From: Chloroflexota bacterium
GTDB lineage: Bacteria; Chloroflexota; Anaerolineae; UBA4142; SHND01
DNA length: 58,154 nucleotides
NCBI GenBank assembly: GCA_029778615.1
Contig: JAKOPZ010000042.1
Span: forward strand, 1 to 58,154
Direction of reading: 5' to 3'
In this document: piece after piece, positions 1 through 58,154 of the stretch
Numbering within the stretch: position 1 is the stretch's first letter
Layout of the letters: each line of letters starts with the position of its first letter
Translations under genes and position numbers: made by a program
The notes under the pieces: model-generated
Told to the model about the DNA's origin: nothing
Seen by the model: the letters and a program-made list of their open reading frames with translations, nothing else
Database searches by the model: none

Positions 1-66
1 GGAACGTTGCGGCGAACGTTCCCTACTCGTCTCGGAACGTTGCGGCGAACGTTCCCTACTCGCGCT
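1..66. repeat. 33-bp tandem repeat, two copies, each with a palindrome
   Basis: Copies at 1-33 and 34-66. Each begins with GGAACGTT-GCGGCG-AACGTTCC, an 8-bp inverted repeat around a 6-base loop, followed by CTACTCG. The first 29 bases of the two copies are identical. The period is 11 codons, so the repeat is read through in frame and encodes ERCGERSLLxx twice. A further copy may exist upstream of the window. Confidence 0.8.
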
Positions 67-694
67 CTTTTTTCTGGTGCTCGCTTCCACCGCGCATCTC
101 GGCGTCTTTCTTTCCCTGCTCGCCTTTTTTCCCATCGCGATTGTATTGCGTTTTGCGCTGCGCGACGAAACCGCGCGACGCGAGAGCATTGCGCTGGCGG
201 GGTTGTTCCTTGTCGGCGTCGCGCTCGCCGCATTCTTGTATTATGCGGAATTCACCGAACCGCTTTGGACGCAAACACAAACCTTTGTGAATGATTTCAG
301 CGCGGGGCGCGCGGCAACCGGCGGCGGCATCACGCTGAAACGTGTTACCGACGTGGCGCGTTTTACGTGGGAACAACTGGGTTGGGTTTTGCTCATCGGC
401 GGAATCGCAGGTATTCCGCTCGCGTGGCAAAATTTTCCGCCGCGCGTGCGCGTGATTTGGGTCGCGTGGCTGGTGGTGGGCTTGCTGTTCGGGCTCGTGA
501 CAATCGGTTCTTCGTTTTCGACGCGCTATACGCTGTGGGCAGCGCCCGCGCTGGCGTTGAGCGCGGGACTCGTTCTCGCGTGGCTCGCAGAAAAATCGCG
601 CGCTGCGCAATTCCTCGCCTACGCGTTGTGTGCGTGCGCGTTCGCGCAAACGTTGTCGTTATGGCTCGACCGCGTGTTGAACGCGTATCAGTAG
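2..694 (+). CDS. Membrane protein, C-terminal part (5' end outside window)
   Basis: The frame is open from the first full codon to the TAG at 692-694, so the gene begins upstream of the window. About 230 codons are visible. After an N-terminal stretch encoded by a tandem repeat (1-66), the protein has several hydrophobic segments: one right after the repeat, then LAGLFLVGVALAAFLYY, a Gly/Leu-rich pair near the middle (WVLLIGGIAGIPLAW and VAWLVVGLLFGLVTIG), and a last one before the C-terminus. An SFSTRYTLWAAPALAL stretch resembles the C-terminal part of GT39/GT83-type membrane glycosyltransferases, but this is only a resemblance. The stop codon lies in the first bases of an inverted-repeat element (691-762), so the present C-terminus may have been set by that element. 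Function is not assigned. Confidence 0.6.
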   Translation, partial: ERCGERSLLVSERCGERSLLALFFLVLASTAHLGVFLSLLAFFPIAIVLRFALRDETARRESIALAGLFLVGVALAAFLYYAEFTEPLWTQTQTFVNDFSAGRAATGGGITLKRVTDVARFTWEQLGWVLLIGGIAGIPLAWQNFPPRVRVIWVAWLVVGLLFGLVTIGSSFSTRYTLWAAPALALSAGLVLAWLAEKSRAAQFLAYALCACAFAQTLSLWLDRVLNAYQ

Positions 695-762
695 GGACGA
701 AGCATTGGGTGACGCGTCCGCGACTCGACATATGGCTGCTAATCCAAATGCTTCGCCCCTAC
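691..762. repeat. Inverted-repeat element, GTAGGGxCGAAGCATT family, copy 1
   Basis: The left arm at 691-706 and the right arm at 747-762 are 16-base inverted repeats with one mismatch. A second member of the same family lies at 38531-38596 behind mreB. It is short, has no ORF and sits right at a gene end, like a MITE or REP sequence. Confidence 0.7.
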
Positions 763-796
763 CACGGCTTTACACACAAGCTGCGATACCGCCCCA

Positions 797-830
797 AAAA
801 AAATCGGCGCACATGTCGCCGATTTTTTTT
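797..830. terminator. Bidirectional rho-independent terminator
   Basis: Stem AAATCGGCG (801-809) and CGCCGATTT (817-825) around a 7-base loop, with an A run on the left and a T run on the right. It would end transcription of the minus-strand operon 829-3055 and also rightward transcripts. Confidence 0.8.
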
Positions 831-1416
831 ATGCGCCCAAACTATCGCTCACCGCTTGCAGCGCGGTCAATACATTTTGAATATGTTGGTCGAGCGGGAC
901 GCCGAGCTCTTGCGCGCCGCGTTCAATATCTTCGCGTTTCGCGCCGCGCGCAAATGCTTTGTCTTTCCATTTTTTCTGCACGGCGCGCACATCCACGTCC
1001 GCCAATTTTTTTGACGGGCGCACATACGCGACGGCGATAATCAAGCCCGTCAATTCGTCCACCGCAAAGAGCGCCTTGTCCACCAAACGCGTGCGCGGCG
1101 CGGGCTCGCGATATTTTTCCTCGAGCGCTTGCGGGTCGCCGTAATCGGCGTGCGCGCGAATGGCATACAAAAATTCTTCCGGAAAGCCGTGCGCGGTCAA
1201 CACTTCCAAGCCGTGAAACGGATGACGTTCCGGAAATTTTTCGTAATCGAAATCGTGGACGAGCCCGATGTTGCCCCACAAAATTTCGTCCTCGCCGTAC
1301 TGCCGCGCGTAATATTTCATTGCGGCTTCGACGGCGAGCATGTGCTTGCGTAATTGTTCCGAATCGGTGTACTCGCACACCAAATTCCAAATCTCGTCGC
1401 GGTTGCGATAGTCCAT
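829..1416 (-). CDS. HD-domain phosphohydrolase
   Basis: 195 residues. The HD-superfamily metal ligands are visible: His in the KHMLAVE segment near residue 30, the HD pair in GLVHDFDYEKFPERH near residues 57-58, a further His in RAHADYG, and a later Asp in VDELTGLI. The family hydrolyses phosphate esters or nucleotides; the substrate cannot be told from the sequence. The ATG at 1416 shares one base with the stop of the upstream DUF3291 gene, so the two are translationally coupled. An in-frame extension to 1680 exists but overlaps the upstream gene and lacks family similarity, so the shorter start was chosen. Confidence 0.8.
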   Translation of the reverse strand: MDYRNRDEIWNLVCEYTDSEQLRKHMLAVEAAMKYYARQYGEDEILWGNIGLVHDFDYEKFPERHPFHGLEVLTAHGFPEEFLYAIRAHADYGDPQALEEKYREPAPRTRLVDKALFAVDELTGLIIAVAYVRPSKKLADVDVRAVQKKWKDKAFARGAKREDIERGAQELGVPLDQHIQNVLTALQAVSDSLGA

Positions 1417-1862
1417 CACGTTGCCTGCACAGTGAAAATTTTTTTGAATGTGAACGCGTACTCGCTTTCGCCATTCGTTTGTAGAAAGCGTAGACGTTCC
1501 TTTGCTTCTTCCACTGTCGGAATGTGCCCGGCGGAAATCCACCACATCACGAAATACATTTCGGTATGCGGCTCGAACCATTGACGCCGTTTGCGCATCA
1601 CGTCCGCGTGTGCGCTGTTGTACGTGAATGCTTTCAACTGTTCGACCGATTCCCATACGGACATGTTGACAATGAGCCAATCATCGTCGAACGGACGCAG
1701 CGCGGTCGCGTTGCCCGCATCGTCTTGCAAACGCCACACAAAGCCCGGCGTGCTTTCCGCGAGCGCGTTGATGTCATCCAAACGCGCCATAAATTCCGCC
1801 ATCGTCGGCGAATCGAGCGGAGCAAGCATCCGCCCAATGTTCAACTGCGCCAGATGCTTCAC
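1416..1862 (-). CDS. DUF3291 domain protein
   Basis: 148 residues, full length for the DUF3291 family. The core is recognised by the FVWRLQDD, SVWESVEQLKAFTYNSAH and WFEPHTEMYFVMWWISAGHIPTVEEAKERL-type segments, which resemble ferredoxin-like/monooxygenase-fold (ABM-like) proteins. Biochemical function is unknown. Its start overlaps the stop of the M20 peptidase gene by 4 bases (ATGA) and its stop overlaps the start of the HD gene, so it is the middle gene of a coupled trio. Confidence 0.75.
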   Translation of the reverse strand: MKHLAQLNIGRMLAPLDSPTMAEFMARLDDINALAESTPGFVWRLQDDAGNATALRPFDDDWLIVNMSVWESVEQLKAFTYNSAHADVMRKRRQWFEPHTEMYFVMWWISAGHIPTVEEAKERLRFLQTNGESEYAFTFKKIFTVQAT

Positions 1863-3055
1863 GCTGATTCCCCCACTTGATTCTCTTGCAAATATTTGCG
1901 CGCGGCTTCTGCCATCAACGCCGCGCCCGTCGGCAAAATACTTTCGTCAATATCAAAATCGGGCGCGTGATGCAAGCGATTGCGTTCATCCAGTTTCGCG
2001 CCGAGATAAAAGAACGCGGCAGGCGCGGCTTGCGCCATGAATGAAAAATCTTCTGCGCCCGTTTCGACCGCCGCTTCTTTGACATTTTCCGCGCCCAGCA
2101 AATCTGACGCCATGCGCTGGACATAGCGTGCCATTTCGGGGTCGTTCACGGTGACCGGATAGCCGTATTCAATATCAAGATGATAATCGCCGCCGAACGC
2201 TTGCGTCAGACGAAACGCGTTTTCCAATTCGCGATGCAGTAACATACGCGTCTCTTGCGAGAACGAACGAATCGTCCCGGTCATTTCCACCTCGACGGGA
2301 ATCACATTACCGGCTTTGCCCGCGTGAATGGAACCGACGGTGATGAGTCCCGGTTCGATGGGGTGCTTGCGTCGCGAAAGAATTCCGTGAATGCCGTTGA
2401 GGACTTGCGCCGAGAGCCAAATCGGGTCGAGTGCCTCGTGCGGATACGCGCCGTGTCCGCCGCGTCCAATCACTTTCGCGGTGAAACTGTCTACCGCTGC
2501 CATGAACGCGCCCTCGCGCACAAAGACCTGATTCGCCGGCAGCGTACTGATTACGTGCATGCCAATCACCGCGTCAATGCCTTCGAGCGCGCCCTCGTCC
2601 ACCATGCGCTGTCCGCCCGATTTGCCCTCATCATCTTCGCACTCTTCGGCGGGCTGAAACAAAAAACGCACAGTGCCTCTCAAACGCCCCGCCGCGAAAT
2701 CTTGCGCGAGCAGCGTCGCCGCCCCGAGCAAACAGGTTACATGCGCGTCGTGTCCGCACGCGTGCATCACGCCATCATTCTGCGATTTGTATTCCACCTC
2801 ATTCGCTTCCATAATTGGCAGGGCATCCATATCCGCGCGCAATGCAATCACCGGCGCGCCTTCGCCCAAATGCGCGACGACGCCCGTTTTCGCCACGCCC
2901 GTCGCGTACTCGATGCCGAGACCATCGAGATGTTCCGTAATTTTTTTCGCCGTGCGAATTTCTTGAAAAAAGAGTTCGGGATGTTGATGCAAATCGCGGC
3001 GTGTGGCAACCAACTGCTCGCGCAGCGCCGCCGCGCGTTCAAGATAATTGGACAT
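1859..3055 (-). CDS. M20 family metallo-amidohydrolase (N-acyl-amino-acid/hippurate type)
   Basis: 398 residues, the usual length of M20D amidohydrolases. Metal-binding signatures are present: DMDALP (75-80), MHACGHDAH with Cys100 and His102, the Glu pair at 137-138 in FQPAEECED, and His167 in GMHVIST. The C-terminal ETGAEDFSFMAQ segment supplies the last ligand region. Members cleave N-acyl bonds of amino acids or related conjugates; HipO/AmaA/AbgB-like roles are possible. It is cytoplasmic, with no signal peptide. GAGGAG lies about 6 bases before the ATG. A TGCTAGAAT extended -10 lies just upstream (3087-3095, minus strand). It leads the operon with the DUF3291 and HD genes. Confidence 0.88.
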   Translation of the reverse strand: MSNYLERAAALREQLVATRRDLHQHPELFFQEIRTAKKITEHLDGLGIEYATGVAKTGVVAHLGEGAPVIALRADMDALPIMEANEVEYKSQNDGVMHACGHDAHVTCLLGAATLLAQDFAAGRLRGTVRFLFQPAEECEDDEGKSGGQRMVDEGALEGIDAVIGMHVISTLPANQVFVREGAFMAAVDSFTAKVIGRGGHGAYPHEALDPIWLSAQVLNGIHGILSRRKHPIEPGLITVGSIHAGKAGNVIPVEVEMTGTIRSFSQETRMLLHRELENAFRLTQAFGGDYHLDIEYGYPVTVNDPEMARYVQRMASDLLGAENVKEAAVETGAEDFSFMAQAAPAAFFYLGAKLDERNRLHHAPDFDIDESILPTGAALMAEAARKYLQENQVGESA

Positions 3056-3281
3056 GGGGACTCCTCGTTGAGAAAAATGGTCACTTATTCTAGCACAGCT
3101 CCAAACGGCTGTGTGCGCGCGTTGATAGGAAATTGTAAGCGAATGTTGGTAAATCGTAACGCGTACCGTAATGCTTTGCCGTTACAATTTCCGGTGCTTG
3201 GGTGCGCGCGGCGTTCCATTCCATTTCCCTATGGTTCGAGCGCGATGCCCGCGCGATAGTTCCCTTTTGCAAAGGAAGAAC

Positions 3282-5489
3282 ATGCCTTATCCAAAAATTT
3301 TGCAATCCGGACTCGTGTTGGTTTTGACTGCCGCGCTGCTCGCGGGCGCGTTGACGCTGGCGGTAACGCCACCGCGCGCGTCCGCCGCATCGTGCGCGCA
3401 AGACAGCAACAATCTTTTGAAAAATGGCACAATGGCGGGCGGCAAACCGCGCGCGGTTGGCGTCGTCGCGAAAAAATGGAAAAAATTTGTCGTGGGCATG
3501 ACGCAGCCGCACTTTGAAAATGCGCTGAATGAAGGATATGACCCGAACGGTTCGCAATATATCTGGCGCGATTTCGACGCGTGGGACGCGGGCATTTATC
3601 AACAAGTGACCACGCTCACGCCGGGACAAACGTACCATTTTTGGATGGTATGGGGGCAGGCGCGGCACGACATTGCGGGCGACAACGCGCCCGCCACGCT
3701 CATCAATCGTCAAATCGGCATTGACCCCACAGGCGGCACCGCCCCGAACGCGCCGACCGTTTTGTGGACAATCCCCTATTACGGCGGCGGCGGATTCAAT
3801 CGCGCGGAATGGAATTTATATTTCACCGCGCCAAGCGCTGCCGCAACATTTTTCTTGCGCGCGCAAAATTATCACACCGACGGACGCAACAAAGTTTTTT
3901 TTGATACCGCGTGTTTGTACCCCGCGAGCGACGCGCCGACCTCGACGCCGTGGACGCCGACACTCACGCCAACACAAACACCAACGCCGACCGAAATTCC
4001 GAATGTGGTTGAGGACACCGACGCGGCTATTTCGTACAACGGCGGTTGGAAAACGGCGAACGACGCGAATGCGAGCGGTGGAACGTTTCATTACGCGCGC
4101 GGCAAAAAAGGCGCGGCAGTTTCTTTGCAGTACGCGTTCAGCGGCACGAGCATGACGGTGTGGTATATCGGTTTCACCAATCGCGGCAAAGCGAAAGTCT
4201 TGATTGACGGAATCAAAGTCGGCGTCATCAATCAATACGCGCCAAGTCTGACCTACAATCTCTCGCAAACTTTCGACCACCTTGCGCCCGGCGCGCATAC
4301 GCTAAAAATAAAAAACGCGGGCGCGAAAAGCGCGAACGCGACCGATTCATACATTACGCTGGATGCTCTGCAGCCCGGGAGTGAAACTGCCGCGACATCT
4401 TTTCAGAAAAATATTTCGCAGCGCGTTACCCCGACACCGCGCCGCCCGCGCGCCGACACGACCTCCACACCAACGCCGCATCCAAAATTGAAAAAACCGC
4501 GTCCGTTCCAATACGCGGTGCCCGGCGCGGACCCGCCTTCGGACCCGAGCGTGATTTGGGACCCGCGTTTGCCGGGGCTGAATGTTTCGCTCGTCCCCGC
4601 GAATGTGCTAGATGGAAATTATTATTGGAAATTGATTCGCGCAGATTACCAAGACGGCAACGAGTCCGGCGGCAATCACAACATGTACTATATCGTCACC
4701 GACGAAAACGCAACGCCGGTTGCCAATCAAATTGTTTGGCAGACCTGGCCCGACGATTCTGCGAGCACGCCAACCAAAAACGATGGCACGGCGGATATTG
4801 CCATGTGGGCAAACTATTGGCCCCAGGATGGTCCGGGTCCGTACAATGGTTATGTGGGCGGCTTGCCCAGCGATGAGGTGCGCGGCATGGGCTTGCCCGG
4901 CAACAATCATGTAAATTTTATTTTGTATTTCCAAAAAACGCTCAAGAACACAAACACTTCGCCAACGCAAACGCCCACTGCCACCGCGTCACCGACCAAT
5001 ACATTCACGCCCACGCCATCGCGCACTGCCACAGACAAGCCGCCAACCGCAACGGCAACGCGCACGCCAACGCAAACGCCCTCGCCGACCGCGACCCCCG
5101 CACCGTTGGTCGTCGTTGACGATGCGAGTCCCGCCATTACGTATCGCGGCAATTGGTCCGCCGACCATGACGCGGCGGCATACGATGACACGTTTCACTT
5201 TGCGCGCGGCGCCAAGAAACACGCGGTGGTCTTGCTTTACAATTTTACGGGGACGGAAATCACCGTCCGGTACATCGGTTTCAAAAATCGCGGCAAGGCG
5301 ATAGTGGTAATTGACGGCGTTCGGGTCGGCATCATTGACCAATACACGCGCACTGTGAGATACAATTTGACGCGAACCTTCAACAACCTCTCGCCGGGCG
5401 CCCACACGCTCAAAGTCAAAAACGCGGGCGGGAAAAACCCGTCCTCCTCAAGCTCCTACATTGTGCTCGACGCGTTGGAAAGCAGATAA
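3282..5489 (+). CDS. Secreted multi-module protein with TP-rich linkers and a duplicated jelly-roll-like domain
   Basis: 735 residues from the ATG at 3282, chosen because AAAGGAAG precedes it and a signal peptide follows (hydrophobic LVLVLTAALLAGALTLAV, then an ASAAS cleavage region). Modules: about 40-215, a possible carbohydrate-binding jelly roll (DFDAWDAGIYQQV, LTPGQTYHFWMVWG); linker with TPTxTPTP repeats; 241-360, repeat domain A (VVEDTDAAISYNGGW to YITLDAL); about 400-560, a fourth module (YYWKLIRADYQDGNESGGNH, DEVRGMGLPGNNHVNFILYF); a second TP linker; 609-735, repeat domain B, closely similar to A. No catalytic motif was recognised. A surface adhesion or polysaccharide-binding role is inferred from the architecture. 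It stands alone and ends at a strong terminator. Confidence 0.8.
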   Translation: MPYPKILQSGLVLVLTAALLAGALTLAVTPPRASAASCAQDSNNLLKNGTMAGGKPRAVGVVAKKWKKFVVGMTQPHFENALNEGYDPNGSQYIWRDFDAWDAGIYQQVTTLTPGQTYHFWMVWGQARHDIAGDNAPATLINRQIGIDPTGGTAPNAPTVLWTIPYYGGGGFNRAEWNLYFTAPSAAATFFLRAQNYHTDGRNKVFFDTACLYPASDAPTSTPWTPTLTPTQTPTPTEIPNVVEDTDAAISYNGGWKTANDANASGGTFHYARGKKGAAVSLQYAFSGTSMTVWYIGFTNRGKAKVLIDGIKVGVINQYAPSLTYNLSQTFDHLAPGAHTLKIKNAGAKSANATDSYITLDALQPGSETAATSFQKNISQRVTPTPRRPRADTTSTPTPHPKLKKPRPFQYAVPGADPPSDPSVIWDPRLPGLNVSLVPANVLDGNYYWKLIRADYQDGNESGGNHNMYYIVTDENATPVANQIVWQTWPDDSASTPTKNDGTADIAMWANYWPQDGPGPYNGYVGGLPSDEVRGMGLPGNNHVNFILYFQKTLKNTNTSPTQTPTATASPTNTFTPTPSRTATDKPPTATATRTPTQTPSPTATPAPLVVVDDASPAITYRGNWSADHDAAAYDDTFHFARGAKKHAVVLLYNFTGTEITVRYIGFKNRGKAIVVIDGVRVGIIDQYTRTVRYNLTRTFNNLSPGAHTLKVKNAGGKNPSSSSSYIVLDALESR

Positions 5490-5492
5490 AAC

Positions 5493-5528
5493 AAAAAATC
5501 TCACGAGGCAACCTCGTGAGATTTTTTT
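5493..5528. terminator. Bidirectional terminator
   Basis: Stem ATCTCACGAGG (498-508 of this kilobase) and CCTCGTGAGAT around CAA, with A and T runs on both sides. It lies 9 bases after the stop of the secreted protein. It also encodes the last residues and stop of the converging lycopene cyclase half-gene, so one sequence serves as coding DNA and terminator. Confidence 0.85.
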
Positions 5529-5878
5529 TGCGAGCCAAAGCGCGATAATTTCTCGCGCCAGAATGGAGCGAGCTCGCGCGCGTGATAAATCAAGAGGAAC
5601 GATTGTACGACAAGCATGTTGGTCAAAGTAAAAAAGACCACTTCTTCAATTGGCACATTGCCGAAAAAAATTCCGGTAGATTTGTTCGGCGCAATAGTCC
5701 ACACCACACCGAGCGCGGTGGAATCTGCCGCGACGAGCCATACTGTCGGAATGAGAATGCCGAGCAGCCACACGCGGCGATGCGCGTTCAACCATTTCCA
5801 TCCGGCAAGCCACTGTAAAAAAATGGGCGGAAGCGCCCAGCCGAGGAGCAAGGCAAAATAAGTGAGACGTTCATCCAT
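5501..5878 (-). CDS. crtYd: Lycopene cyclase domain protein (CrtYd-like half)
   Basis: 125 residues with three hydrophobic segments. The NVPIEEVVFFTLTNMLV motif is the PxEE signature of the lycopene cyclase domain family, whose members work as two-subunit beta-cyclases (CrtYc/CrtYd) or as fused CarR/CrtYB domains. The partner half begins upstream on the same strand, and the genes overlap by 8 bases. The product would cyclise the ends of lycopene in the membrane. The last ten residues (QKKSHEVAS region) are encoded by the terminator hairpin. Start ATG at 5878. The assignment to the d rather than c half rests on gene order. Confidence 0.78.
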   Translation of the reverse strand: MDERLTYFALLLGWALPPIFLQWLAGWKWLNAHRRVWLLGILIPTVWLVAADSTALGVVWTIAPNKSTGIFFGNVPIEEVVFFTLTNMLVVQSFLLIYHARELAPFWREKLSRFGSQKKSHEVAS

Positions 5879-6188
5879 GCGCGCGCCGCTCCCATTTCAA
5901 TAAACCCGCGACCACCAGACCCGTCAGAATAGTTTGCAGTACAAAAAATAAATATTCTTCGAGTGGGACCCAACCGAGAATGATATTCCATACGCGCGTC
6001 GGGTCGTAAAACCAAACCTGCGTCGCCACCAAATAATTGTCCCACGGCGTCGTATAAAGGAGCGCGAGCGCGATGGTGAACGCGGCGGCGCGGAACCACC
6101 AGGCGTGCCGCCATTCGCGACGCAGGAGAAATCCCAAAAGCAAAATGGGAAGGACGAGATAGACGAGTAAAAAGAGTGGGTACGTCAT
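5871..6188 (-). CDS. crtYc: Lycopene cyclase domain protein (CrtYc-like half)
   Basis: 105 residues, three predicted membrane helices. TTPWDNYLV and WVPLEEYLFFVLQT are hallmark segments of the CrtYc half of heterodimeric lycopene beta-cyclase; the paired Glu residues occur in both halves. It overlaps the downstream crtYd-like gene by 8 bases, which fits equimolar synthesis of a heterodimer. It is separated from crtI and crtB by the site-2 protease gene and two hairpins, so it is probably transcribed on its own or by readthrough. No strong RBS is visible. Confidence 0.78.
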   Translation of the reverse strand: MTYPLFLLVYLVLPILLLGFLLRREWRHAWWFRAAAFTIALALLYTTPWDNYLVATQVWFYDPTRVWNIILGWVPLEEYLFFVLQTILTGLVVAGLLKWERRAHG

Positions 6189-6205
6189 GGCGCAAAAAAA
6201 AAGAA

Positions 6206-6234
6206 AACAGGCAGGTGAACGTCACCTACCTGTT
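6206..6234 (-). terminator. Terminator behind the site-2 protease gene
   Basis: AACAGG-C-AGGTGA (6206-6218) pairs with TCACCT-A-CCTGTT (6222-6234) around ACG, with one mismatch. On the minus strand it is followed by a long T run (A run at 6194-6202), just before the crtYc-like start. Confidence 0.75.
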
Positions 6235-6248
6235 ATACTACGCTTTGT

Positions 6249-7358
6249 CTAGACAATCCGCATTTCATCGGCGCGCTGCGTCCGCGCGTGCAGTACATTT
6301 TGAAGCATCAAGAATTCGCGGATGCTCTCGAATGTCAATATGCCGACCAGCGTGCCGTTGTGCGTGACCGGCACCGACGTCGTCTCATTCGCCTGCATCG
6401 TTTCCGACGCGTTGACGAGCGGTGTGTCCGCGTCTACGGTTGCCACATCGCGCCGCATGATGCGGTCAATGGGGATGTACGCGCCGAATTGCTTGAGCCC
6501 TTTGAGCAAGGTATCACGCGTCAACATTCCTACCACGCGTCCATCTTCTACAATTGGAAAATCTTGCTGTGCCGTGGACATCATCGAATCCACCGCGCTG
6601 GCTAACCATTCGCGCGAACCGAGCGTGCGAACATTGGAACGCATTGCTTGCCCGACGGTGAAACCATTCAATGCGCTGCGCTGCTGCGCCATTTGCGCCT
6701 CACCCTGCGCGCCCATAAAGATAAACAGCGCGGTCATCACGAGCAATGGATTCACAAAAAAGCCCGCAATCGCAAACAACACGGCGATACCTTGTCCGAG
6801 CAGTGCGGCATAACGCGTCGCGCGAGCGTACTCTAAACGCGTGGCAAGCAGCGCGCGCAAAATGCGTCCGCCGTCCATCGGAAACGCGGGAATGAGATTG
6901 AACCCGACCAACACGAGATTGATGGTCAACAATTGTTCGAGAAACGATTCGTTGCCCAAACCCAGTCCGAGTGACGGAACGGTTACACCCGCCAAGAGCA
7001 GCACGACAAAAAGAATTGCCGCAATCGCCACATTCACGAGCGGACCTGCCGCCGCGACAACCAATTCTTGCGAAGGTTTGTCGGGCATGCGTTCCAAACG
7101 GGCGACGCCGCCGATGGGCAAAAGTGTAATGTCTTGGGTCTTGATACCGTAACGACGCGCGGCGAGCGCGTGTCCGTATTCGTGCAAAACCACACACAGG
7201 AAGAGGACGAGGACAAAGGCAATATTCGTAAATGCTTCGGCGACATCACCACCATACAAAAGCTGCGGCAGCGCGATGAACGCCAACAAGAGCGGAAACG
7301 TCGCGTGCACGTACAAGCCGATGCCCGCAAACTCTCCAATTTTCCATGACCATTTCAT
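6249..7358 (-). CDS. Site-2 protease (M50) with tandem CBS domains
   Basis: 369 residues. An N-terminal six-helix M50 protease core carries HEYGH (His59, Glu60, His63) and the third zinc ligand Asp162 in NLIPAFPMDGGR. Two CBS domains follow from about residue 235 to 355 (MRSNVRTL..., IMRRDVATVDADTPL...). This is the Rip3/SpoIVFB-like architecture. Such proteases cut membrane-bound regulators, and CBS domains usually bind adenine nucleotides and tune activity. The substrate is unknown; no anti-sigma factor gene is adjacent. It lies between the two halves of the carotenoid genes, perhaps by chance. Start ATG at 7358 with a GGAGCGAC region upstream. Confidence 0.88.
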   Translation of the reverse strand: MKWSWKIGEFAGIGLYVHATFPLLLAFIALPQLLYGGDVAEAFTNIAFVLVLFLCVVLHEYGHALAARRYGIKTQDITLLPIGGVARLERMPDKPSQELVVAAAGPLVNVAIAAILFVVLLLAGVTVPSLGLGLGNESFLEQLLTINLVLVGFNLIPAFPMDGGRILRALLATRLEYARATRYAALLGQGIAVLFAIAGFFVNPLLVMTALFIFMGAQGEAQMAQQRSALNGFTVGQAMRSNVRTLGSREWLASAVDSMMSTAQQDFPIVEDGRVVGMLTRDTLLKGLKQFGAYIPIDRIMRRDVATVDADTPLVNASETMQANETTSVPVTHNGTLVGILTFESIREFLMLQNVLHARTQRADEMRIV

Positions 7359-7428
7359 AAGGGTCGCTCCATTCCATAAACCAATTCTCTCTACTTGTGT
7401 TACGACGCCAAGATTAAATCAAGATGAA

Positions 7429-7480
7429 TAAAGAAAACGGGTCAACACCCGCACTAATCAGTGGCTGCCCGTTTTCTTTT
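7429..7480. terminator. Hairpin between crtB and the site-2 protease gene
   Basis: AAGAAAACGGG (7431-7441) and CCCGTTTTCTT (7468-7478) are perfect 11-base arms separated by 26 bases. The outer part of the stem is AT-rich and leaves a T-rich tail on either strand. It probably ends the crtI-crtB transcript. Confidence 0.6.
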
Positions 7481-7519
7481 CTTACGTTGCCACATGCGTC
7501 GCGCGCCGCGCGCGGGTCA

Positions 7520-8461
7520 TTATGGCATTGCGCGCACGCGCCACCACAGCGCGGGCAAGCGCGCGAATTTTTCCGTTTTGGAAAGATGCGCGCGCTTGGT
7601 GAACACGTCATAGCCGTTCAAAACAATCTTGTCCAAAATCCCGCGATACAAATCAGCGGCGGCAGCAATGGCAAGCCGTCCGTCCCGCGAAAGAATGCGG
7701 ATGCCTTCCTCCGCCTCGATGTACAAGGTATGTGCGCGCGCAATTTCAAAATCCATTAAACGTTTGAAACGTTCGTCAATGACCCCGCGCGCCAAATCAC
7801 TTTCGGAATAATCGAACCGCGCCAAATCTTCTTGGGGCAAATAGACGCGCCCCTGCCGAAAATCTTCGCCAATGTCACGCAAGATATTGGTCAATTGGAG
7901 CGCGACGCCGAGCTTGACCGCGTAGGGGACCGCCGCCAAGTCACGATAGCCGATAATGTGCATCGCCATCAAGCCGACCGTGGATGCAACGCCGTAACAA
8001 TATTTCGACAAGTCCTCGAACGTGGCGTACCGCGTGTGCGTGAGATCGCGTCCGATACCATCAATCAATTGCCGCACATACGTTGTCGGAATGCGATAGC
8101 GCGCCCGTACGCCGTACCATGCGTTAAGCAGGACATCCTCGGCGGGCGGATGACTCGCCAGGGCGCGCGCGCGCCACTGCTGCAAATCACGCGCCGCATC
8201 GTCTCCGCCCTTGTCCACCAAATCGTCCGTCACGCGGCAGAACGCATACAGCACGCGCGCCGCGCGGCGTTTCGTTCTGGGCAGCAAGGCGGATGCGATG
8301 TAAAACGATTTACTGTTTTCGCGCGTCACGCGTTCGGCGCGCGCATAGCCCTGGTCTGCTACAGGCAGCGGATGATGCAGCAAGTCACTTTCGGACAAAT
8401 CGAGCGCCAGACGCAGGAGCTCTTGTTCCCACGCGGGGAGCGGAGATTGCGTCAATTCCAT
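7520..8461 (-). CDS. crtB: Phytoene synthase
   Basis: 313 residues from the ATG at 8461. Both Asp-rich prenyl-diphosphate sites are present: DDLVD near residue 80 and ILRDIGED near residue 210, with the conserved AFCRVTDD and QLTNILRDI blocks. The enzyme joins two GGPP molecules into phytoene, the first step of carotenoid synthesis. It follows crtI on the same strand and overlaps it by 77 bases in another frame. An upstream start at 8482 would lengthen the overlap; a GTG before the [15 protein letters not shown] core would shorten it. Length is normal for bacterial CrtB. Confidence 0.9.
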
Positions 8462-9974
8462 TCCGTTTCTCCTTTGAATCAAACGTACTCGAGGCAGGAA
8501 AATCTTGTTTGACTAAACCTTCCACCAATTTCGCCGAAGACAAGACACCGGGCACACCGCCGCCGGGATGCGTTCCCGCGCCGACGAAATACAGATTTGA
8601 AATATCTTCCGAGCGATTGTGCGGGCGAAACCACGCGGATTGAAGAAGCAGCGGCTGCACCGAAAAGCCCGCGCCGAGATAACTATTGAGCTGCGTTTCA
8701 AAATAACGCGGGTCAACGTGATGTGTTGTGACAAGGTTGGCGCGCAAATCGGGCAAATAGTTTTCTTCCAAAAATTGAAAAATTTTCGCTTGGTACTGTG
8801 CGCCCATCGTTGCCCAATCAATTCCCGCGCCCAGATGCGGCACCGGCGCAAGTACATAGAACGCTTCATGTCCTGGCGGCGCAATGCTCGCGTCCGTGAT
8901 GGTCGGCATGTGCAGGTACAAGGAAAAATCTTGCGGCAAGCTGTGTCCGTTGAAAATTTCTTGCAAGAGTCCTTTATAGCGTTCGCTCAAAATAATATTG
9001 TGATGCTTGAGCGGCGTATCACGATATTGTTTTTTCGTTCCGAAATAACTCACAAAGAGCGACATGCTGTAGCGCAAATTCTTGAGATGACGGTCATTGT
9101 TCTTGCGCCGATGTTCGGGCGCGACAAGGTTCATGTACGTCCACGCCACATCGGCGTTGGAAATCACCACATCGGCAGAATGAATTTCACCATTCGGCAA
9201 TTTCACGCCGACCGCTTTGCCATCCTTGACAACAATTTCTTGAATTTCGGTATTCAAATGCATTTCGCCGCCCAACTCGCCAAGCAATTTTTCAAAACCC
9301 GCGACCAGCGCGCCCGTGCCGCCCATCACGTAATGCACGCCCCATTCGCGTTCCAGATGATGAATCAACACATACAGCGACGACGCATCGAACGGATTCC
9401 CGCCAATCAACAGCGGATGAAAACTGAAACAACGACGCAAGAAATCATTTTGAATGTAACTCGACACGTATCCGTACACACTGCGAAACGACTGCAAGCG
9501 AATCAAAGCCGGCGCGACGCGCAGCATACTTGCCACATCCAAAAACGGTTCGCTGATGAGCGGCATTCCCGTATCAAAAATCTCTTTGCTCGCGCGAATC
9601 AAGCGGTCGTACCCGTCGCGGTCGGTGGGATTCCACTGCGCGATTTGGTCGAGCGTGAATTGATGGTCGCCGTTATAGTCGAGATGTTTGCCCGTGTGGT
9701 CGAAAATTCGATAGAACGGGTCAAGCGGGATGAGCGTAAAATAATCTTGCGCGTTTCGTCCCGCCGCGCGCCAGATTTCATCCAAAATGAACGGCGCGGT
9801 GATGACCGTCGGACCTGCGTCGAATTTGAAACCGTCCTTTTCAAACACGTATGCGCGCCCGCCCGGCTTGTCCAACTTTTCGTACACGGTCACTTGATAC
9901 CCTTGCGCCAAGAGACGCGCGGCAACGCCCAAACCGCCGAACCCCGCGCCGATGACAATGACTGATTTTTTCAA
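8385..9974 (-). CDS. crtI: Phytoene desaturase
   Basis: 529 residues. The N-terminal Rossmann site is [17 protein letters not shown] (GAGFGG at 9-14) followed by [25 protein letters not shown], as in CrtI-type FAD-dependent desaturases. The C-terminal signature [25 protein letters not shown] is intact. It converts phytoene stepwise to lycopene (neurosporene and other products are possible). After this signature the chain continues about 40 residues and reads into crtB, making it longer than the roughly 490-510 residues usual for the family. It is the first gene of the crtI-crtB unit; a short AT-rich gap separates it from the terminator at 10049-10083. Confidence 0.92.
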
Positions 9975-10048
9975 TGGAAATTCCTTTCACTCGAACATTC
10001 GCAATTGATACGCCCCAATCCTCATGCTTGCATTGACGCGCGGGACAA

Positions 10049-10083
10049 AAAAAAAAGAGCGAGAAATTCTCGCTCTTTTTTTA
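10049..10083. terminator. Bidirectional terminator
   Basis: AAAAAAGAGCGAG pairs with CTCGCTCTTTTTT around 5 bases, flanked by A and T runs. It separates crtI from the VOC gene on the minus strand. Confidence 0.85.
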
Positions 10084-10098
10084 CAGCATATTTGTTTC

Positions 10099-10479
10099 TC
10101 AAAGCGGCGCAAACAAATCAATTACGTTGTCGTCGGGGTCGAGCACCTGCGCGTAACGCTGTCCCCAAAATGCGTCGAACGGCGCTTTGTGGGAGCGATA
10201 CCCTTTTTTCAAAATGCGTAGGTACGTGGCATCCACATCTGCCGCGTTGTCACACAAAAACGCCAGTCCGATGCGCGAACCGTTCGGAGCTTGCCAGGCG
10301 GGATTAAAGCCCTTGACCATTTCTTCCGTGTCCCACGCGATGCGATAGCCGTTCGCTTTCACTTCCACATGGTCCTCTTGCTCCGCGCCATCGGGAATTT
10401 CCAAACCGAGCGCGCGATAAAAGTCCAATGCCGCTTGCATGTCGCACACGACGATGCCAATCATATCCGGGCGGACCAT
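10099..10479 (-). CDS. VOC family (glyoxalase/bleomycin-resistance fold) protein
   Basis: 126 residues. The single VOC module is recognised by IGIVVCDMQAALDFYRALGLEIPDG at the start and VLDPDDNVIDLFAPL at the end. The start at 10479 was chosen because GAGGGGGAA lies 4-5 bases upstream; a longer in-frame ORF to 10521 runs into a repeat element. Members may be dioxygenases, lyases or antibiotic-binding proteins, and the substrate is not evident. A second VOC gene lies upstream across a MITE-like repeat. Confidence 0.8.
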   Translation of the reverse strand: MVRPDMIGIVVCDMQAALDFYRALGLEIPDGAEQEDHVEVKANGYRIAWDTEEMVKGFNPAWQAPNGSRIGLAFLCDNAADVDATYLRILKKGYRSHKAPFDAFWGQRYAQVLDPDDNVIDLFAPL

Positions 10480-10508
10480 TTTTATTCCCCCTCGCATGCA
10501 AGACCTGC

Positions 10509-10634
10509 CACAGTACATCACAATTTCACTTTTTGGACGCGGATTTTCGCGGATGAACGCGGAGTTCTAAATTGGTTTTTGCTTTTTCCGCGTGTAGCCG
10601 CGTTCATCCGCGTCCAAATCTGGGACGTACTGTG
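10509..10634. repeat. 126-bp inverted-repeat element (MITE-like)
   Basis: Ends are perfect 8-base inverted repeats, CACAGTAC (10509-10516) and GTACTGTG (10627-10634). Inside, TTGGACGCGGATTTTCGCGGATGAACGCGG faces CCGCGTTCATCCGCGTCCAA with a 10-base insertion in the left arm. It contains no ORF. A small palindrome ACCTGTCAGGT lies just outside near 10668. Confidence 0.75.
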
Positions 10635-10687
10635 ACGGATTTGTTGTGATGCCATTCATCGTCAGAACCTGTCAGGTCTGTCGTTTT

Positions 10688-11047
10688 TTAATTCGCGCCA
10701 ACTTTGAAAATGCTCAAGCGGTTGCCGTCGGGGTCTTGCGCGTCGAATGCGCGTCCAAAAGGAAAATTGGCGGGTTCGGTGAGGAGCGTCACACCTTGCG
10801 CTTTCCACTCGCGATATATGGAATCCACATCGCTCACTTCCATCGCCAATTCAATGCTGCTCGAACCGTGCGTTGTATCCGGCGCGGCAGTAATGCCGAT
10901 TTGCGCGTCGCCGGCGGGCTGCACGACGACAAAGTGGTCATTCGAATATTCGGGGATGATGGGCAAACCGAGCGTGTTGGTGTAGAAACTACGCGAGCGT
11001 TCGAAATCTTGAACGTGCAAAATCACCATGCCGAGTCTGTATTTCAC
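10688..11047 (-). CDS. VOC family protein
   Basis: 119 residues with a complete VOC module: MVILHVQDFERSRSFYTNTLGLPII at the N-terminus, SIELAMEVSDVDSIYREW in the middle, and GRAFDAQDPDGNRLSIFKV at the C-terminus, with the usual His and Glu metal positions. Substrate unknown. GGAGG lies about 8 bases before the ATG. The WYL-type regulator gene directly upstream on the same strand (68-base gap) may control it. Confidence 0.83.
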   Translation of the reverse strand: MKYRLGMVILHVQDFERSRSFYTNTLGLPIIPEYSNDHFVVVQPAGDAQIGITAAPDTTHGSSSIELAMEVSDVDSIYREWKAQGVTLLTEPANFPFGRAFDAQDPDGNRLSIFKVGAN

Positions 11048-11114
11048 AAGAACCTCCGTTTGAATTTGATGGAGTTATCGTAACAGAAGCAAGTGACAAC
11101 AGTATGTCAGCAGC

Positions 11115-12056
11115 TCAACTGGCGTTTTCCAGCATTTTTTCGGCTTCAATGCGGAGAATTTCGCGCAGCGATTCGGGCGCCAAAATGCGTACTTGACTGC
11201 CCCAACTCAAAAGCCACTGCAATGCTTCGCGCACATCGCGCACGCGCAAGGTGACCAACAAACCATCTGCGGTGTCCAACGCTTCGGTGACAAAATAATA
11301 ACGCGCTTCGCGCACCCACCGCGCGCTTTCGGGCGTGAACAAGGCGCGAATATTTACCTTGCGGTCGCGTAAGGCGTCGTCTTGGCGCATTGGAGAATCG
11401 AGCGGACGCGTAAAGGTTTTATTCAGCAGTTTCAAATTTTCGATGCGGTCAATGCGAAAAACGCGTCGCGCACGCCGCGTGTGGTCGTGCGCGACGAGAT
11501 ACCAAATGCCGCCGAGATTGGCAATGCCGTACGGGTCGGCTTCGCGTTGCGTTTGCGGCTGCGCGTTGTCGCCAAACCGCGCGTAATAATCAAAACGCAC
11601 TGTTTTGCATTCCACCAACGCGCGGCGCAATTGCAAAATGATTTCGGCTTGCGGTTCGCCCAGCTCATTCATGGACACAAAGCGAATGCTGTTTTGCAAA
11701 TAACGCACGTTCGCTTTCAACGTATCAGGCAGCACCGCTTCCAATTTGCGCGACGCGGACAATGCCGCCGCGCGATACTGCGCGTCAAAATTTTGCGCGA
11801 CGAAATCCGCGCCGAGCAAAAGCATCGTCGCTTCATCGGTTGTAAAACGCAGTGGCGGCAGAAAATATCCTTCCATTAAGGAATAGCCCTGCCCCGGCAC
11901 CGCGACGACGGGCACGCCCATTTCGCTCAACGCCTGCACATCGCGATAAATGGTGCGCTTGGTGACCTCGAAGGTTTCTGCCAAATCTTCCGCGCGCATT
12001 TGTCCGCGCGCTTGCAGTTCGAGGATGATGCCAAACAGACGGTCGGTCTTGTTCAT
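11115..12056 (-). CDS. YafY-type transcriptional regulator (HTH + WYL)
   Basis: 313 residues. An N-terminal DeoR-like winged HTH spans about 1-60 (RAEDLAETFEVTKRTIYRDVQALSEMGVPVVAVPGQGY). The WYL domain follows, with the characteristic GIWYLVAHDHTRRARRVFRIDRI segment near residues 185-215, then a WCX-like C-terminus. WYL domains bind ligands, often nucleic acids or nucleotides. A self- or neighbour-regulatory role on the VOC genes downstream and the divergent CHRD gene at 12155 is inferred from position only. Confidence 0.87.
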   Translation of the reverse strand: MNKTDRLFGIILELQARGQMRAEDLAETFEVTKRTIYRDVQALSEMGVPVVAVPGQGYSLMEGYFLPPLRFTTDEATMLLLGADFVAQNFDAQYRAAALSASRKLEAVLPDTLKANVRYLQNSIRFVSMNELGEPQAEIILQLRRALVECKTVRFDYYARFGDNAQPQTQREADPYGIANLGGIWYLVAHDHTRRARRVFRIDRIENLKLLNKTFTRPLDSPMRQDDALRDRKVNIRALFTPESARWVREARYYFVTEALDTADGLLVTLRVRDVREALQWLLSWGSQVRILAPESLREILRIEAEKMLENAS

Positions 12057-12154
12057 CTCTTAAATTTGGCAAGAACTGTGTAAGGTGAATGTAACAATTG
12101 CGGCGTACCGTTCCTTCAACAACCCAAAAATTCTTTTCACACCATGGAGGAACA

Positions 12155-13075
12155 ATGAGAAAACCAATCCGTTTGGCAATTGTAATAGCGCTGTGCGTGA
12201 CAGCAAGTTTGATGCTTGGGCAGTTTGCCGCGCGCGCGGCGGGCGAACCTATCAAGTTCAATCTGGAAGCAGAAAACAATTCCGGTGAAACGGGCACGGC
12301 AACACTGACCGATTTGGGCAACGGCAAAACGATGGTGCTCGTGGAAATCAACGGCGAACCCGACGGCGCCGCGCAGCCGATGCACATTCATCAAGGGCAA
12401 TGCGGACCGACGTTGGGCAAAGTTGTGTTTCCGTTGACGGACCTGCAAAACGGAAAATCCACCACGACCGTTGACGCCGCGCTCGAAACGTTGACAACAG
12501 GTGGGTTTGCAATCAACGGTCATAAATCCGCCCAAGAAATTTCCGTGTACGTGTTTTGCGGAAACATTCCGTCAAGCGATGCAATGATGATGCAAAGTGA
12601 TGCCACCGCAACGCATGAAGCGATGATGCAAGGTGATGCAACGGCGACGAGCGAAGCAATGATGATGGCGGAAGCCACCGCAACGCATGAAGCGATGATG
12701 CAAGGCGATGCAACGGCGACGAGCGAAGCAATGATGATGGCAGAAGCCACCGCAACGCATGAAGCGATGATGCAAGGTGATGCAACGGCAACAAGTGACG
12801 CCATGATGATGGCAGAAGCGACCGCAACGCATGAAGCGATGATGCAAGGCAACGCAACGGCAACAAGCGAAGCGATGATGATGGCAGAAGCCACCGCCAC
12901 ACCCGAAGCGATGATGGCAGGTGAAGCCACTGCGACGCCCGAAGCGAGTGCGCCTGCAACTGTGCCGACGACCGGCGGAACGGATGGCTCGTTCAACATT
13001 TTATTGGTTGGACTGCTGGGACTTGCGGCGTTGGTCGCGGGACTCGTCGTCCGCCAAACCGTTCGCAAAAGTTAG
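12155..13075 (+). CDS. CHRD domain surface protein with Met-rich repeats and a sortase-like C-terminus
   Basis: 306 residues from the ATG behind a perfect GGAGG. A signal peptide (about 1-28) is followed by a CHRD domain (about 30-140: KFNLEAENNSGETGTATLTDL, HIHQGQC). From about residue 143 to 260 comes a repeat of a 24-residue unit with HEAMMQGDATATSEAMMMAE as its core. The C-terminus is VPTTGG, a hydrophobic helix and an RKS tail, which resembles an LPxTG-type wall-sorting signal; no sortase gene was seen in the window. CHRD domains are extracellular and of unclear role. The Met/His-rich repeat could bind metal, which is speculation. Confidence 0.8.
   Translation: MRKPIRLAIVIALCVTASLMLGQFAARAAGEPIKFNLEAENNSGETGTATLTDLGNGKTMVLVEINGEPDGAAQPMHIHQGQCGPTLGKVVFPLTDLQNGKSTTTVDAALETLTTGGFAINGHKSAQEISVYVFCGNIPSSDAMMMQSDATATHEAMMQGDATATSEAMMMAEATATHEAMMQGDATATSEAMMMAEATATHEAMMQGDATATSDAMMMAEATATHEAMMQGNATATSEAMMMAEATATPEAMMAGEATATPEASAPATVPTTGGTDGSFNILLVGLLGLAALVAGLVVRQTVRKS
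12583..12930 (+). repeat. 72-bp tandem coding repeat
   Basis: Near-identical units of 72 bases (24 codons) encode alternating THEAMMQGDATA and TSEAMMMAEATA blocks. Unit ends drift by synonymous and a few missense changes (GAA/GAC, GGT/GGC), and the last units are degenerate. Unit number could vary between strains. Confidence 0.85.
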
Positions 13076-13086
13076 CGCCCGTTTCA

Positions 13087-13131
13087 CGAAAAAAAATTGC
13101 CGCGAGCAAAAACTCGCGGCAATTTTTTTCG
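13087..13131. terminator. Bidirectional terminator
   Basis: AAAAAATTGCCGCGAG and CTCGCGGCAATTTTTT around a short A-rich loop (about 13090-13128). It ends the CHRD gene and the converging gene at 13144. Confidence 0.88.
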
Positions 13132-13143
13132 GTTTTGCGTTTC

Positions 13144-13929
13144 TCAATGCGGCTGTGAAGTTTTCTGGCGCAGTTCGGCGAGAAGTTGTCCCGTCAAGCG
13201 CGCCCCTTCTTCATACGTCGCTTCGTTGATGCCGTGTTTAAAGGATTCGAGAAAGAATTTATCCAATCCTTCAATCACCGCGTCATCATCTCCGCCATGC
13301 AACACGCGCCACAATTCCACCAACTTGTTGCGCTGGACCGGCGAAATTGGCGGATGCGCACGCGCGTAGGTCGTGCGCGCCTCGTTGCCCGTCGCGCGCG
13401 GACTGTTTGTAACCGACGCCGCGCGTCGTTCCGGTTCAACCGCCGGTCTTCGCTCTGCGCTGGAACCTTGCGAAGCGCGCAGCATGTCATCGGCAGAGGC
13501 GAGCCCGGAACCGGGGAACAAGCCATAGCCCATCGCCGTGAGCGCGCGCCCAATCGCGGACGTTTCGGCAACTTCCCACGGAAACAGCCGTTCAATTTCA
13601 CTGCCGCCGAGACGACGCGAGGTCGCGATACCGTGACGGGTGCCATACATTTCACTCGTCACGCTGACCATCAGCGTCAATTGTTCGTCGTTGTCAACGA
13701 GCACTTGGGGCGGACCAAAGTCGAGGCGTTTGGCGAGGCGGGCATGGTCTTGATTTGCCATCGCCAGTTTGCCGTCCACCGTCATATAGGGATGCTCAGT
13801 GGTCTGCCAGCCGTCCTCTGTCTTTTTGCGTTGACCGAGCGCCAGCACGTAATCGGCAAACTCTTCGTGCGTCACTTTGCCAAAGTTTGGCGTGGCGCGC
13901 ACGATTTGAAGAATTTCTTCGCGCGTCAT
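13144..13929 (-). CDS. Possible ERF/Rad52-like single-strand annealing protein
   Basis: 261 residues. The start at 13929 has ACGGAGGG 8 bases upstream. The middle has EVAETSAIGRALTAMGYGLFPGSGLASADDM, a sequence style seen in phage ERF-type annealing proteins. A variable, charged linker and a C-terminal ISPVQRNKLVELWRVLHG... module follow, also like that family. ERF proteins bind ssDNA and promote recombination. No phage or recombination genes are nearby, so it is either a stray phage gene or a host-adapted homologue. The assignment comes from motif impression only, with no profile search. Confidence 0.4.
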   Translation of the reverse strand: MTREEILQIVRATPNFGKVTHEEFADYVLALGQRKKTEDGWQTTEHPYMTVDGKLAMANQDHARLAKRLDFGPPQVLVDNDEQLTLMVSVTSEMYGTRHGIATSRRLGGSEIERLFPWEVAETSAIGRALTAMGYGLFPGSGLASADDMLRASQGSSAERRPAVEPERRAASVTNSPRATGNEARTTYARAHPPISPVQRNKLVELWRVLHGGDDDAVIEGLDKFFLESFKHGINEATYEEGARLTGQLLAELRQKTSQPH

Positions 13930-14293
13930 GTGTGTATCCCTCCGTAGGACCTTTGCCATGCAACGCTAGCTTTGAGCCAACTTGCATCGCGAGATCGCGA
14001 CCATCGTGAATCGTTTCGAGAAGCGGTTAGGTCAAGTGGAACGATGGTCGAACTGTGAGACGCGCATCGTTTCGATGCGTGAAAAGATTAGCACAAGTGT
14101 TCTAGTTTGTCAAATCAAAAACCGCGCTCTTCAAGGCAACTGCAAAGTCGCGCCAATTGTCATTTCGAGCGGATGCGAGAAATCTCAACCGTTCGTGACA
14201 AATGAGATTTCTCACAGAGTTTACCCCGAAGGATTGAGGGGTTCGAAATGACATATCCTTGTCAAGGGACTTTGCAGTCGCCTTACCGCGCCC
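13930..14293. other. 364-bp gene-free region with repeats
   Basis: No convincing gene. It holds CGACCATCGT (13999-14008) facing ACGATGGTCG (14041-14050), a perfect small hairpin CGCATCG-TTT-CGATGCG (14063-14079), and a 152-bp inverted-repeat element at 14133-14284. The promoter of the ERF-like gene must lie at its left end, but no clear -35/-10 pair is visible. Confidence 0.6.
14133..14284. repeat. 152-bp inverted-repeat element (TGTCATTTCGAGC type)
   Basis: Terminal arms AAGGCAACTGCAAAGTC (14133-14149) and its complement (14268-14284) match at 16 of 17 positions. Nested inside are TGTCATTTCGAGC facing GTTCGAAATGACA, and GAGAAATCTCA facing TGAGATTTCTC. It has no ORF and is typical of dispersed non-autonomous elements. 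Confidence 0.75.
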
Positions 14294-15544
14294 TTATGAG
14301 CGGCGCGGTTTGACTTGGAGCTCGGCTGCCGTTTTCGATTTCTTTTGCAACAAGGCGTCATACGCGGCTTCAATTTTCTTTGCCGACGCGTCCCACGAAA
14401 ATTTTTCCAGCGCGCGCTGGCGCAGACGCTTGCCCAACGCGCGCGCGGCGTCGCGGTCTGCGAGCAGCGTTTCAATCCCGTGCGCCAACGCCTCGACATC
14501 GCCCGACGGCGCGTACACCCCCCCCTCACCCAAATAATCGCGCGCCACCGGATTATCGAACGCGACCACCGGTAAACCGCTCGCCATATAGTTGAGAATT
14601 TTGCCGTTGCCTTCGGTCTGACTCAATTTCGGCGCCACTGCGACGTTGCCCACCGCGAGCCATTTCGCAATTTCCGGATAGGGAATGCGTCCGGGAAACA
14701 ACACGCGTTCGGCGATGCCCATCTCGCGCGCGCGCCGAATATAGTTTTCCGCGCCGGGATAACCCATCACCAAAAAATACGCGTCACTGCCGCGCTGCAA
14801 AATTCTCTGCGCGGCGTCAAGCAAATGTCCCACGCCCTGATAGTCCGCCAGCAAACCGAGATAGACCACGACGGGGCTGTTGGTTTTGATGCCGAGCGTT
14901 TTCACTTTGAGTTCAAATTTTGCCGCGCGAAATTCTTGGCGCTCGTGGTCGCTCCACGGACGAAACCATTCGGGATTCGCGCCATCCGGGATGTGCAGGA
15001 GCTTGTGCGCGGGGACGCGATACTCGTTTTGCAACAGCTGCGCTTGATATGCCGCGCTGGTAAAAATATACGCGGGTTGATGGTCAATCCATTGTTCGAG
15101 CGCGCGCAGGGGTTTGTAAAATTTTCCGCGCGGGTCAAGAAAATGATGGTCGGTCATTTCGCCGGTGAGCGAACCCTGAAAGTCAAACACGAGCGGCTTG
15201 CGAAATATTTTCGCGGCGAGCCAGCCGAGCAGCGCGCCTTCGTGCAAATGTCCGTGAAGAATGTCGGGTTGGAATCGCCGCGCCGCGCGCAGTACGCGTG
15301 AGGTGAGAAAAACATCAAGCCCGAGTTTGTGACGTGAGGAACCGACTTCGTAATTGACGCGCCACGGAATCGGCATCGTGCGTTCGATATCGAGGTCCGG
15401 CACATCGCGTCCGCGCGGATACGTAACGATGCGAACGGTGTGTCCCAACTTTTGCAGCGCGAGGGTTTCTTCGAGGATGCGAACGTGACAGCCGTAATCT
15501 CCAAAAAAAGAGGTCGGCGCAATCATCAAAATGCGGTAGGGCAT
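14294..15544 (-). CDS. Glycosyltransferase family 4 (GT-B)
   Basis: 416 residues from the ATG at 15544; a TTG two codons earlier is possible. N-terminal RILMIAPTSFFGDYGCHVRILEETLALQKLGHTV and C-terminal SQTEGNGKILNYMASGLPVVAFDNP fit the GT4 retaining transferases, with the Glu of the EX7E-like region at TEGNGKIL. A DILHGHLHEGALLG segment closes the first Rossmann domain. It would transfer a sugar from a nucleotide donor to a glycolipid or polysaccharide acceptor. It is the last gene of the 14294-19902 run, with a GT2 gene just upstream. A C8 tract (14518-14525) lies in the coding region near the C-terminus. Confidence 0.87.
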   Translation of the reverse strand: MPYRILMIAPTSFFGDYGCHVRILEETLALQKLGHTVRIVTYPRGRDVPDLDIERTMPIPWRVNYEVGSSRHKLGLDVFLTSRVLRAARRFQPDILHGHLHEGALLGWLAAKIFRKPLVFDFQGSLTGEMTDHHFLDPRGKFYKPLRALEQWIDHQPAYIFTSAAYQAQLLQNEYRVPAHKLLHIPDGANPEWFRPWSDHERQEFRAAKFELKVKTLGIKTNSPVVVYLGLLADYQGVGHLLDAAQRILQRGSDAYFLVMGYPGAENYIRRAREMGIAERVLFPGRIPYPEIAKWLAVGNVAVAPKLSQTEGNGKILNYMASGLPVVAFDNPVARDYLGEGGVYAPSGDVEALAHGIETLLADRDAARALGKRLRQRALEKFSWDASAKKIEAAYDALLQKKSKTAAELQVKPRRS

Positions 15545-15615
15545 TTTCAAAACAACACCAATACGCTGCTTTCCGCATCTTGATTCAATTTTTCTATTGC
15601 CATGCCTTGACTCCC

Positions 15616-16350
15616 CTATCGCTGGGGTGCGGGTTCAATCCTTTTTTTTTCGTCGTTCAATTCGCGCCAGAGGCGAAAACGAAAACGCACCAAATCGCGG
15701 AACGCGCGCAAGATGACTTTATAATTTGCGCCGGTGGGCGAACCGGCGGTGCGCGGCAAATGTTTGAGCGGCACTTCGATAATTTTGTAACCGCGCGCTT
15801 GCGCGCCTGCCAACAGCTCGGTGTCCACCATCGCGCCGTCCGAGTTGAGCGTTACGCGGTCGAGAATTTCGCGGCGGAAAAGTTTAAAGCCGCAATCAAT
15901 ATCGCGCGTCATGTACCCGAATAAAATTTGCACCAGCCAATTCCAGCCCCAGCGATTGACGCGGCGCATGAACGGGTCGGCGTCGTTGGCGCGATAACCC
16001 GTCACAATATCGTAGGTATTTGATTCAGAAATCAAATCCCGCAGTTGGTTGAAATCGAATTGATTGTCGCTTGGTCCGAACGCAATCCAGTCTTTGACCG
16101 CCGCGTAGAAACCGGCTTTGAGCGCGCCGCCGTAACCGCGATTGGGATTGTTTTCCACGACGCGCAGATTGGGAATTTTTCCGAGCATATTTTTGGCAAT
16201 CTCGCCGGTGCGGTCGCGACTGCCGTCGTTGACCAGAATCAATTCATAGTCCAAATGCAATGTTTCGAGGACGGCAGACGCGCGCCCCAATGCTTCTGCC
16301 ACATTCGGCTCTTCGTTGTATGCGGGAATCACAAAAGAAAGAGAGTTCAT
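15616..16350 (-). CDS. Glycosyltransferase family 2 (polyprenol-phosphate sugar synthase type)
   Basis: 244 residues. GT-A motifs: SFVIPAYNEEPNVAEAL (5-21), ILVNDGSRDRTGEIA (DGS near 42) and MTRDIDCGFKLFRREIL, the DPM1/DPG-synthase-like signature. There is no C-terminal membrane domain, so it is of the short, soluble DPM1 kind that loads a sugar on undecaprenyl or dolichyl phosphate at the inner membrane face. The start is 3 bases from the stop of the TyrA-like gene, so they are co-transcribed. A GT4 gene follows. Confidence 0.87.
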   Translation of the reverse strand: MNSLSFVIPAYNEEPNVAEALGRASAVLETLHLDYELILVNDGSRDRTGEIAKNMLGKIPNLRVVENNPNRGYGGALKAGFYAAVKDWIAFGPSDNQFDFNQLRDLISESNTYDIVTGYRANDADPFMRRVNRWGWNWLVQILFGYMTRDIDCGFKLFRREILDRVTLNSDGAMVDTELLAGAQARGYKIIEVPLKHLPRTAGSPTGANYKVILRAFRDLVRFRFRLWRELNDEKKRIEPAPQR

Positions 16351-16353
16351 AAA

Positions 16354-17322
16354 CTATTTTTTCTTGTCGCCTCCAAAACGCGTCGCAAGTCCTCCGATGA
16401 ACATTCGAAGCGCGCCGGCGCGCACTTCGGACAAATCTACGGGCGTCGAAACACCCACTTCATTATTGAGCCAGTTCGTACGCGCGTCTTGCGCGCTCGC
16501 GAGCCATTTTTCCAAACCTGCCGCATCATTTTCAACAAGCAGCATTTTCATATCTCGCAACGATTGTCCGTACAAATCCATCCACTGCAACAACGGTTCG
16601 CGCTGTGCGAGCAGCATCTGCGCGGTGGACGCGGCGGGATGCGCTGCCAGCTGGGTGGCAGCAAAAAAATCCGCGCCCGCGAATTTGTTCAGTTCGCGCC
16701 AGCCCGAACTTGCCGTCACGGTTTTTAACAGCGCGCTTTCCGCCACCGTCGCCAAATGCTGTGCGCCCGCCGCCAGTCCGTCATGTTCCGCCGGGTCGAG
16801 AAACAACGGTTTCGCGCCGAGCATAGAAACAAAGCCCGTAATCACTTGCACCGCGTCGGGCTCTGTCGCGGGAGTTGGCGTCAAACAATAGACGCCGTTT
16901 TGAAATAGGTCCGCGCTTGCGTCGGTTTCTAGCGGAGTGTCGTTGCGCGTCGGGCGAAAGACCGGGTCGCCGCCGATAAAATGCACGCCGGGCTTGAAAA
17001 CCTTTGCGGCTTCCAACACAGGCATTTTCACCGAAGCGGTATCGGTAACAATTACACCGGGCGCAACATCCTCGCGCAGCAAATTGATATTTTCGAGTAC
17101 GCCCGCCAAGGGCATAGAAAGCACAATCAGTCCCGCGCCCTCACACGCGTTGTACAAATTCCATTCGCCCTTGTCTATCGCGCCGGCTTTTTGCGCGTGC
17201 CCAATCGCTTCGCGGCTTTTGTCGTGTCCGACAATCTCCAGCTCGGCGCCGCTCTTTTTGAGCGCCAGCCCAATCGAAGTGCCGAGCCGCCCCAATCCGA
17301 TTATGGTGAGTCGTGGTTTCAT
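16354..17322 (-). CDS. Prephenate/arogenate dehydrogenase-like protein with altered active site
   Basis: 322 residues. The N-terminal NAD(P) site is TIIGLGRLGTSIG (GLGRLG 9-14), then TDTASVKMPVLEA as in TyrA proteins, and a helical C-terminal dimerisation domain. In known prephenate dehydrogenases a catalytic His precedes Pro in the GxHPMxG loop. Here the matching loop reads FIGGDPVFRP, with Asp119 at the His position. The protein may thus use another substrate, or the His may be supplied elsewhere. No other aromatic amino acid genes are nearby; its neighbours are a lipoprotein gene and glycosyltransferases. Fold assignment is firm, substrate is not. Confidence 0.75.
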   Translation of the reverse strand: MKPRLTIIGLGRLGTSIGLALKKSGAELEIVGHDKSREAIGHAQKAGAIDKGEWNLYNACEGAGLIVLSMPLAGVLENINLLREDVAPGVIVTDTASVKMPVLEAAKVFKPGVHFIGGDPVFRPTRNDTPLETDASADLFQNGVYCLTPTPATEPDAVQVITGFVSMLGAKPLFLDPAEHDGLAAGAQHLATVAESALLKTVTASSGWRELNKFAGADFFAATQLAAHPAASTAQMLLAQREPLLQWMDLYGQSLRDMKMLLVENDAAGLEKWLASAQDARTNWLNNEVGVSTPVDLSEVRAGALRMFIGGLATRFGGDKKK

Positions 17323-17325
17323 AAA

Positions 17326-18675
17326 TTATTCCCGCGCCCAGGCGGGTCGCGTGCCCGGCGCAACGGTTTGGATGCGATTGCCTGTAATGTCCATGATATA
17401 CACTTCGCCGTTTTGCGAAAATGCAATCCAATTGCCATCCGGCGAAAAGATGGGGCTGAACCCGGCAATCAAGCGCCGCACATTGGAGCCATCCTTGTTC
17501 ATCACATAAATGTCAAATTGACTCGCGCCCGCTTGATTGGAAACAAAAGCAATCTGCCTGCCATCCGGCGAAAACGCCGGCGCAGTGGTGTCTACGTTGT
17601 ACTGCGTGATGCGCGTGGGCGCGCTGCAATTCCCATCGAGAATCCACAACTCGGAACCGCCAGTATAGTTGGAAACGAAAACGATTTCGTCCGTCAGGGG
17701 CGAGACAGCAAGTCCGCGCAAGGTCTCGCCGCTGCGCGCGCCAAAACATTCGCGCGACTGGGTGCCATTGGCATTGACGATATAAATTTTTTGATTTTGC
17801 AGATTGTTGTCATAGCCAATGTACGCCAAGCGGTTCCCATCGCCAAACCAACGCGGCGTGACAATCGCGCCGTGCGAAGCCACATCCACAACGTTTTGAT
17901 TTTCGTCAATCGTCTGGAGTTTGTTTTGCGTTTCACTGCCGATGACGTACGCAAGTTTTCGCGCGCGGTCCGACCAATCAAGCGGTGAAGCATTTGTGCT
18001 CAAGACATTGTTCAAGTCACCGGGCGCGGTGCCGAGCGTGACATCGGAAAAAATTTCCTGTTTTTTGTTTGGACGCAGCCACGCGGTCGTATAACTCGAA
18101 TCCGCTTGTTTGACCACGAAATAGATGCGTCCGGTCGCTCCGGGAATATCTGCCGTTGGCGTCGCACTCGGCTGTAAACGTGTAATGACAACGCCGGTTG
18201 GCAGCGTGGTGGCGGTTGGAGGTTTCGCCACGGCAATCACTTGGACACCGCTGGTCCCGCCGCGCACATCTGTAAAATCAGAAGCAATCCACCCCGGCTT
18301 GCCTTCAAAGTCAATTTGCCACCACTGGCTGTCTTCGCTTTTGCCCAAAATTTCTTTCGAGACACCGCGCTGTAGTTTTCCAATCAGCGGAAAGCCCGCG
18401 CCCGGACCCGCGCGCACATTTACGATGATGCGCGTCGTTGCAATCGGCGGTAAAGGTGTCGCCGTCGGCAAAGGCGTTTCGGTGGGAGGGGGGGGTGAAG
18501 GGGTCAGGGTGAGCGTCGGCTCCTCCGTCGCGGTCGGAATCGGTGTTTCGGTTTCAATTGGAATGGGAGCGGCAGTTGGGGTTGCCGTCGGGCTGGGCGC
18601 ACAAGCGGCGGCAAGAAAAAGTCCGCCCACCCACAGCGCGCAAAAAAAGCGTCGAAACAAGAGCATCATCCTCAA
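17326..18675 (-). CDS. Lipoprotein with SH3b domain and TolB-like beta-propeller
   Basis: 449 residues. Signal peptide with a lipobox ending in Cys25 (FLAAAC). A TPT-rich linker spans about 28-80 and includes a G8 tract on the plus strand (18488-18495). A bacterial SH3 domain follows (about 82-140: RIIVNVRAGPGAGFPLIGKLQRG ... WWQIDFEGKPGWIASDF). WD40-like PD40 repeats occupy about 195-449 (RLAYIGYDNN, LAVSPLTDEIVFVSN, APAFSPDGRQIAFVSNQAG, SPIFSPDGNWIAFSQNG). It is anchored outside the membrane and may bind peptidoglycan. Its start overlaps the upstream HD gene by 4 bases; the TyrA-like gene follows after 3 bases. Confidence 0.83.
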   Translation of the reverse strand: MRMMLLFRRFFCALWVGGLFLAAACAPSPTATPTAAPIPIETETPIPTATEEPTLTLTPSPPPPTETPLPTATPLPPIATTRIIVNVRAGPGAGFPLIGKLQRGVSKEILGKSEDSQWWQIDFEGKPGWIASDFTDVRGGTSGVQVIAVAKPPTATTLPTGVVITRLQPSATPTADIPGATGRIYFVVKQADSSYTTAWLRPNKKQEIFSDVTLGTAPGDLNNVLSTNASPLDWSDRARKLAYVIGSETQNKLQTIDENQNVVDVASHGAIVTPRWFGDGNRLAYIGYDNNLQNQKIYIVNANGTQSRECFGARSGETLRGLAVSPLTDEIVFVSNYTGGSELWILDGNCSAPTRITQYNVDTTAPAFSPDGRQIAFVSNQAGASQFDIYVMNKDGSNVRRLIAGFSPIFSPDGNWIAFSQNGEVYIMDITGNRIQTVAPGTRPAWARE

Positions 18676-19199
18676 TTCATATCATCCGCGCGCTGCAAAA
18701 CGCGATGCCATTCAGCCAATAACGCAGCGTCGGCTTGGCGAAAGACCGGGGCTTGTGCCTGATGCGCGCGAATCAACGCGAGGGCGCAAGGGTCAAGTTC
18801 CGCGCCGTTCAACATCCGCACGCCAAGCGTTGGATGATGCAGGGCAAGATAAAACGGATACCGCCAACTCGCCGGATTCGCGCTTGCCACTTGCGCCACT
18901 GCACGCGGCGAAAGGAGCTGGAGCAGAATCACGCCCGTGCGATAAACCAGCCCCACCTGACGTTTTGCCACGTCATGCAACAGCGCCGCTTGCAGGAGCG
19001 GACGCGCGGTGTAACCTTGCGCGCACAACGCATCGAACACGCGCAGACTGTGACGTTGGTCTCCCGCTGGCATGGATTGGTAAAGAGCAAACGCGTGCGG
19101 GGTCAAGACCGCGCGCACCCTTTCATTTTCTTGCGGCGTCAAAGGTCGAGCGCGCAGCGCGCGGAAAAATTGGCGGAAACGATACAGCGGGTCGCCCAT
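18672..19199 (-). CDS. HD-domain protein
   Basis: 175 residues. HD motifs are H in DQRHSLRVFDAL (near residue 49), the HD pair in ALLHDVAKRQVG (near 75), and LALHHPTLGVRML with paired His. A hydrophobic GVILLQLLS segment is short and probably not membrane-spanning. It is a likely phosphohydrolase of unknown substrate. The stop overlaps the lipoprotein start (ATGA). The site-2 protease gene ends one base upstream, so the three are one transcript. Confidence 0.75.
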   Translation of the reverse strand: MGDPLYRFRQFFRALRARPLTPQENERVRAVLTPHAFALYQSMPAGDQRHSLRVFDALCAQGYTARPLLQAALLHDVAKRQVGLVYRTGVILLQLLSPRAVAQVASANPASWRYPFYLALHHPTLGVRMLNGAELDPCALALIRAHQAQAPVFRQADAALLAEWHRVLQRADDMN

Positions 19200-19200
19200 T

Positions 19201-19902
19201 CTAAAACAACGCGCCGCGCCCGACGATTAACGTGTACAACGCATCGGCAGGACCCGTAATCAAAGGACCGATAAAGCGTCCGCCGAGCCAAATCACCGCG
19301 AACAATACCAACATCCCGTATTGCTGCGCCTGAATATAAAAACGTTCCACACTGTATGCCATATCGCCCGGCAGCAACGCCAACAACACTTTGGAACCAT
19401 CCAACGGCGGAAACGGAATCATATTGAAAATGGCAAGCGCGAGATTAAAGGAAACGATGAGCGAGAAAATGCTTTTGACAAAATCAATGCCGTCCGGACG
19501 GGCAAAGTCAATCCCGCCGCTCAGCGTGTACAAGATGCGGAGCGCCAGTCCAAAGACCAACGCAATCAGAATATTGGTCACCGGACCTGCGATGGCGACC
19601 AATGCCATGCCCGTGCGGCGGTCCATACGAAAACTGTATGGATTGACCATCACGGGGCGACCGTAACCGAATCCCGCAACCAAAATCAGAATCGTGCCAA
19701 ACACATCAAAATGCGCGAGCGGATTAATCGTCAAACGCCCATCGCGCACCGGCGTCATATCGCCGAGCCGATAGGCAACCAACGCGTGCGCGAATTCGTG
19801 CAGTGCCAGACCGAGAACCAACGCAACCGGTGCGCCGACAACAACGGTGATGGTGTACAACAAGTTGCCGCTTTGGATTGCGCTCAACAACCAGAAAATC
19901 AC
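19201..19902 (-). CDS. Site-2 protease family protein (M50, minimal type)
   Basis: 233 residues. HEFAH (His35, Glu36, His39) sits in the first membrane helix pair, and Asp168 in NMIPFPPLDGSK is the third zinc ligand. It has about six hydrophobic segments and no CBS or PDZ domain, as in the short YwhC/FtsH-neighbour type found across Chloroflexota and Firmicutes. It is probably an intramembrane protease of unknown target. It is the first gene of the 14294-19902 run. It is a distinct paralogue of the M50-CBS protein at 6249-7358. Confidence 0.87.
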   Translation of the reverse strand: MIFWLLSAIQSGNLLYTITVVVGAPVALVLGLALHEFAHALVAYRLGDMTPVRDGRLTINPLAHFDVFGTILILVAGFGYGRPVMVNPYSFRMDRRTGMALVAIAGPVTNILIALVFGLALRILYTLSGGIDFARPDGIDFVKSIFSLIVSFNLALAIFNMIPFPPLDGSKVLLALLPGDMAYSVERFYIQAQQYGMLVLFAVIWLGGRFIGPLITGPADALYTLIVGRGALF

Positions 19903-20509
19903 GTGTTACTCTCTCCTGCCGACGAACAAACTTCGTCTGCCATAAAAAACGGCACGGTACCCTGTCGCCCTGAATCCGTCATCACATTCACCTCCGCGCT
20001 TGCTAAAGTCTTGCACGTCCGCAAGCAGCGTTTCGATGGTCAGGGATGTGCCGCGCCGAACGACTTTATGTGTGTATCACAAACGCAGAAATTATACCAT
20101 CGGATAGCGCAGGTTCCGAAATTGTGCGCGTGTGTGCGCGAACCCATGCGTCACGACGCGGCGGTACAGGACGCTGCCGCTGCCTTGTTGCGCATCACGC
20201 GCCGAGTACAGTCCAAGGAAAAAAAATTTTGCAAGTCTCTCATCGCAACCTTAAGAAAATTGCGCGCTCGTTCATTTTGCGCGCACCGGCAGTAAAATTT
20301 TTTTTACGAAAATTTTTCTGAAGAAAAATTTTAAGGATGCAATTTTTCGCCAATACGTTATAATGATTGCCGATAAAAAGTTTTTTTCGCGCAAGCGGGT
20401 GAAAGAAATTTTTTGAATCACGCGCGAAAAAAATTTTTACGTAACGGCGTCCGCGTGCGCACCACCTCGAGTGCGCCGCCAGCCCAGTCCTGCCAGTGAG
20501 GAAGATACA
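19903..20509. other. 607-bp gene-free region with AT-rich palindromes
   Basis: No convincing gene on either strand; open frames here are extensions of shadows. The left part is GC-rich. From about 20215 it becomes a chain of A and T tracts with two strong inverted repeats (20309-20332; 20381-20392 with 20422-20433) and a TATAAT at 20359-20364. It probably holds the promoter and long leader of the ATP-grasp gene and, at the left end, the promoter of the minus-strand operon. Confidence 0.6.
20359..20364 (+). promoter_or_regulatory. Candidate -10 box of the ATP-grasp gene
   Basis: A perfect TATAAT lies in an AT-rich stretch, 146 bases before the TTG start. No good -35 stands 16-18 bases upstream. 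A 24-base palindrome (20309-20332) lies about 27 bases upstream and could be a binding site. Confidence 0.4.
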
Positions 20510-21643
20510 TTGAAAGTTCTCGTCGTCTATAATGTCGTAGATTTGTTGGACAAGGGCCAAGCAGGCGACTTGCTTGCCGAACAAGAAACAAAAATTGTCG
20601 AAGATGCGGTGGCGAATTCTCTGCGTTCGTTCGGACACCAAGTTGTTTCCGTTCCCATTCGTCATGAATTGTGGGAACCTCTGCGCGAATTTGACCCGAA
20701 CGAATGGTTGATTTTCAATCTCTGCGAAAGCATTCGCGACAAAACATATCTTGAACCGTACGTCATTTCCGTTTACGAATATCTCCACTTTCGTTACACC
20801 GGCTCGAATCGGCTCACACTGGCGACGTGTTTGAACAAAGGACGCGCCAAAGAAATCTTGAAGGCGCACAACATTCCGACCGCCGCGTTTCAAGTGATTG
20901 GTCCGCCCAGTGTACGCCGACAGCTCGATTTTCCGTTGTTTGTAAAACCGGTTGCGGAGGACGCCTCACTCGGTATCACGCTCGATTCGGTTGTCGAAAA
21001 CGAACGCGAGCTGCGTCAGCAAGTGCGTTTCATTTGGGATACGTATCGGCAGCCCGCGCTCGTGGAACAATTTGTGCAAGGGCGCGAATTTAACGTGACC
21101 GTATTGGGCAATGAAAATCCGCGCGTCCTGCCCTTGTCGGAAATCAATTTCTCACAAATTCCCGACCCGAAAGCGCGCATCGTCACCTTCAAAGGCAAAT
21201 GGGTCGAAGAATCTGACGATTACAAATATACCCAAGTCATTTCACCCGCCAAGGTGAGCGAAACAATGCGCGACAAAATTGTCCAAGTTGCAGTGGATGC
21301 ATATCGCGCGATGGGCGTGCGCGATTACGGACGTGTGGACTTGCGCGTAATGAACGGCACACCCTATGTGTTGGAAGTCAATCCCAACGCCGACCTTTCA
21401 CCCGATGCGGGCATTGCCCGTGCCGCACGCGTGGCAGGCATGAGCTATGCAATGCTCGCCGATGAAATTGTGCGCCTCGCCGCGCATCGCTATAAACTCA
21501 AAGAGCCGCGCCCACGCATTATTTCACTGCGGCTCAAAGCGCGCAGTGCGGGCGCAGATGGCGTGCGCGCGATTCCGGTCAGCGCCTTTAAAGCCGACAA
21601 GAAACCCGCGCCACAGCCGGAGCCCGTTCACGTCGCGGTATAA
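20510..21643 (+). CDS. ATP-grasp ligase, D-Ala-D-Ala ligase family
   Basis: 377 residues from a TTG at 20510, chosen because GAGGAAG lies 5 bases upstream; a GTG at 20471 has no RBS. ATP-grasp features include FPLFVKPVAEDASLGIT (phosphate loop), ALVEQFVQGREFNVTVLG and the metal-binding YVLEVNPNADLSPDAGIARAA. The N-terminal domain (VLVVYNVVDLLDKG) differs from classic Ddl (no HGxxGEDG), so the acid and amine partners may differ; such Ddl-like proteins also ligate other amino acids. The C-terminal tail after 330 is Arg/Pro-rich. A GNAT gene follows after 1 base, so they are coupled. Confidence 0.78.
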   Translation: MKVLVVYNVVDLLDKGQAGDLLAEQETKIVEDAVANSLRSFGHQVVSVPIRHELWEPLREFDPNEWLIFNLCESIRDKTYLEPYVISVYEYLHFRYTGSNRLTLATCLNKGRAKEILKAHNIPTAAFQVIGPPSVRRQLDFPLFVKPVAEDASLGITLDSVVENERELRQQVRFIWDTYRQPALVEQFVQGREFNVTVLGNENPRVLPLSEINFSQIPDPKARIVTFKGKWVEESDDYKYTQVISPAKVSETMRDKIVQVAVDAYRAMGVRDYGRVDLRVMNGTPYVLEVNPNADLSPDAGIARAARVAGMSYAMLADEIVRLAAHRYKLKEPRPRIISLRLKARSAGADGVRAIPVSAFKADKKPAPQPEPVHVAV

Positions 21644-21644
21644 C

Positions 21645-22124
21645 ATGATTACACCGCCCACCGCGCAAGAACAAGAAACGCTCGTCGCTCTCACCAAGGC
21701 GACGGGCTTTTTTCATTCCGACGAAATCGAAATTGTTCGCGAGATGTTTGAATCCTTTGTCGCACAGCCCGATTCCGACGAGTACATCTGGATTGTGTAT
21801 CGCGAAAAACAAGACGCGCCACCTCTGGGTTTCGCCGTGTACGGACCCGCGTCGCTCGCGGCGGGCACGTACGATTTGTATTGGATTGTCGTGGACAAAA
21901 CGCATCAGGACAAAAAAATCGGCAGCGCATTGTTGAATTTTATCGAGGCGGATTTGCGGCGGCGCAATGCGCGTCAGTTATATATTGAAACCTCCGACAA
22001 AGCCCAGTACGCGCCCACGCGCGCGTTTTACGAACGACGCGGATACGCGCTGGCGGCACACTTTGCGGATTACTATGCCGAAGGCGATGGCAAGGTGATT
22101 TATTTCAAGTCGTTGAAAGCGTAA
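21645..22124 (+). CDS. GNAT family N-acetyltransferase
   Basis: 159 residues from the ATG one base after the ligase stop. The acetyl-CoA motif A region reads YWIVVDKTHQDKKIGSALLNFIEADLRRR, with the QDKKIGSA loop in place of the usual Q/RxxGxG/A. Motif B is APTRAFYERRGYALAAHF. The coupling with the ATP-grasp gene suggests modification of the same or a related amino-acid compound, but nothing fixes the substrate. A terminator-like hairpin follows at 22127-22159. Confidence 0.83.
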   Translation: MITPPTAQEQETLVALTKATGFFHSDEIEIVREMFESFVAQPDSDEYIWIVYREKQDAPPLGFAVYGPASLAAGTYDLYWIVVDKTHQDKKIGSALLNFIEADLRRRNARQLYIETSDKAQYAPTRAFYERRGYALAAHFADYYAEGDGKVIYFKSLKA

Positions 22125-22126
22125 AC

Positions 22127-22159
22127 AAAAAACCTCTCGCCGCGTGACGAAAGGTTTTT
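22127..22159. terminator. Converging-gene terminator
   Basis: AAAAACCT-C-TCG pairs with CGA-A-AGGTTTTT around CCGCGTGA. It is shared by the GNAT gene (+) and the TPR gene (-), whose stop lies at its edge. Confidence 0.6.
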
Positions 22160-22763
22160 ACTTGAACAAGTCCAGCGCATGTTGGCGTTGTTCGCGCAAG
22201 TCTGCGAGCCGGGAATCGTTCTGCGGCAAATTGGCGATGAGCGTGGTGAGGGCGCGTTCGTATTTGACCAACGCGTCGCGTCCGGCAGAACGCGCCCAAC
22301 GACGCGCGCGCAATTCATCGTGCCGCAGCGCCAATTGAATTTGATGCACCAATTCGAGACCGAGCGTGCGCGTGGCACTTGGTTCCATGCTCAGCATCAC
22401 CGCTTGCGCCAGCGTCTCGGCATATTCGAGCAGCGCACCTGCCAGGGCGGGACGCGTGGGGATTTCGGTTGCGGTGGATTCAGCCGGCGCGGGCGCGTTG
22501 CCAAACGCGGCTTGGGCGATTTCGTTTTGCAGCGCGTGAATCGCGCGTTGTGTTTCGGGATTGCGCGGGTCAATCCGCCGAGCGCGTTGCAGACATTCCA
22601 TTTTTCGCTCCGGGTCTTGAATCGTTTCCGCCAGCATCAACCACGCTTCATCATTGCCCGGCTCGGTGACGACCACATTGACGAGAATACTCTGTGCGTC
22701 TTCGGAACGTCCTTCGAGCAGCGCGCGCCGCGCTTGCGCCATCATTTCACTTTCGGGAATCAT
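22158..22763 (-). CDS. TPR-containing protein
   Basis: 201 residues from the ATG at 22763; the frame is open further upstream (to 22841) but that part reads as non-coding. Residues about 6-70 form tetratricopeptide-like helices (AQARRALLEGRSEDAQSILVNVVVTEPGNDEAWLMLAETIQDPERKMECLQRARRIDPRNPETQRAI, which is the usual TPR spacing). A variable Pro/Thr linker and a helical C-terminal half follow. There is no signal peptide. It probably mediates protein interaction; the partner is unknown. Confidence 0.7.
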   Translation of the reverse strand: MIPESEMMAQARRALLEGRSEDAQSILVNVVVTEPGNDEAWLMLAETIQDPERKMECLQRARRIDPRNPETQRAIHALQNEIAQAAFGNAPAPAESTATEIPTRPALAGALLEYAETLAQAVMLSMEPSATRTLGLELVHQIQLALRHDELRARRWARSAGRDALVKYERALTTLIANLPQNDSRLADLREQRQHALDLFK

Positions 22764-22931
22764 CAGGGGCAAATTGTAACACCGGATGGGCGCGCGGGGT
22801 AGTGGATTTTTTTCCCAGTCGCGGCGTTCGTGTACGCACACTGCGCGGTACGCACACGGCGCTTTCGCGCATACAATTTACAGAAACCTACTGCATACTG
22901 CAAGCGTAGAATTTGGCGGAGGTAAAGAGCA

Positions 22932-23846
22932 ATGGCAGACAACCCGTCCGAAAAAATTTCATTGACGCGCCGTCAAGCGGTGGCGGCGTTGGGTGCGGGC
23001 GTATTGGTCGCGGGCGGCGCGGCAGCCGTCACCGGCATCGAAGCGACAACGTGGGCAAAACAGGATGCCCAACAACAGTTGCAAGATTTGCAATTTCAAA
23101 TTTCCGAATTGCAAAAGAAAAATGATGCGGCGCAAAAAGAGCTCGCCGCCGCGCAGCTGCAAATTGAAATTTACAAAGGACTCGCGGGTTTGTACGACAC
23201 GCTCGACAACATCGGGATTGATTCCGTCGTCGGCGCGGCATTGAGCGCGTACAAGGGGACGTTGAATGCGTTGGGCGCGGGCGTCAACGCGCTGCGCGAA
23301 GGCATTGTGAACGCGGAAAACGCGTTGGACAATTTTGAAAAGGCGTTCGCAAGCATTCGCGCCGCGTTAACCGCCGCCGAGAACGCGTGGGCAAACGTAA
23401 ATGCTCTGCTCAAGAATGTGCAGAACTTGATCGCGCAAGCGAGTTCGCCCATCTTGCCGTTCGTGGAGCAGGCGCGTAAATTTTTCGACGACCTCTTGAG
23501 CAAAATTCCGTTCGGCGCGGGGGAAAGCGCGCGGCAGACCTTGAACGGCATCACGGGCTTGCTCGTTTCCATTCCCGCCGCGTTGGACGCGCTCGATGAC
23601 GGCTTGTTTCGCGCGCTGCGCCAAGATTGGTTCAGCGACGACAATGCGCGCAATCTCGAAGCGACGCTGACCAAACCGCTCATCAACAATGTGTTGCAGC
23701 CGACGCGCAAATTCTTGGAGCAAGTGGACAGCACGCTCAACGCGTGGCAAGCCCAAGTGGCGCAGCCGGTGAACGCCGCGCTCGCACAGCGCGAAATTGT
23801 GCAAACGCAAATCGCAGAGTATAAAAAGACGCACAACCTGAGTTGA
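22932..23846 (+). CDS. Exported helical/coiled-coil protein of unknown function
   Basis: 304 residues. AGGTAAAGAGC lies before the ATG. The N-terminus SLTRRQAVAALGAGVLVAGGAAAV has a twin-Arg followed by a hydrophobic stretch, which resembles a Tat signal or a membrane anchor. A coiled coil follows (about 38-75: DAQQQLQDLQFQISELQKKND...). The rest is Ala-rich amphipathic helix (NALRE, NAENALDNFEKAF, AALTAAENAWANVNALLKNVQNLIAQ), like pore-forming or spacer-type helical bundles. No enzyme motif. Likely periplasmic or surface-exposed. Confidence 0.7.
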   Translation: MADNPSEKISLTRRQAVAALGAGVLVAGGAAAVTGIEATTWAKQDAQQQLQDLQFQISELQKKNDAAQKELAAAQLQIEIYKGLAGLYDTLDNIGIDSVVGAALSAYKGTLNALGAGVNALREGIVNAENALDNFEKAFASIRAALTAAENAWANVNALLKNVQNLIAQASSPILPFVEQARKFFDDLLSKIPFGAGESARQTLNGITGLLVSIPAALDALDDGLFRALRQDWFSDDNARNLEATLTKPLINNVLQPTRKFLEQVDSTLNAWQAQVAQPVNAALAQREIVQTQIAEYKKTHNLS

Positions 23847-24144
23847 ACCGTCGCGCCGCGCAACCCGAAAAAAAAATCATTGAGCGCGCGCAAAGATTTC
23901 GATTTTGTGACAACGGGCTTTCTGCGTTCGGGCGACACGCGTCGCGCGAAATTCTGCGCGATGGAATTTTTTTCCCGTACTCGGCGCGCCCGCATCGTTG
24001 CGCGGCGCGGACAGATTTCCGCAAAAATAAAGGTTGTTTCGCTCGCGTTTGGCAGTTTTGCCGCGCGCGGCGGTTCCACTATGCGCGCAAACGTGCCGAG
24101 AACGCGCGCGAGGCATCGTATAGTCATTTCGCACGCAAGGTCTA
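23847..24144. other. Gene-free stretch before the LysM gene
   Basis: GC-rich, without a believable gene: a 131-codon plus-strand frame (23880-24275) runs through the LysM promoter and is Arg-rich like other shadow frames. No clear hairpin or repeat seen, apart from the promoter just beyond its right edge. Confidence 0.5.
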
Positions 24145-24173
24145 TTGAAATCCGCGCGCGGCAATGTTATACT
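24145..24173 (+). promoter_or_regulatory. Sigma-70-type promoter of the LysM gene
   Basis: TTGAAA (24145-24150), 17-base spacer, TATACT (24168-24173). It would start transcription near 24180, leaving a 5' leader of about 115 bases before the RBS GGAGG. Confidence 0.8.
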
Positions 24174-24295
24174 CTTTTCACTGCGATAAATTGCAGAATT
24201 CAATACCAGCGAGTTGTGACTGTTCCACTTGCCCACGCGCGAACCTTGCGGGGACGCGAATTGGTGAAACTGTGACAACTACCAAGGAGGCGCCC

Positions 24296-24775
24296 ATGAA
24301 GCTTTTCACCTCGCGCTATGCGCAAATCGGTCTCGCCCTTATCGTTGCAGTTTTGTTGATTGCCAGTTTGAGCAACTCTGCCGCCGCGGCGGGACCGGTG
24401 TACCACACCGTACAAAAAGGACAAACCTTGTACAGCATCGCCAACTGGTACGGTACGTCCGTTTGGGCGATTGCATGTGCCAACGGTTTGTATAACCCGA
24501 ACTATGTCTATGCAGGTCAGGTGCTCTTGATTCCGAGTGGTTGGGATGGCGGCTGCAAACCGGCACACAAGCCGATGCCGCAACCCGCGAACTGGCATCC
24601 TTATCCACAACCAAAACCGCTCGGCTGCTTTTACACAGTTCGGTGGGGCGACCATCTCTATCGCATCGCCCTGCGCTACGGTGTCTCGTGGACTGTCATC
24701 GCGCAAGCGAATGGCTTGTACAACGGCAACTATATCTATGCCGGTCAGGTCTTGCGCGTGCCGTGCGTGTGGTAA
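24296..24775 (+). CDS. Secreted protein with two LysM domains
   Basis: 159 residues from the ATG behind AAGGAGG. A signal peptide (about 1-33, ending AAAA) precedes two LysM repeats: about 36-82 (YHTVQKGQTLYSIANWYGTSVWAIACANGLYNPNYVYAGQVLLIP) and about 113-158 (YTVRWGDHLYRIALRYGVSWTVIAQANGLYNGNYIYAGQVLRVP), joined by a Pro-rich linker. LysM binds N-acetylglucosamine polymers, so it probably attaches to peptidoglycan or chitin-like glycans. There is no catalytic domain. Each repeat has Cys residues that could form a disulfide. Confidence 0.9.
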   Translation: MKLFTSRYAQIGLALIVAVLLIASLSNSAAAAGPVYHTVQKGQTLYSIANWYGTSVWAIACANGLYNPNYVYAGQVLLIPSGWDGGCKPAHKPMPQPANWHPYPQPKPLGCFYTVRWGDHLYRIALRYGVSWTVIAQANGLYNGNYIYAGQVLRVPCVW

Positions 24776-24968
24776 ATCCTGCGTCAGTCCAGTGACGGCT
24801 CGTTTTGAACATCACCGACGGGTCAACACTGCGTCGCCAAGCTCTAGACCTTCGCGGTTTGGATACATTCCAAACAGCTCATGGCAGCACAAAACGAATT
24901 TCTATCTTGCATACCAAACGCAGCCGCACCCAGTTACGAGTTTTCAATTTCTTTGAAATTGAGCGCAC

Positions 24969-24998
24969 AAAGGGGGGGGTGAAATCACCCCCCCCTTT
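24969..24998. terminator. G8/C8 hairpin between converging genes
   Basis: AAAGGGGGGGGTGA (24969-24982) is perfectly complementary to TCACCCCCCCCTTT (24985-24998) with only two bases between. It lies about 200 bases behind the LysM gene and about 40 before the end of the DinB gene. It acts as a roadblock-like terminator at best, since the T run is short. Confidence 0.6.
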
Positions 24999-25034
24999 CC
25001 TTTACACACGTCCGACGTTCACGCGTCGGATTTT

Positions 25035-25550
25035 TCAATTCCCGCCGCGGGCGCGTTGGGCGAGTTCTTGGGCGTGCGTCTTGTCGTGCAGCATCAAAAT
25101 TTTTATCATCCCGCGCACGCTTTGTTCGCCCCACGCCGCGTGCTGTCCCCGCCGTTCCAAATCTTCCGCCGTCAATGTTTCCAACCATGCCAGCGTCGCG
25201 GCGCGCGTCGCGTGCAGCTCGCGCAGCACCGCGTCCAATGATTTCGCGCGCAATTTTTCCGTCATGTAGGCATTGAAACGATGCAGTTCGAATTCGCCAA
25301 CGTAATCCGGATAGTCGGACGCCATCGCGTGGATTTGAATGGGTCGCTCGGTTTCAATCATCAAACGCGCAAATTTCACGTTCAACGCTTCGGCATTGGC
25401 AACGTGCGCGAGCAATTCTTTGACCGACCAGCCATTCGGATACGGCTGCAACAATTCCGGCGTCGAAAACGCCCGGACTGCCGTGAGCAGTTTGTCGCGT
25501 TCGAGCTGCAATTTCCGTTTGAGCCCTTCGAGTTCGGGAGTTTGGGGCAT
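25035..25550 (-). CDS. DinB family protein
   Basis: 171 residues, four-helix DinB/YfiT-like fold. Metal-site His residues are seen in ELLAHVANAEALN (near residue 50) and HDKTHAQEL at the C-terminus. Family members are often thiol-dependent S-transferases or of unknown role. The ATG at 25550 lies about 7 bases after a TATAAT on the minus strand (25557-25562), so the message may have no leader. An upstream in-frame ATG at 25565 would lie inside the -10 box. Confidence 0.83.
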   Translation of the reverse strand: MPQTPELEGLKRKLQLERDKLLTAVRAFSTPELLQPYPNGWSVKELLAHVANAEALNVKFARLMIETERPIQIHAMASDYPDYVGEFELHRFNAYMTEKLRAKSLDAVLRELHATRAATLAWLETLTAEDLERRGQHAAWGEQSVRGMIKILMLHDKTHAQELAQRARGGN

Positions 25551-25556
25551 GCGCGC

Positions 25557-25562
25557 ATTATA
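25557..25562 (-). promoter_or_regulatory. -10 box of the DinB gene
   Basis: A perfect TATAAT on the minus strand with transcription expected to begin at or near the ATG at 25550. No clear -35 is seen 17 bases upstream. It is back-to-back with the subtilase promoter. Confidence 0.5.
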
Positions 25563-25569
25563 CATGTAT

Positions 25570-25598
25570 TTGGCTGTCCATTCGCTTGCCCGTATAAT
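25570..25598 (+). promoter_or_regulatory. Promoter of the subtilase gene
   Basis: TTGGCT (25570-25575), 17-base spacer, TATAAT (25593-25598). Start expected near 25605, about 54 bases before the ATG. Confidence 0.75.
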
Positions 25599-25658
25599 TG
25601 TTTTGTCTCTCTGCGGCGGCGCAGCTTCACCGTCGCCGTTTTTTTGAAACTGACACGA

Positions 25659-27704
25659 ATGTTTTTACGATTGCAAAAAAATCGCTGGCTTGGCATTCTC
25701 CTCGCGTTCGTCCTCCTCGCGCTCCCGCAAGAATCGCTCAACGCCCAATCCAATCCCGCGCGCTATTACTACTATCAAGGTACGCGCGTTCCACTCAACG
25801 TGAACCCGCACCTCGTTGCGGTGCGTTTTGACGCGACGCTGTCCGACACGGCACGCCAAAGCATCGCGGATGCGCTCGGCGACCTGGAAAATTTCGAGAG
25901 CGGAGCGGAATCGCCCATCGGCAATCTCACCTTTCTGCGCGTGCGCGCGGGACGTGACCCGCTCGCGGTGAGCGCGCGTTTGCAAAACAGCGCGGGCGTC
26001 CAATTCGCTTCGCCTGTGTACGATTTTGCAAATGTCCAACTCGCCGAAACGGACGAATTTCTGGTGCGTTTCGCGCAAACGGTTTCCGATGCCGAAATCG
26101 CAAGCATCAATCGCGCCCACCAAGTTTCGCTCGCGCGCCGTTTGCCCAATTCCAACCGCGTTTTGATTTTGAAACCGAACGCGGGCAATCCGCGTAGTGC
26201 GCGCGAATTGGCGAACGCGTATTGGGAAGCACACCTCGTCGAGTTCGCGGAACCGAATTTTGTTTTGCGCCAAACGCTTCCCCCGCCGTCAGCCCCGCGT
26301 TTGAGCGAGTCCGCCCAGCTCGTGCCGAACGATACAAATTTTGGTTTGCAGTGGGGTTTAAAAAACACCAAACAATTTCAAGGTTCTGTATCGGGCGCGG
26401 ATATTAACGCGGTGAACGCATGGAACGTGACGCAAGGTTCAGACAGTATCAAGATTGCAGTGATTGACGAAGGTGTGTTTGCTGCCCTCTCTGATTTGTC
26501 GGGGCAAATTTTGACGGGCTATAACGCGCTGAACGGCACAAATAACACCACGCCCAAGACCAACGACCATCACGGCACGGGCATCGCGGGCGTGATTGCT
26601 GCCAAAAGCAACAACGGCGCGGGCATCGCGGGCGTGTGTTGGAATTGCAAAATTCTGCCGGTCAAAGTGGCAGAGACCGACGCGCAGGGCAATTGGGTCA
26701 CGACCACCGGGGCGCTGGCTTCGGGCATTGATTGGGCGTGGCAAAACGGCGCGGATGTATTGAACAACAGCTGGACGATGACCGCGCCGAGTGACAGCGT
26801 ACAGCTCGCGATTATCAACGCGCGTTTCAGCGGACGCGGCGGCAAAGGCAGTACAATTGTTTTTGCATCGGGCAATCAGAATGCAGGCACTGTTTCATTC
26901 CCCGCCTCGCTCAATTCGTACGTCATTGCCGTCGGCGCGAGCAATTGGTGCGACCAACGTAAAGCGGCAGTGAACGATGCGTGCAACAACAGCAACGGCT
27001 CATGGGGTTCCAATTACGGAAGCGCGCTCGACCTTGTTGCGCCCGGCGAAGCAATTTATACCACGTGCAACGGCAATCAATGCACGAATGGTTCCTATAC
27101 GTACACAGCGGGCACATCGTTGGCAACGCCGCTGGTTTCGGGCACTGCCGGATTATTGTATTCGCTCAATCCCAATCTCACGCCAAGCCAAATTCAGGAC
27201 TCGATGCAAAATGGCGCGAAAGATTTGGGCACGGTGGGACGCGATAATGAAACCGGGTACGGACGGCTCGACGCGTTTCAATCGCTCGCCGCGTTGTTTA
27301 ATCTCAAACTCAAAGTGAACCACAAAGGCAATTTCGTTCACGTCGGCGAAACGGTCGAGTTCACATTGAAATATTTCAACACGGGCTCGGGCACCATTCA
27401 GGGTGCGCAAATTTTTGTGCCGCTGCCGAACAACGTAAACTATGCCGGTTCTGACCCCGCGTTCACGCTGCAAAGCGGCAACGTGTATCGCCTCGACCTT
27501 GCGACACTGGCAAGCAACGCGAAAGGCAACGCAAAATTCCGCATCACAATTTTACCGAGCGCCGCGGGCAAGCCGATAACGCTGAATGCGAGTATCACCA
27601 GCGTTTATCCGGAAAAAAATACCAACGACAACAGCGCGAGCAGAATCGTTCTCACCGCGCAGCGCGAAATTTTCTTGCCGCTCTTGCGCTATGCGTCGAA
27701 ATGA
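25659..27704 (+). CDS. Secreted subtilisin-like serine protease (S8) with C-terminal DUF11-like domain
   Basis: 681 residues. The signal peptide is about 1-30. Residues 45-220 are an N-terminal region that repeats fervidolysin/S8-propeptide-like folds (VAVRFDATLSDTARQSIADALGDLE, EFLVRFAQTVSDAEIASINRAH). The catalytic domain has Asp270 (IAVIDEGV), His305 (DHHGTGIAGVIAA), oxyanion Asn406 (SGNQNAG) and Ser487 (GTSLATPLVSGTAGL), so the triad is complete. A DUF11-type immunoglobulin-like domain follows from about 560 (GETVEFTLKYFNTGSG). The Cys-rich region 431-475 may form disulfides. Extracellular protein degradation is inferred. The start is chosen by the signal peptide; the ORF is open further upstream. 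Confidence 0.88.
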   Translation: MFLRLQKNRWLGILLAFVLLALPQESLNAQSNPARYYYYQGTRVPLNVNPHLVAVRFDATLSDTARQSIADALGDLENFESGAESPIGNLTFLRVRAGRDPLAVSARLQNSAGVQFASPVYDFANVQLAETDEFLVRFAQTVSDAEIASINRAHQVSLARRLPNSNRVLILKPNAGNPRSARELANAYWEAHLVEFAEPNFVLRQTLPPPSAPRLSESAQLVPNDTNFGLQWGLKNTKQFQGSVSGADINAVNAWNVTQGSDSIKIAVIDEGVFAALSDLSGQILTGYNALNGTNNTTPKTNDHHGTGIAGVIAAKSNNGAGIAGVCWNCKILPVKVAETDAQGNWVTTTGALASGIDWAWQNGADVLNNSWTMTAPSDSVQLAIINARFSGRGGKGSTIVFASGNQNAGTVSFPASLNSYVIAVGASNWCDQRKAAVNDACNNSNGSWGSNYGSALDLVAPGEAIYTTCNGNQCTNGSYTYTAGTSLATPLVSGTAGLLYSLNPNLTPSQIQDSMQNGAKDLGTVGRDNETGYGRLDAFQSLAALFNLKLKVNHKGNFVHVGETVEFTLKYFNTGSGTIQGAQIFVPLPNNVNYAGSDPAFTLQSGNVYRLDLATLASNAKGNAKFRITILPSAAGKPITLNASITSVYPEKNTNDNSASRIVLTAQREIFLPLLRYASK

Positions 27705-27711
27705 ACCAACC

Positions 27712-27737
27712 CCAAGAGGGAACCTTCTTGGGGTTTT
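27712..27737 (+). terminator. Terminator behind the subtilase gene
   Basis: CCCCAAGA and TCTTGGGG around GGGAACCT, followed by TTTTTATTTATT. Confidence 0.85.
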
Positions 27738-27818
27738 TATTTATTGTATAATTGTATCACTCCGCATCCATTTCCTCGCGCCCACGACTCGAGTCGTGTC
27801 AAGTGAGGACGCGCCATT

Positions 27819-28451
27819 ATGAAAAATCGAACGTATCTCATTTTGATTCTGGTCTTGAGCTGCGCGCTGCTGCTCGTCGGCGGCGCGTTCGTCGGCGCGG
27901 CATTGTACTTGCAAGGCAACGCGCCCGCGGCGGTCTTTCCCACTGCGCCCGCGGCGGTCTTTCCCACTGCGCCCGCGACCGGCAATTTGATTCTCACGCC
28001 CGAAGCGTTGAATGGAATGCCCGCCCCCGGTTCGGTTGCGCCCGACATTACAGTCCAAACGCTGGACGCGCAGACCGTCAAACTTTCTGATTTTCAAGGC
28101 AAGCCCGTCATGCTCAATTTTTGGGCAACCTGGTGCGGACCCTGCACCGCCGAAATGAAAAATATCGAAGCCGTCTATCAAAAACACAACGACAAAGATT
28201 TTGTCATTCTCGGCATCAATCAAGGCGAAGGCACGGAAACCATCAAAGGGTACGCCGAATTGTGGAAATTAAATTTTCGGCTGGTGCGGGATGCCGACGA
28301 CAACGCGTCGCGTTTGTACAACGTCCGCGCGCTGCCAACCACCATTTTTATTGACGCACAAGGCAAGATTCACGAAATTCATGTCGGCGGTCCCGTGACC
28401 ATCGAATTTATCGAAAAGCGCGTGGCGGAATTGTTGGGCAAAGGAAATTAA
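27819..28451 (+). CDS. TlpA/ResA-type thioredoxin-like protein
   Basis: 210 residues. An N-terminal membrane anchor (about 5-31) leads to an Ala/Pro linker made of two exact copies of an 8-residue unit, then a TlpA-like domain. The redox motif is WATWCGPC with Cys106 and Cys109, and cis-Pro is at RALPTTIFID. The GSVAPDITVQTLD start and the NLLGFINQGEG-style insert are typical of cytochrome-maturation-type thioredoxins on the outer face of the membrane. A TATAAT (27747-27752) with TTCTTG 16 bases upstream may be its promoter. The XdhC-like gene follows after 2 bases. Confidence 0.87.
   Translation: MKNRTYLILILVLSCALLLVGGAFVGAALYLQGNAPAAVFPTAPAAVFPTAPATGNLILTPEALNGMPAPGSVAPDITVQTLDAQTVKLSDFQGKPVMLNFWATWCGPCTAEMKNIEAVYQKHNDKDFVILGINQGEGTETIKGYAELWKLNFRLVRDADDNASRLYNVRALPTTIFIDAQGKIHEIHVGGPVTIEFIEKRVAELLGKGN
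27921..27968 (+). repeat. Exact 24-bp tandem duplication in the TlpA linker
   Basis: GCGCCCGCGGCGGTCTTTCCCACT occurs at 27921-27944 and 27945-27968, with a 9-base partial third copy. It encodes APAAVFPT twice. Confidence 0.9.
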
Positions 28452-28453
28452 AC

Positions 28454-28762
28454 ATGCAGGATATTTTGAATGACATGGAGCAGTGGCGCGCGCGCGGCGA
28501 CGAGGTTGCGCTCGCGACCGTGACGTGGACGAGCGGTTCCACGCCGCGCGCGACAGGCGCAAAAATGGCAATCAATTCGCGCGGTGAATTTGTCGGTTCG
28601 GTAAGCGGCGGCTGTGTGGAAGGCGCGGTGATTGACCAAGCGCGCGCGGTTTTGAAAAACGGCAAACCAAAATTGGTCAGTTACGGCATCTCGGACGATA
28701 TGGCGTGGGATGTTGGTCTCGCGTGCGGTGGCAGTATCAAGGTATTTATCGAAAAGGTCTAG
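28454..28762 (+). CDS. XdhC/CoxI family protein, N-terminal-type domain
   Basis: 102 residues: VALATVTWTSGSTPRATGAKMAI, SVSGGCVEGAVIDQA and DVGLACGGSIKVFIEKV, which make up the XdhC_CoxI domain. XdhC proteins bind molybdenum cofactor and help insert it, after sulfuration, into xanthine dehydrogenase or CO dehydrogenase family enzymes. Here this domain ends in a stop and the Rossmann-type partner domain is a separate gene at 28854. The 91-base gap contains a degenerate inverted repeat. It starts 2 bases behind the TlpA gene. No molybdoenzyme gene is in the window. Confidence 0.83.
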   Translation: MQDILNDMEQWRARGDEVALATVTWTSGSTPRATGAKMAINSRGEFVGSVSGGCVEGAVIDQARAVLKNGKPKLVSYGISDDMAWDVGLACGGSIKVFIEKV

Positions 28763-28769
28763 TCTGCAT

Positions 28770-28845
28770 TGTCATTGCGAGGCGACGTTCTTTGTTGCAT
28801 GTGATGAACTCTCTCGCCGCACAACCCGCTCCTCGCATTGACGCG
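28770..28845. repeat. Degenerate inverted repeat, TGTCATTGCGAGG type
   Basis: CATTGTCATTGCGAGGCGACG faces CTCCTCGCATTGACG with a few mismatches, between the two XdhC genes. A 9-base direct repeat GTTGCATGT occurs at 28794-28802 and 28849-28857, and the second copy contains the ATG of the next gene. Confidence 0.55.
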
Positions 28846-28853
28846 TCGGTTGC

Positions 28854-29603
28854 ATGTCTGAATTTCTAAATCGCATTTCCGACAATCTGCGCGCCGAAAA
28901 AATTTTTGCCGTTGCCACGCGCATCGGCGGAAATGAAAATGTCGGCGCGCATCTGTTTATTTATCCCGATGGTTCATGGGAAAACACGCTGGGCGACGCG
29001 AACTTGGACGCGGAGGTGCTGCGCGACGCGCTCGAGTTGATGGCGAACGAACGCTCGGAAACCCGCGCGTATGGCGACACGCAGGTTTTCATCGAAACGT
29101 ATGCCCCCCCCCCTCGTCTGCTCATCGTGGGCGGTGTGCATACCGCGATTCCGCTCGCGCAGTATGCAAAAATTCTGGGCTTTCGTGTCATTGTGATTGA
29201 CGGGCGCGGGCGGTTTGCCACGCGCGAACGCTTTCCGCACGCGGACGAACTGCTCGTGGAATGGCCCGACGATGCAATTCCGCATTTGCCGATTGATGCG
29301 TCAACGTATGTGGTGATTCTCACGCACGACCCCAAATTCGATATTCCTACACTCAAAGCGTTATCCACCACGAAACCGCGTTACATCGGCGCGATGGGCT
29401 CGCGCGAAACGCGGCGTCAGCATATGGACGAATTGCGCGCGCAGGGCGTCCCCGACGAATTTTTGAACACCGTGTACGGTCCCGTCGGGCTTGACCTCGG
29501 CGGACGTTCGCCCGAAGAAATGGCGCTCGCCATCATCGCGCAAATCGTCGCCGTGCGGTATCATCGCGCCGGTGGGCATTTGATGCATGTTGCCGCCGAT
29601 TAG
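28854..29603 (+). CDS. XdhC family protein, Rossmann-type domain
   Basis: 249 residues. Residues about 85-215 form the XdhC Rossmann domain: PRLLIVGGVHTAIPLAQYAKILGFRVIVIDGRGRFATRERFP, then YVVILTHDPKFDIPTLK and YIGAMGSRETRRQHMDEL, VYGPVGLDLGGRSPEEMALAI. The N-terminal 80 residues are XdhC_CoxI-like but diverged. A tract of ten C (29104-29113) encodes the AP-PP-R segment just before the Rossmann domain and is a candidate for slippage. The ATG lies in a direct repeat and has no good RBS. Confidence 0.82.
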   Translation: MSEFLNRISDNLRAEKIFAVATRIGGNENVGAHLFIYPDGSWENTLGDANLDAEVLRDALELMANERSETRAYGDTQVFIETYAPPPRLLIVGGVHTAIPLAQYAKILGFRVIVIDGRGRFATRERFPHADELLVEWPDDAIPHLPIDASTYVVILTHDPKFDIPTLKALSTTKPRYIGAMGSRETRRQHMDELRAQGVPDEFLNTVYGPVGLDLGGRSPEEMALAIIAQIVAVRYHRAGGHLMHVAAD

Positions 29604-29612
29604 GTTTTTCGA

Positions 29613-31148
29613 ATGGAACAACCCCTGCCACCAAGAACTGACATTCTGCCCGCGAAAATGCGCCCCGCGCCCATAGAACGCGCGAACGCGTTGATTGGCG
29701 CGGCGCTGCGCGTCTCGCTGCGCGGACGCGTCCTCTTGCTGGTGCGTATCATTTGGGGCGCGCTCGTCGCGACAACGCTCAGCTTGTTTGCGTTAACAAT
29801 TCCCGCGCGCTATAGCCAGCTTTTGATTATTGGCGCCGAGAACAGTATTGCCATGCAGGAGCTCGGGCTGCCACAAAATACGCCCGCCTTTGTGGTGGGC
29901 GCAATGGACGGACTGCTCTTTATCACATATACGCTCGTAGGCGCAATCATTTTTTCACGCAAGTCAGATGAATGGATTGGGCTGTTTGCTTCGCTCACGC
30001 TGCTCACCACCGTTTTTGCAATTGTCCGTCCGGCAGATTCACTGCTGTTTGTGGATAGCATGCTGCACATTCCCCTGCTCATCATTCTCGCGCTGGGGGC
30101 GGTGACCATCACCGTCTTTGTTTATATTTTCCCCGACGGACGTTTTGTGCCGAGTTGGACGCGCTGGATTGTGATTGGCTTGGGCGCGTTTGCAGTGTAC
30201 GGGTTGATTGACCGCATGTTTTTGACGCAGCCCTTTCGCTGGCCCCCCGCCCCGCTGTCGCCGATTATTTACCTCGGCGTGCTTGGCGGCGCGGTCATTC
30301 AATTTTACCGCTATCGGCGCGTCTCGGACCTCGCGCAAAAACAGCAAATGAAATGGGTTGTGCTCGGCGTTCTCGTCGGCATCCTCGGCGTCATTGGCTT
30401 TGTCATGGTCGTTCCGCTGCTGCTGCCGCGCGTGGGATTGCCCGGCATGACGCGCGTGTTGTATGTGTTGATTGGCGTGCCGATTTTTTATCTGGCGCTG
30501 CTGCAGCTGCCCATCGCGCTCGCGATTTCGATTTTGCGCTATCGGCTGTGGGACATTAACTTTATTGTCAGCCGCACGCTGATTTATCTTTCGCTGACCG
30601 GGATTTTGGCAGGGCTGTTTGCAGTCTTTGAAAAAATTACGCAAGACTTGTTTATTGCCATCACCGGCAGTCAGTCAAATTTTGCGCCTATCATTTCGAC
30701 CCTCGTCGTCGTCGCCGCGTTCACGCCGCTCAAAGATATTCTGCAAAAGTTTGTTCAGGCGCGCGTCAAAGATTCTGCCGACCCGACGGCGCGCTTGAAA
30801 ACATTTCGCGAACGCGTCGAGACGCGCATTTCGCCGTTGAACCCCGTGCAAATCGCGCGGCGTTTGGCGCTCGAATTGGTCGCGGCATACAACGCCAAAG
30901 GCGGCGCCGTGTTTGGCATCGAGAATGACCAAACGAAAATCTTGTATACCTTGGGCGAATGGGACGGCGAAGCATCTTTGTGCATTCCCATCGAAAGCAG
31001 CGCAGGCGCGACGCGTTTTGGGTATATCGCATTGGACGAACGCAAAAACGGCGCGCAGTATAGTGCGCGCGACCAAGCCGCGCTCCAAGACGTAACGCAA
31101 GCCGTTGCGCGCGCGCTGGAAGAAGACCAATTCACCGATGCGCCATGA
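29613..31148 (+). CDS. Membrane sensor-like protein without a kinase domain
   Basis: 511 residues. About nine hydrophobic segments from residue 40 to 360, with FPDGRFVPSWTRWIVIGLGAF and IALAISILRYRLWDINFIVSRTLIYL signatures. Then follows a short soluble part (about 390-511) that resembles a degenerate GAF domain (LALELVAAYNAKGGAVFG ... SARDQAALQDVTQAVARALEE). The membrane part closely resembles the one in the histidine kinase at 56421-58154 (FPDGRFVPRWMRWFAP; MLRDQLWQSERVLNRAFVYF), but no H-box or ATPase domain follows. It may signal through a partner or be a degraded kinase. The stop overlaps the GT4 start by 4 bases. Confidence 0.78.
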   Translation: MEQPLPPRTDILPAKMRPAPIERANALIGAALRVSLRGRVLLLVRIIWGALVATTLSLFALTIPARYSQLLIIGAENSIAMQELGLPQNTPAFVVGAMDGLLFITYTLVGAIIFSRKSDEWIGLFASLTLLTTVFAIVRPADSLLFVDSMLHIPLLIILALGAVTITVFVYIFPDGRFVPSWTRWIVIGLGAFAVYGLIDRMFLTQPFRWPPAPLSPIIYLGVLGGAVIQFYRYRRVSDLAQKQQMKWVVLGVLVGILGVIGFVMVVPLLLPRVGLPGMTRVLYVLIGVPIFYLALLQLPIALAISILRYRLWDINFIVSRTLIYLSLTGILAGLFAVFEKITQDLFIAITGSQSNFAPIISTLVVVAAFTPLKDILQKFVQARVKDSADPTARLKTFRERVETRISPLNPVQIARRLALELVAAYNAKGGAVFGIENDQTKILYTLGEWDGEASLCIPIESSAGATRFGYIALDERKNGAQYSARDQAALQDVTQAVARALEEDQFTDAP

Positions 31149-32284
31149 GGATTGCGATTGATTACACATCCGCCGCGCGCCAACGCGCGGGGATTGGACG
31201 GTACACGCGTTCCCTTATTCACGCTCTCGCGCAGGCGGATTCCACAAATCAATACGCGCTGTATGTGCCGCGCGACGCGCGTGAGCTGGACGACGCGCGC
31301 GCGTTTTCTAAAAATTTTCGCATTGCCCGCGCGCCATTGAGCGAGCGCTTGATGGTGGCACTGTGGCAGCGCGCGCAACTTCCACTGCCCGTTGAACTTG
31401 TGACGGGTGGCTGCGACATTTTTTATTCGCCCGATTTTGTTTTGCCGCCCACACGCGCGCGCAAAAAATTTCTCACTGTGCATGACCTTTCCTTCAAACG
31501 CGTGCCCGAAACGGCGGTGCCAAACCTGAAATGGTATTTGGAAGGCGCGGTGCCGCGCGCGGTCGCGCGCGCCGATTTGATTCTCGCGGATTCCAACGCG
31601 ACGCGCAACGATTTGATAGAATTATTTCACGCGCCGGCTCCGCGTGTTCAAACTCTGTATTCGGGATACGACGCGCGGTTTCAGCCCATTCGCGAGGAAC
31701 GTGAACTCGAACGCGTACGCACCACATACGAATTGCACAAACCATTCATCTTGCATGTCGGCACCATCGAGCCGCGCAAAAATCTCGCGCGCTTGATTCA
31801 AGCCTTTGGACAATTGCCGCAGCGACGCGAAATCGAACTGGTCATTGCGGGCGGGCGCGGGTGGATGTATGATGAAATTTATGCGGCGCCCGAAAAATTT
31901 GGCGTGAGCGCATCCGTGCATTTCATCGGTTTCATCCCGGACGCGGATTTGCCCGCGTTGTATTCGCTCGCGGAATTGGTCGCGTATCCGTCGCTGTATG
32001 AAGGGTTCGGCTTGCCCGTGCTGGAGGCAATGGCGTGCGGGGCGGCTGTCGTCACCGCCAACAATTCGTCCCTCCCCGAAGTCGCGGGCGATGCCGCGCT
32101 GCTGATTGACGCGCGCGATGTGGACGCGCTCGCGTGGGCGATGCAGCGTTTTCTCGACGACACAACGTGGCGCCGCATCATGCAGCAAAAAGGTCTCGCG
32201 CAGGCAAAAAAATTTTCTTGGCAAAAAAGCGCAGAGCAATTGCGCGCCGCGTTCGCGGGAACAACCCCGTCCAAACCAACATGA
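31145..32284 (+). CDS. Glycosyltransferase family 4 (GT-B)
   Basis: 379 residues. N-terminal RIAIDYTSAARQRAGIGRYTRSLIHAL and C-terminal FILHVGTIEPRKNLARLIQAF and YPSLYEGFGLPVLEAMACGAAVVTAN (EGFGLPVLE, the EX7E motif) identify a GT4 retaining transferase, similar to mannosyltransferases of polysaccharide synthesis. It starts inside the stop of the sensor-like gene (ATGA) and ends inside the start of the methyltransferase gene, a tight operon. No other polysaccharide gene is adjacent. Confidence 0.9.
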   Translation: MRIAIDYTSAARQRAGIGRYTRSLIHALAQADSTNQYALYVPRDARELDDARAFSKNFRIARAPLSERLMVALWQRAQLPLPVELVTGGCDIFYSPDFVLPPTRARKKFLTVHDLSFKRVPETAVPNLKWYLEGAVPRAVARADLILADSNATRNDLIELFHAPAPRVQTLYSGYDARFQPIREERELERVRTTYELHKPFILHVGTIEPRKNLARLIQAFGQLPQRREIELVIAGGRGWMYDEIYAAPEKFGVSASVHFIGFIPDADLPALYSLAELVAYPSLYEGFGLPVLEAMACGAAVVTANNSSLPEVAGDAALLIDARDVDALAWAMQRFLDDTTWRRIMQQKGLAQAKKFSWQKSAEQLRAAFAGTTPSKPT

Positions 32285-32883
32285 ATATTTCGCATGGGGT
32301 GATGCACCTTTTTTATCAATGGCGGTATTTCACGGGCAAGACGCCGTGGGACACCAACGTCACGCCGCCGGAATTGGTAGAATTGATAGAGCACAAACAT
32401 TTACCCCCGGGGCGCGCGCTGGATTTGGGTTGCGGCACCGGCACGAACGCGTTGTATCTTGCGGCACATGGCTTTGAGGTAATTGGCGTGGACTATGTTC
32501 CGCGCGCGATTGAGGTGGCGCGGCGCAAAGCGCAGCAACAAAACGCCCGTGTTGAGTTTCGCACCGCTGATGTTTTGAATCCCGGCGCGTTTGCCGCGCC
32601 GTTCGATTTGATTCTGGACATTGGTTGTTTTCATTCTCTCGCGCCGCAAGCACGCGCGCAGTACGCGGACAATCTGCGCTGCTGGACCCGCCCGGGTTCA
32701 CGGTTCATGCTCTATGCGTTTTTCCCGCGTCAATTTTTCGGACGCACCTTGGGCGTCACGCGCGCCGAACTGGAAAATTTGTTGGCGCGCGATTTTGTTT
32801 TGTTACAATACGCGGATGATGAAAAATCGGCGTGGTACCGGTGGGAACACGCGTCGCAAGCCAAAAATGCAAAGCTTGAGTAA
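32281..32883 (+). CDS. Class I SAM-dependent methyltransferase
   Basis: 200 residues. SAM motif I is ALDLGCGTGTNALYLA, then VIGVDYVPRAIEVARRKA (acidic loop Asp), a motif II-like FDLILDIGCFHSLAP and motif III near FMLYAFFPRQ. The small size and the PWDTNVTPPELVELIE N-terminus match thiopurine- or tellurite-type (TPMT/TehB-like) methyltransferases. Substrate unknown. The start overlaps the GT4 stop by 4 bases. No RBS is needed if translation is coupled. Confidence 0.87.
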   Translation: MNISHGVMHLFYQWRYFTGKTPWDTNVTPPELVELIEHKHLPPGRALDLGCGTGTNALYLAAHGFEVIGVDYVPRAIEVARRKAQQQNARVEFRTADVLNPGAFAAPFDLILDIGCFHSLAPQARAQYADNLRCWTRPGSRFMLYAFFPRQFFGRTLGVTRAELENLLARDFVLLQYADDEKSAWYRWEHASQAKNAKLE

Positions 32884-32911
32884 AGCATCGAGGGTCACCT
32901 AACAAAACCAA

Positions 32912-33499
32912 ATGCCGAATCACAAATCAAAAATCAAAAATCGGAAATCAAAAATCTCCAGTCCCCAGTCTCCAATCTCCAACATTCGCGGCGGCGACCC
33001 GTTGCTCACGCCCAAACGCGTCAGCGATTCGCAAGTGCGCTTGTCTTTGGTAATGAATCCCGATTTGGCGAACGCGTTGGGCAATGTGCATGGCGGACAA
33101 ATTATGAAGTTAGTGGATGAAGCGGGCGGATTCGCTGCAATGAAACACGCGCGCAATGTCGCCGTCACCGTCGCGATGGATTCGATGACATTTCTTTCGC
33201 CCGTGCATGTCGGCGCGCTCGTCACGCTCAACGCGTCGGTGAATTGGGTGGGACGTACTTCGATGGAAGTGGGAGTGCGCGTCGAAGCAGAAAATGTGGT
33301 GACGGGAAATGTCACACACACCAATTCCGCGTATCTCGTTTATGTCGCGCTCGACCAGTACGGACAAGCCACGCCTGTGCCGCCGTTGATTGTCGAGACT
33401 GTGGAAGAAAAACGCCGATGGGAACAGGCGGCGGCGCGACAGGCGCATCGGCTGCAGCACGCCAAACATCAAGAACCGCGCACAGGAAATGCGTCCTAA
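32912..33499 (+). CDS. Acyl-CoA thioesterase (hotdog fold), repeat-derived N-terminus
   Basis: 195 residues. The hotdog core (about 35-165) has VHGGQIMKLVDEAGGFAAMKHA and FLSPVHVGALVTLNASVNWVGRTSMEVGV, as in cytoplasmic acyl-CoA hydrolases (BFIT/YciA-like). The Asp of LVDEAG is the usual catalytic acid. The first 27 residues are encoded by a 63-base heptanucleotide repeat and are rich in Lys, Ser and Pro. No RBS precedes the ATG at 32912. Translation may instead begin later, for example at the TTG of LLTPKRVSDSQ. The stop overlaps the ATG of the SemiSWEET-like gene (TAATG). Confidence 0.8.
   Translation: MPNHKSKIKNRKSKISSPQSPISNIRGGDPLLTPKRVSDSQVRLSLVMNPDLANALGNVHGGQIMKLVDEAGGFAAMKHARNVAVTVAMDSMTFLSPVHVGALVTLNASVNWVGRTSMEVGVRVEAENVVTGNVTHTNSAYLVYVALDQYGQATPVPPLIVETVEEKRRWEQAAARQAHRLQHAKHQEPRTGNAS
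32921..32983 (+). repeat. Heptanucleotide tandem repeat, nine units
   Basis: Units of seven bases: CACAAAT, CAAAAAT twice, CGGAAAT, CAAAAAT, CTCCAGT, CCCCAGT, CTCCAAT, CTCCAAC. Because 9 x 7 = 63 = 21 codons the frame is kept. It encodes the odd N-terminus of the thioesterase. Confidence 0.85.
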
Positions 33500-33816
33500 T
33501 GGATTTTCTCACGCGCCTCGATTTCAAAACGCTGATTGGTTGGATTGTCATTTTTGTCAATCTCGGAAGCGCAATGGCGGTGTTCAGTCAAGTTCGTTTG
33601 ACGTACCATCGCAAAAATACCATTGGCTTGAGTCCACTGCCATGGATTATGGGGACAAGCAACGCGGCGATTGGCGTTTTGTACAGCGTATTGATTGCCG
33701 ATTTATTTTTTTTGATTGCGAATTTGGCGTGGACCACGGCGAACGGCACGATGTTGTTTTTGATATTCCATTACGGCAGAGCTGCCAAAAAAAACACAGG
33801 AGTTGAACCGCAATGA
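33499..33816 (+). CDS. SemiSWEET/PQ-loop-like small membrane protein
   Basis: 105 residues, three hydrophobic segments: LIGWIVIFVNLGSAMAVFSQV, PWIMGTSNAAIGVLYSVLI, and LFFLIANLAWTTANGTMLFLIFHY. The first helix ends in SQVRLTYHRKNTIGLSPLPW, like the PQxxKxxxxKSxxGLS loop of SemiSWEET sugar transporters; here the PQ is SQ. SemiSWEETs dimerise to move sugars down a gradient. Its start overlaps the thioesterase stop by one base, and its stop overlaps the aminotransferase start (ATGA). Confidence 0.7.
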   Translation: MDFLTRLDFKTLIGWIVIFVNLGSAMAVFSQVRLTYHRKNTIGLSPLPWIMGTSNAAIGVLYSVLIADLFFLIANLAWTTANGTMLFLIFHYGRAAKKNTGVEPQ

Positions 33817-34982
33817 ACTTAGCGCAACGCATGAACAATCTTGGCACGGAAACCGCGTTCGAGGTGTTGGTCAAAGCGCGCGCGCTGGAAGCGCAAGGAC
33901 GCGACATTATTCATTTGGAAGTGGGTGAACCCGATTTTGCGACGCCCGAAAACATCGTGGAAGCGGCGGTGACTTCGGTGCGGAATGGCGCGACCAAATA
34001 CACGCCGAGCGCGGGCATTCCCGAATTGCGCGCGGCGATTGCGAAACGCGTAAGCGAATCGCGCGGTATCGCCGTCAAACCCGAAAACGTCGTCGTCACG
34101 CCCGGCGCAAAGCCGATTATGTTTTTTATCATTCTCGCGTTGATTGATGCGGGCGATGAAGTGGTAACGCCGAATCCCGCGTTTCCGATTTACGAAAGTA
34201 TGATTCGTTTCACGGGCGGCGTACCGCGTTTTTATCGGCTGCGCGAAGAAAATAATTTTCGCTTTGACCCGGATGAATTTCGCGCGCGCGTGAATGAAAA
34301 GACAAAGCTGATTATTCTCAATTCGCCGCAAAATCCGACGGGCGGAGTCTTGACGCAAGACGACCTCGCCGTGATTGCGGAATGCGCGACGACGTACGAT
34401 GTCCCCGTCCTCGCCGACGAAATTTATTGGCAGATTATTTATGACGGCAAATTTCACAGCATCACGCAATTTCCCGGCATGTTGGAACGCACCATCATTC
34501 TCGACGGTTTCAGCAAATCGTATTCGATGACCGGTTGGCGTTTGGGGTTTGGTGTGATGAACGAAACGCTCGCGCCGCACATTACGCGTTTGATGACCAA
34601 TTCCAATTCGTGCGTTTCGGCATTGACGCAATGGGCGGGCGTGGAAGCGTTGAACGGTCCGCAAGAATCCGTCGAAAACATGCGCCGCGCGTTTCAAGAA
34701 CGGCGCGATGTGATTGTGGAAGGGATGAACGCGATTCCGGGCTTTCATTGTCTGAAACCCGAAGGCGCGTTTTATGTTTTCCCGAACATCACGGGAACGG
34801 GCTGGGGTTCGCGCAAAATGGCGGACTATATTTTGAATGAAGCGGGCGTCGCATGCATTAGTGGCACGGCGTTCGGAGAATATGGCGAAGGATACGTACG
34901 TTTTAGTTACGCAAATTCGTTAGAGAATATCCGCGAGGCGCTGCGGAGAATACGCGAGGCGGTAGAGAAGATTCAAGATTAA
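33813..34982 (+). CDS. Class I PLP-dependent aminotransferase
   Basis: 389 residues. Fold type I aspartate-aminotransferase family: EVGEPDFATPENIVEAA, YTPSAGIPELRAAIAKR, NSPQNPTGGV, LADEIYW, and the PLP-lysine in LDGFSKSYSMTGWRLGF (Lys of GFSKS near residue 236). The C-terminal FRFSYANSLENIREAL supplies the substrate-binding Arg. It probably transfers amino groups between an amino acid (Asp, Tyr or Ala) and 2-oxoglutarate. It ends the gene run begun at 27819, followed by a terminator. Confidence 0.9.
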   Translation: MNLAQRMNNLGTETAFEVLVKARALEAQGRDIIHLEVGEPDFATPENIVEAAVTSVRNGATKYTPSAGIPELRAAIAKRVSESRGIAVKPENVVVTPGAKPIMFFIILALIDAGDEVVTPNPAFPIYESMIRFTGGVPRFYRLREENNFRFDPDEFRARVNEKTKLIILNSPQNPTGGVLTQDDLAVIAECATTYDVPVLADEIYWQIIYDGKFHSITQFPGMLERTIILDGFSKSYSMTGWRLGFGVMNETLAPHITRLMTNSNSCVSALTQWAGVEALNGPQESVENMRRAFQERRDVIVEGMNAIPGFHCLKPEGAFYVFPNITGTGWGSRKMADYILNEAGVACISGTAFGEYGEGYVRFSYANSLENIREALRRIREAVEKIQD

Positions 34983-34987
34983 AGTTA

Positions 34988-35016
34988 CAAAACTCGTTCG
35001 TGCAGAACGAGTTTTA
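34988..35016 (+). terminator. Terminator behind the aminotransferase gene
   Basis: AAAACTCGTTC and GAACGAGTTTT around GTGCA, with a T-rich end. Confidence 0.75.
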
Positions 35017-35059
35017 TATTTCACTCGATTGGACGTAGAATGTTTGCAAGGAGGTCACA

Positions 35060-35842
35060 ATGCCTTCGCCGTTTCCCGGAATGGACCCGTATTTAGAAGC
35101 CCCCAACATTTGGCCCGGTTTTCATCATCGCTTGGCAGGCGAACTGGCAGACCGTTTGAACGCGCGTATTGTGCCAAAGTATTACGCAGATGTAGATGTC
35201 CGAACCGTTTTGGAAGAAATAAGTATTGCGATGCCCAAGACCATGTTGCCGGACGGAGGAATCTATGAGCGTGTTCCATACGGTCTTGCGGAAGTTGCTG
35301 CGAGTGTTGCAATTGCACCTCCGTCTTTGGAACGAACTGCATCTGTCGTCGCCGAGACAAAATTGTTTTCGGTCCAAGTACGTGAAACCGAAACTGGCGA
35401 CCTCGTATCTTCTATCGAAATTCTTTCTCCATACAACAAACGACGCGGCGAAGGGTTGGACGAATATCGCCAAAAGCGCAAACGCATTTTGCGCTCAGCC
35501 GTACATCTTGTCGAAATTGATTTGTTGCGCGGCGGAATTCGTCCGGGTGCAGAAGTGAATGAACCACCGTTGGAAGCCGAGTATATTTTTCTCGTCAACC
35601 GCAATCGCGATTCGGACGCACGGATTTCCGAAATTTGGACGGTTGAGTTGAATCAAGCATTGCCCAATCTGCCCGTCCCGTTGCTCGCGCCTGACCCGGA
35701 TGTGGCGCTTGAACTCCAACCCGCACTCGACACGATTTATGCGCGCGCACGTTATGATGTCCGCATCAATTATCAAAATCCGGTTCCCCCGCCGCCGCTG
35801 CGCCCAGCCATGCAGAACTGGATGGAAGAAATTTTGGCATAA
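35060..35842 (+). CDS. DUF4058 family protein
   Basis: 260 residues. The PSPFPGMDPYLEAPNIWPGFHHRLAGELADRLNARI start is the hallmark of DUF4058, which is common and often multicopy in Chloroflexota and Cyanobacteria. A possible nuclease-like core is ETKLFSVQVRETETGDLVSSIEILSPYNKRRGEG, with acidic-then-Glu-Lys positions like a PD-(D/E)XK fold. This is an inference from pattern only. AAGGAGG lies 8 bases before the ATG. Its codon usage looks less GC-rich than its neighbours, which may hint at transfer. Confidence 0.8.
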   Translation: MPSPFPGMDPYLEAPNIWPGFHHRLAGELADRLNARIVPKYYADVDVRTVLEEISIAMPKTMLPDGGIYERVPYGLAEVAASVAIAPPSLERTASVVAETKLFSVQVRETETGDLVSSIEILSPYNKRRGEGLDEYRQKRKRILRSAVHLVEIDLLRGGIRPGAEVNEPPLEAEYIFLVNRNRDSDARISEIWTVELNQALPNLPVPLLAPDPDVALELQPALDTIYARARYDVRINYQNPVPPPPLRPAMQNWMEEILA

Positions 35843-35878
35843 ACAAAAAATCCAACCTTTGGCGGTTGGATTTTTTTC
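35843..35878. terminator. Converging-gene terminator
   Basis: AAAAAATCCAACC and GGTTGGATTTTTT around TTTGGC. It serves the DUF4058 gene and the HPRT gene. Confidence 0.85.
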
Positions 35879-35886
35879 TATCTCCC

Positions 35887-36432
35887 TCAAGAATACATTT
35901 CCGGTTTCAAAACCCCGATATACGGCAGATTTCGGTACAACTCGTCAAAGTCCAAACCGTATCCCACTACAAATTCATTCGGAATATCAAAGCCCACGTA
36001 ATCGAGCTTGATTTCCACTTCGCGGCGTTCTTGTTTATTCAATAGCGTACAGATTTTCAAACTGGCGGGATTGCGCGTCCTGAGCGTATCTACCATGTAA
36101 TGCAAAGTGTGTCCTGTATCAATAATGTCTTCGACAATCAACACGTGCCGATTCTCGATGTTCGCGTTCAAGTCCATCAGAATCCGCACCACACCCGACG
36201 ATTCGGTGCGCGTACCGCCATAAGACGAAATCGCCATAAAATCCAATTCATGTGGAATGGACATGGCGCGCGACAAATCACTCATGAAAATGACTCCGCC
36301 CTTGAGAACGCACACGAGCAGCGGGCGCGTATCCCCATAGTCGCGCGCAATCTGCGCGCCCAACTCATAGATGCGCGCTTGGAGGCGGTCACTGGGAATT
36401 AGAATTTTGGCGAGATGGTCTTCGAGGCGCAT
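35887..36432 (-). CDS. hpt: Hypoxanthine phosphoribosyltransferase
   Basis: 181 residues. The PRPP-binding motif VLIVEDIIDTGHTLHYMVDTL and the LVCVLKGGVIFMSDLSRAM loop, followed by YGLDFDELYRNLPYIGVL at the C-terminus, are standard for HPRT. It converts hypoxanthine and guanine with PRPP to IMP and GMP for purine salvage. The ATG at 36432 was chosen because GGAG lies 6 bases upstream; an in-frame ATG five codons earlier (36447) has AGGG directly abutting it. It is divergent from the L25 gene with 183 bases between. Confidence 0.9.
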   Translation of the reverse strand: MRLEDHLAKILIPSDRLQARIYELGAQIARDYGDTRPLLVCVLKGGVIFMSDLSRAMSIPHELDFMAISSYGGTRTESSGVVRILMDLNANIENRHVLIVEDIIDTGHTLHYMVDTLRTRNPASLKICTLLNKQERREVEIKLDYVGFDIPNEFVVGYGLDFDELYRNLPYIGVLKPEMYS

Positions 36433-36506
36433 AGCAAACTCCGGCATCCCTGAATAAACGGATTCTAACACCGAATCGTTAAACTGCAACAGGGTCGCGC
36501 AAAAAT

Positions 36507-36534
36507 TTGACCTTTGCCCTATCACGACTATAAT
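36507..36534 (+). promoter_or_regulatory. Promoter of the L25 gene with overlapping palindrome
   Basis: TTGACC (36507-36512), 16-base spacer, TATAAT (36529-36534). The -10 lies inside the perfect palindrome GACTAT-A-ATAGTC (36526-36538), a possible operator. Confidence 0.7.
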
Positions 36535-36615
36535 AGTCACTTGCGTCTGTAGGGCGCGTTTTTGTGTACATTGCACGGCACGGCGTGATACGGGCGCCGC
36601 AGGAAGGAACAACTC

Positions 36616-37272
36616 ATGGCTGAAGAAATTTTATTGCAAGTGAAACCACGCACCATCATCGGCAAACAAGTTCGCGGCTTGCGCCGCGACGGTTGGATTC
36701 CCCTTTCGGTGTACGGCGCACACGTTCAGGCGCGCAACATGCAAGCCGAAGAGCGCGCGCTGCGCGCGGTCTTGAACAAAGCGGGGACCAATCGCCTCAT
36801 TCGTCTCGATACGGGCGACGGCGCGCAACACGTGGTCATTACGCGCGAAATTCAACGCGAACCCATCAGCGGAAAATATTGGCATATTGATTTCATGGAA
36901 ATTTCGCTGACGGAAAAAATGGAAATTGACATTCCGGTTTCGCTGCAAGGCACCCCGCCCAGCACCAAAAGCGGCGAAGGTCTGTTGATTCACGGTTTGG
37001 AATCCGTTACAGTCCGCGTACTTCCCACTGACCTCATTCCCGAAATTGTGGTGGATGTTTCGGGCTTGGTGAATTTGAATGATGCGCTCTATGTATCGGA
37101 TTTGAAATTGGGCGATACAATTGAAATTTTGACCAATCCCGAAGAAATGCTCGCCAAGGTGATTGCGGTTCGGGAAGAAGTCGTTGCCACCGAAGCGCCC
37201 GCTGCCACCGCCGAAGTCGAAGTGGTTGGCAAAGAGAAAAAAGAAGAAGAAACTGCCGAAGAAAAGGAATAA
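36616..37272 (+). CDS. rplY: 50S ribosomal protein L25/general stress protein Ctc
   Basis: 218 residues, the long CTC form. An N-terminal L25 domain (about 1-95: PRTIIGKQVRGLRRDGWIPLSVYGAHV) binds 5S rRNA, and a C-terminal TL5 beta domain (about 100-190: IDIPVSLQGTPPSTKSGEGLLIHGLESVTVRVLPTDLIP) follows. The tail is Glu/Lys-rich. GGAAGGAAC lies before the ATG. A sigma-70 promoter 80-110 bases upstream is overlapped by a palindrome. It is transcribed separately from mreB, with a hairpin between. Confidence 0.92.
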   Translation: MAEEILLQVKPRTIIGKQVRGLRRDGWIPLSVYGAHVQARNMQAEERALRAVLNKAGTNRLIRLDTGDGAQHVVITREIQREPISGKYWHIDFMEISLTEKMEIDIPVSLQGTPPSTKSGEGLLIHGLESVTVRVLPTDLIPEIVVDVSGLVNLNDALYVSDLKLGDTIEILTNPEEMLAKVIAVREEVVATEAPAATAEVEVVGKEKKEEETAEEKE

Positions 37273-37293
37273 CGTTTTCGTGCCAAATTACGC

Positions 37294-37333
37294 CGCGTGT
37301 CGTTTTCCATTGGAGAATGACACGCGCGTTTTT
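37294..37333 (+). terminator. Terminator behind rplY
   Basis: CGCGTGTC (37294-37301) and GACACGCG (37319-37326) plus inner TTTTCC/GGAGAA pairing, followed by GTTTTTG. Confidence 0.6.
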
Positions 37334-37353
37334 GTTTATCGAAATGGCACTTG

Positions 37354-37362
37354 TGCTATAAT
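37354..37362 (+). promoter_or_regulatory. mreB: Extended -10 promoter of mreB
   Basis: TGCTATAAT, that is TGn followed by a perfect TATAAT (37357-37362). A weak TTGTTT lies 19 bases upstream. The start of transcription would be about 37370, with a leader of about 78 bases. Confidence 0.7.
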
Positions 37363-37447
37363 CTTTGAGCTGGATTCTGTAATCCGCAAATTGTGTAGAG
37401 TCATCCTTCAGAATGATATTCGCTTTTGATTGCCGGAGTGTAGGGTC

Positions 37448-38521
37448 ATGAACAGCGCGTTGACCAGCCCGTTCAACGCGCTTTTTGGCGCGTTCTCGCG
37501 CGATGTTTCGATTGACCTCGGCACCGCCAACACGCTCGTCCTCGTGCGCGGGCGCGGCATCACCATTAACGAACCCTCCGTCGTCGCGATTGAACGCCGC
37601 AGTAAACGCGTCCTCGCAATTGGCTCGGAAGCGAAACAAATGGTCGGACGCACCCCCGCCGACATTATTGCGATTCGTCCACTGCGCGACGGCGTGATTT
37701 CCGATTTCGACGTGACCGAAGCGATGCTCACGCACTTCATTCGCCGCGTGCACGACGAAACCATTTTGCCCGTGCCGCATCGCCCACGTGTCGTCATCGG
37801 CATTCCGTCCGGCGTGACCGAAGTGGAAAAACGCGCGGTCAAAGACGCGGCGATTAGTGCCGGTGCGCGTGAAGTGCATCTCATCGAAGAACCGATGGCT
37901 GCTGCCATCGGCGCGGGCTTGCCCGTCACCGAAGCGGTCGGTTCGATGATTGTGGACATTGGCGGCGGCACGACCGAAATGGCAGTGTTGTCGTTGGGCG
38001 GCATTGTGGTGAGCCGTTCCATTCGCGTCGCAGGCGATGAGATGGACGACGAAATTATTCGCTACGCGCGCGAGAAATACAATTTACTCATCGGCGAACG
38101 CATGGCGGAACAGGCGAAAATTGAAATCGGTTCCGCGTATCCGCTCCAGCAAGAACGCACGATGGTAATTCGCGGGCGTAACCTCATTACCGGACTGCCC
38201 GAGTCCATCGAAATTTCTTCAGTTGAAGTCCGCGAAGCGTTGGTGAATCCGGTCAATCAAATTGTCGACGCGTTGAAAACGACGATTGACGAAACGCCGC
38301 CCGAACTCGTCGCGGATTTAATGGTGCGCGGCATTGTGCTCGCGGGCGGCGGCGCGATGCTCGGCGGTTTGGCGGAACGGCTCTCGCGCGAAACCAAAAT
38401 GCGCGTCTATGTCGCCGACGACCCGTTGACCTGTGTAGTGCGCGGCGCCGGACAATTTCTCGAAATGCTCGATATTCTTCCGCGCGGCTTTGCCGGCGCA
38501 AATGGTCGCGGCAGGCGCTAA
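37448..38521 (+). CDS. mreB: Rod shape-determining protein MreB
   Basis: 357 residues from the ATG behind GGAG; a TTG six codons upstream (37430) is less likely. Actin-fold motifs: phosphate 1 SIDLGTANTLVLV, connect 1, IVDIGGGTTEMAVLSLGG (phosphate 2) and MVRGIVLAGGGAMLGG (adenosine). IEEPMAAAIGAGLPV is the MreB interdomain block. MreB forms antiparallel filaments that organise wall elongation with MreC, MreD, RodA and PBP2. It heads the mreBCD cluster. An inverted-repeat element lies between it and mreC. Confidence 0.95.
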   Translation: MNSALTSPFNALFGAFSRDVSIDLGTANTLVLVRGRGITINEPSVVAIERRSKRVLAIGSEAKQMVGRTPADIIAIRPLRDGVISDFDVTEAMLTHFIRRVHDETILPVPHRPRVVIGIPSGVTEVEKRAVKDAAISAGAREVHLIEEPMAAAIGAGLPVTEAVGSMIVDIGGGTTEMAVLSLGGIVVSRSIRVAGDEMDDEIIRYAREKYNLLIGERMAEQAKIEIGSAYPLQQERTMVIRGRNLITGLPESIEISSVEVREALVNPVNQIVDALKTTIDETPPELVADLMVRGIVLAGGGAMLGGLAERLSRETKMRVYVADDPLTCVVRGAGQFLEMLDILPRGFAGANGRGRR

Positions 38522-38530
38522 ACGCCTCGC

Positions 38531-38596
38531 GTAGGGGCGAAGCATTTTCGTTCGCGCCCGCGTAAATTTGGCGTTGGCTCTGAAAATGCTTCGCCC
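38531..38596. repeat. Inverted-repeat element, GTAGGGxCGAAGCATT family, copy 2
   Basis: GGGCGAAGCATTTTC (38535-38549) is a perfect complement of GAAAATGCTTCGCCC (38582-38596), and the left end begins GTAGG. Ten bases behind the mreB stop. Same family as 691-762. Confidence 0.75.
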
Positions 38597-38618
38597 TTGG
38601 ATTTTGTAATTCCTCTTC

Positions 38619-39542
38619 ATGCTCGACCTCCTCCGCACACGCACCGGTTTCATCCTCATTCTCATCACGCTCGTCTTTATCGGCATTGGCTTGCGCGCCA
38701 CCGGCAATATGGGTCTCGTTCAGGACGCGACCTTTGGCGTGTTCACACCCGTCGAAATTTTTTTGATTGACGCAACGAACGGGGTAAACAATTTGTTTGG
38801 CGGCTTTCAAGACGTGAACAAACTGCGCGCGCAGGTGAAACAATTGCAGGAGCAATTGAATACGGCGGTGATTGACAGCGTGCGCGTGCGCGAATTGGAA
38901 ATTGAAAATTCAGAATTGCGCGCGCAGCTGGAATATAAACAGGCGAATCCCGATTATTTGCTTTCGGGCGCGACGGTACTCGAAGAGAATGACACGCGCG
39001 CGCGCGTGATTTCCCAAGACCCCTCCGCGCTCGTCAATTACATTTTGATTGACCAGGGACGCGAGGAGGATGTCGCAGTCGGAATGCCGGTGATTACGCC
39101 GGCGGGGCTTGTCGGACGCGTTACCGAAGTGGGTTCCACGTGGGCACGCGTGCTGCTCGTCAACGATACGACTTCTTCCGTTAATGCCGTCGTCCAATCC
39201 ACGCGCGCAACCGGCGTGATTCAAGGGCAGGGACAAGGCAGTGACCTTTTGATAATGCGCTATTTGCCGCTTGGCGATTCGGTGAAAAAAGATGACCTCA
39301 TCCTCACGTCAGGCATCGGCGGCGCCTTTCCAAAACGTCTCGTCATCGGACAGGTCATCCAAGTGCGTCAGCGCGACACGGATTTATTTACCGAAGCGGT
39401 TGTCCGTCCGAGCGTAGATTTATCGCGGCTGGAATTTGTTTTGGTGATGAAAAAATTCACGCCCGCCGACATCACCACCGAGCCCACGCCGACGCCGACA
39501 CCCTCGCCCACGCCCACGCGCGTTCCAACACCCGCACAATAG
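38619..39542 (+). CDS. mreC: Rod shape-determining protein MreC
   Basis: 307 residues. A membrane anchor (about 9-30) is followed by a coiled coil (about 66-107: NKLRAQVKQLQEQLN ... ENSELRAQLEY), then the beta-rich MreC domain (about 115-285: YILIDQGREEDVAVGMPVITPAGLVGRVTEVGSTWARVLLVNDTTSSVNA). It ends with a TPTPTP tail, which is unusual for MreC but fits the style of exported proteins in this genome. MreC links the MreB filament to PBP2 outside the membrane. Confidence 0.93.
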   Translation: MLDLLRTRTGFILILITLVFIGIGLRATGNMGLVQDATFGVFTPVEIFLIDATNGVNNLFGGFQDVNKLRAQVKQLQEQLNTAVIDSVRVRELEIENSELRAQLEYKQANPDYLLSGATVLEENDTRARVISQDPSALVNYILIDQGREEDVAVGMPVITPAGLVGRVTEVGSTWARVLLVNDTTSSVNAVVQSTRATGVIQGQGQGSDLLIMRYLPLGDSVKKDDLILTSGIGGAFPKRLVIGQVIQVRQRDTDLFTEAVVRPSVDLSRLEFVLVMKKFTPADITTEPTPTPTPSPTPTRVPTPAQ

Positions 39543-39619
39543 TGCGAATCACGCGGCTGGATTCTCAAGTTTGAATTCTGCCCTGCAAAACCCAATTCCA
39601 ATCGCCTGTTCCAATTTTC

Positions 39620-40117
39620 ATGTCTCCCTATCTCGTTCTTCCGCTTTTAATTCTGGTCACGCTCGCGCAAACGACGCTGCTGCCGATTTTTGTGCCGGGT
39701 CCCGTGCGTCCTGATTTGATGTTGATGCTCGTGGTGGGCTGGGGCGTTGTGCACGGCAACGGGCAAGCAGCACTATGGGGTTTGGGCGGCGGACTCTTGC
39801 TCGATTTATTTTCGGGCGCGCCGTTCGGCTTGCATACGTTTGGTTTGGGCGGCATCGGCTGGCTGGCGGATGTTTTGCAGACCAACTTTTTTCGGTCAAA
39901 CCTTCTCATTCCACTTGCCACCATTTTCATTGCGACCCTGCTGTATCACATCGGTCAAGCCGCCGTGATGCAAGTGTTGGGCTATACAATCAACTGGGCA
40001 TTTTATTCGTTCAATGTTGTGATGCCCACCGCGATTTTGAACACGGCGCTCATGCCACTGGTCTATTGGATTTTGCGCCGCCTTGACCGCGTGGTGCGTC
40101 CGCGTTTGACTTGGTAG
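39620..40117 (+). CDS. mreD: Rod shape-determining protein MreD
   Basis: 165 residues with five to six hydrophobic segments. The RPDLMLMLVVGWGVVHGNGQAALWGLGGGLLLDLFSGAPFGLHTFGLGG block is typical MreD. It ends in RRLDRVVRPRLTW. It works with MreC in the elongasome. It follows mreC after 77 bases. Confidence 0.88.
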   Translation: MSPYLVLPLLILVTLAQTTLLPIFVPGPVRPDLMLMLVVGWGVVHGNGQAALWGLGGGLLLDLFSGAPFGLHTFGLGGIGWLADVLQTNFFRSNLLIPLATIFIATLLYHIGQAAVMQVLGYTINWAFYSFNVVMPTAILNTALMPLVYWILRRLDRVVRPRLTW

Positions 40118-40185
40118 TCTGATTGTCTATTTGTCGGATTGCCGGATGGTCACCCCATCACCCGCAGCGCCATGAAATCTTTTCA

Positions 40186-42528
40186 ATGACTAGCCGACTA
40201 ACAGACTTGCTGTCCAACCGACTTGGTCGTCTTGCTCTTTTATTCCTTTTTGCGCTCCCCGCCCTCTCGCCTCTTTTTTCTCCAACCCCTACGCGCAGCG
40301 CCGATGGTCTGCTGCATCTCTATCGCCTCGTGCAATTGGACGCGTTGTGGCGCAACGGAATTTTTTTCTCGCGCTGGCTGCCTGACCTCGCGTTTGGTTA
40401 CGGAATGCCGCTGTTTAATTATTACGCGCCGCTTGTTTATTACATCACCACGCCTTTGCATTGGCTCGGCATTCCCTTTACGCTCGCGCTGAATCTTGCG
40501 CTCGCGGCGGCAATGTTCGTCGGCGCGGTGGGAATGTTTTATTTCACGCGCGCAGTACTGCGCGATGTTGAAAAAAGCGATTTCGGAAATTTTTCTGCGC
40601 TCGTCGCCGCGCTCGCGTATTTGTATGCCCCATACATTTTGTACAACGCGCTGCATCGCGGCAATCTCGCGGAACAATGGGCGCTTGCGTTCGCGCCGTT
40701 CGCGTTGTGGCGATTTTTGGAATTGACGCGCACACCGAACGCGCTGAATTGGTCACTTGCCGTTTTGTTTTTCGCGGCAGTGATGCTTTCACACAACGTC
40801 ACGAGTTTTTTATTCGCGCCGCTGCTTTTTGTATTTACGCTCGCGTGCGTGTTTTCCAATACGACGCGCGCAAAAAATGACGTTTCACGTTTGACGTTTC
40901 CCGTTTCGCGTTTCTCGCTTCTCGCTCCACTCTCTGCATTTCTCCTCGCCCTCGCGCTCTCGTCGTTCTTTTGGCTGCCGGCATTATTGGAACGCGATTT
41001 TGTCCAAATTGCGCGCGTGATTGTTACTCCTGATTTTGATTATCGTTTCAATTTTGTGCCGTTCAGAGAATTGATTTCATTCTTGCCGCGTGCGGATACG
41101 GGACGCTTGAATCCGTCGTTTCCTGCGACGCTTGGCGTGTTTCAAATTTTGTTTGCAAGTGGGGGAATTATTTTTTTGTTTTGGAAATTTCGTTCGCGGC
41201 GCGCGCTGCCATGGTTTACGCTTGCGTTCGCGGCGTTTGGGTTCATCGCGTTGATGCTCTCCTTCTCGCAGCCAATTTGGGACAGCATTTCGCTTTGGTC
41301 ATACGTGCAATTGCCGATGCGTCTGCGCGGACTTGGGGCATTGTGTCTCGCGCCCTTTGCGGGAATTTTTGTTTTTGCACTGCCAACGCGTTGGAAACTT
41401 TTGAGCGCGTGTGTGGCAAGCGTCGCCATCGTTTTGAGCGCGCTGCCAATGCTGTATCCGCGTTACGCACGCGACGTGCCGCCGAATCCGACATTGACCG
41501 ATATGTTCGCGTATGAACAAAAAACAGGCGCGTTCGGCACGACATCGTTCGGAGAGTATCTGCCCGTGTGGGTGCAAAATCTTCCCGATAAATCGCCATT
41601 CGCAGAAGACTATGCGCGGGGCGAAAATCCAAATCGCCTGGTGATTCCTGAAGGCGTAGATGTTTGTGGCGCACAAATTCAGCCGCTTGTAGAAAATGTT
41701 TGTGTTAATTCGAACGATTCGTGGCGCGCCATTTACCGCGCGTTTTATTTTCCCGGTTGGCGCGTAACGCTCGACGGCACGCCGCTTGAAATTACGCCGA
41801 CGCCGCGCACGGGGTTGATTTCGTTCGACGTGCCAAAGAGTGGAACGCTTTCCGTTACGTACAAAGGAACATCGCTCGAACAGCTCGCGGACTGGATTTC
41901 AACGTCAAGTGCGATTCTTGTGTTTGGAGTTTTCGCGTTTGGAATGTACAAAAAAATCCAATCTCCAATCTCCAATCTCCAATCTCCAATCTCCAGTCTC
42001 CAATCTCCAAGCTCGGATTTCCCCTTGCTCCTTCTCGTCGCCCTCGCGCTCATCGCTCTCAAACTTGTTTACATTGACCGCGTGAGCAATCCGTTCGTCG
42101 CGCATTCTGACAACACACAGGTCGAGGGAATTTCGCAAACACGCACTGCGCGTTTTGGCGACAATCTGCAATTGCTCGGCTTTGATGTGAACGCGACCGA
42201 CATTGCGCGCGGCGAAACCCTGCGTACCGATTTGTACTGGCGCGCGCTGCCAGAATTAAAAGAGGATTTGAGTGTGTTTGTTCATCTCGTCGCGCCCGAC
42301 GGCAGCATCGTCGCGCAAAAGGATAATTTGCATCCTGCGAATTTACCGACGACGCAGTGGGAGTTGGACGCGTATGTGGCGGATGAACACGCGCTCGCAA
42401 TTCCTGTGACGCTCGCGGCGGGCGAGTACGAATTGCGCGCCGGTGTGTACGACCCGCGCACAGATACGCGCTTGAAAACAGCTGATGGCGCAGACTTTAT
42501 TCTGCTGCAAAAAATTCGTGTGAAATGA
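40186..42528 (+). CDS. Large YfhO/PTPS-related-like membrane protein
   Basis: 780 residues. About ten or more membrane helices from residue 12 to 440, with an extracellular loop at 455-570 (PNPTLTDMFAYEQKTGAFGTTSFGEYLPVW), one helix pair near 590-640, and a soluble C-terminal domain (about 650-780: LLGFDVNATDIARGETLRTDLYWRALPE, LSVFVHLVAPDGS). This looks like membrane proteins of the 6-pyruvoyl-tetrahydropterin-synthase-related or YfhO (GT-like) families. Sugar transfer is possible but not shown. Heptanucleotide repeats lie within the gene at 40879-40927 and 41958-42013. ATG at 40186 chosen; the frame extends to 40123. Located between mreD and the PBP2 gene. Confidence 0.75.
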   Translation: MTSRLTDLLSNRLGRLALLFLFALPALSPLFSPTPTRSADGLLHLYRLVQLDALWRNGIFFSRWLPDLAFGYGMPLFNYYAPLVYYITTPLHWLGIPFTLALNLALAAAMFVGAVGMFYFTRAVLRDVEKSDFGNFSALVAALAYLYAPYILYNALHRGNLAEQWALAFAPFALWRFLELTRTPNALNWSLAVLFFAAVMLSHNVTSFLFAPLLFVFTLACVFSNTTRAKNDVSRLTFPVSRFSLLAPLSAFLLALALSSFFWLPALLERDFVQIARVIVTPDFDYRFNFVPFRELISFLPRADTGRLNPSFPATLGVFQILFASGGIIFLFWKFRSRRALPWFTLAFAAFGFIALMLSFSQPIWDSISLWSYVQLPMRLRGLGALCLAPFAGIFVFALPTRWKLLSACVASVAIVLSALPMLYPRYARDVPPNPTLTDMFAYEQKTGAFGTTSFGEYLPVWVQNLPDKSPFAEDYARGENPNRLVIPEGVDVCGAQIQPLVENVCVNSNDSWRAIYRAFYFPGWRVTLDGTPLEITPTPRTGLISFDVPKSGTLSVTYKGTSLEQLADWISTSSAILVFGVFAFGMYKKIQSPISNLQSPISSLQSPSSDFPLLLLVALALIALKLVYIDRVSNPFVAHSDNTQVEGISQTRTARFGDNLQLLGFDVNATDIARGETLRTDLYWRALPELKEDLSVFVHLVAPDGSIVAQKDNLHPANLPTTQWELDAYVADEHALAIPVTLAAGEYELRAGVYDPRTDTRLKTADGADFILLQKIRVK
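40879..40927 (+). repeat. Heptanucleotide repeat, seven units, in-frame
   Basis: GACGTTT, CACGTTT, GACGTTT, CCCGTTT, CGCGTTT, CTCGCTT, CTCGCTC (7 x 7 bases). Encodes DVSRLTFPVSRFSLL between two membrane helices. Confidence 0.8.
41958..42013 (+). repeat. Heptanucleotide CCAATCT repeat, eight units, in-frame
   Basis: Five CCAATCT, one CCAGTCT, one CCAATCT, one CCAAGCT. Encodes a 7-residue period (SPISNLQ) after a membrane helix of the YfhO-like protein. Confidence 0.9.
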
Positions 42529-42562
42529 AAAATGACGCTGATTTGGCAGCGTCATTTTTTTA
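42526..42562. terminator. Converging-gene terminator
   Basis: AAAAATGACGCTG (42528-42540) and CAGCGTCATTTTT (42547-42559) around ATTTGG. The plus-strand stop lies at its left edge. Confidence 0.85.
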
Positions 42563-43210
42563 GCGTGTATAATTTTTCAAATAACGCGGCACCGGAATTT
42601 CCTTGTACAATTTCGGGTCGGGCTGCGGCGCAAGAAATTTTTGCTCAATCGGAATCACGCCTGCCCACCAATCTTTTTCATAATCCTCCGCATCATCTTT
42701 CGGTCCGCCGACGCGCATTTTCGCGGTCGCGCTTTCAATCGGCATTTCAATTATTGTCGTCGCTTTTAATTCTTTTTTATTCGGCAAGCGCGCGTCGTCC
42801 CAACGTCCCGGCATCACGCGTTCGGTCAGCGCCAAGAGCGCATCATATTTTGCTTGCGGGTCATCGAGAACGCGCCCCACACCAAACAACACTACCGAAC
42901 GATAATTCATCGAATTGTGAAAGATGCCGCGCGCGACGACGAGTCCATCGAGCAGCGTCGTGGTCACACAAATCGGATTCCCCGCTTGAATGTGTTTGAG
43001 CAGACGACTCGTGGTCGCACCGTGCAGTAACAGCGTATCGCCGCGCCGCGCGTGAATGGTGGGAATCACAAACGGTTGATTGTCTTGCGCGATGCCCACG
43101 TGACAAATCAACGCTTCGTCCAGAATTTTGTAAATCGTTTCCGCGTCATACGCCGCGCGTTCGGGCAAGCGTTTGACGCGGTTGCGCGGTGTTTTGGCAA
43201 AGGCGGTCAT
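42560..43210 (-). CDS. Pyridoxamine 5'-phosphate oxidase-like flavin-binding protein
   Basis: 216 residues from the ATG at 43210, chosen because GGAGAA lies 7 bases upstream. Split-barrel signature: LICHVGIAQDNQPFVIPTIHARRGDTLLLHGATTSRLLKHIQAGNPICVTTTLLDGLVVARG and SVVLFGVGRVLDD, as in Nim-like or PPOX-family FMN-binding proteins. Oxidation of PNP/PMP is not implied, since the family has many functions. It is the only minus-strand gene in the envelope block and probably unrelated to it. Confidence 0.87.
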   Translation of the reverse strand: MTAFAKTPRNRVKRLPERAAYDAETIYKILDEALICHVGIAQDNQPFVIPTIHARRGDTLLLHGATTSRLLKHIQAGNPICVTTTLLDGLVVARGIFHNSMNYRSVVLFGVGRVLDDPQAKYDALLALTERVMPGRWDDARLPNKKELKATTIIEMPIESATAKMRVGGPKDDAEDYEKDWWAGVIPIEQKFLAPQPDPKLYKEIPVPRYLKNYTR

Positions 43211-43323
43211 GTTGAAATTCTCCGTGTCGTTTTCCCGTATCGTATGCAATATGACGCGCGCAAGCAAATTGTGCGCTGTACGCGCGCAGATGAAAATTCT
43301 CTCATCTGCGCGCGCCAAATAAT

Positions 43324-43352
43324 TTGCCAGTCCCCTACGCTAAATTTATAAT
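43324..43352 (+). promoter_or_regulatory. Strong promoter of the PBP2 gene
   Basis: TTGCCA (43324-43329), 17-base spacer, TATAAT (43347-43352). The expected start near 43359 leaves only about 5 bases before the ATG at 43364, so the message would be almost leaderless. Confidence 0.75.
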
Positions 43353-43363
43353 GACTTGTACTT

Positions 43364-45433
43364 ATGCTGCGTTATGGGCGTCCCCCGCAATTTGACGAAG
43401 GGGAAGAAGAACTCGAAGTCAAGCCGAGTTGGTTCATTCGGCTGTTGGGCGTGCTGGTCGTCATCGCGTTTACCATTCTCGGTTACAACTTGTACCGCAT
43501 TCAAGTGGTGCAAGGCGAAGAATTGAAACGCGCCGCCGACGAAAATCGCATCCGCCTCGTGCGTACCGATGCCGCGCGCGGCGTCATTTACGACGCGAAC
43601 GGTCAAGTGATTGTCCGCAACGAGCCGCAGTTCAATGTTTCCATTGTCCCCGCCGATTTGCCCGCCGACAAGCAAGACGACATTCTAAAAAAATTGAGCG
43701 TGCTAATTGACGCGCCGCTCGATACGATAGTCGAAGCCGAAACCGCCGACACGCTCGGCTCGATTCCGAGCGATGTTTCGCGCACATTTATTTCGCCCAC
43801 GCGCAAACCCGGACTGCGCGAATTGGTAGACGAGGGACGCAACACCGACCCGCTCAATCCGGTGCTCGTCAAAACCAACATCCCGCGCCTCATCGCGTTT
43901 CAACTCCAGGAACGCGTCGTAGATTTTCCCGGCGTGCGCGTGGAAATCGCGCCCGTGCGCACGTATCCCGAAAAAGAATTGGCATCCCATCTTTTGGGCT
44001 ATCTCGGCGCGATTTCGCGCGAAGCATTTCCGGAATACGAAAAACGCGGTTATACGCAAAATGATTTTGTCGGCGCGAGCGGTTTGGAAGCCGCGTACGA
44101 AGACCAACTGCGCGGACGCTCCGGCACGGATTTGGCGATTGTAGATGCAAACGGCAACATCATTCGCAGCGCGCAGCAAGAAGCGCCCGTGCCGGGCAAC
44201 AATTTAATTTTGTCGCTCGACATGCCGCTGCAACAAGAGGTGCAGGACGCGCTGCAAAAAGGATTGGCGCAAAAAAAACTCAAGCAGGGTGTCGCCATTG
44301 TGATGAATCCGAACAACGGCGAAATTCTCGCGATGGTCTCTTTGCCCTCCTACGACGACAATCTGTTTGCGCGCGGTATCCGCCCCACCGACTTTGCCGC
44401 ATTGAATCAAGACCCCGACCGCCCATTGGTGAATCACGCCATCACGGGAATGTATCCGCCCGGTTCCGTATACAAGTTGTTTTCCGCCGCCGGCGCGCTG
44501 CAAGAAGGTGTTATCAACGTCAACACCTTGATCAACGACCCCGGCATTATTTATTTGCCCAATAAATTTTTCCCTGACGACCCCAAACTCGCGCAGCCGT
44601 TTTACAATTGGTATCGTCCCGGCTTTGGCAACGTCAACATCATTGACGCGATTGCCAACTCGAACGATATTTTCTTTTACAAAATCAACGGCGGCTTTAC
44701 CGATTTTCCAACGCCGCTCGGTCAAGCGCTCCTCGCCGACTATGCGCGCTTGTTTGGTTATGGCACGGAAACGGGAATTGATTTGCCCGGCGAAGCGCCC
44801 GGCGTTGTCCCCGACCCCAAATGGAAACAGCGCACCAAGAATGAACAATGGACGACGGGCGACACGTACAACATGGCAATCGGTCAGGGCTTTGTGTTGG
44901 CAACACCGTTACAAGTTTTGAATATGACCGCCACCATTGCCAACGGCGGCACACTGTATCGTCCCCATCTCGCGCGCGCCATTGTGAACGCGAGCGGCAC
45001 CGTTACCAATACCATCGAGCCGCAAGTCATTCGCAAACTGCCGATTGACGAACAGAATCTCGCGCTCGTGCGTCAAGGAATGCGCGAAGCCGTCACACGC
45101 GGCACCGCATGGAAAGTCAATTTGCAAGACGTTCACGTCGCGGGCAAAACGGGCACCGCCGAATTTTTTGGACCGCGAAAGGGCGGGCACTTGCCGACGC
45201 ACGCGTGGTTCACCGCGTTCGCGCCGTACGAAAATCCCGAAATTGCGGTGGTCGTTTTTGTGTACGACGGCGGCGAAGGGTCCGAAGTTGCCGCGCCGAT
45301 TGCGGCGGACATTCTCCGCGCGTATTTCAAATTGCCTCCGGACGCGCCGCTCATCCAGCGCAATAATCCGCCGCCGCCCGAAACCGGCACCACCGCGCCC
45401 GGCGGCGCGGCGCCGCCACCGCCCGCGCAGTAA
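43364..45433 (+). CDS. mrdA: Penicillin-binding protein 2
   Basis: 689 residues. One membrane anchor (about 24-46), a dimerisation domain (60-240), then the transpeptidase. Active motifs: Ser368-Val-Tyr-Lys371 (SxxK), Ser433-Asn-Asp435 (SxD, as in E. coli PBP2) and Lys595-Thr-Gly597. It cross-links peptidoglycan for cell elongation, with RodA as usual partner (no rodA in the window). The C-terminus is Pro-rich. Adjacent to mreBCD it completes the elongasome block. The start has no RBS and lies just behind the promoter. Confidence 0.95.
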   Translation: MLRYGRPPQFDEGEEELEVKPSWFIRLLGVLVVIAFTILGYNLYRIQVVQGEELKRAADENRIRLVRTDAARGVIYDANGQVIVRNEPQFNVSIVPADLPADKQDDILKKLSVLIDAPLDTIVEAETADTLGSIPSDVSRTFISPTRKPGLRELVDEGRNTDPLNPVLVKTNIPRLIAFQLQERVVDFPGVRVEIAPVRTYPEKELASHLLGYLGAISREAFPEYEKRGYTQNDFVGASGLEAAYEDQLRGRSGTDLAIVDANGNIIRSAQQEAPVPGNNLILSLDMPLQQEVQDALQKGLAQKKLKQGVAIVMNPNNGEILAMVSLPSYDDNLFARGIRPTDFAALNQDPDRPLVNHAITGMYPPGSVYKLFSAAGALQEGVINVNTLINDPGIIYLPNKFFPDDPKLAQPFYNWYRPGFGNVNIIDAIANSNDIFFYKINGGFTDFPTPLGQALLADYARLFGYGTETGIDLPGEAPGVVPDPKWKQRTKNEQWTTGDTYNMAIGQGFVLATPLQVLNMTATIANGGTLYRPHLARAIVNASGTVTNTIEPQVIRKLPIDEQNLALVRQGMREAVTRGTAWKVNLQDVHVAGKTGTAEFFGPRKGGHLPTHAWFTAFAPYENPEIAVVVFVYDGGEGSEVAAPIAADILRAYFKLPPDAPLIQRNNPPPPETGTTAPGGAAPPPPAQ

Positions 45434-45574
45434 TACCAATACCAAATTCTGTCACGCACCCGTGTGCATGACAAACCTTGCATATGGCATTATCATTATC
45501 TCCGACACGCGCGGAACCGCTGCGCGTCGCGCGCCGTCTATTTCGTGCCGTCATCACCGCCGAATCCATTTGCA

Positions 45575-47089
45575 ATGTTTCCCCCGCGTAATTTTTCCCG
45601 TTCTGAAATTTCTGCCGCGTTCCAATTGTGCGCGCCGCAAATCGTTTTGAATTTGCTCATTGGCGGCGCGTGGCTGTTTTTGTATCGCGGCATTTTTGAT
45701 TACCTCGAACTCGTCGCGGTGCGCGAAGATTTTCGCACCAATCAACTCGTTCTCATCGGCATCGTCGCGTTACTGCTTTGGCAAATTCACACGGGAAATT
45801 TTCAACTCGAATTTCACGCCGCGCCGCGCGCGTATCGCGTTCCTTTGGCGCTCGCGCTCGGCGGCTCGCTGTTGTATCTCAGCGCCGAACGCCTCCTCGA
45901 CATCAACACCTTGTCCGCCACACTGTTCGGGCTGGCGAGTTATGGCTTGCTCGGCTTGTGGAAGACGCCGCGCAGTTGGCGCGCGGGTTTGCCCGCCGCG
46001 TTGCTTTTGGTGGGTGTACTGCCTTTTGGCGACCACCTGCAAACGTTCGTCGGTTATCCGATGCGAATTTTCACCGCGCAGCTCGTACGCGATGGACTCG
46101 CCGCGTTTCATGTCACCTCAACCGGCGTGGACACAATCCTCGTTCTCGAAAATGGCGTCACGCAAATTGATTTGCCATGCAGTGGCGTCAAAAGTTTGTG
46201 GACCGGCGCGCTCTTTTTTCTCGCGGTCACCTGGCTGGAACGGCGGCGTTTAGATTGGCGATGGGTGTTGATTGGCATTCTCTTTGGCGTTTTGCTTTTT
46301 ATCGCGAATTTTGTCCGCGTCGGCGCGTTGGTTGTCGCCGCGCAAGTTTTGAATCTGCCGCTCTTGGCAGAAATGCTGCATGTGCCGCTCGGCGTGCTCG
46401 GTTTCGTCGGCGCGTGCGCGGCGGCAGTGGGACTATTGAAAAGCAAAAATCAAAATTCCTCCGCACTTGCTTTTGCTGCGCGCGATTCATTTTTTTCGAT
46501 TCCCCATTTTTCACTTGGCTTTGCCGTCGTCATTGCGGCGCTCGCGCTCTTGTACGCGCCGCGTCCCGAAACAGGTCTCGCACATCCCGCGCCGGTGTGG
46601 AATTTCCCGCCCGCGCTCCATACGCAAACTCTCCCGCTCAAGCCGGATGAATTGGCAATGCTCACCCGCGACGGCGCGGAATCGGCAACGCGTTTGCGGT
46701 TCGAGTGGCAGGGCATTGGCGGTTCAATGATTTTGGTGCCGAGCCGCACCTGGCGCGCGCATCATCGCCCCGAACGTTGTTTTGAAGTGTTTGGTCTGCA
46801 ATTGAACGATTCGCGCGCGCAGCTCGCGGCGCCTGATTTTCCTTTGCGCGCGGTAACGCTCCGCGACCCGCACAGCGACGCGCGTTGGAACGCCGCGTAC
46901 TGGTTTCAAGCCGCGACACAAACAACGGATGATTACGGCACGCGCATTTGGGCGGATACAGTTGCGCCCGCGCAGCGTTGGATTTTGGTCTCTATTTTGT
47001 TTGACCAAAATATCGCGCCGGACGATGCGCGCGTCATCGCGCTGTATCACGCGCTGCACGAAACCATCGCGCAGCAATTAATGGATTGA
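45575..47089 (+). CDS. xrt: Exosortase (transpeptidase family) fused to an EpsI-like domain
   Basis: 504 residues; the ATG at 45575 is chosen, but the frame is open back to 45464. About eight to nine membrane helices. The exosortase catalytic residues are all present: Cys202 in QIDLPCSGVKSLW, Arg248 in NFVRVGALV, and His269 in EMLHVPLGVLG. A soluble C-terminal part (about 330-504: SMILVPSRTWRAHHRPERCFEVFG) resembles EpsI-type partner domains. Exosortases cleave C-terminal PEP-CTERM signals and pass the protein to an envelope anchor. The next gene encodes a PEP-CTERM protein 51 bases away, a strong hint that it is the substrate. It resembles the dedicated exosortase O group, not verified. Confidence 0.85.
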   Translation: MFPPRNFSRSEISAAFQLCAPQIVLNLLIGGAWLFLYRGIFDYLELVAVREDFRTNQLVLIGIVALLLWQIHTGNFQLEFHAAPRAYRVPLALALGGSLLYLSAERLLDINTLSATLFGLASYGLLGLWKTPRSWRAGLPAALLLVGVLPFGDHLQTFVGYPMRIFTAQLVRDGLAAFHVTSTGVDTILVLENGVTQIDLPCSGVKSLWTGALFFLAVTWLERRRLDWRWVLIGILFGVLLFIANFVRVGALVVAAQVLNLPLLAEMLHVPLGVLGFVGACAAAVGLLKSKNQNSSALAFAARDSFFSIPHFSLGFAVVIAALALLYAPRPETGLAHPAPVWNFPPALHTQTLPLKPDELAMLTRDGAESATRLRFEWQGIGGSMILVPSRTWRAHHRPERCFEVFGLQLNDSRAQLAAPDFPLRAVTLRDPHSDARWNAAYWFQAATQTTDDYGTRIWADTVAPAQRWILVSILFDQNIAPDDARVIALYHALHETIAQQLMD

Positions 47090-47090
47090 A

Positions 47091-47116
47091 TTCTCCCGCC
47101 GCCGGATTCGGGAGAA
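47091..47116 (+). promoter_or_regulatory. Hairpin between exosortase and substrate genes
   Basis: TTCTCCCG (47091-47098) and CGGGAGAA (47109-47116). No T run follows, so it is more likely an mRNA stabiliser or attenuator than a terminator. Confidence 0.5.
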
Positions 47117-47140
47117 GGCAGAGAATGAGAGGAAAGAGTT

Positions 47141-50047
47141 ATGCAAAAAACTTTGACGAACCTTACGCGGGCGGGCATTTTCGAGTACGCCTTGTTTTGG
47201 GTCTGGAACGCGGTGTTTCTCGGTTTTATGCTGCTCGGCTTTGCGCCGCTCTTTTTGCCTGACCTTGTGCTCGCCGCGCAGGCAAACATTATTCCGTTCG
47301 CGCTGGTCGCGACCGCGCTGCTTTTGATTCTCATTCCCATCGCCTGCGTGATTTTGGGTTTCACCGTTTTGCGGCGGCAGCCCCGCGCATTGTTTGCGTT
47401 GGGCTATGCGGTCGAAGGTCCGCTCATGCTGGTTGTGGCGTTTCGTCTTTTTGTCGTGCGCGAAATGACTCCCGTGCTCGCGTTCATTTTCGTCGTCACC
47501 GCGTTGGGCATGCTCGCGTTTGTGTGGCAGCTGCTCGACAAGAAAATTGACGCGCGCGGCGCGCTGCTTGCCCACATCCGCGTCATCGGCTTGACCCTGT
47601 TTGCGCTCATCGCCCTCTATGCGAGCATCTGGCTGGCGTTCTATGCCCTGCCGCTCGGTGTGCTCCTCGTGCGCGGCTTGTTCGAATTTCTCTGGCATCT
47701 CGGCGATTTTTTCAACGGCTTGCTGCTCGCGTTCCGCGAATTTCCGCGCAATTTGGTGTGGATTCCGTTCGCGGTGTTTGGGATGTTGACAATGGTCTTT
47801 AGCGCGACGTTGTTTGTGTTGATGCCCATCGCTGTGCCCCTCCTCGTTCTGCGCGCGTGGTGGCGCGCCATCCGAAATCCTGTGGCGCGTTTTGGCGCGC
47901 CGCGCGTCGCGCTCGTGACCACTGCCATCGCCGCGCTCTGCGCGTTTCTCTTTTTCTTTTTCAACCAACAACCACAGTCTGCCGCCTTTGCCTTGCTCAA
48001 ATCTATTCCCGCCAATGCTTTGCAAGCGCAACAAATCGCCGCGCAAGAAAATACAATTCGCGCGGGTCTTTTGAACGCGTATCTCGCGCCACAGCGCTAC
48101 ATCAGTTCCATGGGCGAAGTGCAGCACATTCGGCAGCTGTACCAAAACGCGTTCAACCTCCCCCAAACCAATTTTGTCGGCGTCGAACGCGCGTACGAAA
48201 CCGTCGCCTCGCCGTTGTTGTATCAACCGAGCGGCGAAGCAGTCCCCAACGCGCGCGCGAACGACGGCGCCTTGTTCCGCGAATCGAATCAAGCGGCGAA
48301 ATTGTACGAAAATTATTTTGACGAAACAATTTACAACGGCGAACGCGAAACGGTGTTGGCGGCGCTCGGCTCGACGTGGGATATTCAGCGCGCGCAGCAA
48401 ATGGTCCAAGATGCCGCCGACCGCGAGGTGCATCTCAACAAACAAGAATTGAACGTGGTCGAACACGGCGATTGGGCGGATTTTGAACTGCACGAAGAAT
48501 ATCAAAATGAAACGGGCGAACGTCAGGAAGTGGTCTATTACATCACCCTGCCCGAATCGGCAGTCATTACCGGCGTGTGGCTCGGCAATTCCGAAAATCG
48601 CGCGGAACGCGCGGTGTATCGCGTCTCGCCGCGCGGCGCCGCACAGCAAGTGTACCGCGAACAACTTGTCCGCAACATTGACCCCGCGCTGGTGGAACAA
48701 ATCGGTCCGCGTCAATATCGCGTGCGCGTTTTCCCCGTCGAACCGCGCACGCTTGGACATCAGAACGAAACGTTTGGCTTTCGCACTGCATTTGTGAATC
48801 CCGGACCGCCGCTGCATTTTTGGATGACGTGGCGTGTGATGGCGGCGGAGAACGCGTGGACGCTGCCGTATCTCGCGGAAAAACGCAATGTGTATTGGGA
48901 TGAAAAAACCGCGCGCACGTTGAATGGAAATGTTTTGGCGGTGAACGCCGACGCGTGGCTGCCCGAGACGCTCCCCGCCGCGAGCGCCATCGCCCGCACA
49001 ACGCATCGTTTTGATTTACCGAATGGCGAATCCATCCTCGCGCAGCCGCTTGATGCGAACACGATTCCCGCATTGCCAGCCAGCGCGCGCCTCGCCGTCA
49101 TCGTGGACCGTTCGCGCAGTATGCAGCCCCGCGCGCAAGACGTCCAAAACGCGCTCGCGCAATTCAAAACGATTTCGGAACGCGGCAATCCGGTGGATGT
49201 TTATCTCACCGCTTCGAAATTTCGCGGCGAACCCGAAACGCGCGTCACGCTCGACACGTTGAATCCCAACGCGCTCACGTACATCGGCGGACAAAATCCT
49301 GCCGAACTCTTACAGCAATTTGGAAATTTGCGCGGCGCGGAAAATTACGATGCGATTTTTGTCTTGACGGATGGGACGGGGTACGCGCTCGGCGCGAACG
49401 ATTCCAAACCCGCGAGTGTGAATGCGGCATTGTGGTTCGTCCATCTCGGCGGCAAGTTTCCGCTCGGTTACGACGATGCAACGCTGCAAGAAATTCAATC
49501 TACGGGCGGCGGCGTGACGGGAAATTTGCAAGACGCGCTGAATCGTTTCGCCGTCGCGCTCGCATTGAAACGCGGTGAACCGATTGCCAATCTGCCGGGC
49601 GATGCCAACGCGGAATATGTGGACAACTATGTCTGGCTCACGCTGCCGACGAACGAGGGACAAACGCGTTTTCCTGAAATCGCGTCCGACGAAAATTTCG
49701 CGCCGTTCGCCGCGCGGCATCTCATTCTCACCAACGTCCAACGCGACCGCGCTTCTCTGCAACAACTCAACACGCTCGACGAACTGCACGCGTTGGCAAA
49801 ACAGTACAGCATTGTTTCGCCGTACTCGTCCATGATTGTTTTGATTAACGAAGCGCAGCAGCAGCGGCTGGACGATTTGGAAAAACAGGGCGACCGTTTT
49901 GCGCGCGAACAAGAACAAGTGGGACAAACGACCTCGCCGTTCGACGTAACCGCCGTGCCGGAACCGCACGAGTACGTGCTGATGGCGGTGGGCGTTCTCT
50001 TGTTTATTTGGTACGCGCGGCGTACGCGGCGCCGGGTGCCGGCATAA
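47141..50047 (+). CDS. Multi-spanning VIT/vWA protein with PEP-CTERM sorting signal
   Basis: 968 residues. GAGGAAAG precedes the ATG. About seven to eight N-terminal helices (14-285), then a stalk, a VIT-like domain (about 430-540: NVVEHGDWADFELHEEYQN, VFPVEPRTLGHQNETF), and a vWA domain (about 648-820) with a complete MIDAS: VIVDRSRSMQ (D-R-S-R-S near 656), and VLTDGTGY. The C-terminus VPEPHEYVLMAVGVLLFIWYARRTRRR (about 939-965) is a textbook PEP-CTERM signal: VPEP, a hydrophobic helix, and Arg residues. PEP-CTERM on a multi-spanning protein is rare and matches the TIGR02921-type family. Metal-dependent ligand binding is inferred for vWA. Confidence 0.87.
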   Translation: MQKTLTNLTRAGIFEYALFWVWNAVFLGFMLLGFAPLFLPDLVLAAQANIIPFALVATALLLILIPIACVILGFTVLRRQPRALFALGYAVEGPLMLVVAFRLFVVREMTPVLAFIFVVTALGMLAFVWQLLDKKIDARGALLAHIRVIGLTLFALIALYASIWLAFYALPLGVLLVRGLFEFLWHLGDFFNGLLLAFREFPRNLVWIPFAVFGMLTMVFSATLFVLMPIAVPLLVLRAWWRAIRNPVARFGAPRVALVTTAIAALCAFLFFFFNQQPQSAAFALLKSIPANALQAQQIAAQENTIRAGLLNAYLAPQRYISSMGEVQHIRQLYQNAFNLPQTNFVGVERAYETVASPLLYQPSGEAVPNARANDGALFRESNQAAKLYENYFDETIYNGERETVLAALGSTWDIQRAQQMVQDAADREVHLNKQELNVVEHGDWADFELHEEYQNETGERQEVVYYITLPESAVITGVWLGNSENRAERAVYRVSPRGAAQQVYREQLVRNIDPALVEQIGPRQYRVRVFPVEPRTLGHQNETFGFRTAFVNPGPPLHFWMTWRVMAAENAWTLPYLAEKRNVYWDEKTARTLNGNVLAVNADAWLPETLPAASAIARTTHRFDLPNGESILAQPLDANTIPALPASARLAVIVDRSRSMQPRAQDVQNALAQFKTISERGNPVDVYLTASKFRGEPETRVTLDTLNPNALTYIGGQNPAELLQQFGNLRGAENYDAIFVLTDGTGYALGANDSKPASVNAALWFVHLGGKFPLGYDDATLQEIQSTGGGVTGNLQDALNRFAVALALKRGEPIANLPGDANAEYVDNYVWLTLPTNEGQTRFPEIASDENFAPFAARHLILTNVQRDRASLQQLNTLDELHALAKQYSIVSPYSSMIVLINEAQQQRLDDLEKQGDRFAREQEQVGQTTSPFDVTAVPEPHEYVLMAVGVLLFIWYARRTRRRVPA

Positions 50048-50089
50048 AAAAAGGACAGACATCTTGGATGTCTGTCTCTTTTTTTTTAT
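50047..50089 (+). terminator. Strong terminator behind the PEP-CTERM gene
   Basis: GACAGACATC (50054-50063) and GATGTCTGTC (50067-50076) around TTG, then a run of about ten T. Confidence 0.9.
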
Positions 50090-50298
50090 TTTCTTTTCGC
50101 TCTGAATGCGCGTTGCCGACCCAAGTTCGCGCGCCGCGCAGGATGTCTGGCTCGACGCCGCTTGACAGCCGAAATACAAACCGGTGAAATGTTCCACATC
50201 CATTTTCCCTCAAATTGACGTAGAATAGTTGCAGCTCCGTTTTGCACGAAGTTCCGCGTGCGCGTCATACGAGACATGACGCGCGCGCGTTTCGATTC

Positions 50299-52551
50299 AT
50301 GCGCGTTCTCCCCACTCCGGAAGCGCGAGTCAGTGAAACGCTGCCTCGTTTGGCTTGGACGTTTCGTTTGCGGGATGTGTTGTTTTGGGCAACGCTTTTG
50401 GCAATGCCGTTGGCTGCACTGCTTGTTTTGGCTTGGGTGCCCGCGTTAAACCTCATTCTGGAAAATCACTGGTTTCATTTCCAAATCGTTTCGTTTGCGA
50501 GTCTCGTTGCGTTTGTTTTGGGCATCACGACGATTGTTTTGCTGCGCGGCGTCAGTGACGTACGCGCGTTTTTTGTGCCGATTGGACTGGGCGCGCTGGC
50601 GGGCGTTTTTATCTTGCATGGTTTGGCAACCCCGGACGTGATGACCATTTCCCACGCGGAACATGCTGTCTCGGTCTCGCTCTTTGCGCGTCCCGACCTC
50701 ACGGTCGCGTGGTCAGCGCCGCTCAGTTTGTTCGCAGCCGCGATTTTTTTCGCGCTAGCAAGTGCGCGTTGGAATGACAAGACCGCGCGTGCGCTGCTGG
50801 CTTGGCGACGCGTGTGGTTGTTTCTGTTTGCGTTGGGCTATCTCGCATACGTTGTGAGCGCGGTCACGTTTCCCTTGCCTCTGGAGCGCCTCGCGCAGCT
50901 CTCGCCCACCTCGCGCTATGTTCTTGCTTTGGGCACGGGAATTTTGTATCTCGGCGCGGCATGGAATTTTTGGCAAGCGTTTCAAAGCAAGCGACAGCGA
51001 CTCGACGCCGCGCTGGCTATCGCTGCCGTACTGTTGTGCGAAGCATTACCGCCGTTGGTTTTACTGCCGACGTGGAGCATCGGATGGTGGCTCTATCATG
51101 TGTGGATGCTGCTCGCGTTTTGCATCGCGCTCGGCGCGGTGGTGCTCGAGTACGAACGCGCGCGCCATTTTGAATTGACCACGTACTTTACCGCCGTCAG
51201 CATCATTGTCACCGTACTGCTCGCGCTGCTGGCGGGCGAATTGTTTACGCGTCTGTTTGCCGAATTGGTCCCCGCGAACGCGCTCAACAATTTGCGGTGG
51301 GGCGGGGCGCTCATTTTTCTTTCGCTCGCGGCGTTGATGTTTGGCGCATTGTGGCTCGTAGTACGGCGCGGCGATACGCTGCTGCGCTCCAACAGCAATC
51401 GTTTGCAGCAGCAGCAAGCCGCGCTCGAACGCGGACGGCTCGCCGAAACGCTGGTGCCGATTGGGGTGGCGATGGGCAAATCGCTCGACGTGGACCGCGT
51501 GCTCGATTTGATTTGCCGCGAAAGCCATGCCTTGTTCCAGGTGGACACGACGTTGATTTGGTACCGTCAAGACGACGAATTGATTGCGCGCGCGGCATAT
51601 GGACACAACAGCGCGGCGTTTTTGGAAATGCGTCAACCGCTATATCACAATCCCCTGCTCGGCGCGCGCGTGGTACGCGAACAGCGTCCCATTTACGTTA
51701 ACTATGCGCCGCAGAGCAGCAACGTCAGTCAACCCATCGTGCAGAATTTTGGCATTCAATCTGTTTTGGGCGTGCCGCTCTTTAGCGAAAAGCAAGTTGT
51801 CGGCGCGCTGGTCTTGTTGGATTTGAACAACGCGGAACGTTTCGGCGCGTTGGATTTGGATGTGGCGCAATTGTTCGCGCAGCAAGCGGCGCAAGCGTTG
51901 ACCAACGCGCGGTTGTACGAAAAGATTCAACATCAAACGCGCGCGCTCACTCAAGCGCTCGGCGAAATTCGCTCCAGTTACAATCAAACCTTGGGCGCGC
52001 TGTCCGCCGCCCTTGACGCGCGCGACCGCGAAACCGAAGGGCACTCGCGGCGCGTCACCGCGTATGCGCTGCTGCTCGCCGACGCGCTGCAGATTCACGA
52101 CGACGCGACGCGCCAAGCCATCGAGTGGGGCGCACTGTTACATGATGTCGGAAAAATTGGCGTGCCCGATGCGATTTTGCACAAGCCCGACCATTTGACG
52201 CAAGCGGAATGGGTCTTGATGCGCCAGCATCCCGAAATCGGTTTTCAGATTCTGCAAGGCATTCCTTTTTTGGAACCTGCGTTCGCGATTGTGCGGCATC
52301 ATCACGAGCGTTGGGACGGCGCGGGCTATCCGTTTGGTTTGCGCGAAACAGAAATTCCACTGCCCGCGCGTATTTTTGCGATTGCCGATACACTGGATGC
52401 AATGACGACGAATCGTCCGTATCGTGCGGCGTTACCGTTTGAAACGGCGTATCAAGAAATTGTTGCCCTGCGCGGAGTCCAGTTTGACCCGCACGTGGCA
52501 GATGCCTTTGCAACCATTTCGCACGCTCAATGGCGTGAGGCGGCAAAATAA
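50299..52551 (+). CDS. Membrane GAF/HD-GYP protein (c-di-GMP phosphodiesterase type)
   Basis: 750 residues from the ATG at 50299; a TTG at 50242 is possible. About ten helices (20-360), a GAF domain (about 395-545: LDLICRESHALFQVDTTLIWYRQDDELIA), a linker helix, then HD-GYP (about 565-745): HSRRVTAYALLLADAL (His near 582), LLHDVGKIGVPDAIL (HD near 614) and HHHERWDGAGYPFGL (GYP near 675), IADTLDAMTTNRPYR. All metal and GYP residues are intact, so activity towards c-di-GMP (or related dinucleotide) is likely. It presumably senses a membrane or cytoplasmic ligand. The SDR gene follows after one base. Confidence 0.9.
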   Translation: MRVLPTPEARVSETLPRLAWTFRLRDVLFWATLLAMPLAALLVLAWVPALNLILENHWFHFQIVSFASLVAFVLGITTIVLLRGVSDVRAFFVPIGLGALAGVFILHGLATPDVMTISHAEHAVSVSLFARPDLTVAWSAPLSLFAAAIFFALASARWNDKTARALLAWRRVWLFLFALGYLAYVVSAVTFPLPLERLAQLSPTSRYVLALGTGILYLGAAWNFWQAFQSKRQRLDAALAIAAVLLCEALPPLVLLPTWSIGWWLYHVWMLLAFCIALGAVVLEYERARHFELTTYFTAVSIIVTVLLALLAGELFTRLFAELVPANALNNLRWGGALIFLSLAALMFGALWLVVRRGDTLLRSNSNRLQQQQAALERGRLAETLVPIGVAMGKSLDVDRVLDLICRESHALFQVDTTLIWYRQDDELIARAAYGHNSAAFLEMRQPLYHNPLLGARVVREQRPIYVNYAPQSSNVSQPIVQNFGIQSVLGVPLFSEKQVVGALVLLDLNNAERFGALDLDVAQLFAQQAAQALTNARLYEKIQHQTRALTQALGEIRSSYNQTLGALSAALDARDRETEGHSRRVTAYALLLADALQIHDDATRQAIEWGALLHDVGKIGVPDAILHKPDHLTQAEWVLMRQHPEIGFQILQGIPFLEPAFAIVRHHHERWDGAGYPFGLRETEIPLPARIFAIADTLDAMTTNRPYRAALPFETAYQEIVALRGVQFDPHVADAFATISHAQWREAAK

Positions 52552-52552
52552 A

Positions 52553-53374
52553 TTGACAGCTCTAAAAACAATTCTCATCACCGGCGCCACAGACGGCATC
52601 GGCAAACAGTCCGCGCTCGAACTCGTGCAGCAAGGACATTACGTTATCGTGCATGGGCGCAGCGAGACGCGCGCCAAAGATGTCGTCAGTGAAATTCAAC
52701 GCGCCAGCAACAATTCCAAGGTCGAATACGTGCTTGCCGATTTCGCGTCGCTCGACGCGGTACGAAAACTCGCGCACAACGTCCAAGAAAATTTTCCGCG
52801 CCTCGATATTCTCATCAACAACGCGGGCGTCTTTATGCCAACGCGCACGCTCACGCGCGACGGCTTCGAGACCACGTTTCAAGTGAATCATCTCGCGCAT
52901 TTTTTGTTGACGAATCTCTTGCTCGAAAAAATAAAATCCTCCGCGCCCGCGCGCATCATTCACGTCAGTTCCGGTACACATCGCGGCGGCAAAATCGAGT
53001 GGGACAATTTGCAGGGGGAAAAACATTACAGCGGCTATGACGCGTATTCCAATTCCAAATTGGCAAACGTGCTGTTTGCGTACGCACTCGCGGAAAAATT
53101 ACATGATGTGCGTGTGACATCGAACGCGCTGCACCCCGGAGTCATCGCGACAAAATTGTTACACAATGGCTGGGGCGGGGGCGGCGGCAAGGATTTGGCG
53201 CGCGGCGCGGAAACAATCGTGTACTGTGCCACCGCGCCCGAATTGGAAAATGTGACGGGACGCTATTTCGACAATCGCCGCGCAAGCGCGTCGTCCGCCG
53301 CGTCGCATGACGAACCATTGCAGCGCGAATTTTGGGATGTGAGCGCGCGGCTCGTGGGTTTGAACAAAGCATGA
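52553..53374 (+). CDS. Short-chain dehydrogenase/reductase
   Basis: 273 residues from a TTG at 52553, one base after the HD-GYP stop, with GTGAGG about 9 bases upstream. The NAD(P) site is TGATDGIG (Thr10-Gly17), the active site is Tyr165-Ser-Asn-Ser-Lys169 with Ser139/140, and NNAGV is at 89-93. It closely resembles retinol dehydrogenase/WW-domain oxidoreductase-like SDRs (FETTFQVNHLAHFLLTNLL, PGVIATKLLHNGWGGGG). Substrate unknown. It is probably co-transcribed with the HD-GYP gene, without an obvious functional link. Confidence 0.87.
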   Translation: MTALKTILITGATDGIGKQSALELVQQGHYVIVHGRSETRAKDVVSEIQRASNNSKVEYVLADFASLDAVRKLAHNVQENFPRLDILINNAGVFMPTRTLTRDGFETTFQVNHLAHFLLTNLLLEKIKSSAPARIIHVSSGTHRGGKIEWDNLQGEKHYSGYDAYSNSKLANVLFAYALAEKLHDVRVTSNALHPGVIATKLLHNGWGGGGGKDLARGAETIVYCATAPELENVTGRYFDNRRASASSAASHDEPLQREFWDVSARLVGLNKA

Positions 53375-53520
53375 CGCGTCGCGTCAAAACGAAATTGGAA
53401 TTGAATTTTGACCGACTCTTTACTCAAACTGTCATACAATCCGCAGTACGTTTCCAAAAATAAGGGAGTTCGCCATTCGTCGCTTTGCGGCGCACCCGCA
53501 GCGCATGAAAATGGATGGCG

Positions 53521-53588
53521 CGTAGTAACGTGCGATGAACGACATCGCCTCAATCGTTTCCCCAGGCGGACGAATGAATTCGTCACTA
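53521..53588. repeat. Imperfect inverted-repeat element
   Basis: GTAGTAACGTGCGATGAACGACATCGCCT faces AGGCGGACGAATGAATTCGTCACTAC across a short centre, with about two thirds of positions pairing. It lies in the 239-base gap between the SDR and the LiaF-like gene. Confidence 0.5.
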
Positions 53589-53613
53589 CAAAACATTTTC
53601 AAGGGAGGTCAGC

Positions 53614-54408
53614 ATGTCATGGCGCGTATTTTGGGCAATTGTTTTGATTATCATGGGCGTTTTGTTTTTGTTGGGCAATTTCGGCATTCTGCCGGGCAAC
53701 GCGTGGAATTATTTTTTCCCGGTACTGCTCGTCCTCATTGGCGCGCTGCTGCTCATCGGTTGGCGCGGCGGGACCCGGACCGTGGAAATCGTAAATGATT
53801 CCGCGCCGCTTGACGGCGCGACGCGGGCAGCCATCAATTTGAAACACGGCGCGGGACGTTTGCAAGTGAGCGCGGGGAAAGATACGGCGCTGTTGTTTTC
53901 GGGCGGGTTCGGAGGCGGCGTTACAAAAAAGATTTCTCGTACAAACGGCACCGCATTTGTGGAATTGAAATCACCCGACGCGATGTGGGAGAATATGCAA
54001 TTCCTGAATCCGCGCGGACTCGAATGGAATGTGCTGCTGAATCCGAACGTTCCCACCGCGCTCAAATACGAAGGCGGCGCGGCGGAAACGAAAATGGATT
54101 TGTCGAATATTCAACTCACCGAATTGGAAATTAACACGGGCGCAAGTTCGACAGATGTTGTCTTGCCGCCGCCAAAAGGAACGATGCGCGTGGTGGTGCA
54201 TTCCGGCGCGGCATCGGTGAAACTGCGCGTGCCGCCCAACATTCCCGCGACGATTCGCGGCACAATGGGACTGGGCGCGATTGACGCGGATTTGACGCGC
54301 TTTCCCGACAGAGGGTTCGGCGTACGGCAGTCGGACAATTACGCCGAAGCACCAGACAAAATCGAAATGACGGTTGAGGGGGGGGTGGGTTCGGTCGAGA
54401 TTCGATAG
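53614..54408 (+). CDS. LiaF-like membrane protein (DUF5668 + adhesin-like beta domain)
   Basis: 264 residues. GGGAGG lies 5 bases before the ATG. Two helices make up the N-terminal part (ALLLI..., 6-50: FWAIVLIIMGVLFLLGNFGI, WNYFFPVLLVLIGALLLIGW), as in LiaF/DUF5668 proteins. Residues 65-264 form a repeating beta structure (LKHGAGRLQVSAG, NTGASSTDVVLPPPKGTMRVVVHSGAASVKLRVP, GLGAIDADLTRFPDRGF), like LiaF C-terminal/DUF4097 domains. LiaF inhibits envelope-stress kinases; here no kinase pair is adjacent, the nearest being at 56421. A G8 tract (54378-54385) lies near the end of the coding region. Confidence 0.8.
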   Translation: MSWRVFWAIVLIIMGVLFLLGNFGILPGNAWNYFFPVLLVLIGALLLIGWRGGTRTVEIVNDSAPLDGATRAAINLKHGAGRLQVSAGKDTALLFSGGFGGGVTKKISRTNGTAFVELKSPDAMWENMQFLNPRGLEWNVLLNPNVPTALKYEGGAAETKMDLSNIQLTELEINTGASSTDVVLPPPKGTMRVVVHSGAASVKLRVPPNIPATIRGTMGLGAIDADLTRFPDRGFGVRQSDNYAEAPDKIEMTVEGGVGSVEIR

Positions 54409-54428
54409 CCGATTGCCAACGGATTCGG

Positions 54429-54466
54429 CAAGCGGATACGGGATTTCTCGTATCCGCTTTTTTTTC
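54429..54466 (+). terminator. Terminator behind the LiaF-like gene
   Basis: AAGCGGATACG (54430-54440) and CGTATCCGCTT (54449-54459) around GGATTTCT, then a T run. Confidence 0.88.
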
Positions 54467-54558
54467 GCCGCTGACTTCCCGCGCAAATGGGAGTGCGCCC
54501 CCATGACAACGGGAAGGCGGGCGTGGCATACTCTTTTCACACCCCAAAAGGAGCTGCC

Positions 54559-54966
54559 ATGAAAAAATATTTCATCATCGCTTTTCTCTCAACCGCGTTC
54601 GTTGCAAGTATCGCCGCGTGTGGGACGCCCTCTCCCCAAGTAAATTTCACGGCGCCGCAAAACAACGCGACGGTGTCCAATCCCGTTCAAGTGAAATGGG
54701 CGGCGCAAAATTTTCGCGTGGAACCTGCCGGCGCCGTCAACGCGGGCGCGGGACATTTGCACGTGATGATTGATACGCCGTGTGTCGCGGCGGGACAAGT
54801 TGTGCCGAATGATGACACGCACAAACATTTCGGCAAGGCACAGATGGAAACCGAACTGACGCTCACGCCGGGCAAACATACGTTGTGTTTGCAGGCGGCG
54901 GATGGCGCGCACGTCGCCCTGTCGGGCGCGGGCATGACGCAGCAAATTTCGATTACGGTTCAATAA
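54559..54966 (+). CDS. DUF4399 domain lipoprotein
   Basis: 135 residues from the ATG behind AAAGGAG. The lipobox ends in Cys21 (SIAAC). The mature part is DUF4399-like: NFTAPQNNATVSNPVQVKWAAQNFRVEPAGAVNAGAGHLHVMID and the paired DDTHKHFGKAQMETELTLTPGKHTLCLQ. DUF4399 is found in periplasmic proteins of unknown role; the conserved His residues (GHLHV, THKHFG) may bind metal. Anchored to the outer face of the membrane. Confidence 0.83.
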   Translation: MKKYFIIAFLSTAFVASIAACGTPSPQVNFTAPQNNATVSNPVQVKWAAQNFRVEPAGAVNAGAGHLHVMIDTPCVAAGQVVPNDDTHKHFGKAQMETELTLTPGKHTLCLQAADGAHVALSGAGMTQQISITVQ

Positions 54967-54975
54967 ACTTTGTAA

Positions 54976-55030
54976 GGAACGTTCGCCGTAACGTTCTCTG
55001 CGCGCGAGGGAACGAAACGGCGTTCGTTCC
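54976..55030. repeat. GGAACG inverted repeat (related to 1-66)
   Basis: GGAACGTTCGCC (54976-54987) faces GGCGTTCGTTCC (55019-55030) with two mismatches, with a second AACGTT and GGGAACG inside. It is of the same style as the 1-66 palindromes, 24 bases before the next gene. Confidence 0.5.
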
Positions 55031-55054
55031 ATACATCTCAAAAGGAGCATCAAC

Positions 55055-55636
55055 ATGAACACTACTCTCACGCAAAACAAAACCACTTCCATTGCCTGGC
55101 TGGCGGCGTGGACCATTGCATCCGCAAGTGGAGTTATCGTCAGCATGGTCGGCGTCTTGCCGTTGATGTGGACGTATGGGGAAGGGGTTGAACGCGCGTT
55201 GGGGCAATGGCTCGCGCAAATCATTGGCGGCATCGTCTTGGGGTTGGGCATCGGCACGGCAGTCGGCATCGCGCAATGGCTTGTGCTGCGCGGGCGTTCG
55301 GCTGACGCAACGCGCTGGCTCGTCGGCAGCATTCTCGGCGGTGTGATCGCGGGCATCGTCGGGATTTTGATTAGTGTTTTCAATGAGCAAGGCGAGAATA
55401 TGCCTGTCATGCTGCTTGCGTTCGCGACACTCGGCGGGATTCTCGGACTGGGACAATTCCTCGCGGCGCGTTCGATTGCGCGCAGTCCGTTATGGATTGT
55501 TGCAAACACGGTAGGAATTGTTGCCGCATGGTTCATTGCCTCTATCGAATCAGCCCAACCTGCCAGCGTTGTTGTCGGTGCACTTGTATTCGGGGTCGTG
55601 ACGGCGGCTGCGTTGTGGTGGTCTGCGAAACAATGA
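55055..55636 (+). CDS. Membrane protein of unknown function
   Basis: 193 residues. AAAGGAG lies 8 bases before the ATG. Five to six hydrophobic segments rich in Gly and Ala (IIGGIVLGLGIGTAVGIAQWLVL, GGVIAGIVGILIS, LAFATLGGILGLGQFLAA, IVANTVGIVAAWFIA, VGALVFGVVTAAALWW). No known family was recognised; the pattern resembles glycine-zipper membrane proteins. Its stop overlaps the start of the 29-codon lipoprotein ORF by 4 bases. Confidence 0.72.
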   Translation: MNTTLTQNKTTSIAWLAAWTIASASGVIVSMVGVLPLMWTYGEGVERALGQWLAQIIGGIVLGLGIGTAVGIAQWLVLRGRSADATRWLVGSILGGVIAGIVGILISVFNEQGENMPVMLLAFATLGGILGLGQFLAARSIARSPLWIVANTVGIVAAWFIASIESAQPASVVVGALVFGVVTAAALWWSAKQ

Positions 55637-55722
55637 AACGATTTGTGTTTGTCGCGCTGCTCATTGTGATTGGCTGTGGCACTGCGCCGCAGCCAACGCT
55701 CCATTTCAACCGATTCAAATGA
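55633..55722 (+). CDS. 29-residue putative lipoprotein (small ORF)
   Basis: ATG at 55633 and TGA at 55720, encoding MKRFVFVALLIVIGC then a 14-residue tail. Residues 3-14 are hydrophobic and Cys15 completes a lipobox (VIGC). Both ends show ATGA overlaps with neighbours, the classic coupling pattern, so it is probably translated. It may be a real microlipoprotein, or the 5' remnant of a larger lipoprotein gene. Confidence 0.55.
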   Translation: MKRFVFVALLIVIGCGTAPQPTLHFNRFK

Positions 55723-56321
55723 AAACTCCATTTCCCCTCGCCGCGATGCTCGGTGGAATGCTTTGGCTCGCGTTAAACCTCGCGCTCGTCGGCGCGTGGG
55801 GACGCGGCGATAATTTTCCGACGTACGAATTTTTGAACGCACTGCGTCCGCTGCCACTTGCATTATTCGCGTTCGCGTTGTACGGTTTGTATCGTGTTGT
55901 GAAGGTGGGACGCGTCGGATTTTTCATTTCACTCGCGGGGTTCGGATTGCTCGCGGCGGGCGCGGCGATTGAATTTTGGATTGGCGGCGGTGTGCGCGAT
56001 GGCGACGTGGACACTATTTCGTTAGCAGGATGGTTGACGTATCTTGTCGGCTATTTGCTTTTGAGTATCGGCTTGATTTCATTCGGCATTGCGTTTTATC
56101 GAACGCGCGTGTGGGACACATTCAGCACCGTGCCACTCATTACAGGAATTGTTTGGGCGAGTTGGTTTCTATTCATTATGCTCGGCAATGTGATACAAAA
56201 TAATTTCGCCGCCCTCGCGCAATATCTTTTCGCGTGGTTGTGGATTGGGATAGGAGCGCTGATATGGAAGGAAAAGCAGACGCGCGGTGATTCGTATCGA
56301 ATAAATTCGATTCCTGAATAG
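55719..56321 (+). CDS. Membrane protein of unknown function (DUF-like)
   Basis: 200 residues, six hydrophobic segments: AAMLGGMLWLALNLALVGAW, LPLALFAFALYGLY, FFISLAGFGLLAAGAAIEFWIG, LAGWLTYLVGYLLLSIGLISFGIAF, VPLITGIVWASWFLFIML and FAWLWIGIGALIW. No family recognised. The start overlaps the small lipoprotein stop (ATGA), so it belongs to one transcript with 55055-55722. A small hairpin AAATCCGTT-type (56326-56345) follows. Confidence 0.72.
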   Translation: MKTPFPLAAMLGGMLWLALNLALVGAWGRGDNFPTYEFLNALRPLPLALFAFALYGLYRVVKVGRVGFFISLAGFGLLAAGAAIEFWIGGGVRDGDVDTISLAGWLTYLVGYLLLSIGLISFGIAFYRTRVWDTFSTVPLITGIVWASWFLFIMLGNVIQNNFAALAQYLFAWLWIGIGALIWKEKQTRGDSYRINSIPE

Positions 56322-56325
56322 GTCA

Positions 56326-56345
56326 AAATTCGTTCAAACGAATTT
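56326..56345 (+). terminator. Short hairpin after the membrane gene
   Basis: AAATTCGTT (56326-56334) and AACGAATTT (56337-56345) with CA between. AT-rich, with a weak T run, so a weak terminator at best. Confidence 0.45.
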
Positions 56346-56381
56346 GCGCGCAACCCAATTCATTGAGTTTTAACCTCGTGC

Positions 56382-56403
56382 GACGTGAAATTGATTTCAC
56401 GTC
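56382..56403. promoter_or_regulatory. 22-bp palindrome upstream of the sensor kinase
   Basis: GACGTGAAAT-TG-ATTTCACGTC is perfect apart from its 2-base centre and lies 17 bases before the kinase ATG. It is a candidate operator or mRNA hairpin controlling the kinase gene. Confidence 0.5.
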
Positions 56404-56420
56404 TGCCCCACGTATTCGCC

Positions 56421-58154
56421 ATGACAACTCCATCCGCAATCCTTTCCCAAACATCAGCAAGCGAAAACAGCGCGCCCACCACGTTACGCGGCGCGCCGTT
56501 ATGGATTGCGCGTGCTGTGTGGTTTCTCATCGGCGGCGCGGCGTTGGTCGTGTACGCGATGCTCTTGCCTTTGATTCTGCGCGAGAATGCGCTTGGCAGC
56601 TGGGAAGTGGAACGCAGCGCGGCGTTGTTTGGCATCAACATCTTTTCTAGAACGTTCGATACGTATGCGCTCTTTTTTCTCGGCTTGCGCTATCTTGCCC
56701 TCGCGATTTTTCTCGGTGTCGCGTTCTATATTTTTTGGCGCAAGTCGAATGACTGGATGGCAATGCTCGTTTCCTTGACGCTGCTCATCTTGCCGCACAG
56801 CTTTAATCTCGGCGGTTACACTGAAAATTGGTATCTCTATCCTTATCCGTGGGACAAGATTCTTTACGCGCTCGATGAATTCCTTAATGGCGCGGGAATG
56901 CTTTTGTTACTCACGGTGTTTTTGCTTTTTCCCGATGGGCGCTTTGTGCCGCGCTGGATGCGTTGGTTCGCGCCACTCCCCTTTGTTCTAGTCGCGCTAA
57001 TTGGGCTTGTGAATGTCATAGACGTTTCTCCGACGTGGGATGAAAATCTCGTCTGGTTCGCAATCGTTGTTGTTTTTTTGTCTCTGCTTTCCATCGCCAC
57101 ATGGAGCCAAATTTTCCGCTATCGCAATGTTTCGACGCGCGCGCAGCAATTACAGACGCGCTGGATTGTGCTGGCGCTTGGAGGCATTGCAGGAGGATTT
57201 GCGATTGTCATCGCCGTCGCATTTGCAGCGCCCGCTTTTTGGGATTCACCGCTCGGCGCACTCTTGAATTATCTCTTTGGGCTGACCATTCCAACGTTAT
57301 TGCCCCTCGCGTTCGGCGTCGCCATGCTGCGCGACCAATTGTGGCAAAGCGAGCGCGTCCTCAATCGCGCGTTCGTTTATTTTGCACTCACCGCGATTTT
57401 GCTCGCCGTCTATATTTTCATCATCGGCGCGTTGAGTGAAGTTTTCCGCGCGGTGAACAATTTTTTGATTGCGGCGATTGCGACCGGCGTTGTCGCGCTC
57501 TTGTTTCAACCGCTACGCGAACGTTTGCAACGCGGCATCAATCGTTTTTTGTACGGACAACGCGATGAACCGTTCACGGTATTGAATCAACTCGGCGCGC
57601 AATTGGAAAACACGCTTGCGCCGGATACGGCATTACCCTTGATTGTGGATACGATTGGGAAAACATTGCGCGTGCCGTATGCGGCAATTGCGCTCAGTGC
57701 TGAGGACAAAGGACTGAGAACTGAGTATGGTCATCTCAATCCTCAGTCCTCAGTCCTCACAACTTTTCCCTTGCGTTATCAAAACGAAACTGTTGGCGAA
57801 TTGAAAATCGCGCGGCGCGCGCCGAACGAAAATTTTTCTGCCGCCGATATGCAGCTGTTGGAAAATCTCGCGCGGCAAGCGGGCGCGGTGGCGTACACGG
57901 CGCGCCTCAACGCGCAATTGCAGCAGTCGCGCGAGAAAATTATTGCCGAACGCGAAAACGAACGCAAACGGCTGCGCCGCGATTTGCATGACGGCTTGGG
58001 ACCGACGTTGGCGAGTCAAACGCTCAAGTTAGATGCGGCGATTGATTTGTTGAATGACGAAAAGCGCGAAACGCGAGAGGCGCGGAAAATTTTGCAAGAT
58101 GTAAAAACGCAAACTCAAAACAACGTCGCGGACATTCGCCGCATCGTGTACGAA
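56421..58154 (+). CDS. Sensor histidine kinase (NarL-type), 3' end outside window
   Basis: 578 codons visible, no stop. About eight membrane helices (30-350) with FLLFPDGRFVPRWMRWFAPL and QLWQSERVLNRAFVYFALTAILLAVYIF, then a linker with FYGQRDEPFTVLNQLGAQLE. A GAF domain (about 400-520), and the HisKA_3 H-box ERENERKRLRRDLHDGLGPTLASQ with His near residue 525. It should phosphorylate a NarL/FixJ-type regulator, likely the next gene outside the window. The GAF domain is interrupted by a heptanucleotide repeat (57702-57758) that is read in frame. The membrane part is shared with the kinase-less gene at 29613. Confidence 0.9.
   Translation, partial: MTTPSAILSQTSASENSAPTTLRGAPLWIARAVWFLIGGAALVVYAMLLPLILRENALGSWEVERSAALFGINIFSRTFDTYALFFLGLRYLALAIFLGVAFYIFWRKSNDWMAMLVSLTLLILPHSFNLGGYTENWYLYPYPWDKILYALDEFLNGAGMLLLLTVFLLFPDGRFVPRWMRWFAPLPFVLVALIGLVNVIDVSPTWDENLVWFAIVVVFLSLLSIATWSQIFRYRNVSTRAQQLQTRWIVLALGGIAGGFAIVIAVAFAAPAFWDSPLGALLNYLFGLTIPTLLPLAFGVAMLRDQLWQSERVLNRAFVYFALTAILLAVYIFIIGALSEVFRAVNNFLIAAIATGVVALLFQPLRERLQRGINRFLYGQRDEPFTVLNQLGAQLENTLAPDTALPLIVDTIGKTLRVPYAAIALSAEDKGLRTEYGHLNPQSSVLTTFPLRYQNETVGELKIARRAPNENFSAADMQLLENLARQAGAVAYTARLNAQLQQSREKIIAERENERKRLRRDLHDGLGPTLASQTLKLDAAIDLLNDEKRETREARKILQDVKTQTQNNVADIRRIVYE
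57702..57758 (+). repeat. Heptanucleotide inverted repeat inside the kinase gene
   Basis: GAGGACA, AAGGACT, GAGAACT on the left and TCCTCAG twice plus TCCTCAC on the right. The arms 57702-57725 and 57735-57758 pair at about 20 of 24 positions. It is read through in frame in the GAF domain. Confidence 0.8.

Follow-up and report, generated by a model that had tools for sequence, protein, structure and literature searches.

Evidence for an exclusive partnership between exosortase O and a membrane-spanning VIT/vWA protein in Chloroflexota

The gene pair and its surroundings

The window, the whole stretch of 58,154 nucleotides analysed here, carries two adjacent genes on the plus strand: one for an exosortase O (XrtO) of 504 amino acids (positions 45575 to 47089), followed by one for a 968-amino-acid protein of the TIGR02921 family (PEP_integral; 47141 to 50047), which combines seven N-terminal helices, a VIT domain, a vWA domain and a PEP-CTERM tail and is referred to below as the target. 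The start of XrtO was taken as the ATG at 45575, from whose methionine the proteins of two relatives (loci L016 and L017) align; an alternative, longer start is the GTG at 45464. The 51 bases between the two genes contain a plausible ribosome-binding site (GAGAGGAAAGAG), and directly 3' of the target gene lies a likely intrinsic terminator (50053 to 50077, plus strand), an 11-pair stem followed by a run of T. Since the ribosome-binding site falls in so short a gap and the terminator-like stem follows the second gene, the pair is likely to be co-transcribed as a two-gene unit. A consensus scan also gave a promoter-like site (ATGACA, 17 nt, TATCAT; 45468 to 45496, plus strand) with 10 of 12 matches, which is suggestive only, since the region holds about as many such sites as chance alone would give (2, against an expectation of 1.7).

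The pair is immediately preceded by a rod-shape cluster (37430 to 45433) of MreB, MreC, a 165-amino-acid gene and then PBP2, split by a PTPS-related membrane protein (40123 to 42528) and a minus-strand pyridoxamine-oxidase-like gene (42560 to 43318); the sequence flanking the XrtO/TIGR02921 pairs of relatives showed no such arrangement. The PTPS-related protein contains an in-frame repeat (QSPISNLQSPISSLQSPSSD, 41980 to 42070) that resembles a short DNA repeat read through in translation. Elsewhere in the window, two long frames (29613 to 31148, 511 amino acids, plus strand; 54589 to 55863, 424 amino acids, minus strand) have no Pfam match at E 1e-4.

The exosortase

The enzyme matches the NCBIfam model for XrtO (TIGR04489) at 375.3 bits against a cut-off of 250, over model positions 18-451 of 451, a near-full-length match that takes in its C-terminal extension, and the Pfam exosortase model PF09721 at 88.5 bits. 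The profile searches proposed in an earlier note on this DNA, with TIGR04489 and TIGR02921, thus place both proteins well over the curated cut-offs. That note had also assigned three catalytic residues to the exosortase, and had named the absence of a Cys-Arg-His arrangement as a finding that would speak against it. The arrangement is present: the predicted nucleophile Cys202 (codon 46178 to 46180, plus strand, in DLPCSGVKSLWTG) and the predicted catalytic residues Arg248 (46316 to 46318, plus strand, in NFVRVG) and His269 (46379 to 46381, plus strand, in MLHVPLG) are all invariant in an alignment of 12 XrtO proteins from two phyla. XrtO is proposed to be a membrane cysteine transpeptidase-like enzyme. 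Its structure model is of moderate quality (mean pLDDT 74.5), residues 336-504 being better modelled, and a PDB sequence search found no relative at E up to 1.

The C-terminal part of XrtO (about residues 336-504), described earlier as a fused EpsI-like part, is a conserved domain of the XrtO family: taken alone it scores 123 bits against TIGR04489, whose profile covers it. For kinship to EpsI proper the evidence is weak: DUF3485 (PF11984) reached 22.3 bits, under its cut-off of 26.1, in one relative alone (L018) and left the window's domain unmatched. The modelled domain (46580 to 47086) repeatedly matches folds of the Mog1/PsbP/DcrB/LpqN/SciW type at Z of about 5-7, which is a lead only, because a common arrangement alone can give such values. 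SciW and EagT6 bind transmembrane segments, and from this comes the possible idea that the EpsI-like domain might hold the tail helix of the target.

The membrane-spanning target

The target matches TIGR02921 (NCBIfam) at 668.4 bits against a cut-off of 200, over model positions 10-922 of 922. Hydropathy (Kyte-Doolittle) and the positive-inside rule predict seven transmembrane helices at residues 25-274 (47213 to 47962, plus strand), and helices are also present in the AlphaFold2 model. The N-terminus is placed inside and the large domain that follows the helices outside; the inner loops hold 3, 4 and 5 Lys/Arg residues and the outer loops 0, 2 and 3. The VIT domain (about residues 430-582; 48428 to 48886, plus strand) is called by Pfam (PF08487, 34.2 bits, gathering cut-off 26.5). 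The vWA domain (about residues 646-810; 49076 to 49570, plus strand), which was not called in the Pfam search, carries a DRSRS metal site (D656, S658, S660) and D744, all invariant in the family alignment. Both domains are visible in the AlphaFold2 model (mean pLDDT 80), where the vWA part matches known vWA structures, best of all the vWA domain of CMG2 (Z 13.2; 3.1 A over 150 residues), and the combined VIT and vWA region resembles inter-alpha-inhibitor heavy chain 1 (Z 11.3; 8.0 A over 392 residues). A PDB search with the target profile gave no match at E up to 0.01. The description of this gene product as a 968-residue membrane protein with VIT and vWA domains is therefore borne out by its length, the seven helices, the Pfam VIT call and the structural vWA match. 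A second VIT-domain protein in the genome (L014, G000:C329:28312-28641; a frame of 784 amino acids) matches TIGR02921 over the VIT part only.

The tail of the target (AVPEPHEYVLMAVGVLLFIWYARRTRRRVPA) comprises PEP, helix and basic parts, as the earlier note had described, and the TIGR02921 model aligns there up to its last position. The generic PEP-CTERM model TIGR02595 scores it at 13.8 bits, below its cut-off of 16, and this is still the best match of that model in the genome; in seven Chloroflexota relatives the tail of the same protein scores 18.5-24.9 bits. A profile built for the XrtO-type tail finds it (VTAVPEPHEYVLMAVGVLLFIWYARRTRRRVPA, 49946 to 50044, plus strand) at E 5.3e-16 as the sole strong match in the genome. 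In the predicted topology the PEP of the tail is outside and the basic end inside; the tail thus crosses from outside to inside and PEP would sit at the outer face, where the active site of exosortases has been predicted (PMC1569441).

One enzyme and one target

The genome to which the window belongs (6.0 Mb, about 95% complete), on which assembly the test of exclusivity rests, contains one detectable exosortase, XrtO. A single exosortase, always XrtO, was likewise found in 7 of 8 related Chloroflexota genomes; in the assembly of the eighth (Candidatus Roseilinea, L022), where the TIGR02921 gene begins 16 bases from a contig end, none was found. Genome-wide counts of PEP-CTERM tails rest on profile searches. 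The tail profile, of 30 columns derived from 13 XrtO-type tails, was run against the 14 genomes that have such tails, among them that of the window, and gave exactly one strong match in every one (E 5e-14 or better), the next-best match in any of them being at E 0.0036. Five comparison cyanobacteria gave nothing better than E 0.014. With TIGR02595, seven of nine Chloroflexota genomes had the TIGR02921 protein as the sole match over the cut-off and two had none, while three cyanobacteria serving as positive controls gave 14, 14 and 22 matches at E up to 1, the majority above the cut-off.

These results support the reading, first suggested from the window alone, of a system with one enzyme and one substrate, in which XrtO and the TIGR02921 protein would be exclusive partners. 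The presence of many other PEP-CTERM proteins, which had been named as evidence against it, was looked for throughout the genome, and no other protein was found over the cut-off or with an XrtO-type tail. Most exosortase systems have many targets; a many-target system of the EpsH/PEP-CTERM kind does not fit here, as no second target over the cut-off was found in the genome.

Distribution and the tail motif

Scanning a single genome for each species yielded 33 loci. In all seven loci of the Chloroflexota type with upstream sequence (one of them, L021, assigned by the protein tree), XrtO lies directly upstream of TIGR02921, and the same holds in the cyanobacteria Microcoleus, Coleofasciculus and Rhizonema. 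Several downstream genes of the window recur in L017 and one in L016, and most flanking genes otherwise differ, which argues that the pair itself is the conserved unit. A wider conserved operon is rejected, since shared downstream genes were seen in close relatives alone. XrtO was present in one of 301 genomes sampled from Chloroflexota, the phylum in which its nearest relatives place the window; that one genome is the window's own, and the system is accordingly rare in the phylum. In a sample of 292 genomes from the cyanobacterial phylum, nine had XrtO over the cut-off, each with TIGR02921 adjoining. Two small genomes of that sample (L145 in G520 and L146 in G418) carry divergent XrtO/TIGR02921 pairs (XrtO at about 140 bits) in reversed order, with the target first and the tail PEPEQWAMI. 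No XrtO homologues were found on plasmids; plasmid pNe_5 of Nostoc edaphicum has a TIGR02921 gene (L015, 11974 to 14742) beside an IS1182 transposase, with no neighbouring XrtO.

TIGR02921 is not a strictly XrtO-bound family. In the first set, twenty genomes of cyanobacteria (Nostoc, Calothrix, Okeania and relatives) encode it without an exosortase frame of XrtO length, and nine exosortases sampled from these XrtO-less cyanobacteria are all cyanoexosortase B (CrtB, TIGR04156), which belongs to the same superfamily as XrtO but is, at about 300 amino acids, too short to hold its C-terminal domain. The existence of TIGR02921 proteins without XrtO indicates that the basic job of the target is independent of this enzyme. 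The tails differ with the enzyme: the motif PEP-x-E-[WY]-[LMV]-L is present in all 14 XrtO-type loci, whereas tails of TIGR02921 proteins without XrtO in the first-set cyanobacteria read PE[PAS]SGG, PEPSSG or PEPGM and never show it. In held-out genomes the motif was found in 7 of 8 XrtO-associated targets against 0 of 8 others (Fisher p 0.0014, uncorrected for descent), the exception being an XrtO genome (G612) with the tail GVPEPPLVILV. The label of tail type and XrtO requires at least two changes on the protein tree, and because only two are needed, few independent events lie behind the association. PEP-x-E-[WY]-[LMV]-L is thus put forward as a candidate short specificity motif for XrtO.

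Relation to known systems

Both families carry curated names, so that neither the enzyme nor a membrane-spanning target is new as a kind; what is new here is the evidence for an exclusive partnership and the candidate specificity motif. A 2006 paper (PMC1569441) had already described a PEP-CTERM family whose members have several membrane helices; judging from that description, it is probably TIGR02921. The literature search found no paper naming XrtO. The closest likeness is to the cyanobacterial pairs of Microcoleus, Coleofasciculus and Rhizonema, which share gene order and adjacency, although the Chloroflexota branch is about 30-38% identical to them, and whereas XrtO is the only exosortase in the window's genome, four of the five first-set XrtO cyanobacteria carry others (CrtB in the one tested). 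CrtB genomes of Nostoc, Calothrix and Okeania encode TIGR02921 proteins too, but have many PEP-CTERM matches (22 at E up to 1 in G317) and target tails of another type.

XrtN and MSEP-CTERM are dedicated systems. The XrtN system (TIGR04476/TIGR04477) pairs, by its name, an exosortase with a VIT-domain target, as here, and the C-terminal part of the target is weakly similar to TIGR04477 (47.2 bits, cut-off 250). With this score and 43.8 of 200 bits for TIGR04476 it is ruled out for this locus, as is the MSEP-CTERM system (TIGR04286; 20 of 150 bits). The term dedicated system was applied in 2011, in the description of rhombosortase, to a sorting enzyme with a single target, and vWA/VIT proteins were shown there with LPXTG, GlyGly-CTERM or PEP-CTERM tails (PMC3237569). 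Dedicated sortase and rhombosortase systems resemble the present pair in having one enzyme, one adjacent target and targets of the vWA/VIT type (PMC3237569), but their enzymes are non-homologous to XrtO and their tail motifs are different.

Proposed mechanism and alternative explanations

From the computed evidence of family membership, conserved catalytic residues, adjacency, exclusivity, predicted topology and the co-variation of tail type with XrtO, we infer a cut, a transfer to an acceptor and a role for the target, as follows. XrtO would recognise PEP-x-E-[WY]-[LMV]-L, together with the helix and the basic cluster, on the outer side of the cytoplasmic membrane, and would cleave the target at or beside PEP through an acyl-enzyme on Cys202. 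The new C-terminus would most likely be passed to an amine-bearing surface acceptor, a lipid or a glycan; the eighth helix of the target would be exchanged for another attachment while the seven N-terminal helices are kept, and the VIT/vWA part, a module of the adhesion or sensing type, would be left outside, tethered at both ends. Such a cut would act on a membrane-spanning protein, as the earlier note had proposed and as the seven helices predicted besides the tail helix bear out. Release of the vWA domain, one of the outcomes it had considered, is rejected as the main effect, because the seven N-terminal helices would still anchor the target. As the cut would remove one of eight anchors and cannot free the protein, transfer to a surface acceptor is favoured, and by analogy with archaeosortase A it is the likeliest fate of the C-terminus; PssA and PssD take part in lipid anchoring in the pathway of that enzyme (PMC7157517). 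We consider it probable, with some reserve, that the pair is a dedicated sorting system in which XrtO cuts the tail and most likely transfers the C-terminus to a surface acceptor while the target stays tethered.

To our knowledge, the chemistry of exosortases in bacteria is largely unproven, and a cut that transfers nothing would explain the data just as well. XrtO may be a maturation protease that removes the eighth helix (residues 942-965). No acceptor would then take part, and the free C-terminus would change the vWA domain's conformation or its binding to partners. A target still held by seven helices has no need of a replacement anchor, and the stretch before the tail (residues 926-944) is modelled at low confidence as unstructured, such that a freed end could move. 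However, sortase-like active sites usually transfer, and for the archaeal relative ArtA a link to the attachment of lipid to its substrates has been described (PMC7157517); we regard the protease as rather unlikely, though a serious competitor. It is far less probable that the adjacency is a leftover, with XrtO acting on other proteins that have escaped recognition and the tail of the neighbour serving as a mere membrane anchor. The persistence of TIGR02921 proteins without XrtO in many cyanobacteria, and the score of the window tail below the cut-off of the generic model, speak for this reading, but no other XrtO-type tail occurs in the 14 genomes, the generic model finds nothing over its cut-off in the nine Chloroflexota genomes except the TIGR02921 protein, and the adjacency is kept across two phyla while the flanks change. 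Decay or loss of function of the pair in this lineage is highly improbable, given that both frames are open and full-length and that the catalytic and metal-site residues are invariant across deep divergence.

Implications

Chloroflexota are generally regarded as single-membraned. If the dedicated sorting reading holds, an exosortase in such a phylum may fix the C-terminus of one VIT/vWA protein covalently to a surface lipid or glycan, making it a doubly tethered sensor or adhesin, and in cyanobacteria the target may have been handed from XrtO to CrtB by the exchange of a few tail residues; taken as a whole, this extended picture is speculative and we offer it as an unlikely one. Few settings could be simpler for addressing the questions of cutting, transfer and acceptor than a two-gene unit that pairs one enzyme with one target and occurs in two phyla, and the occurrence of XrtO-type tails and of those in CrtB genomes on one protein family points to PEP-x-E-[WY]-[LMV]-L as a short candidate specificity motif.
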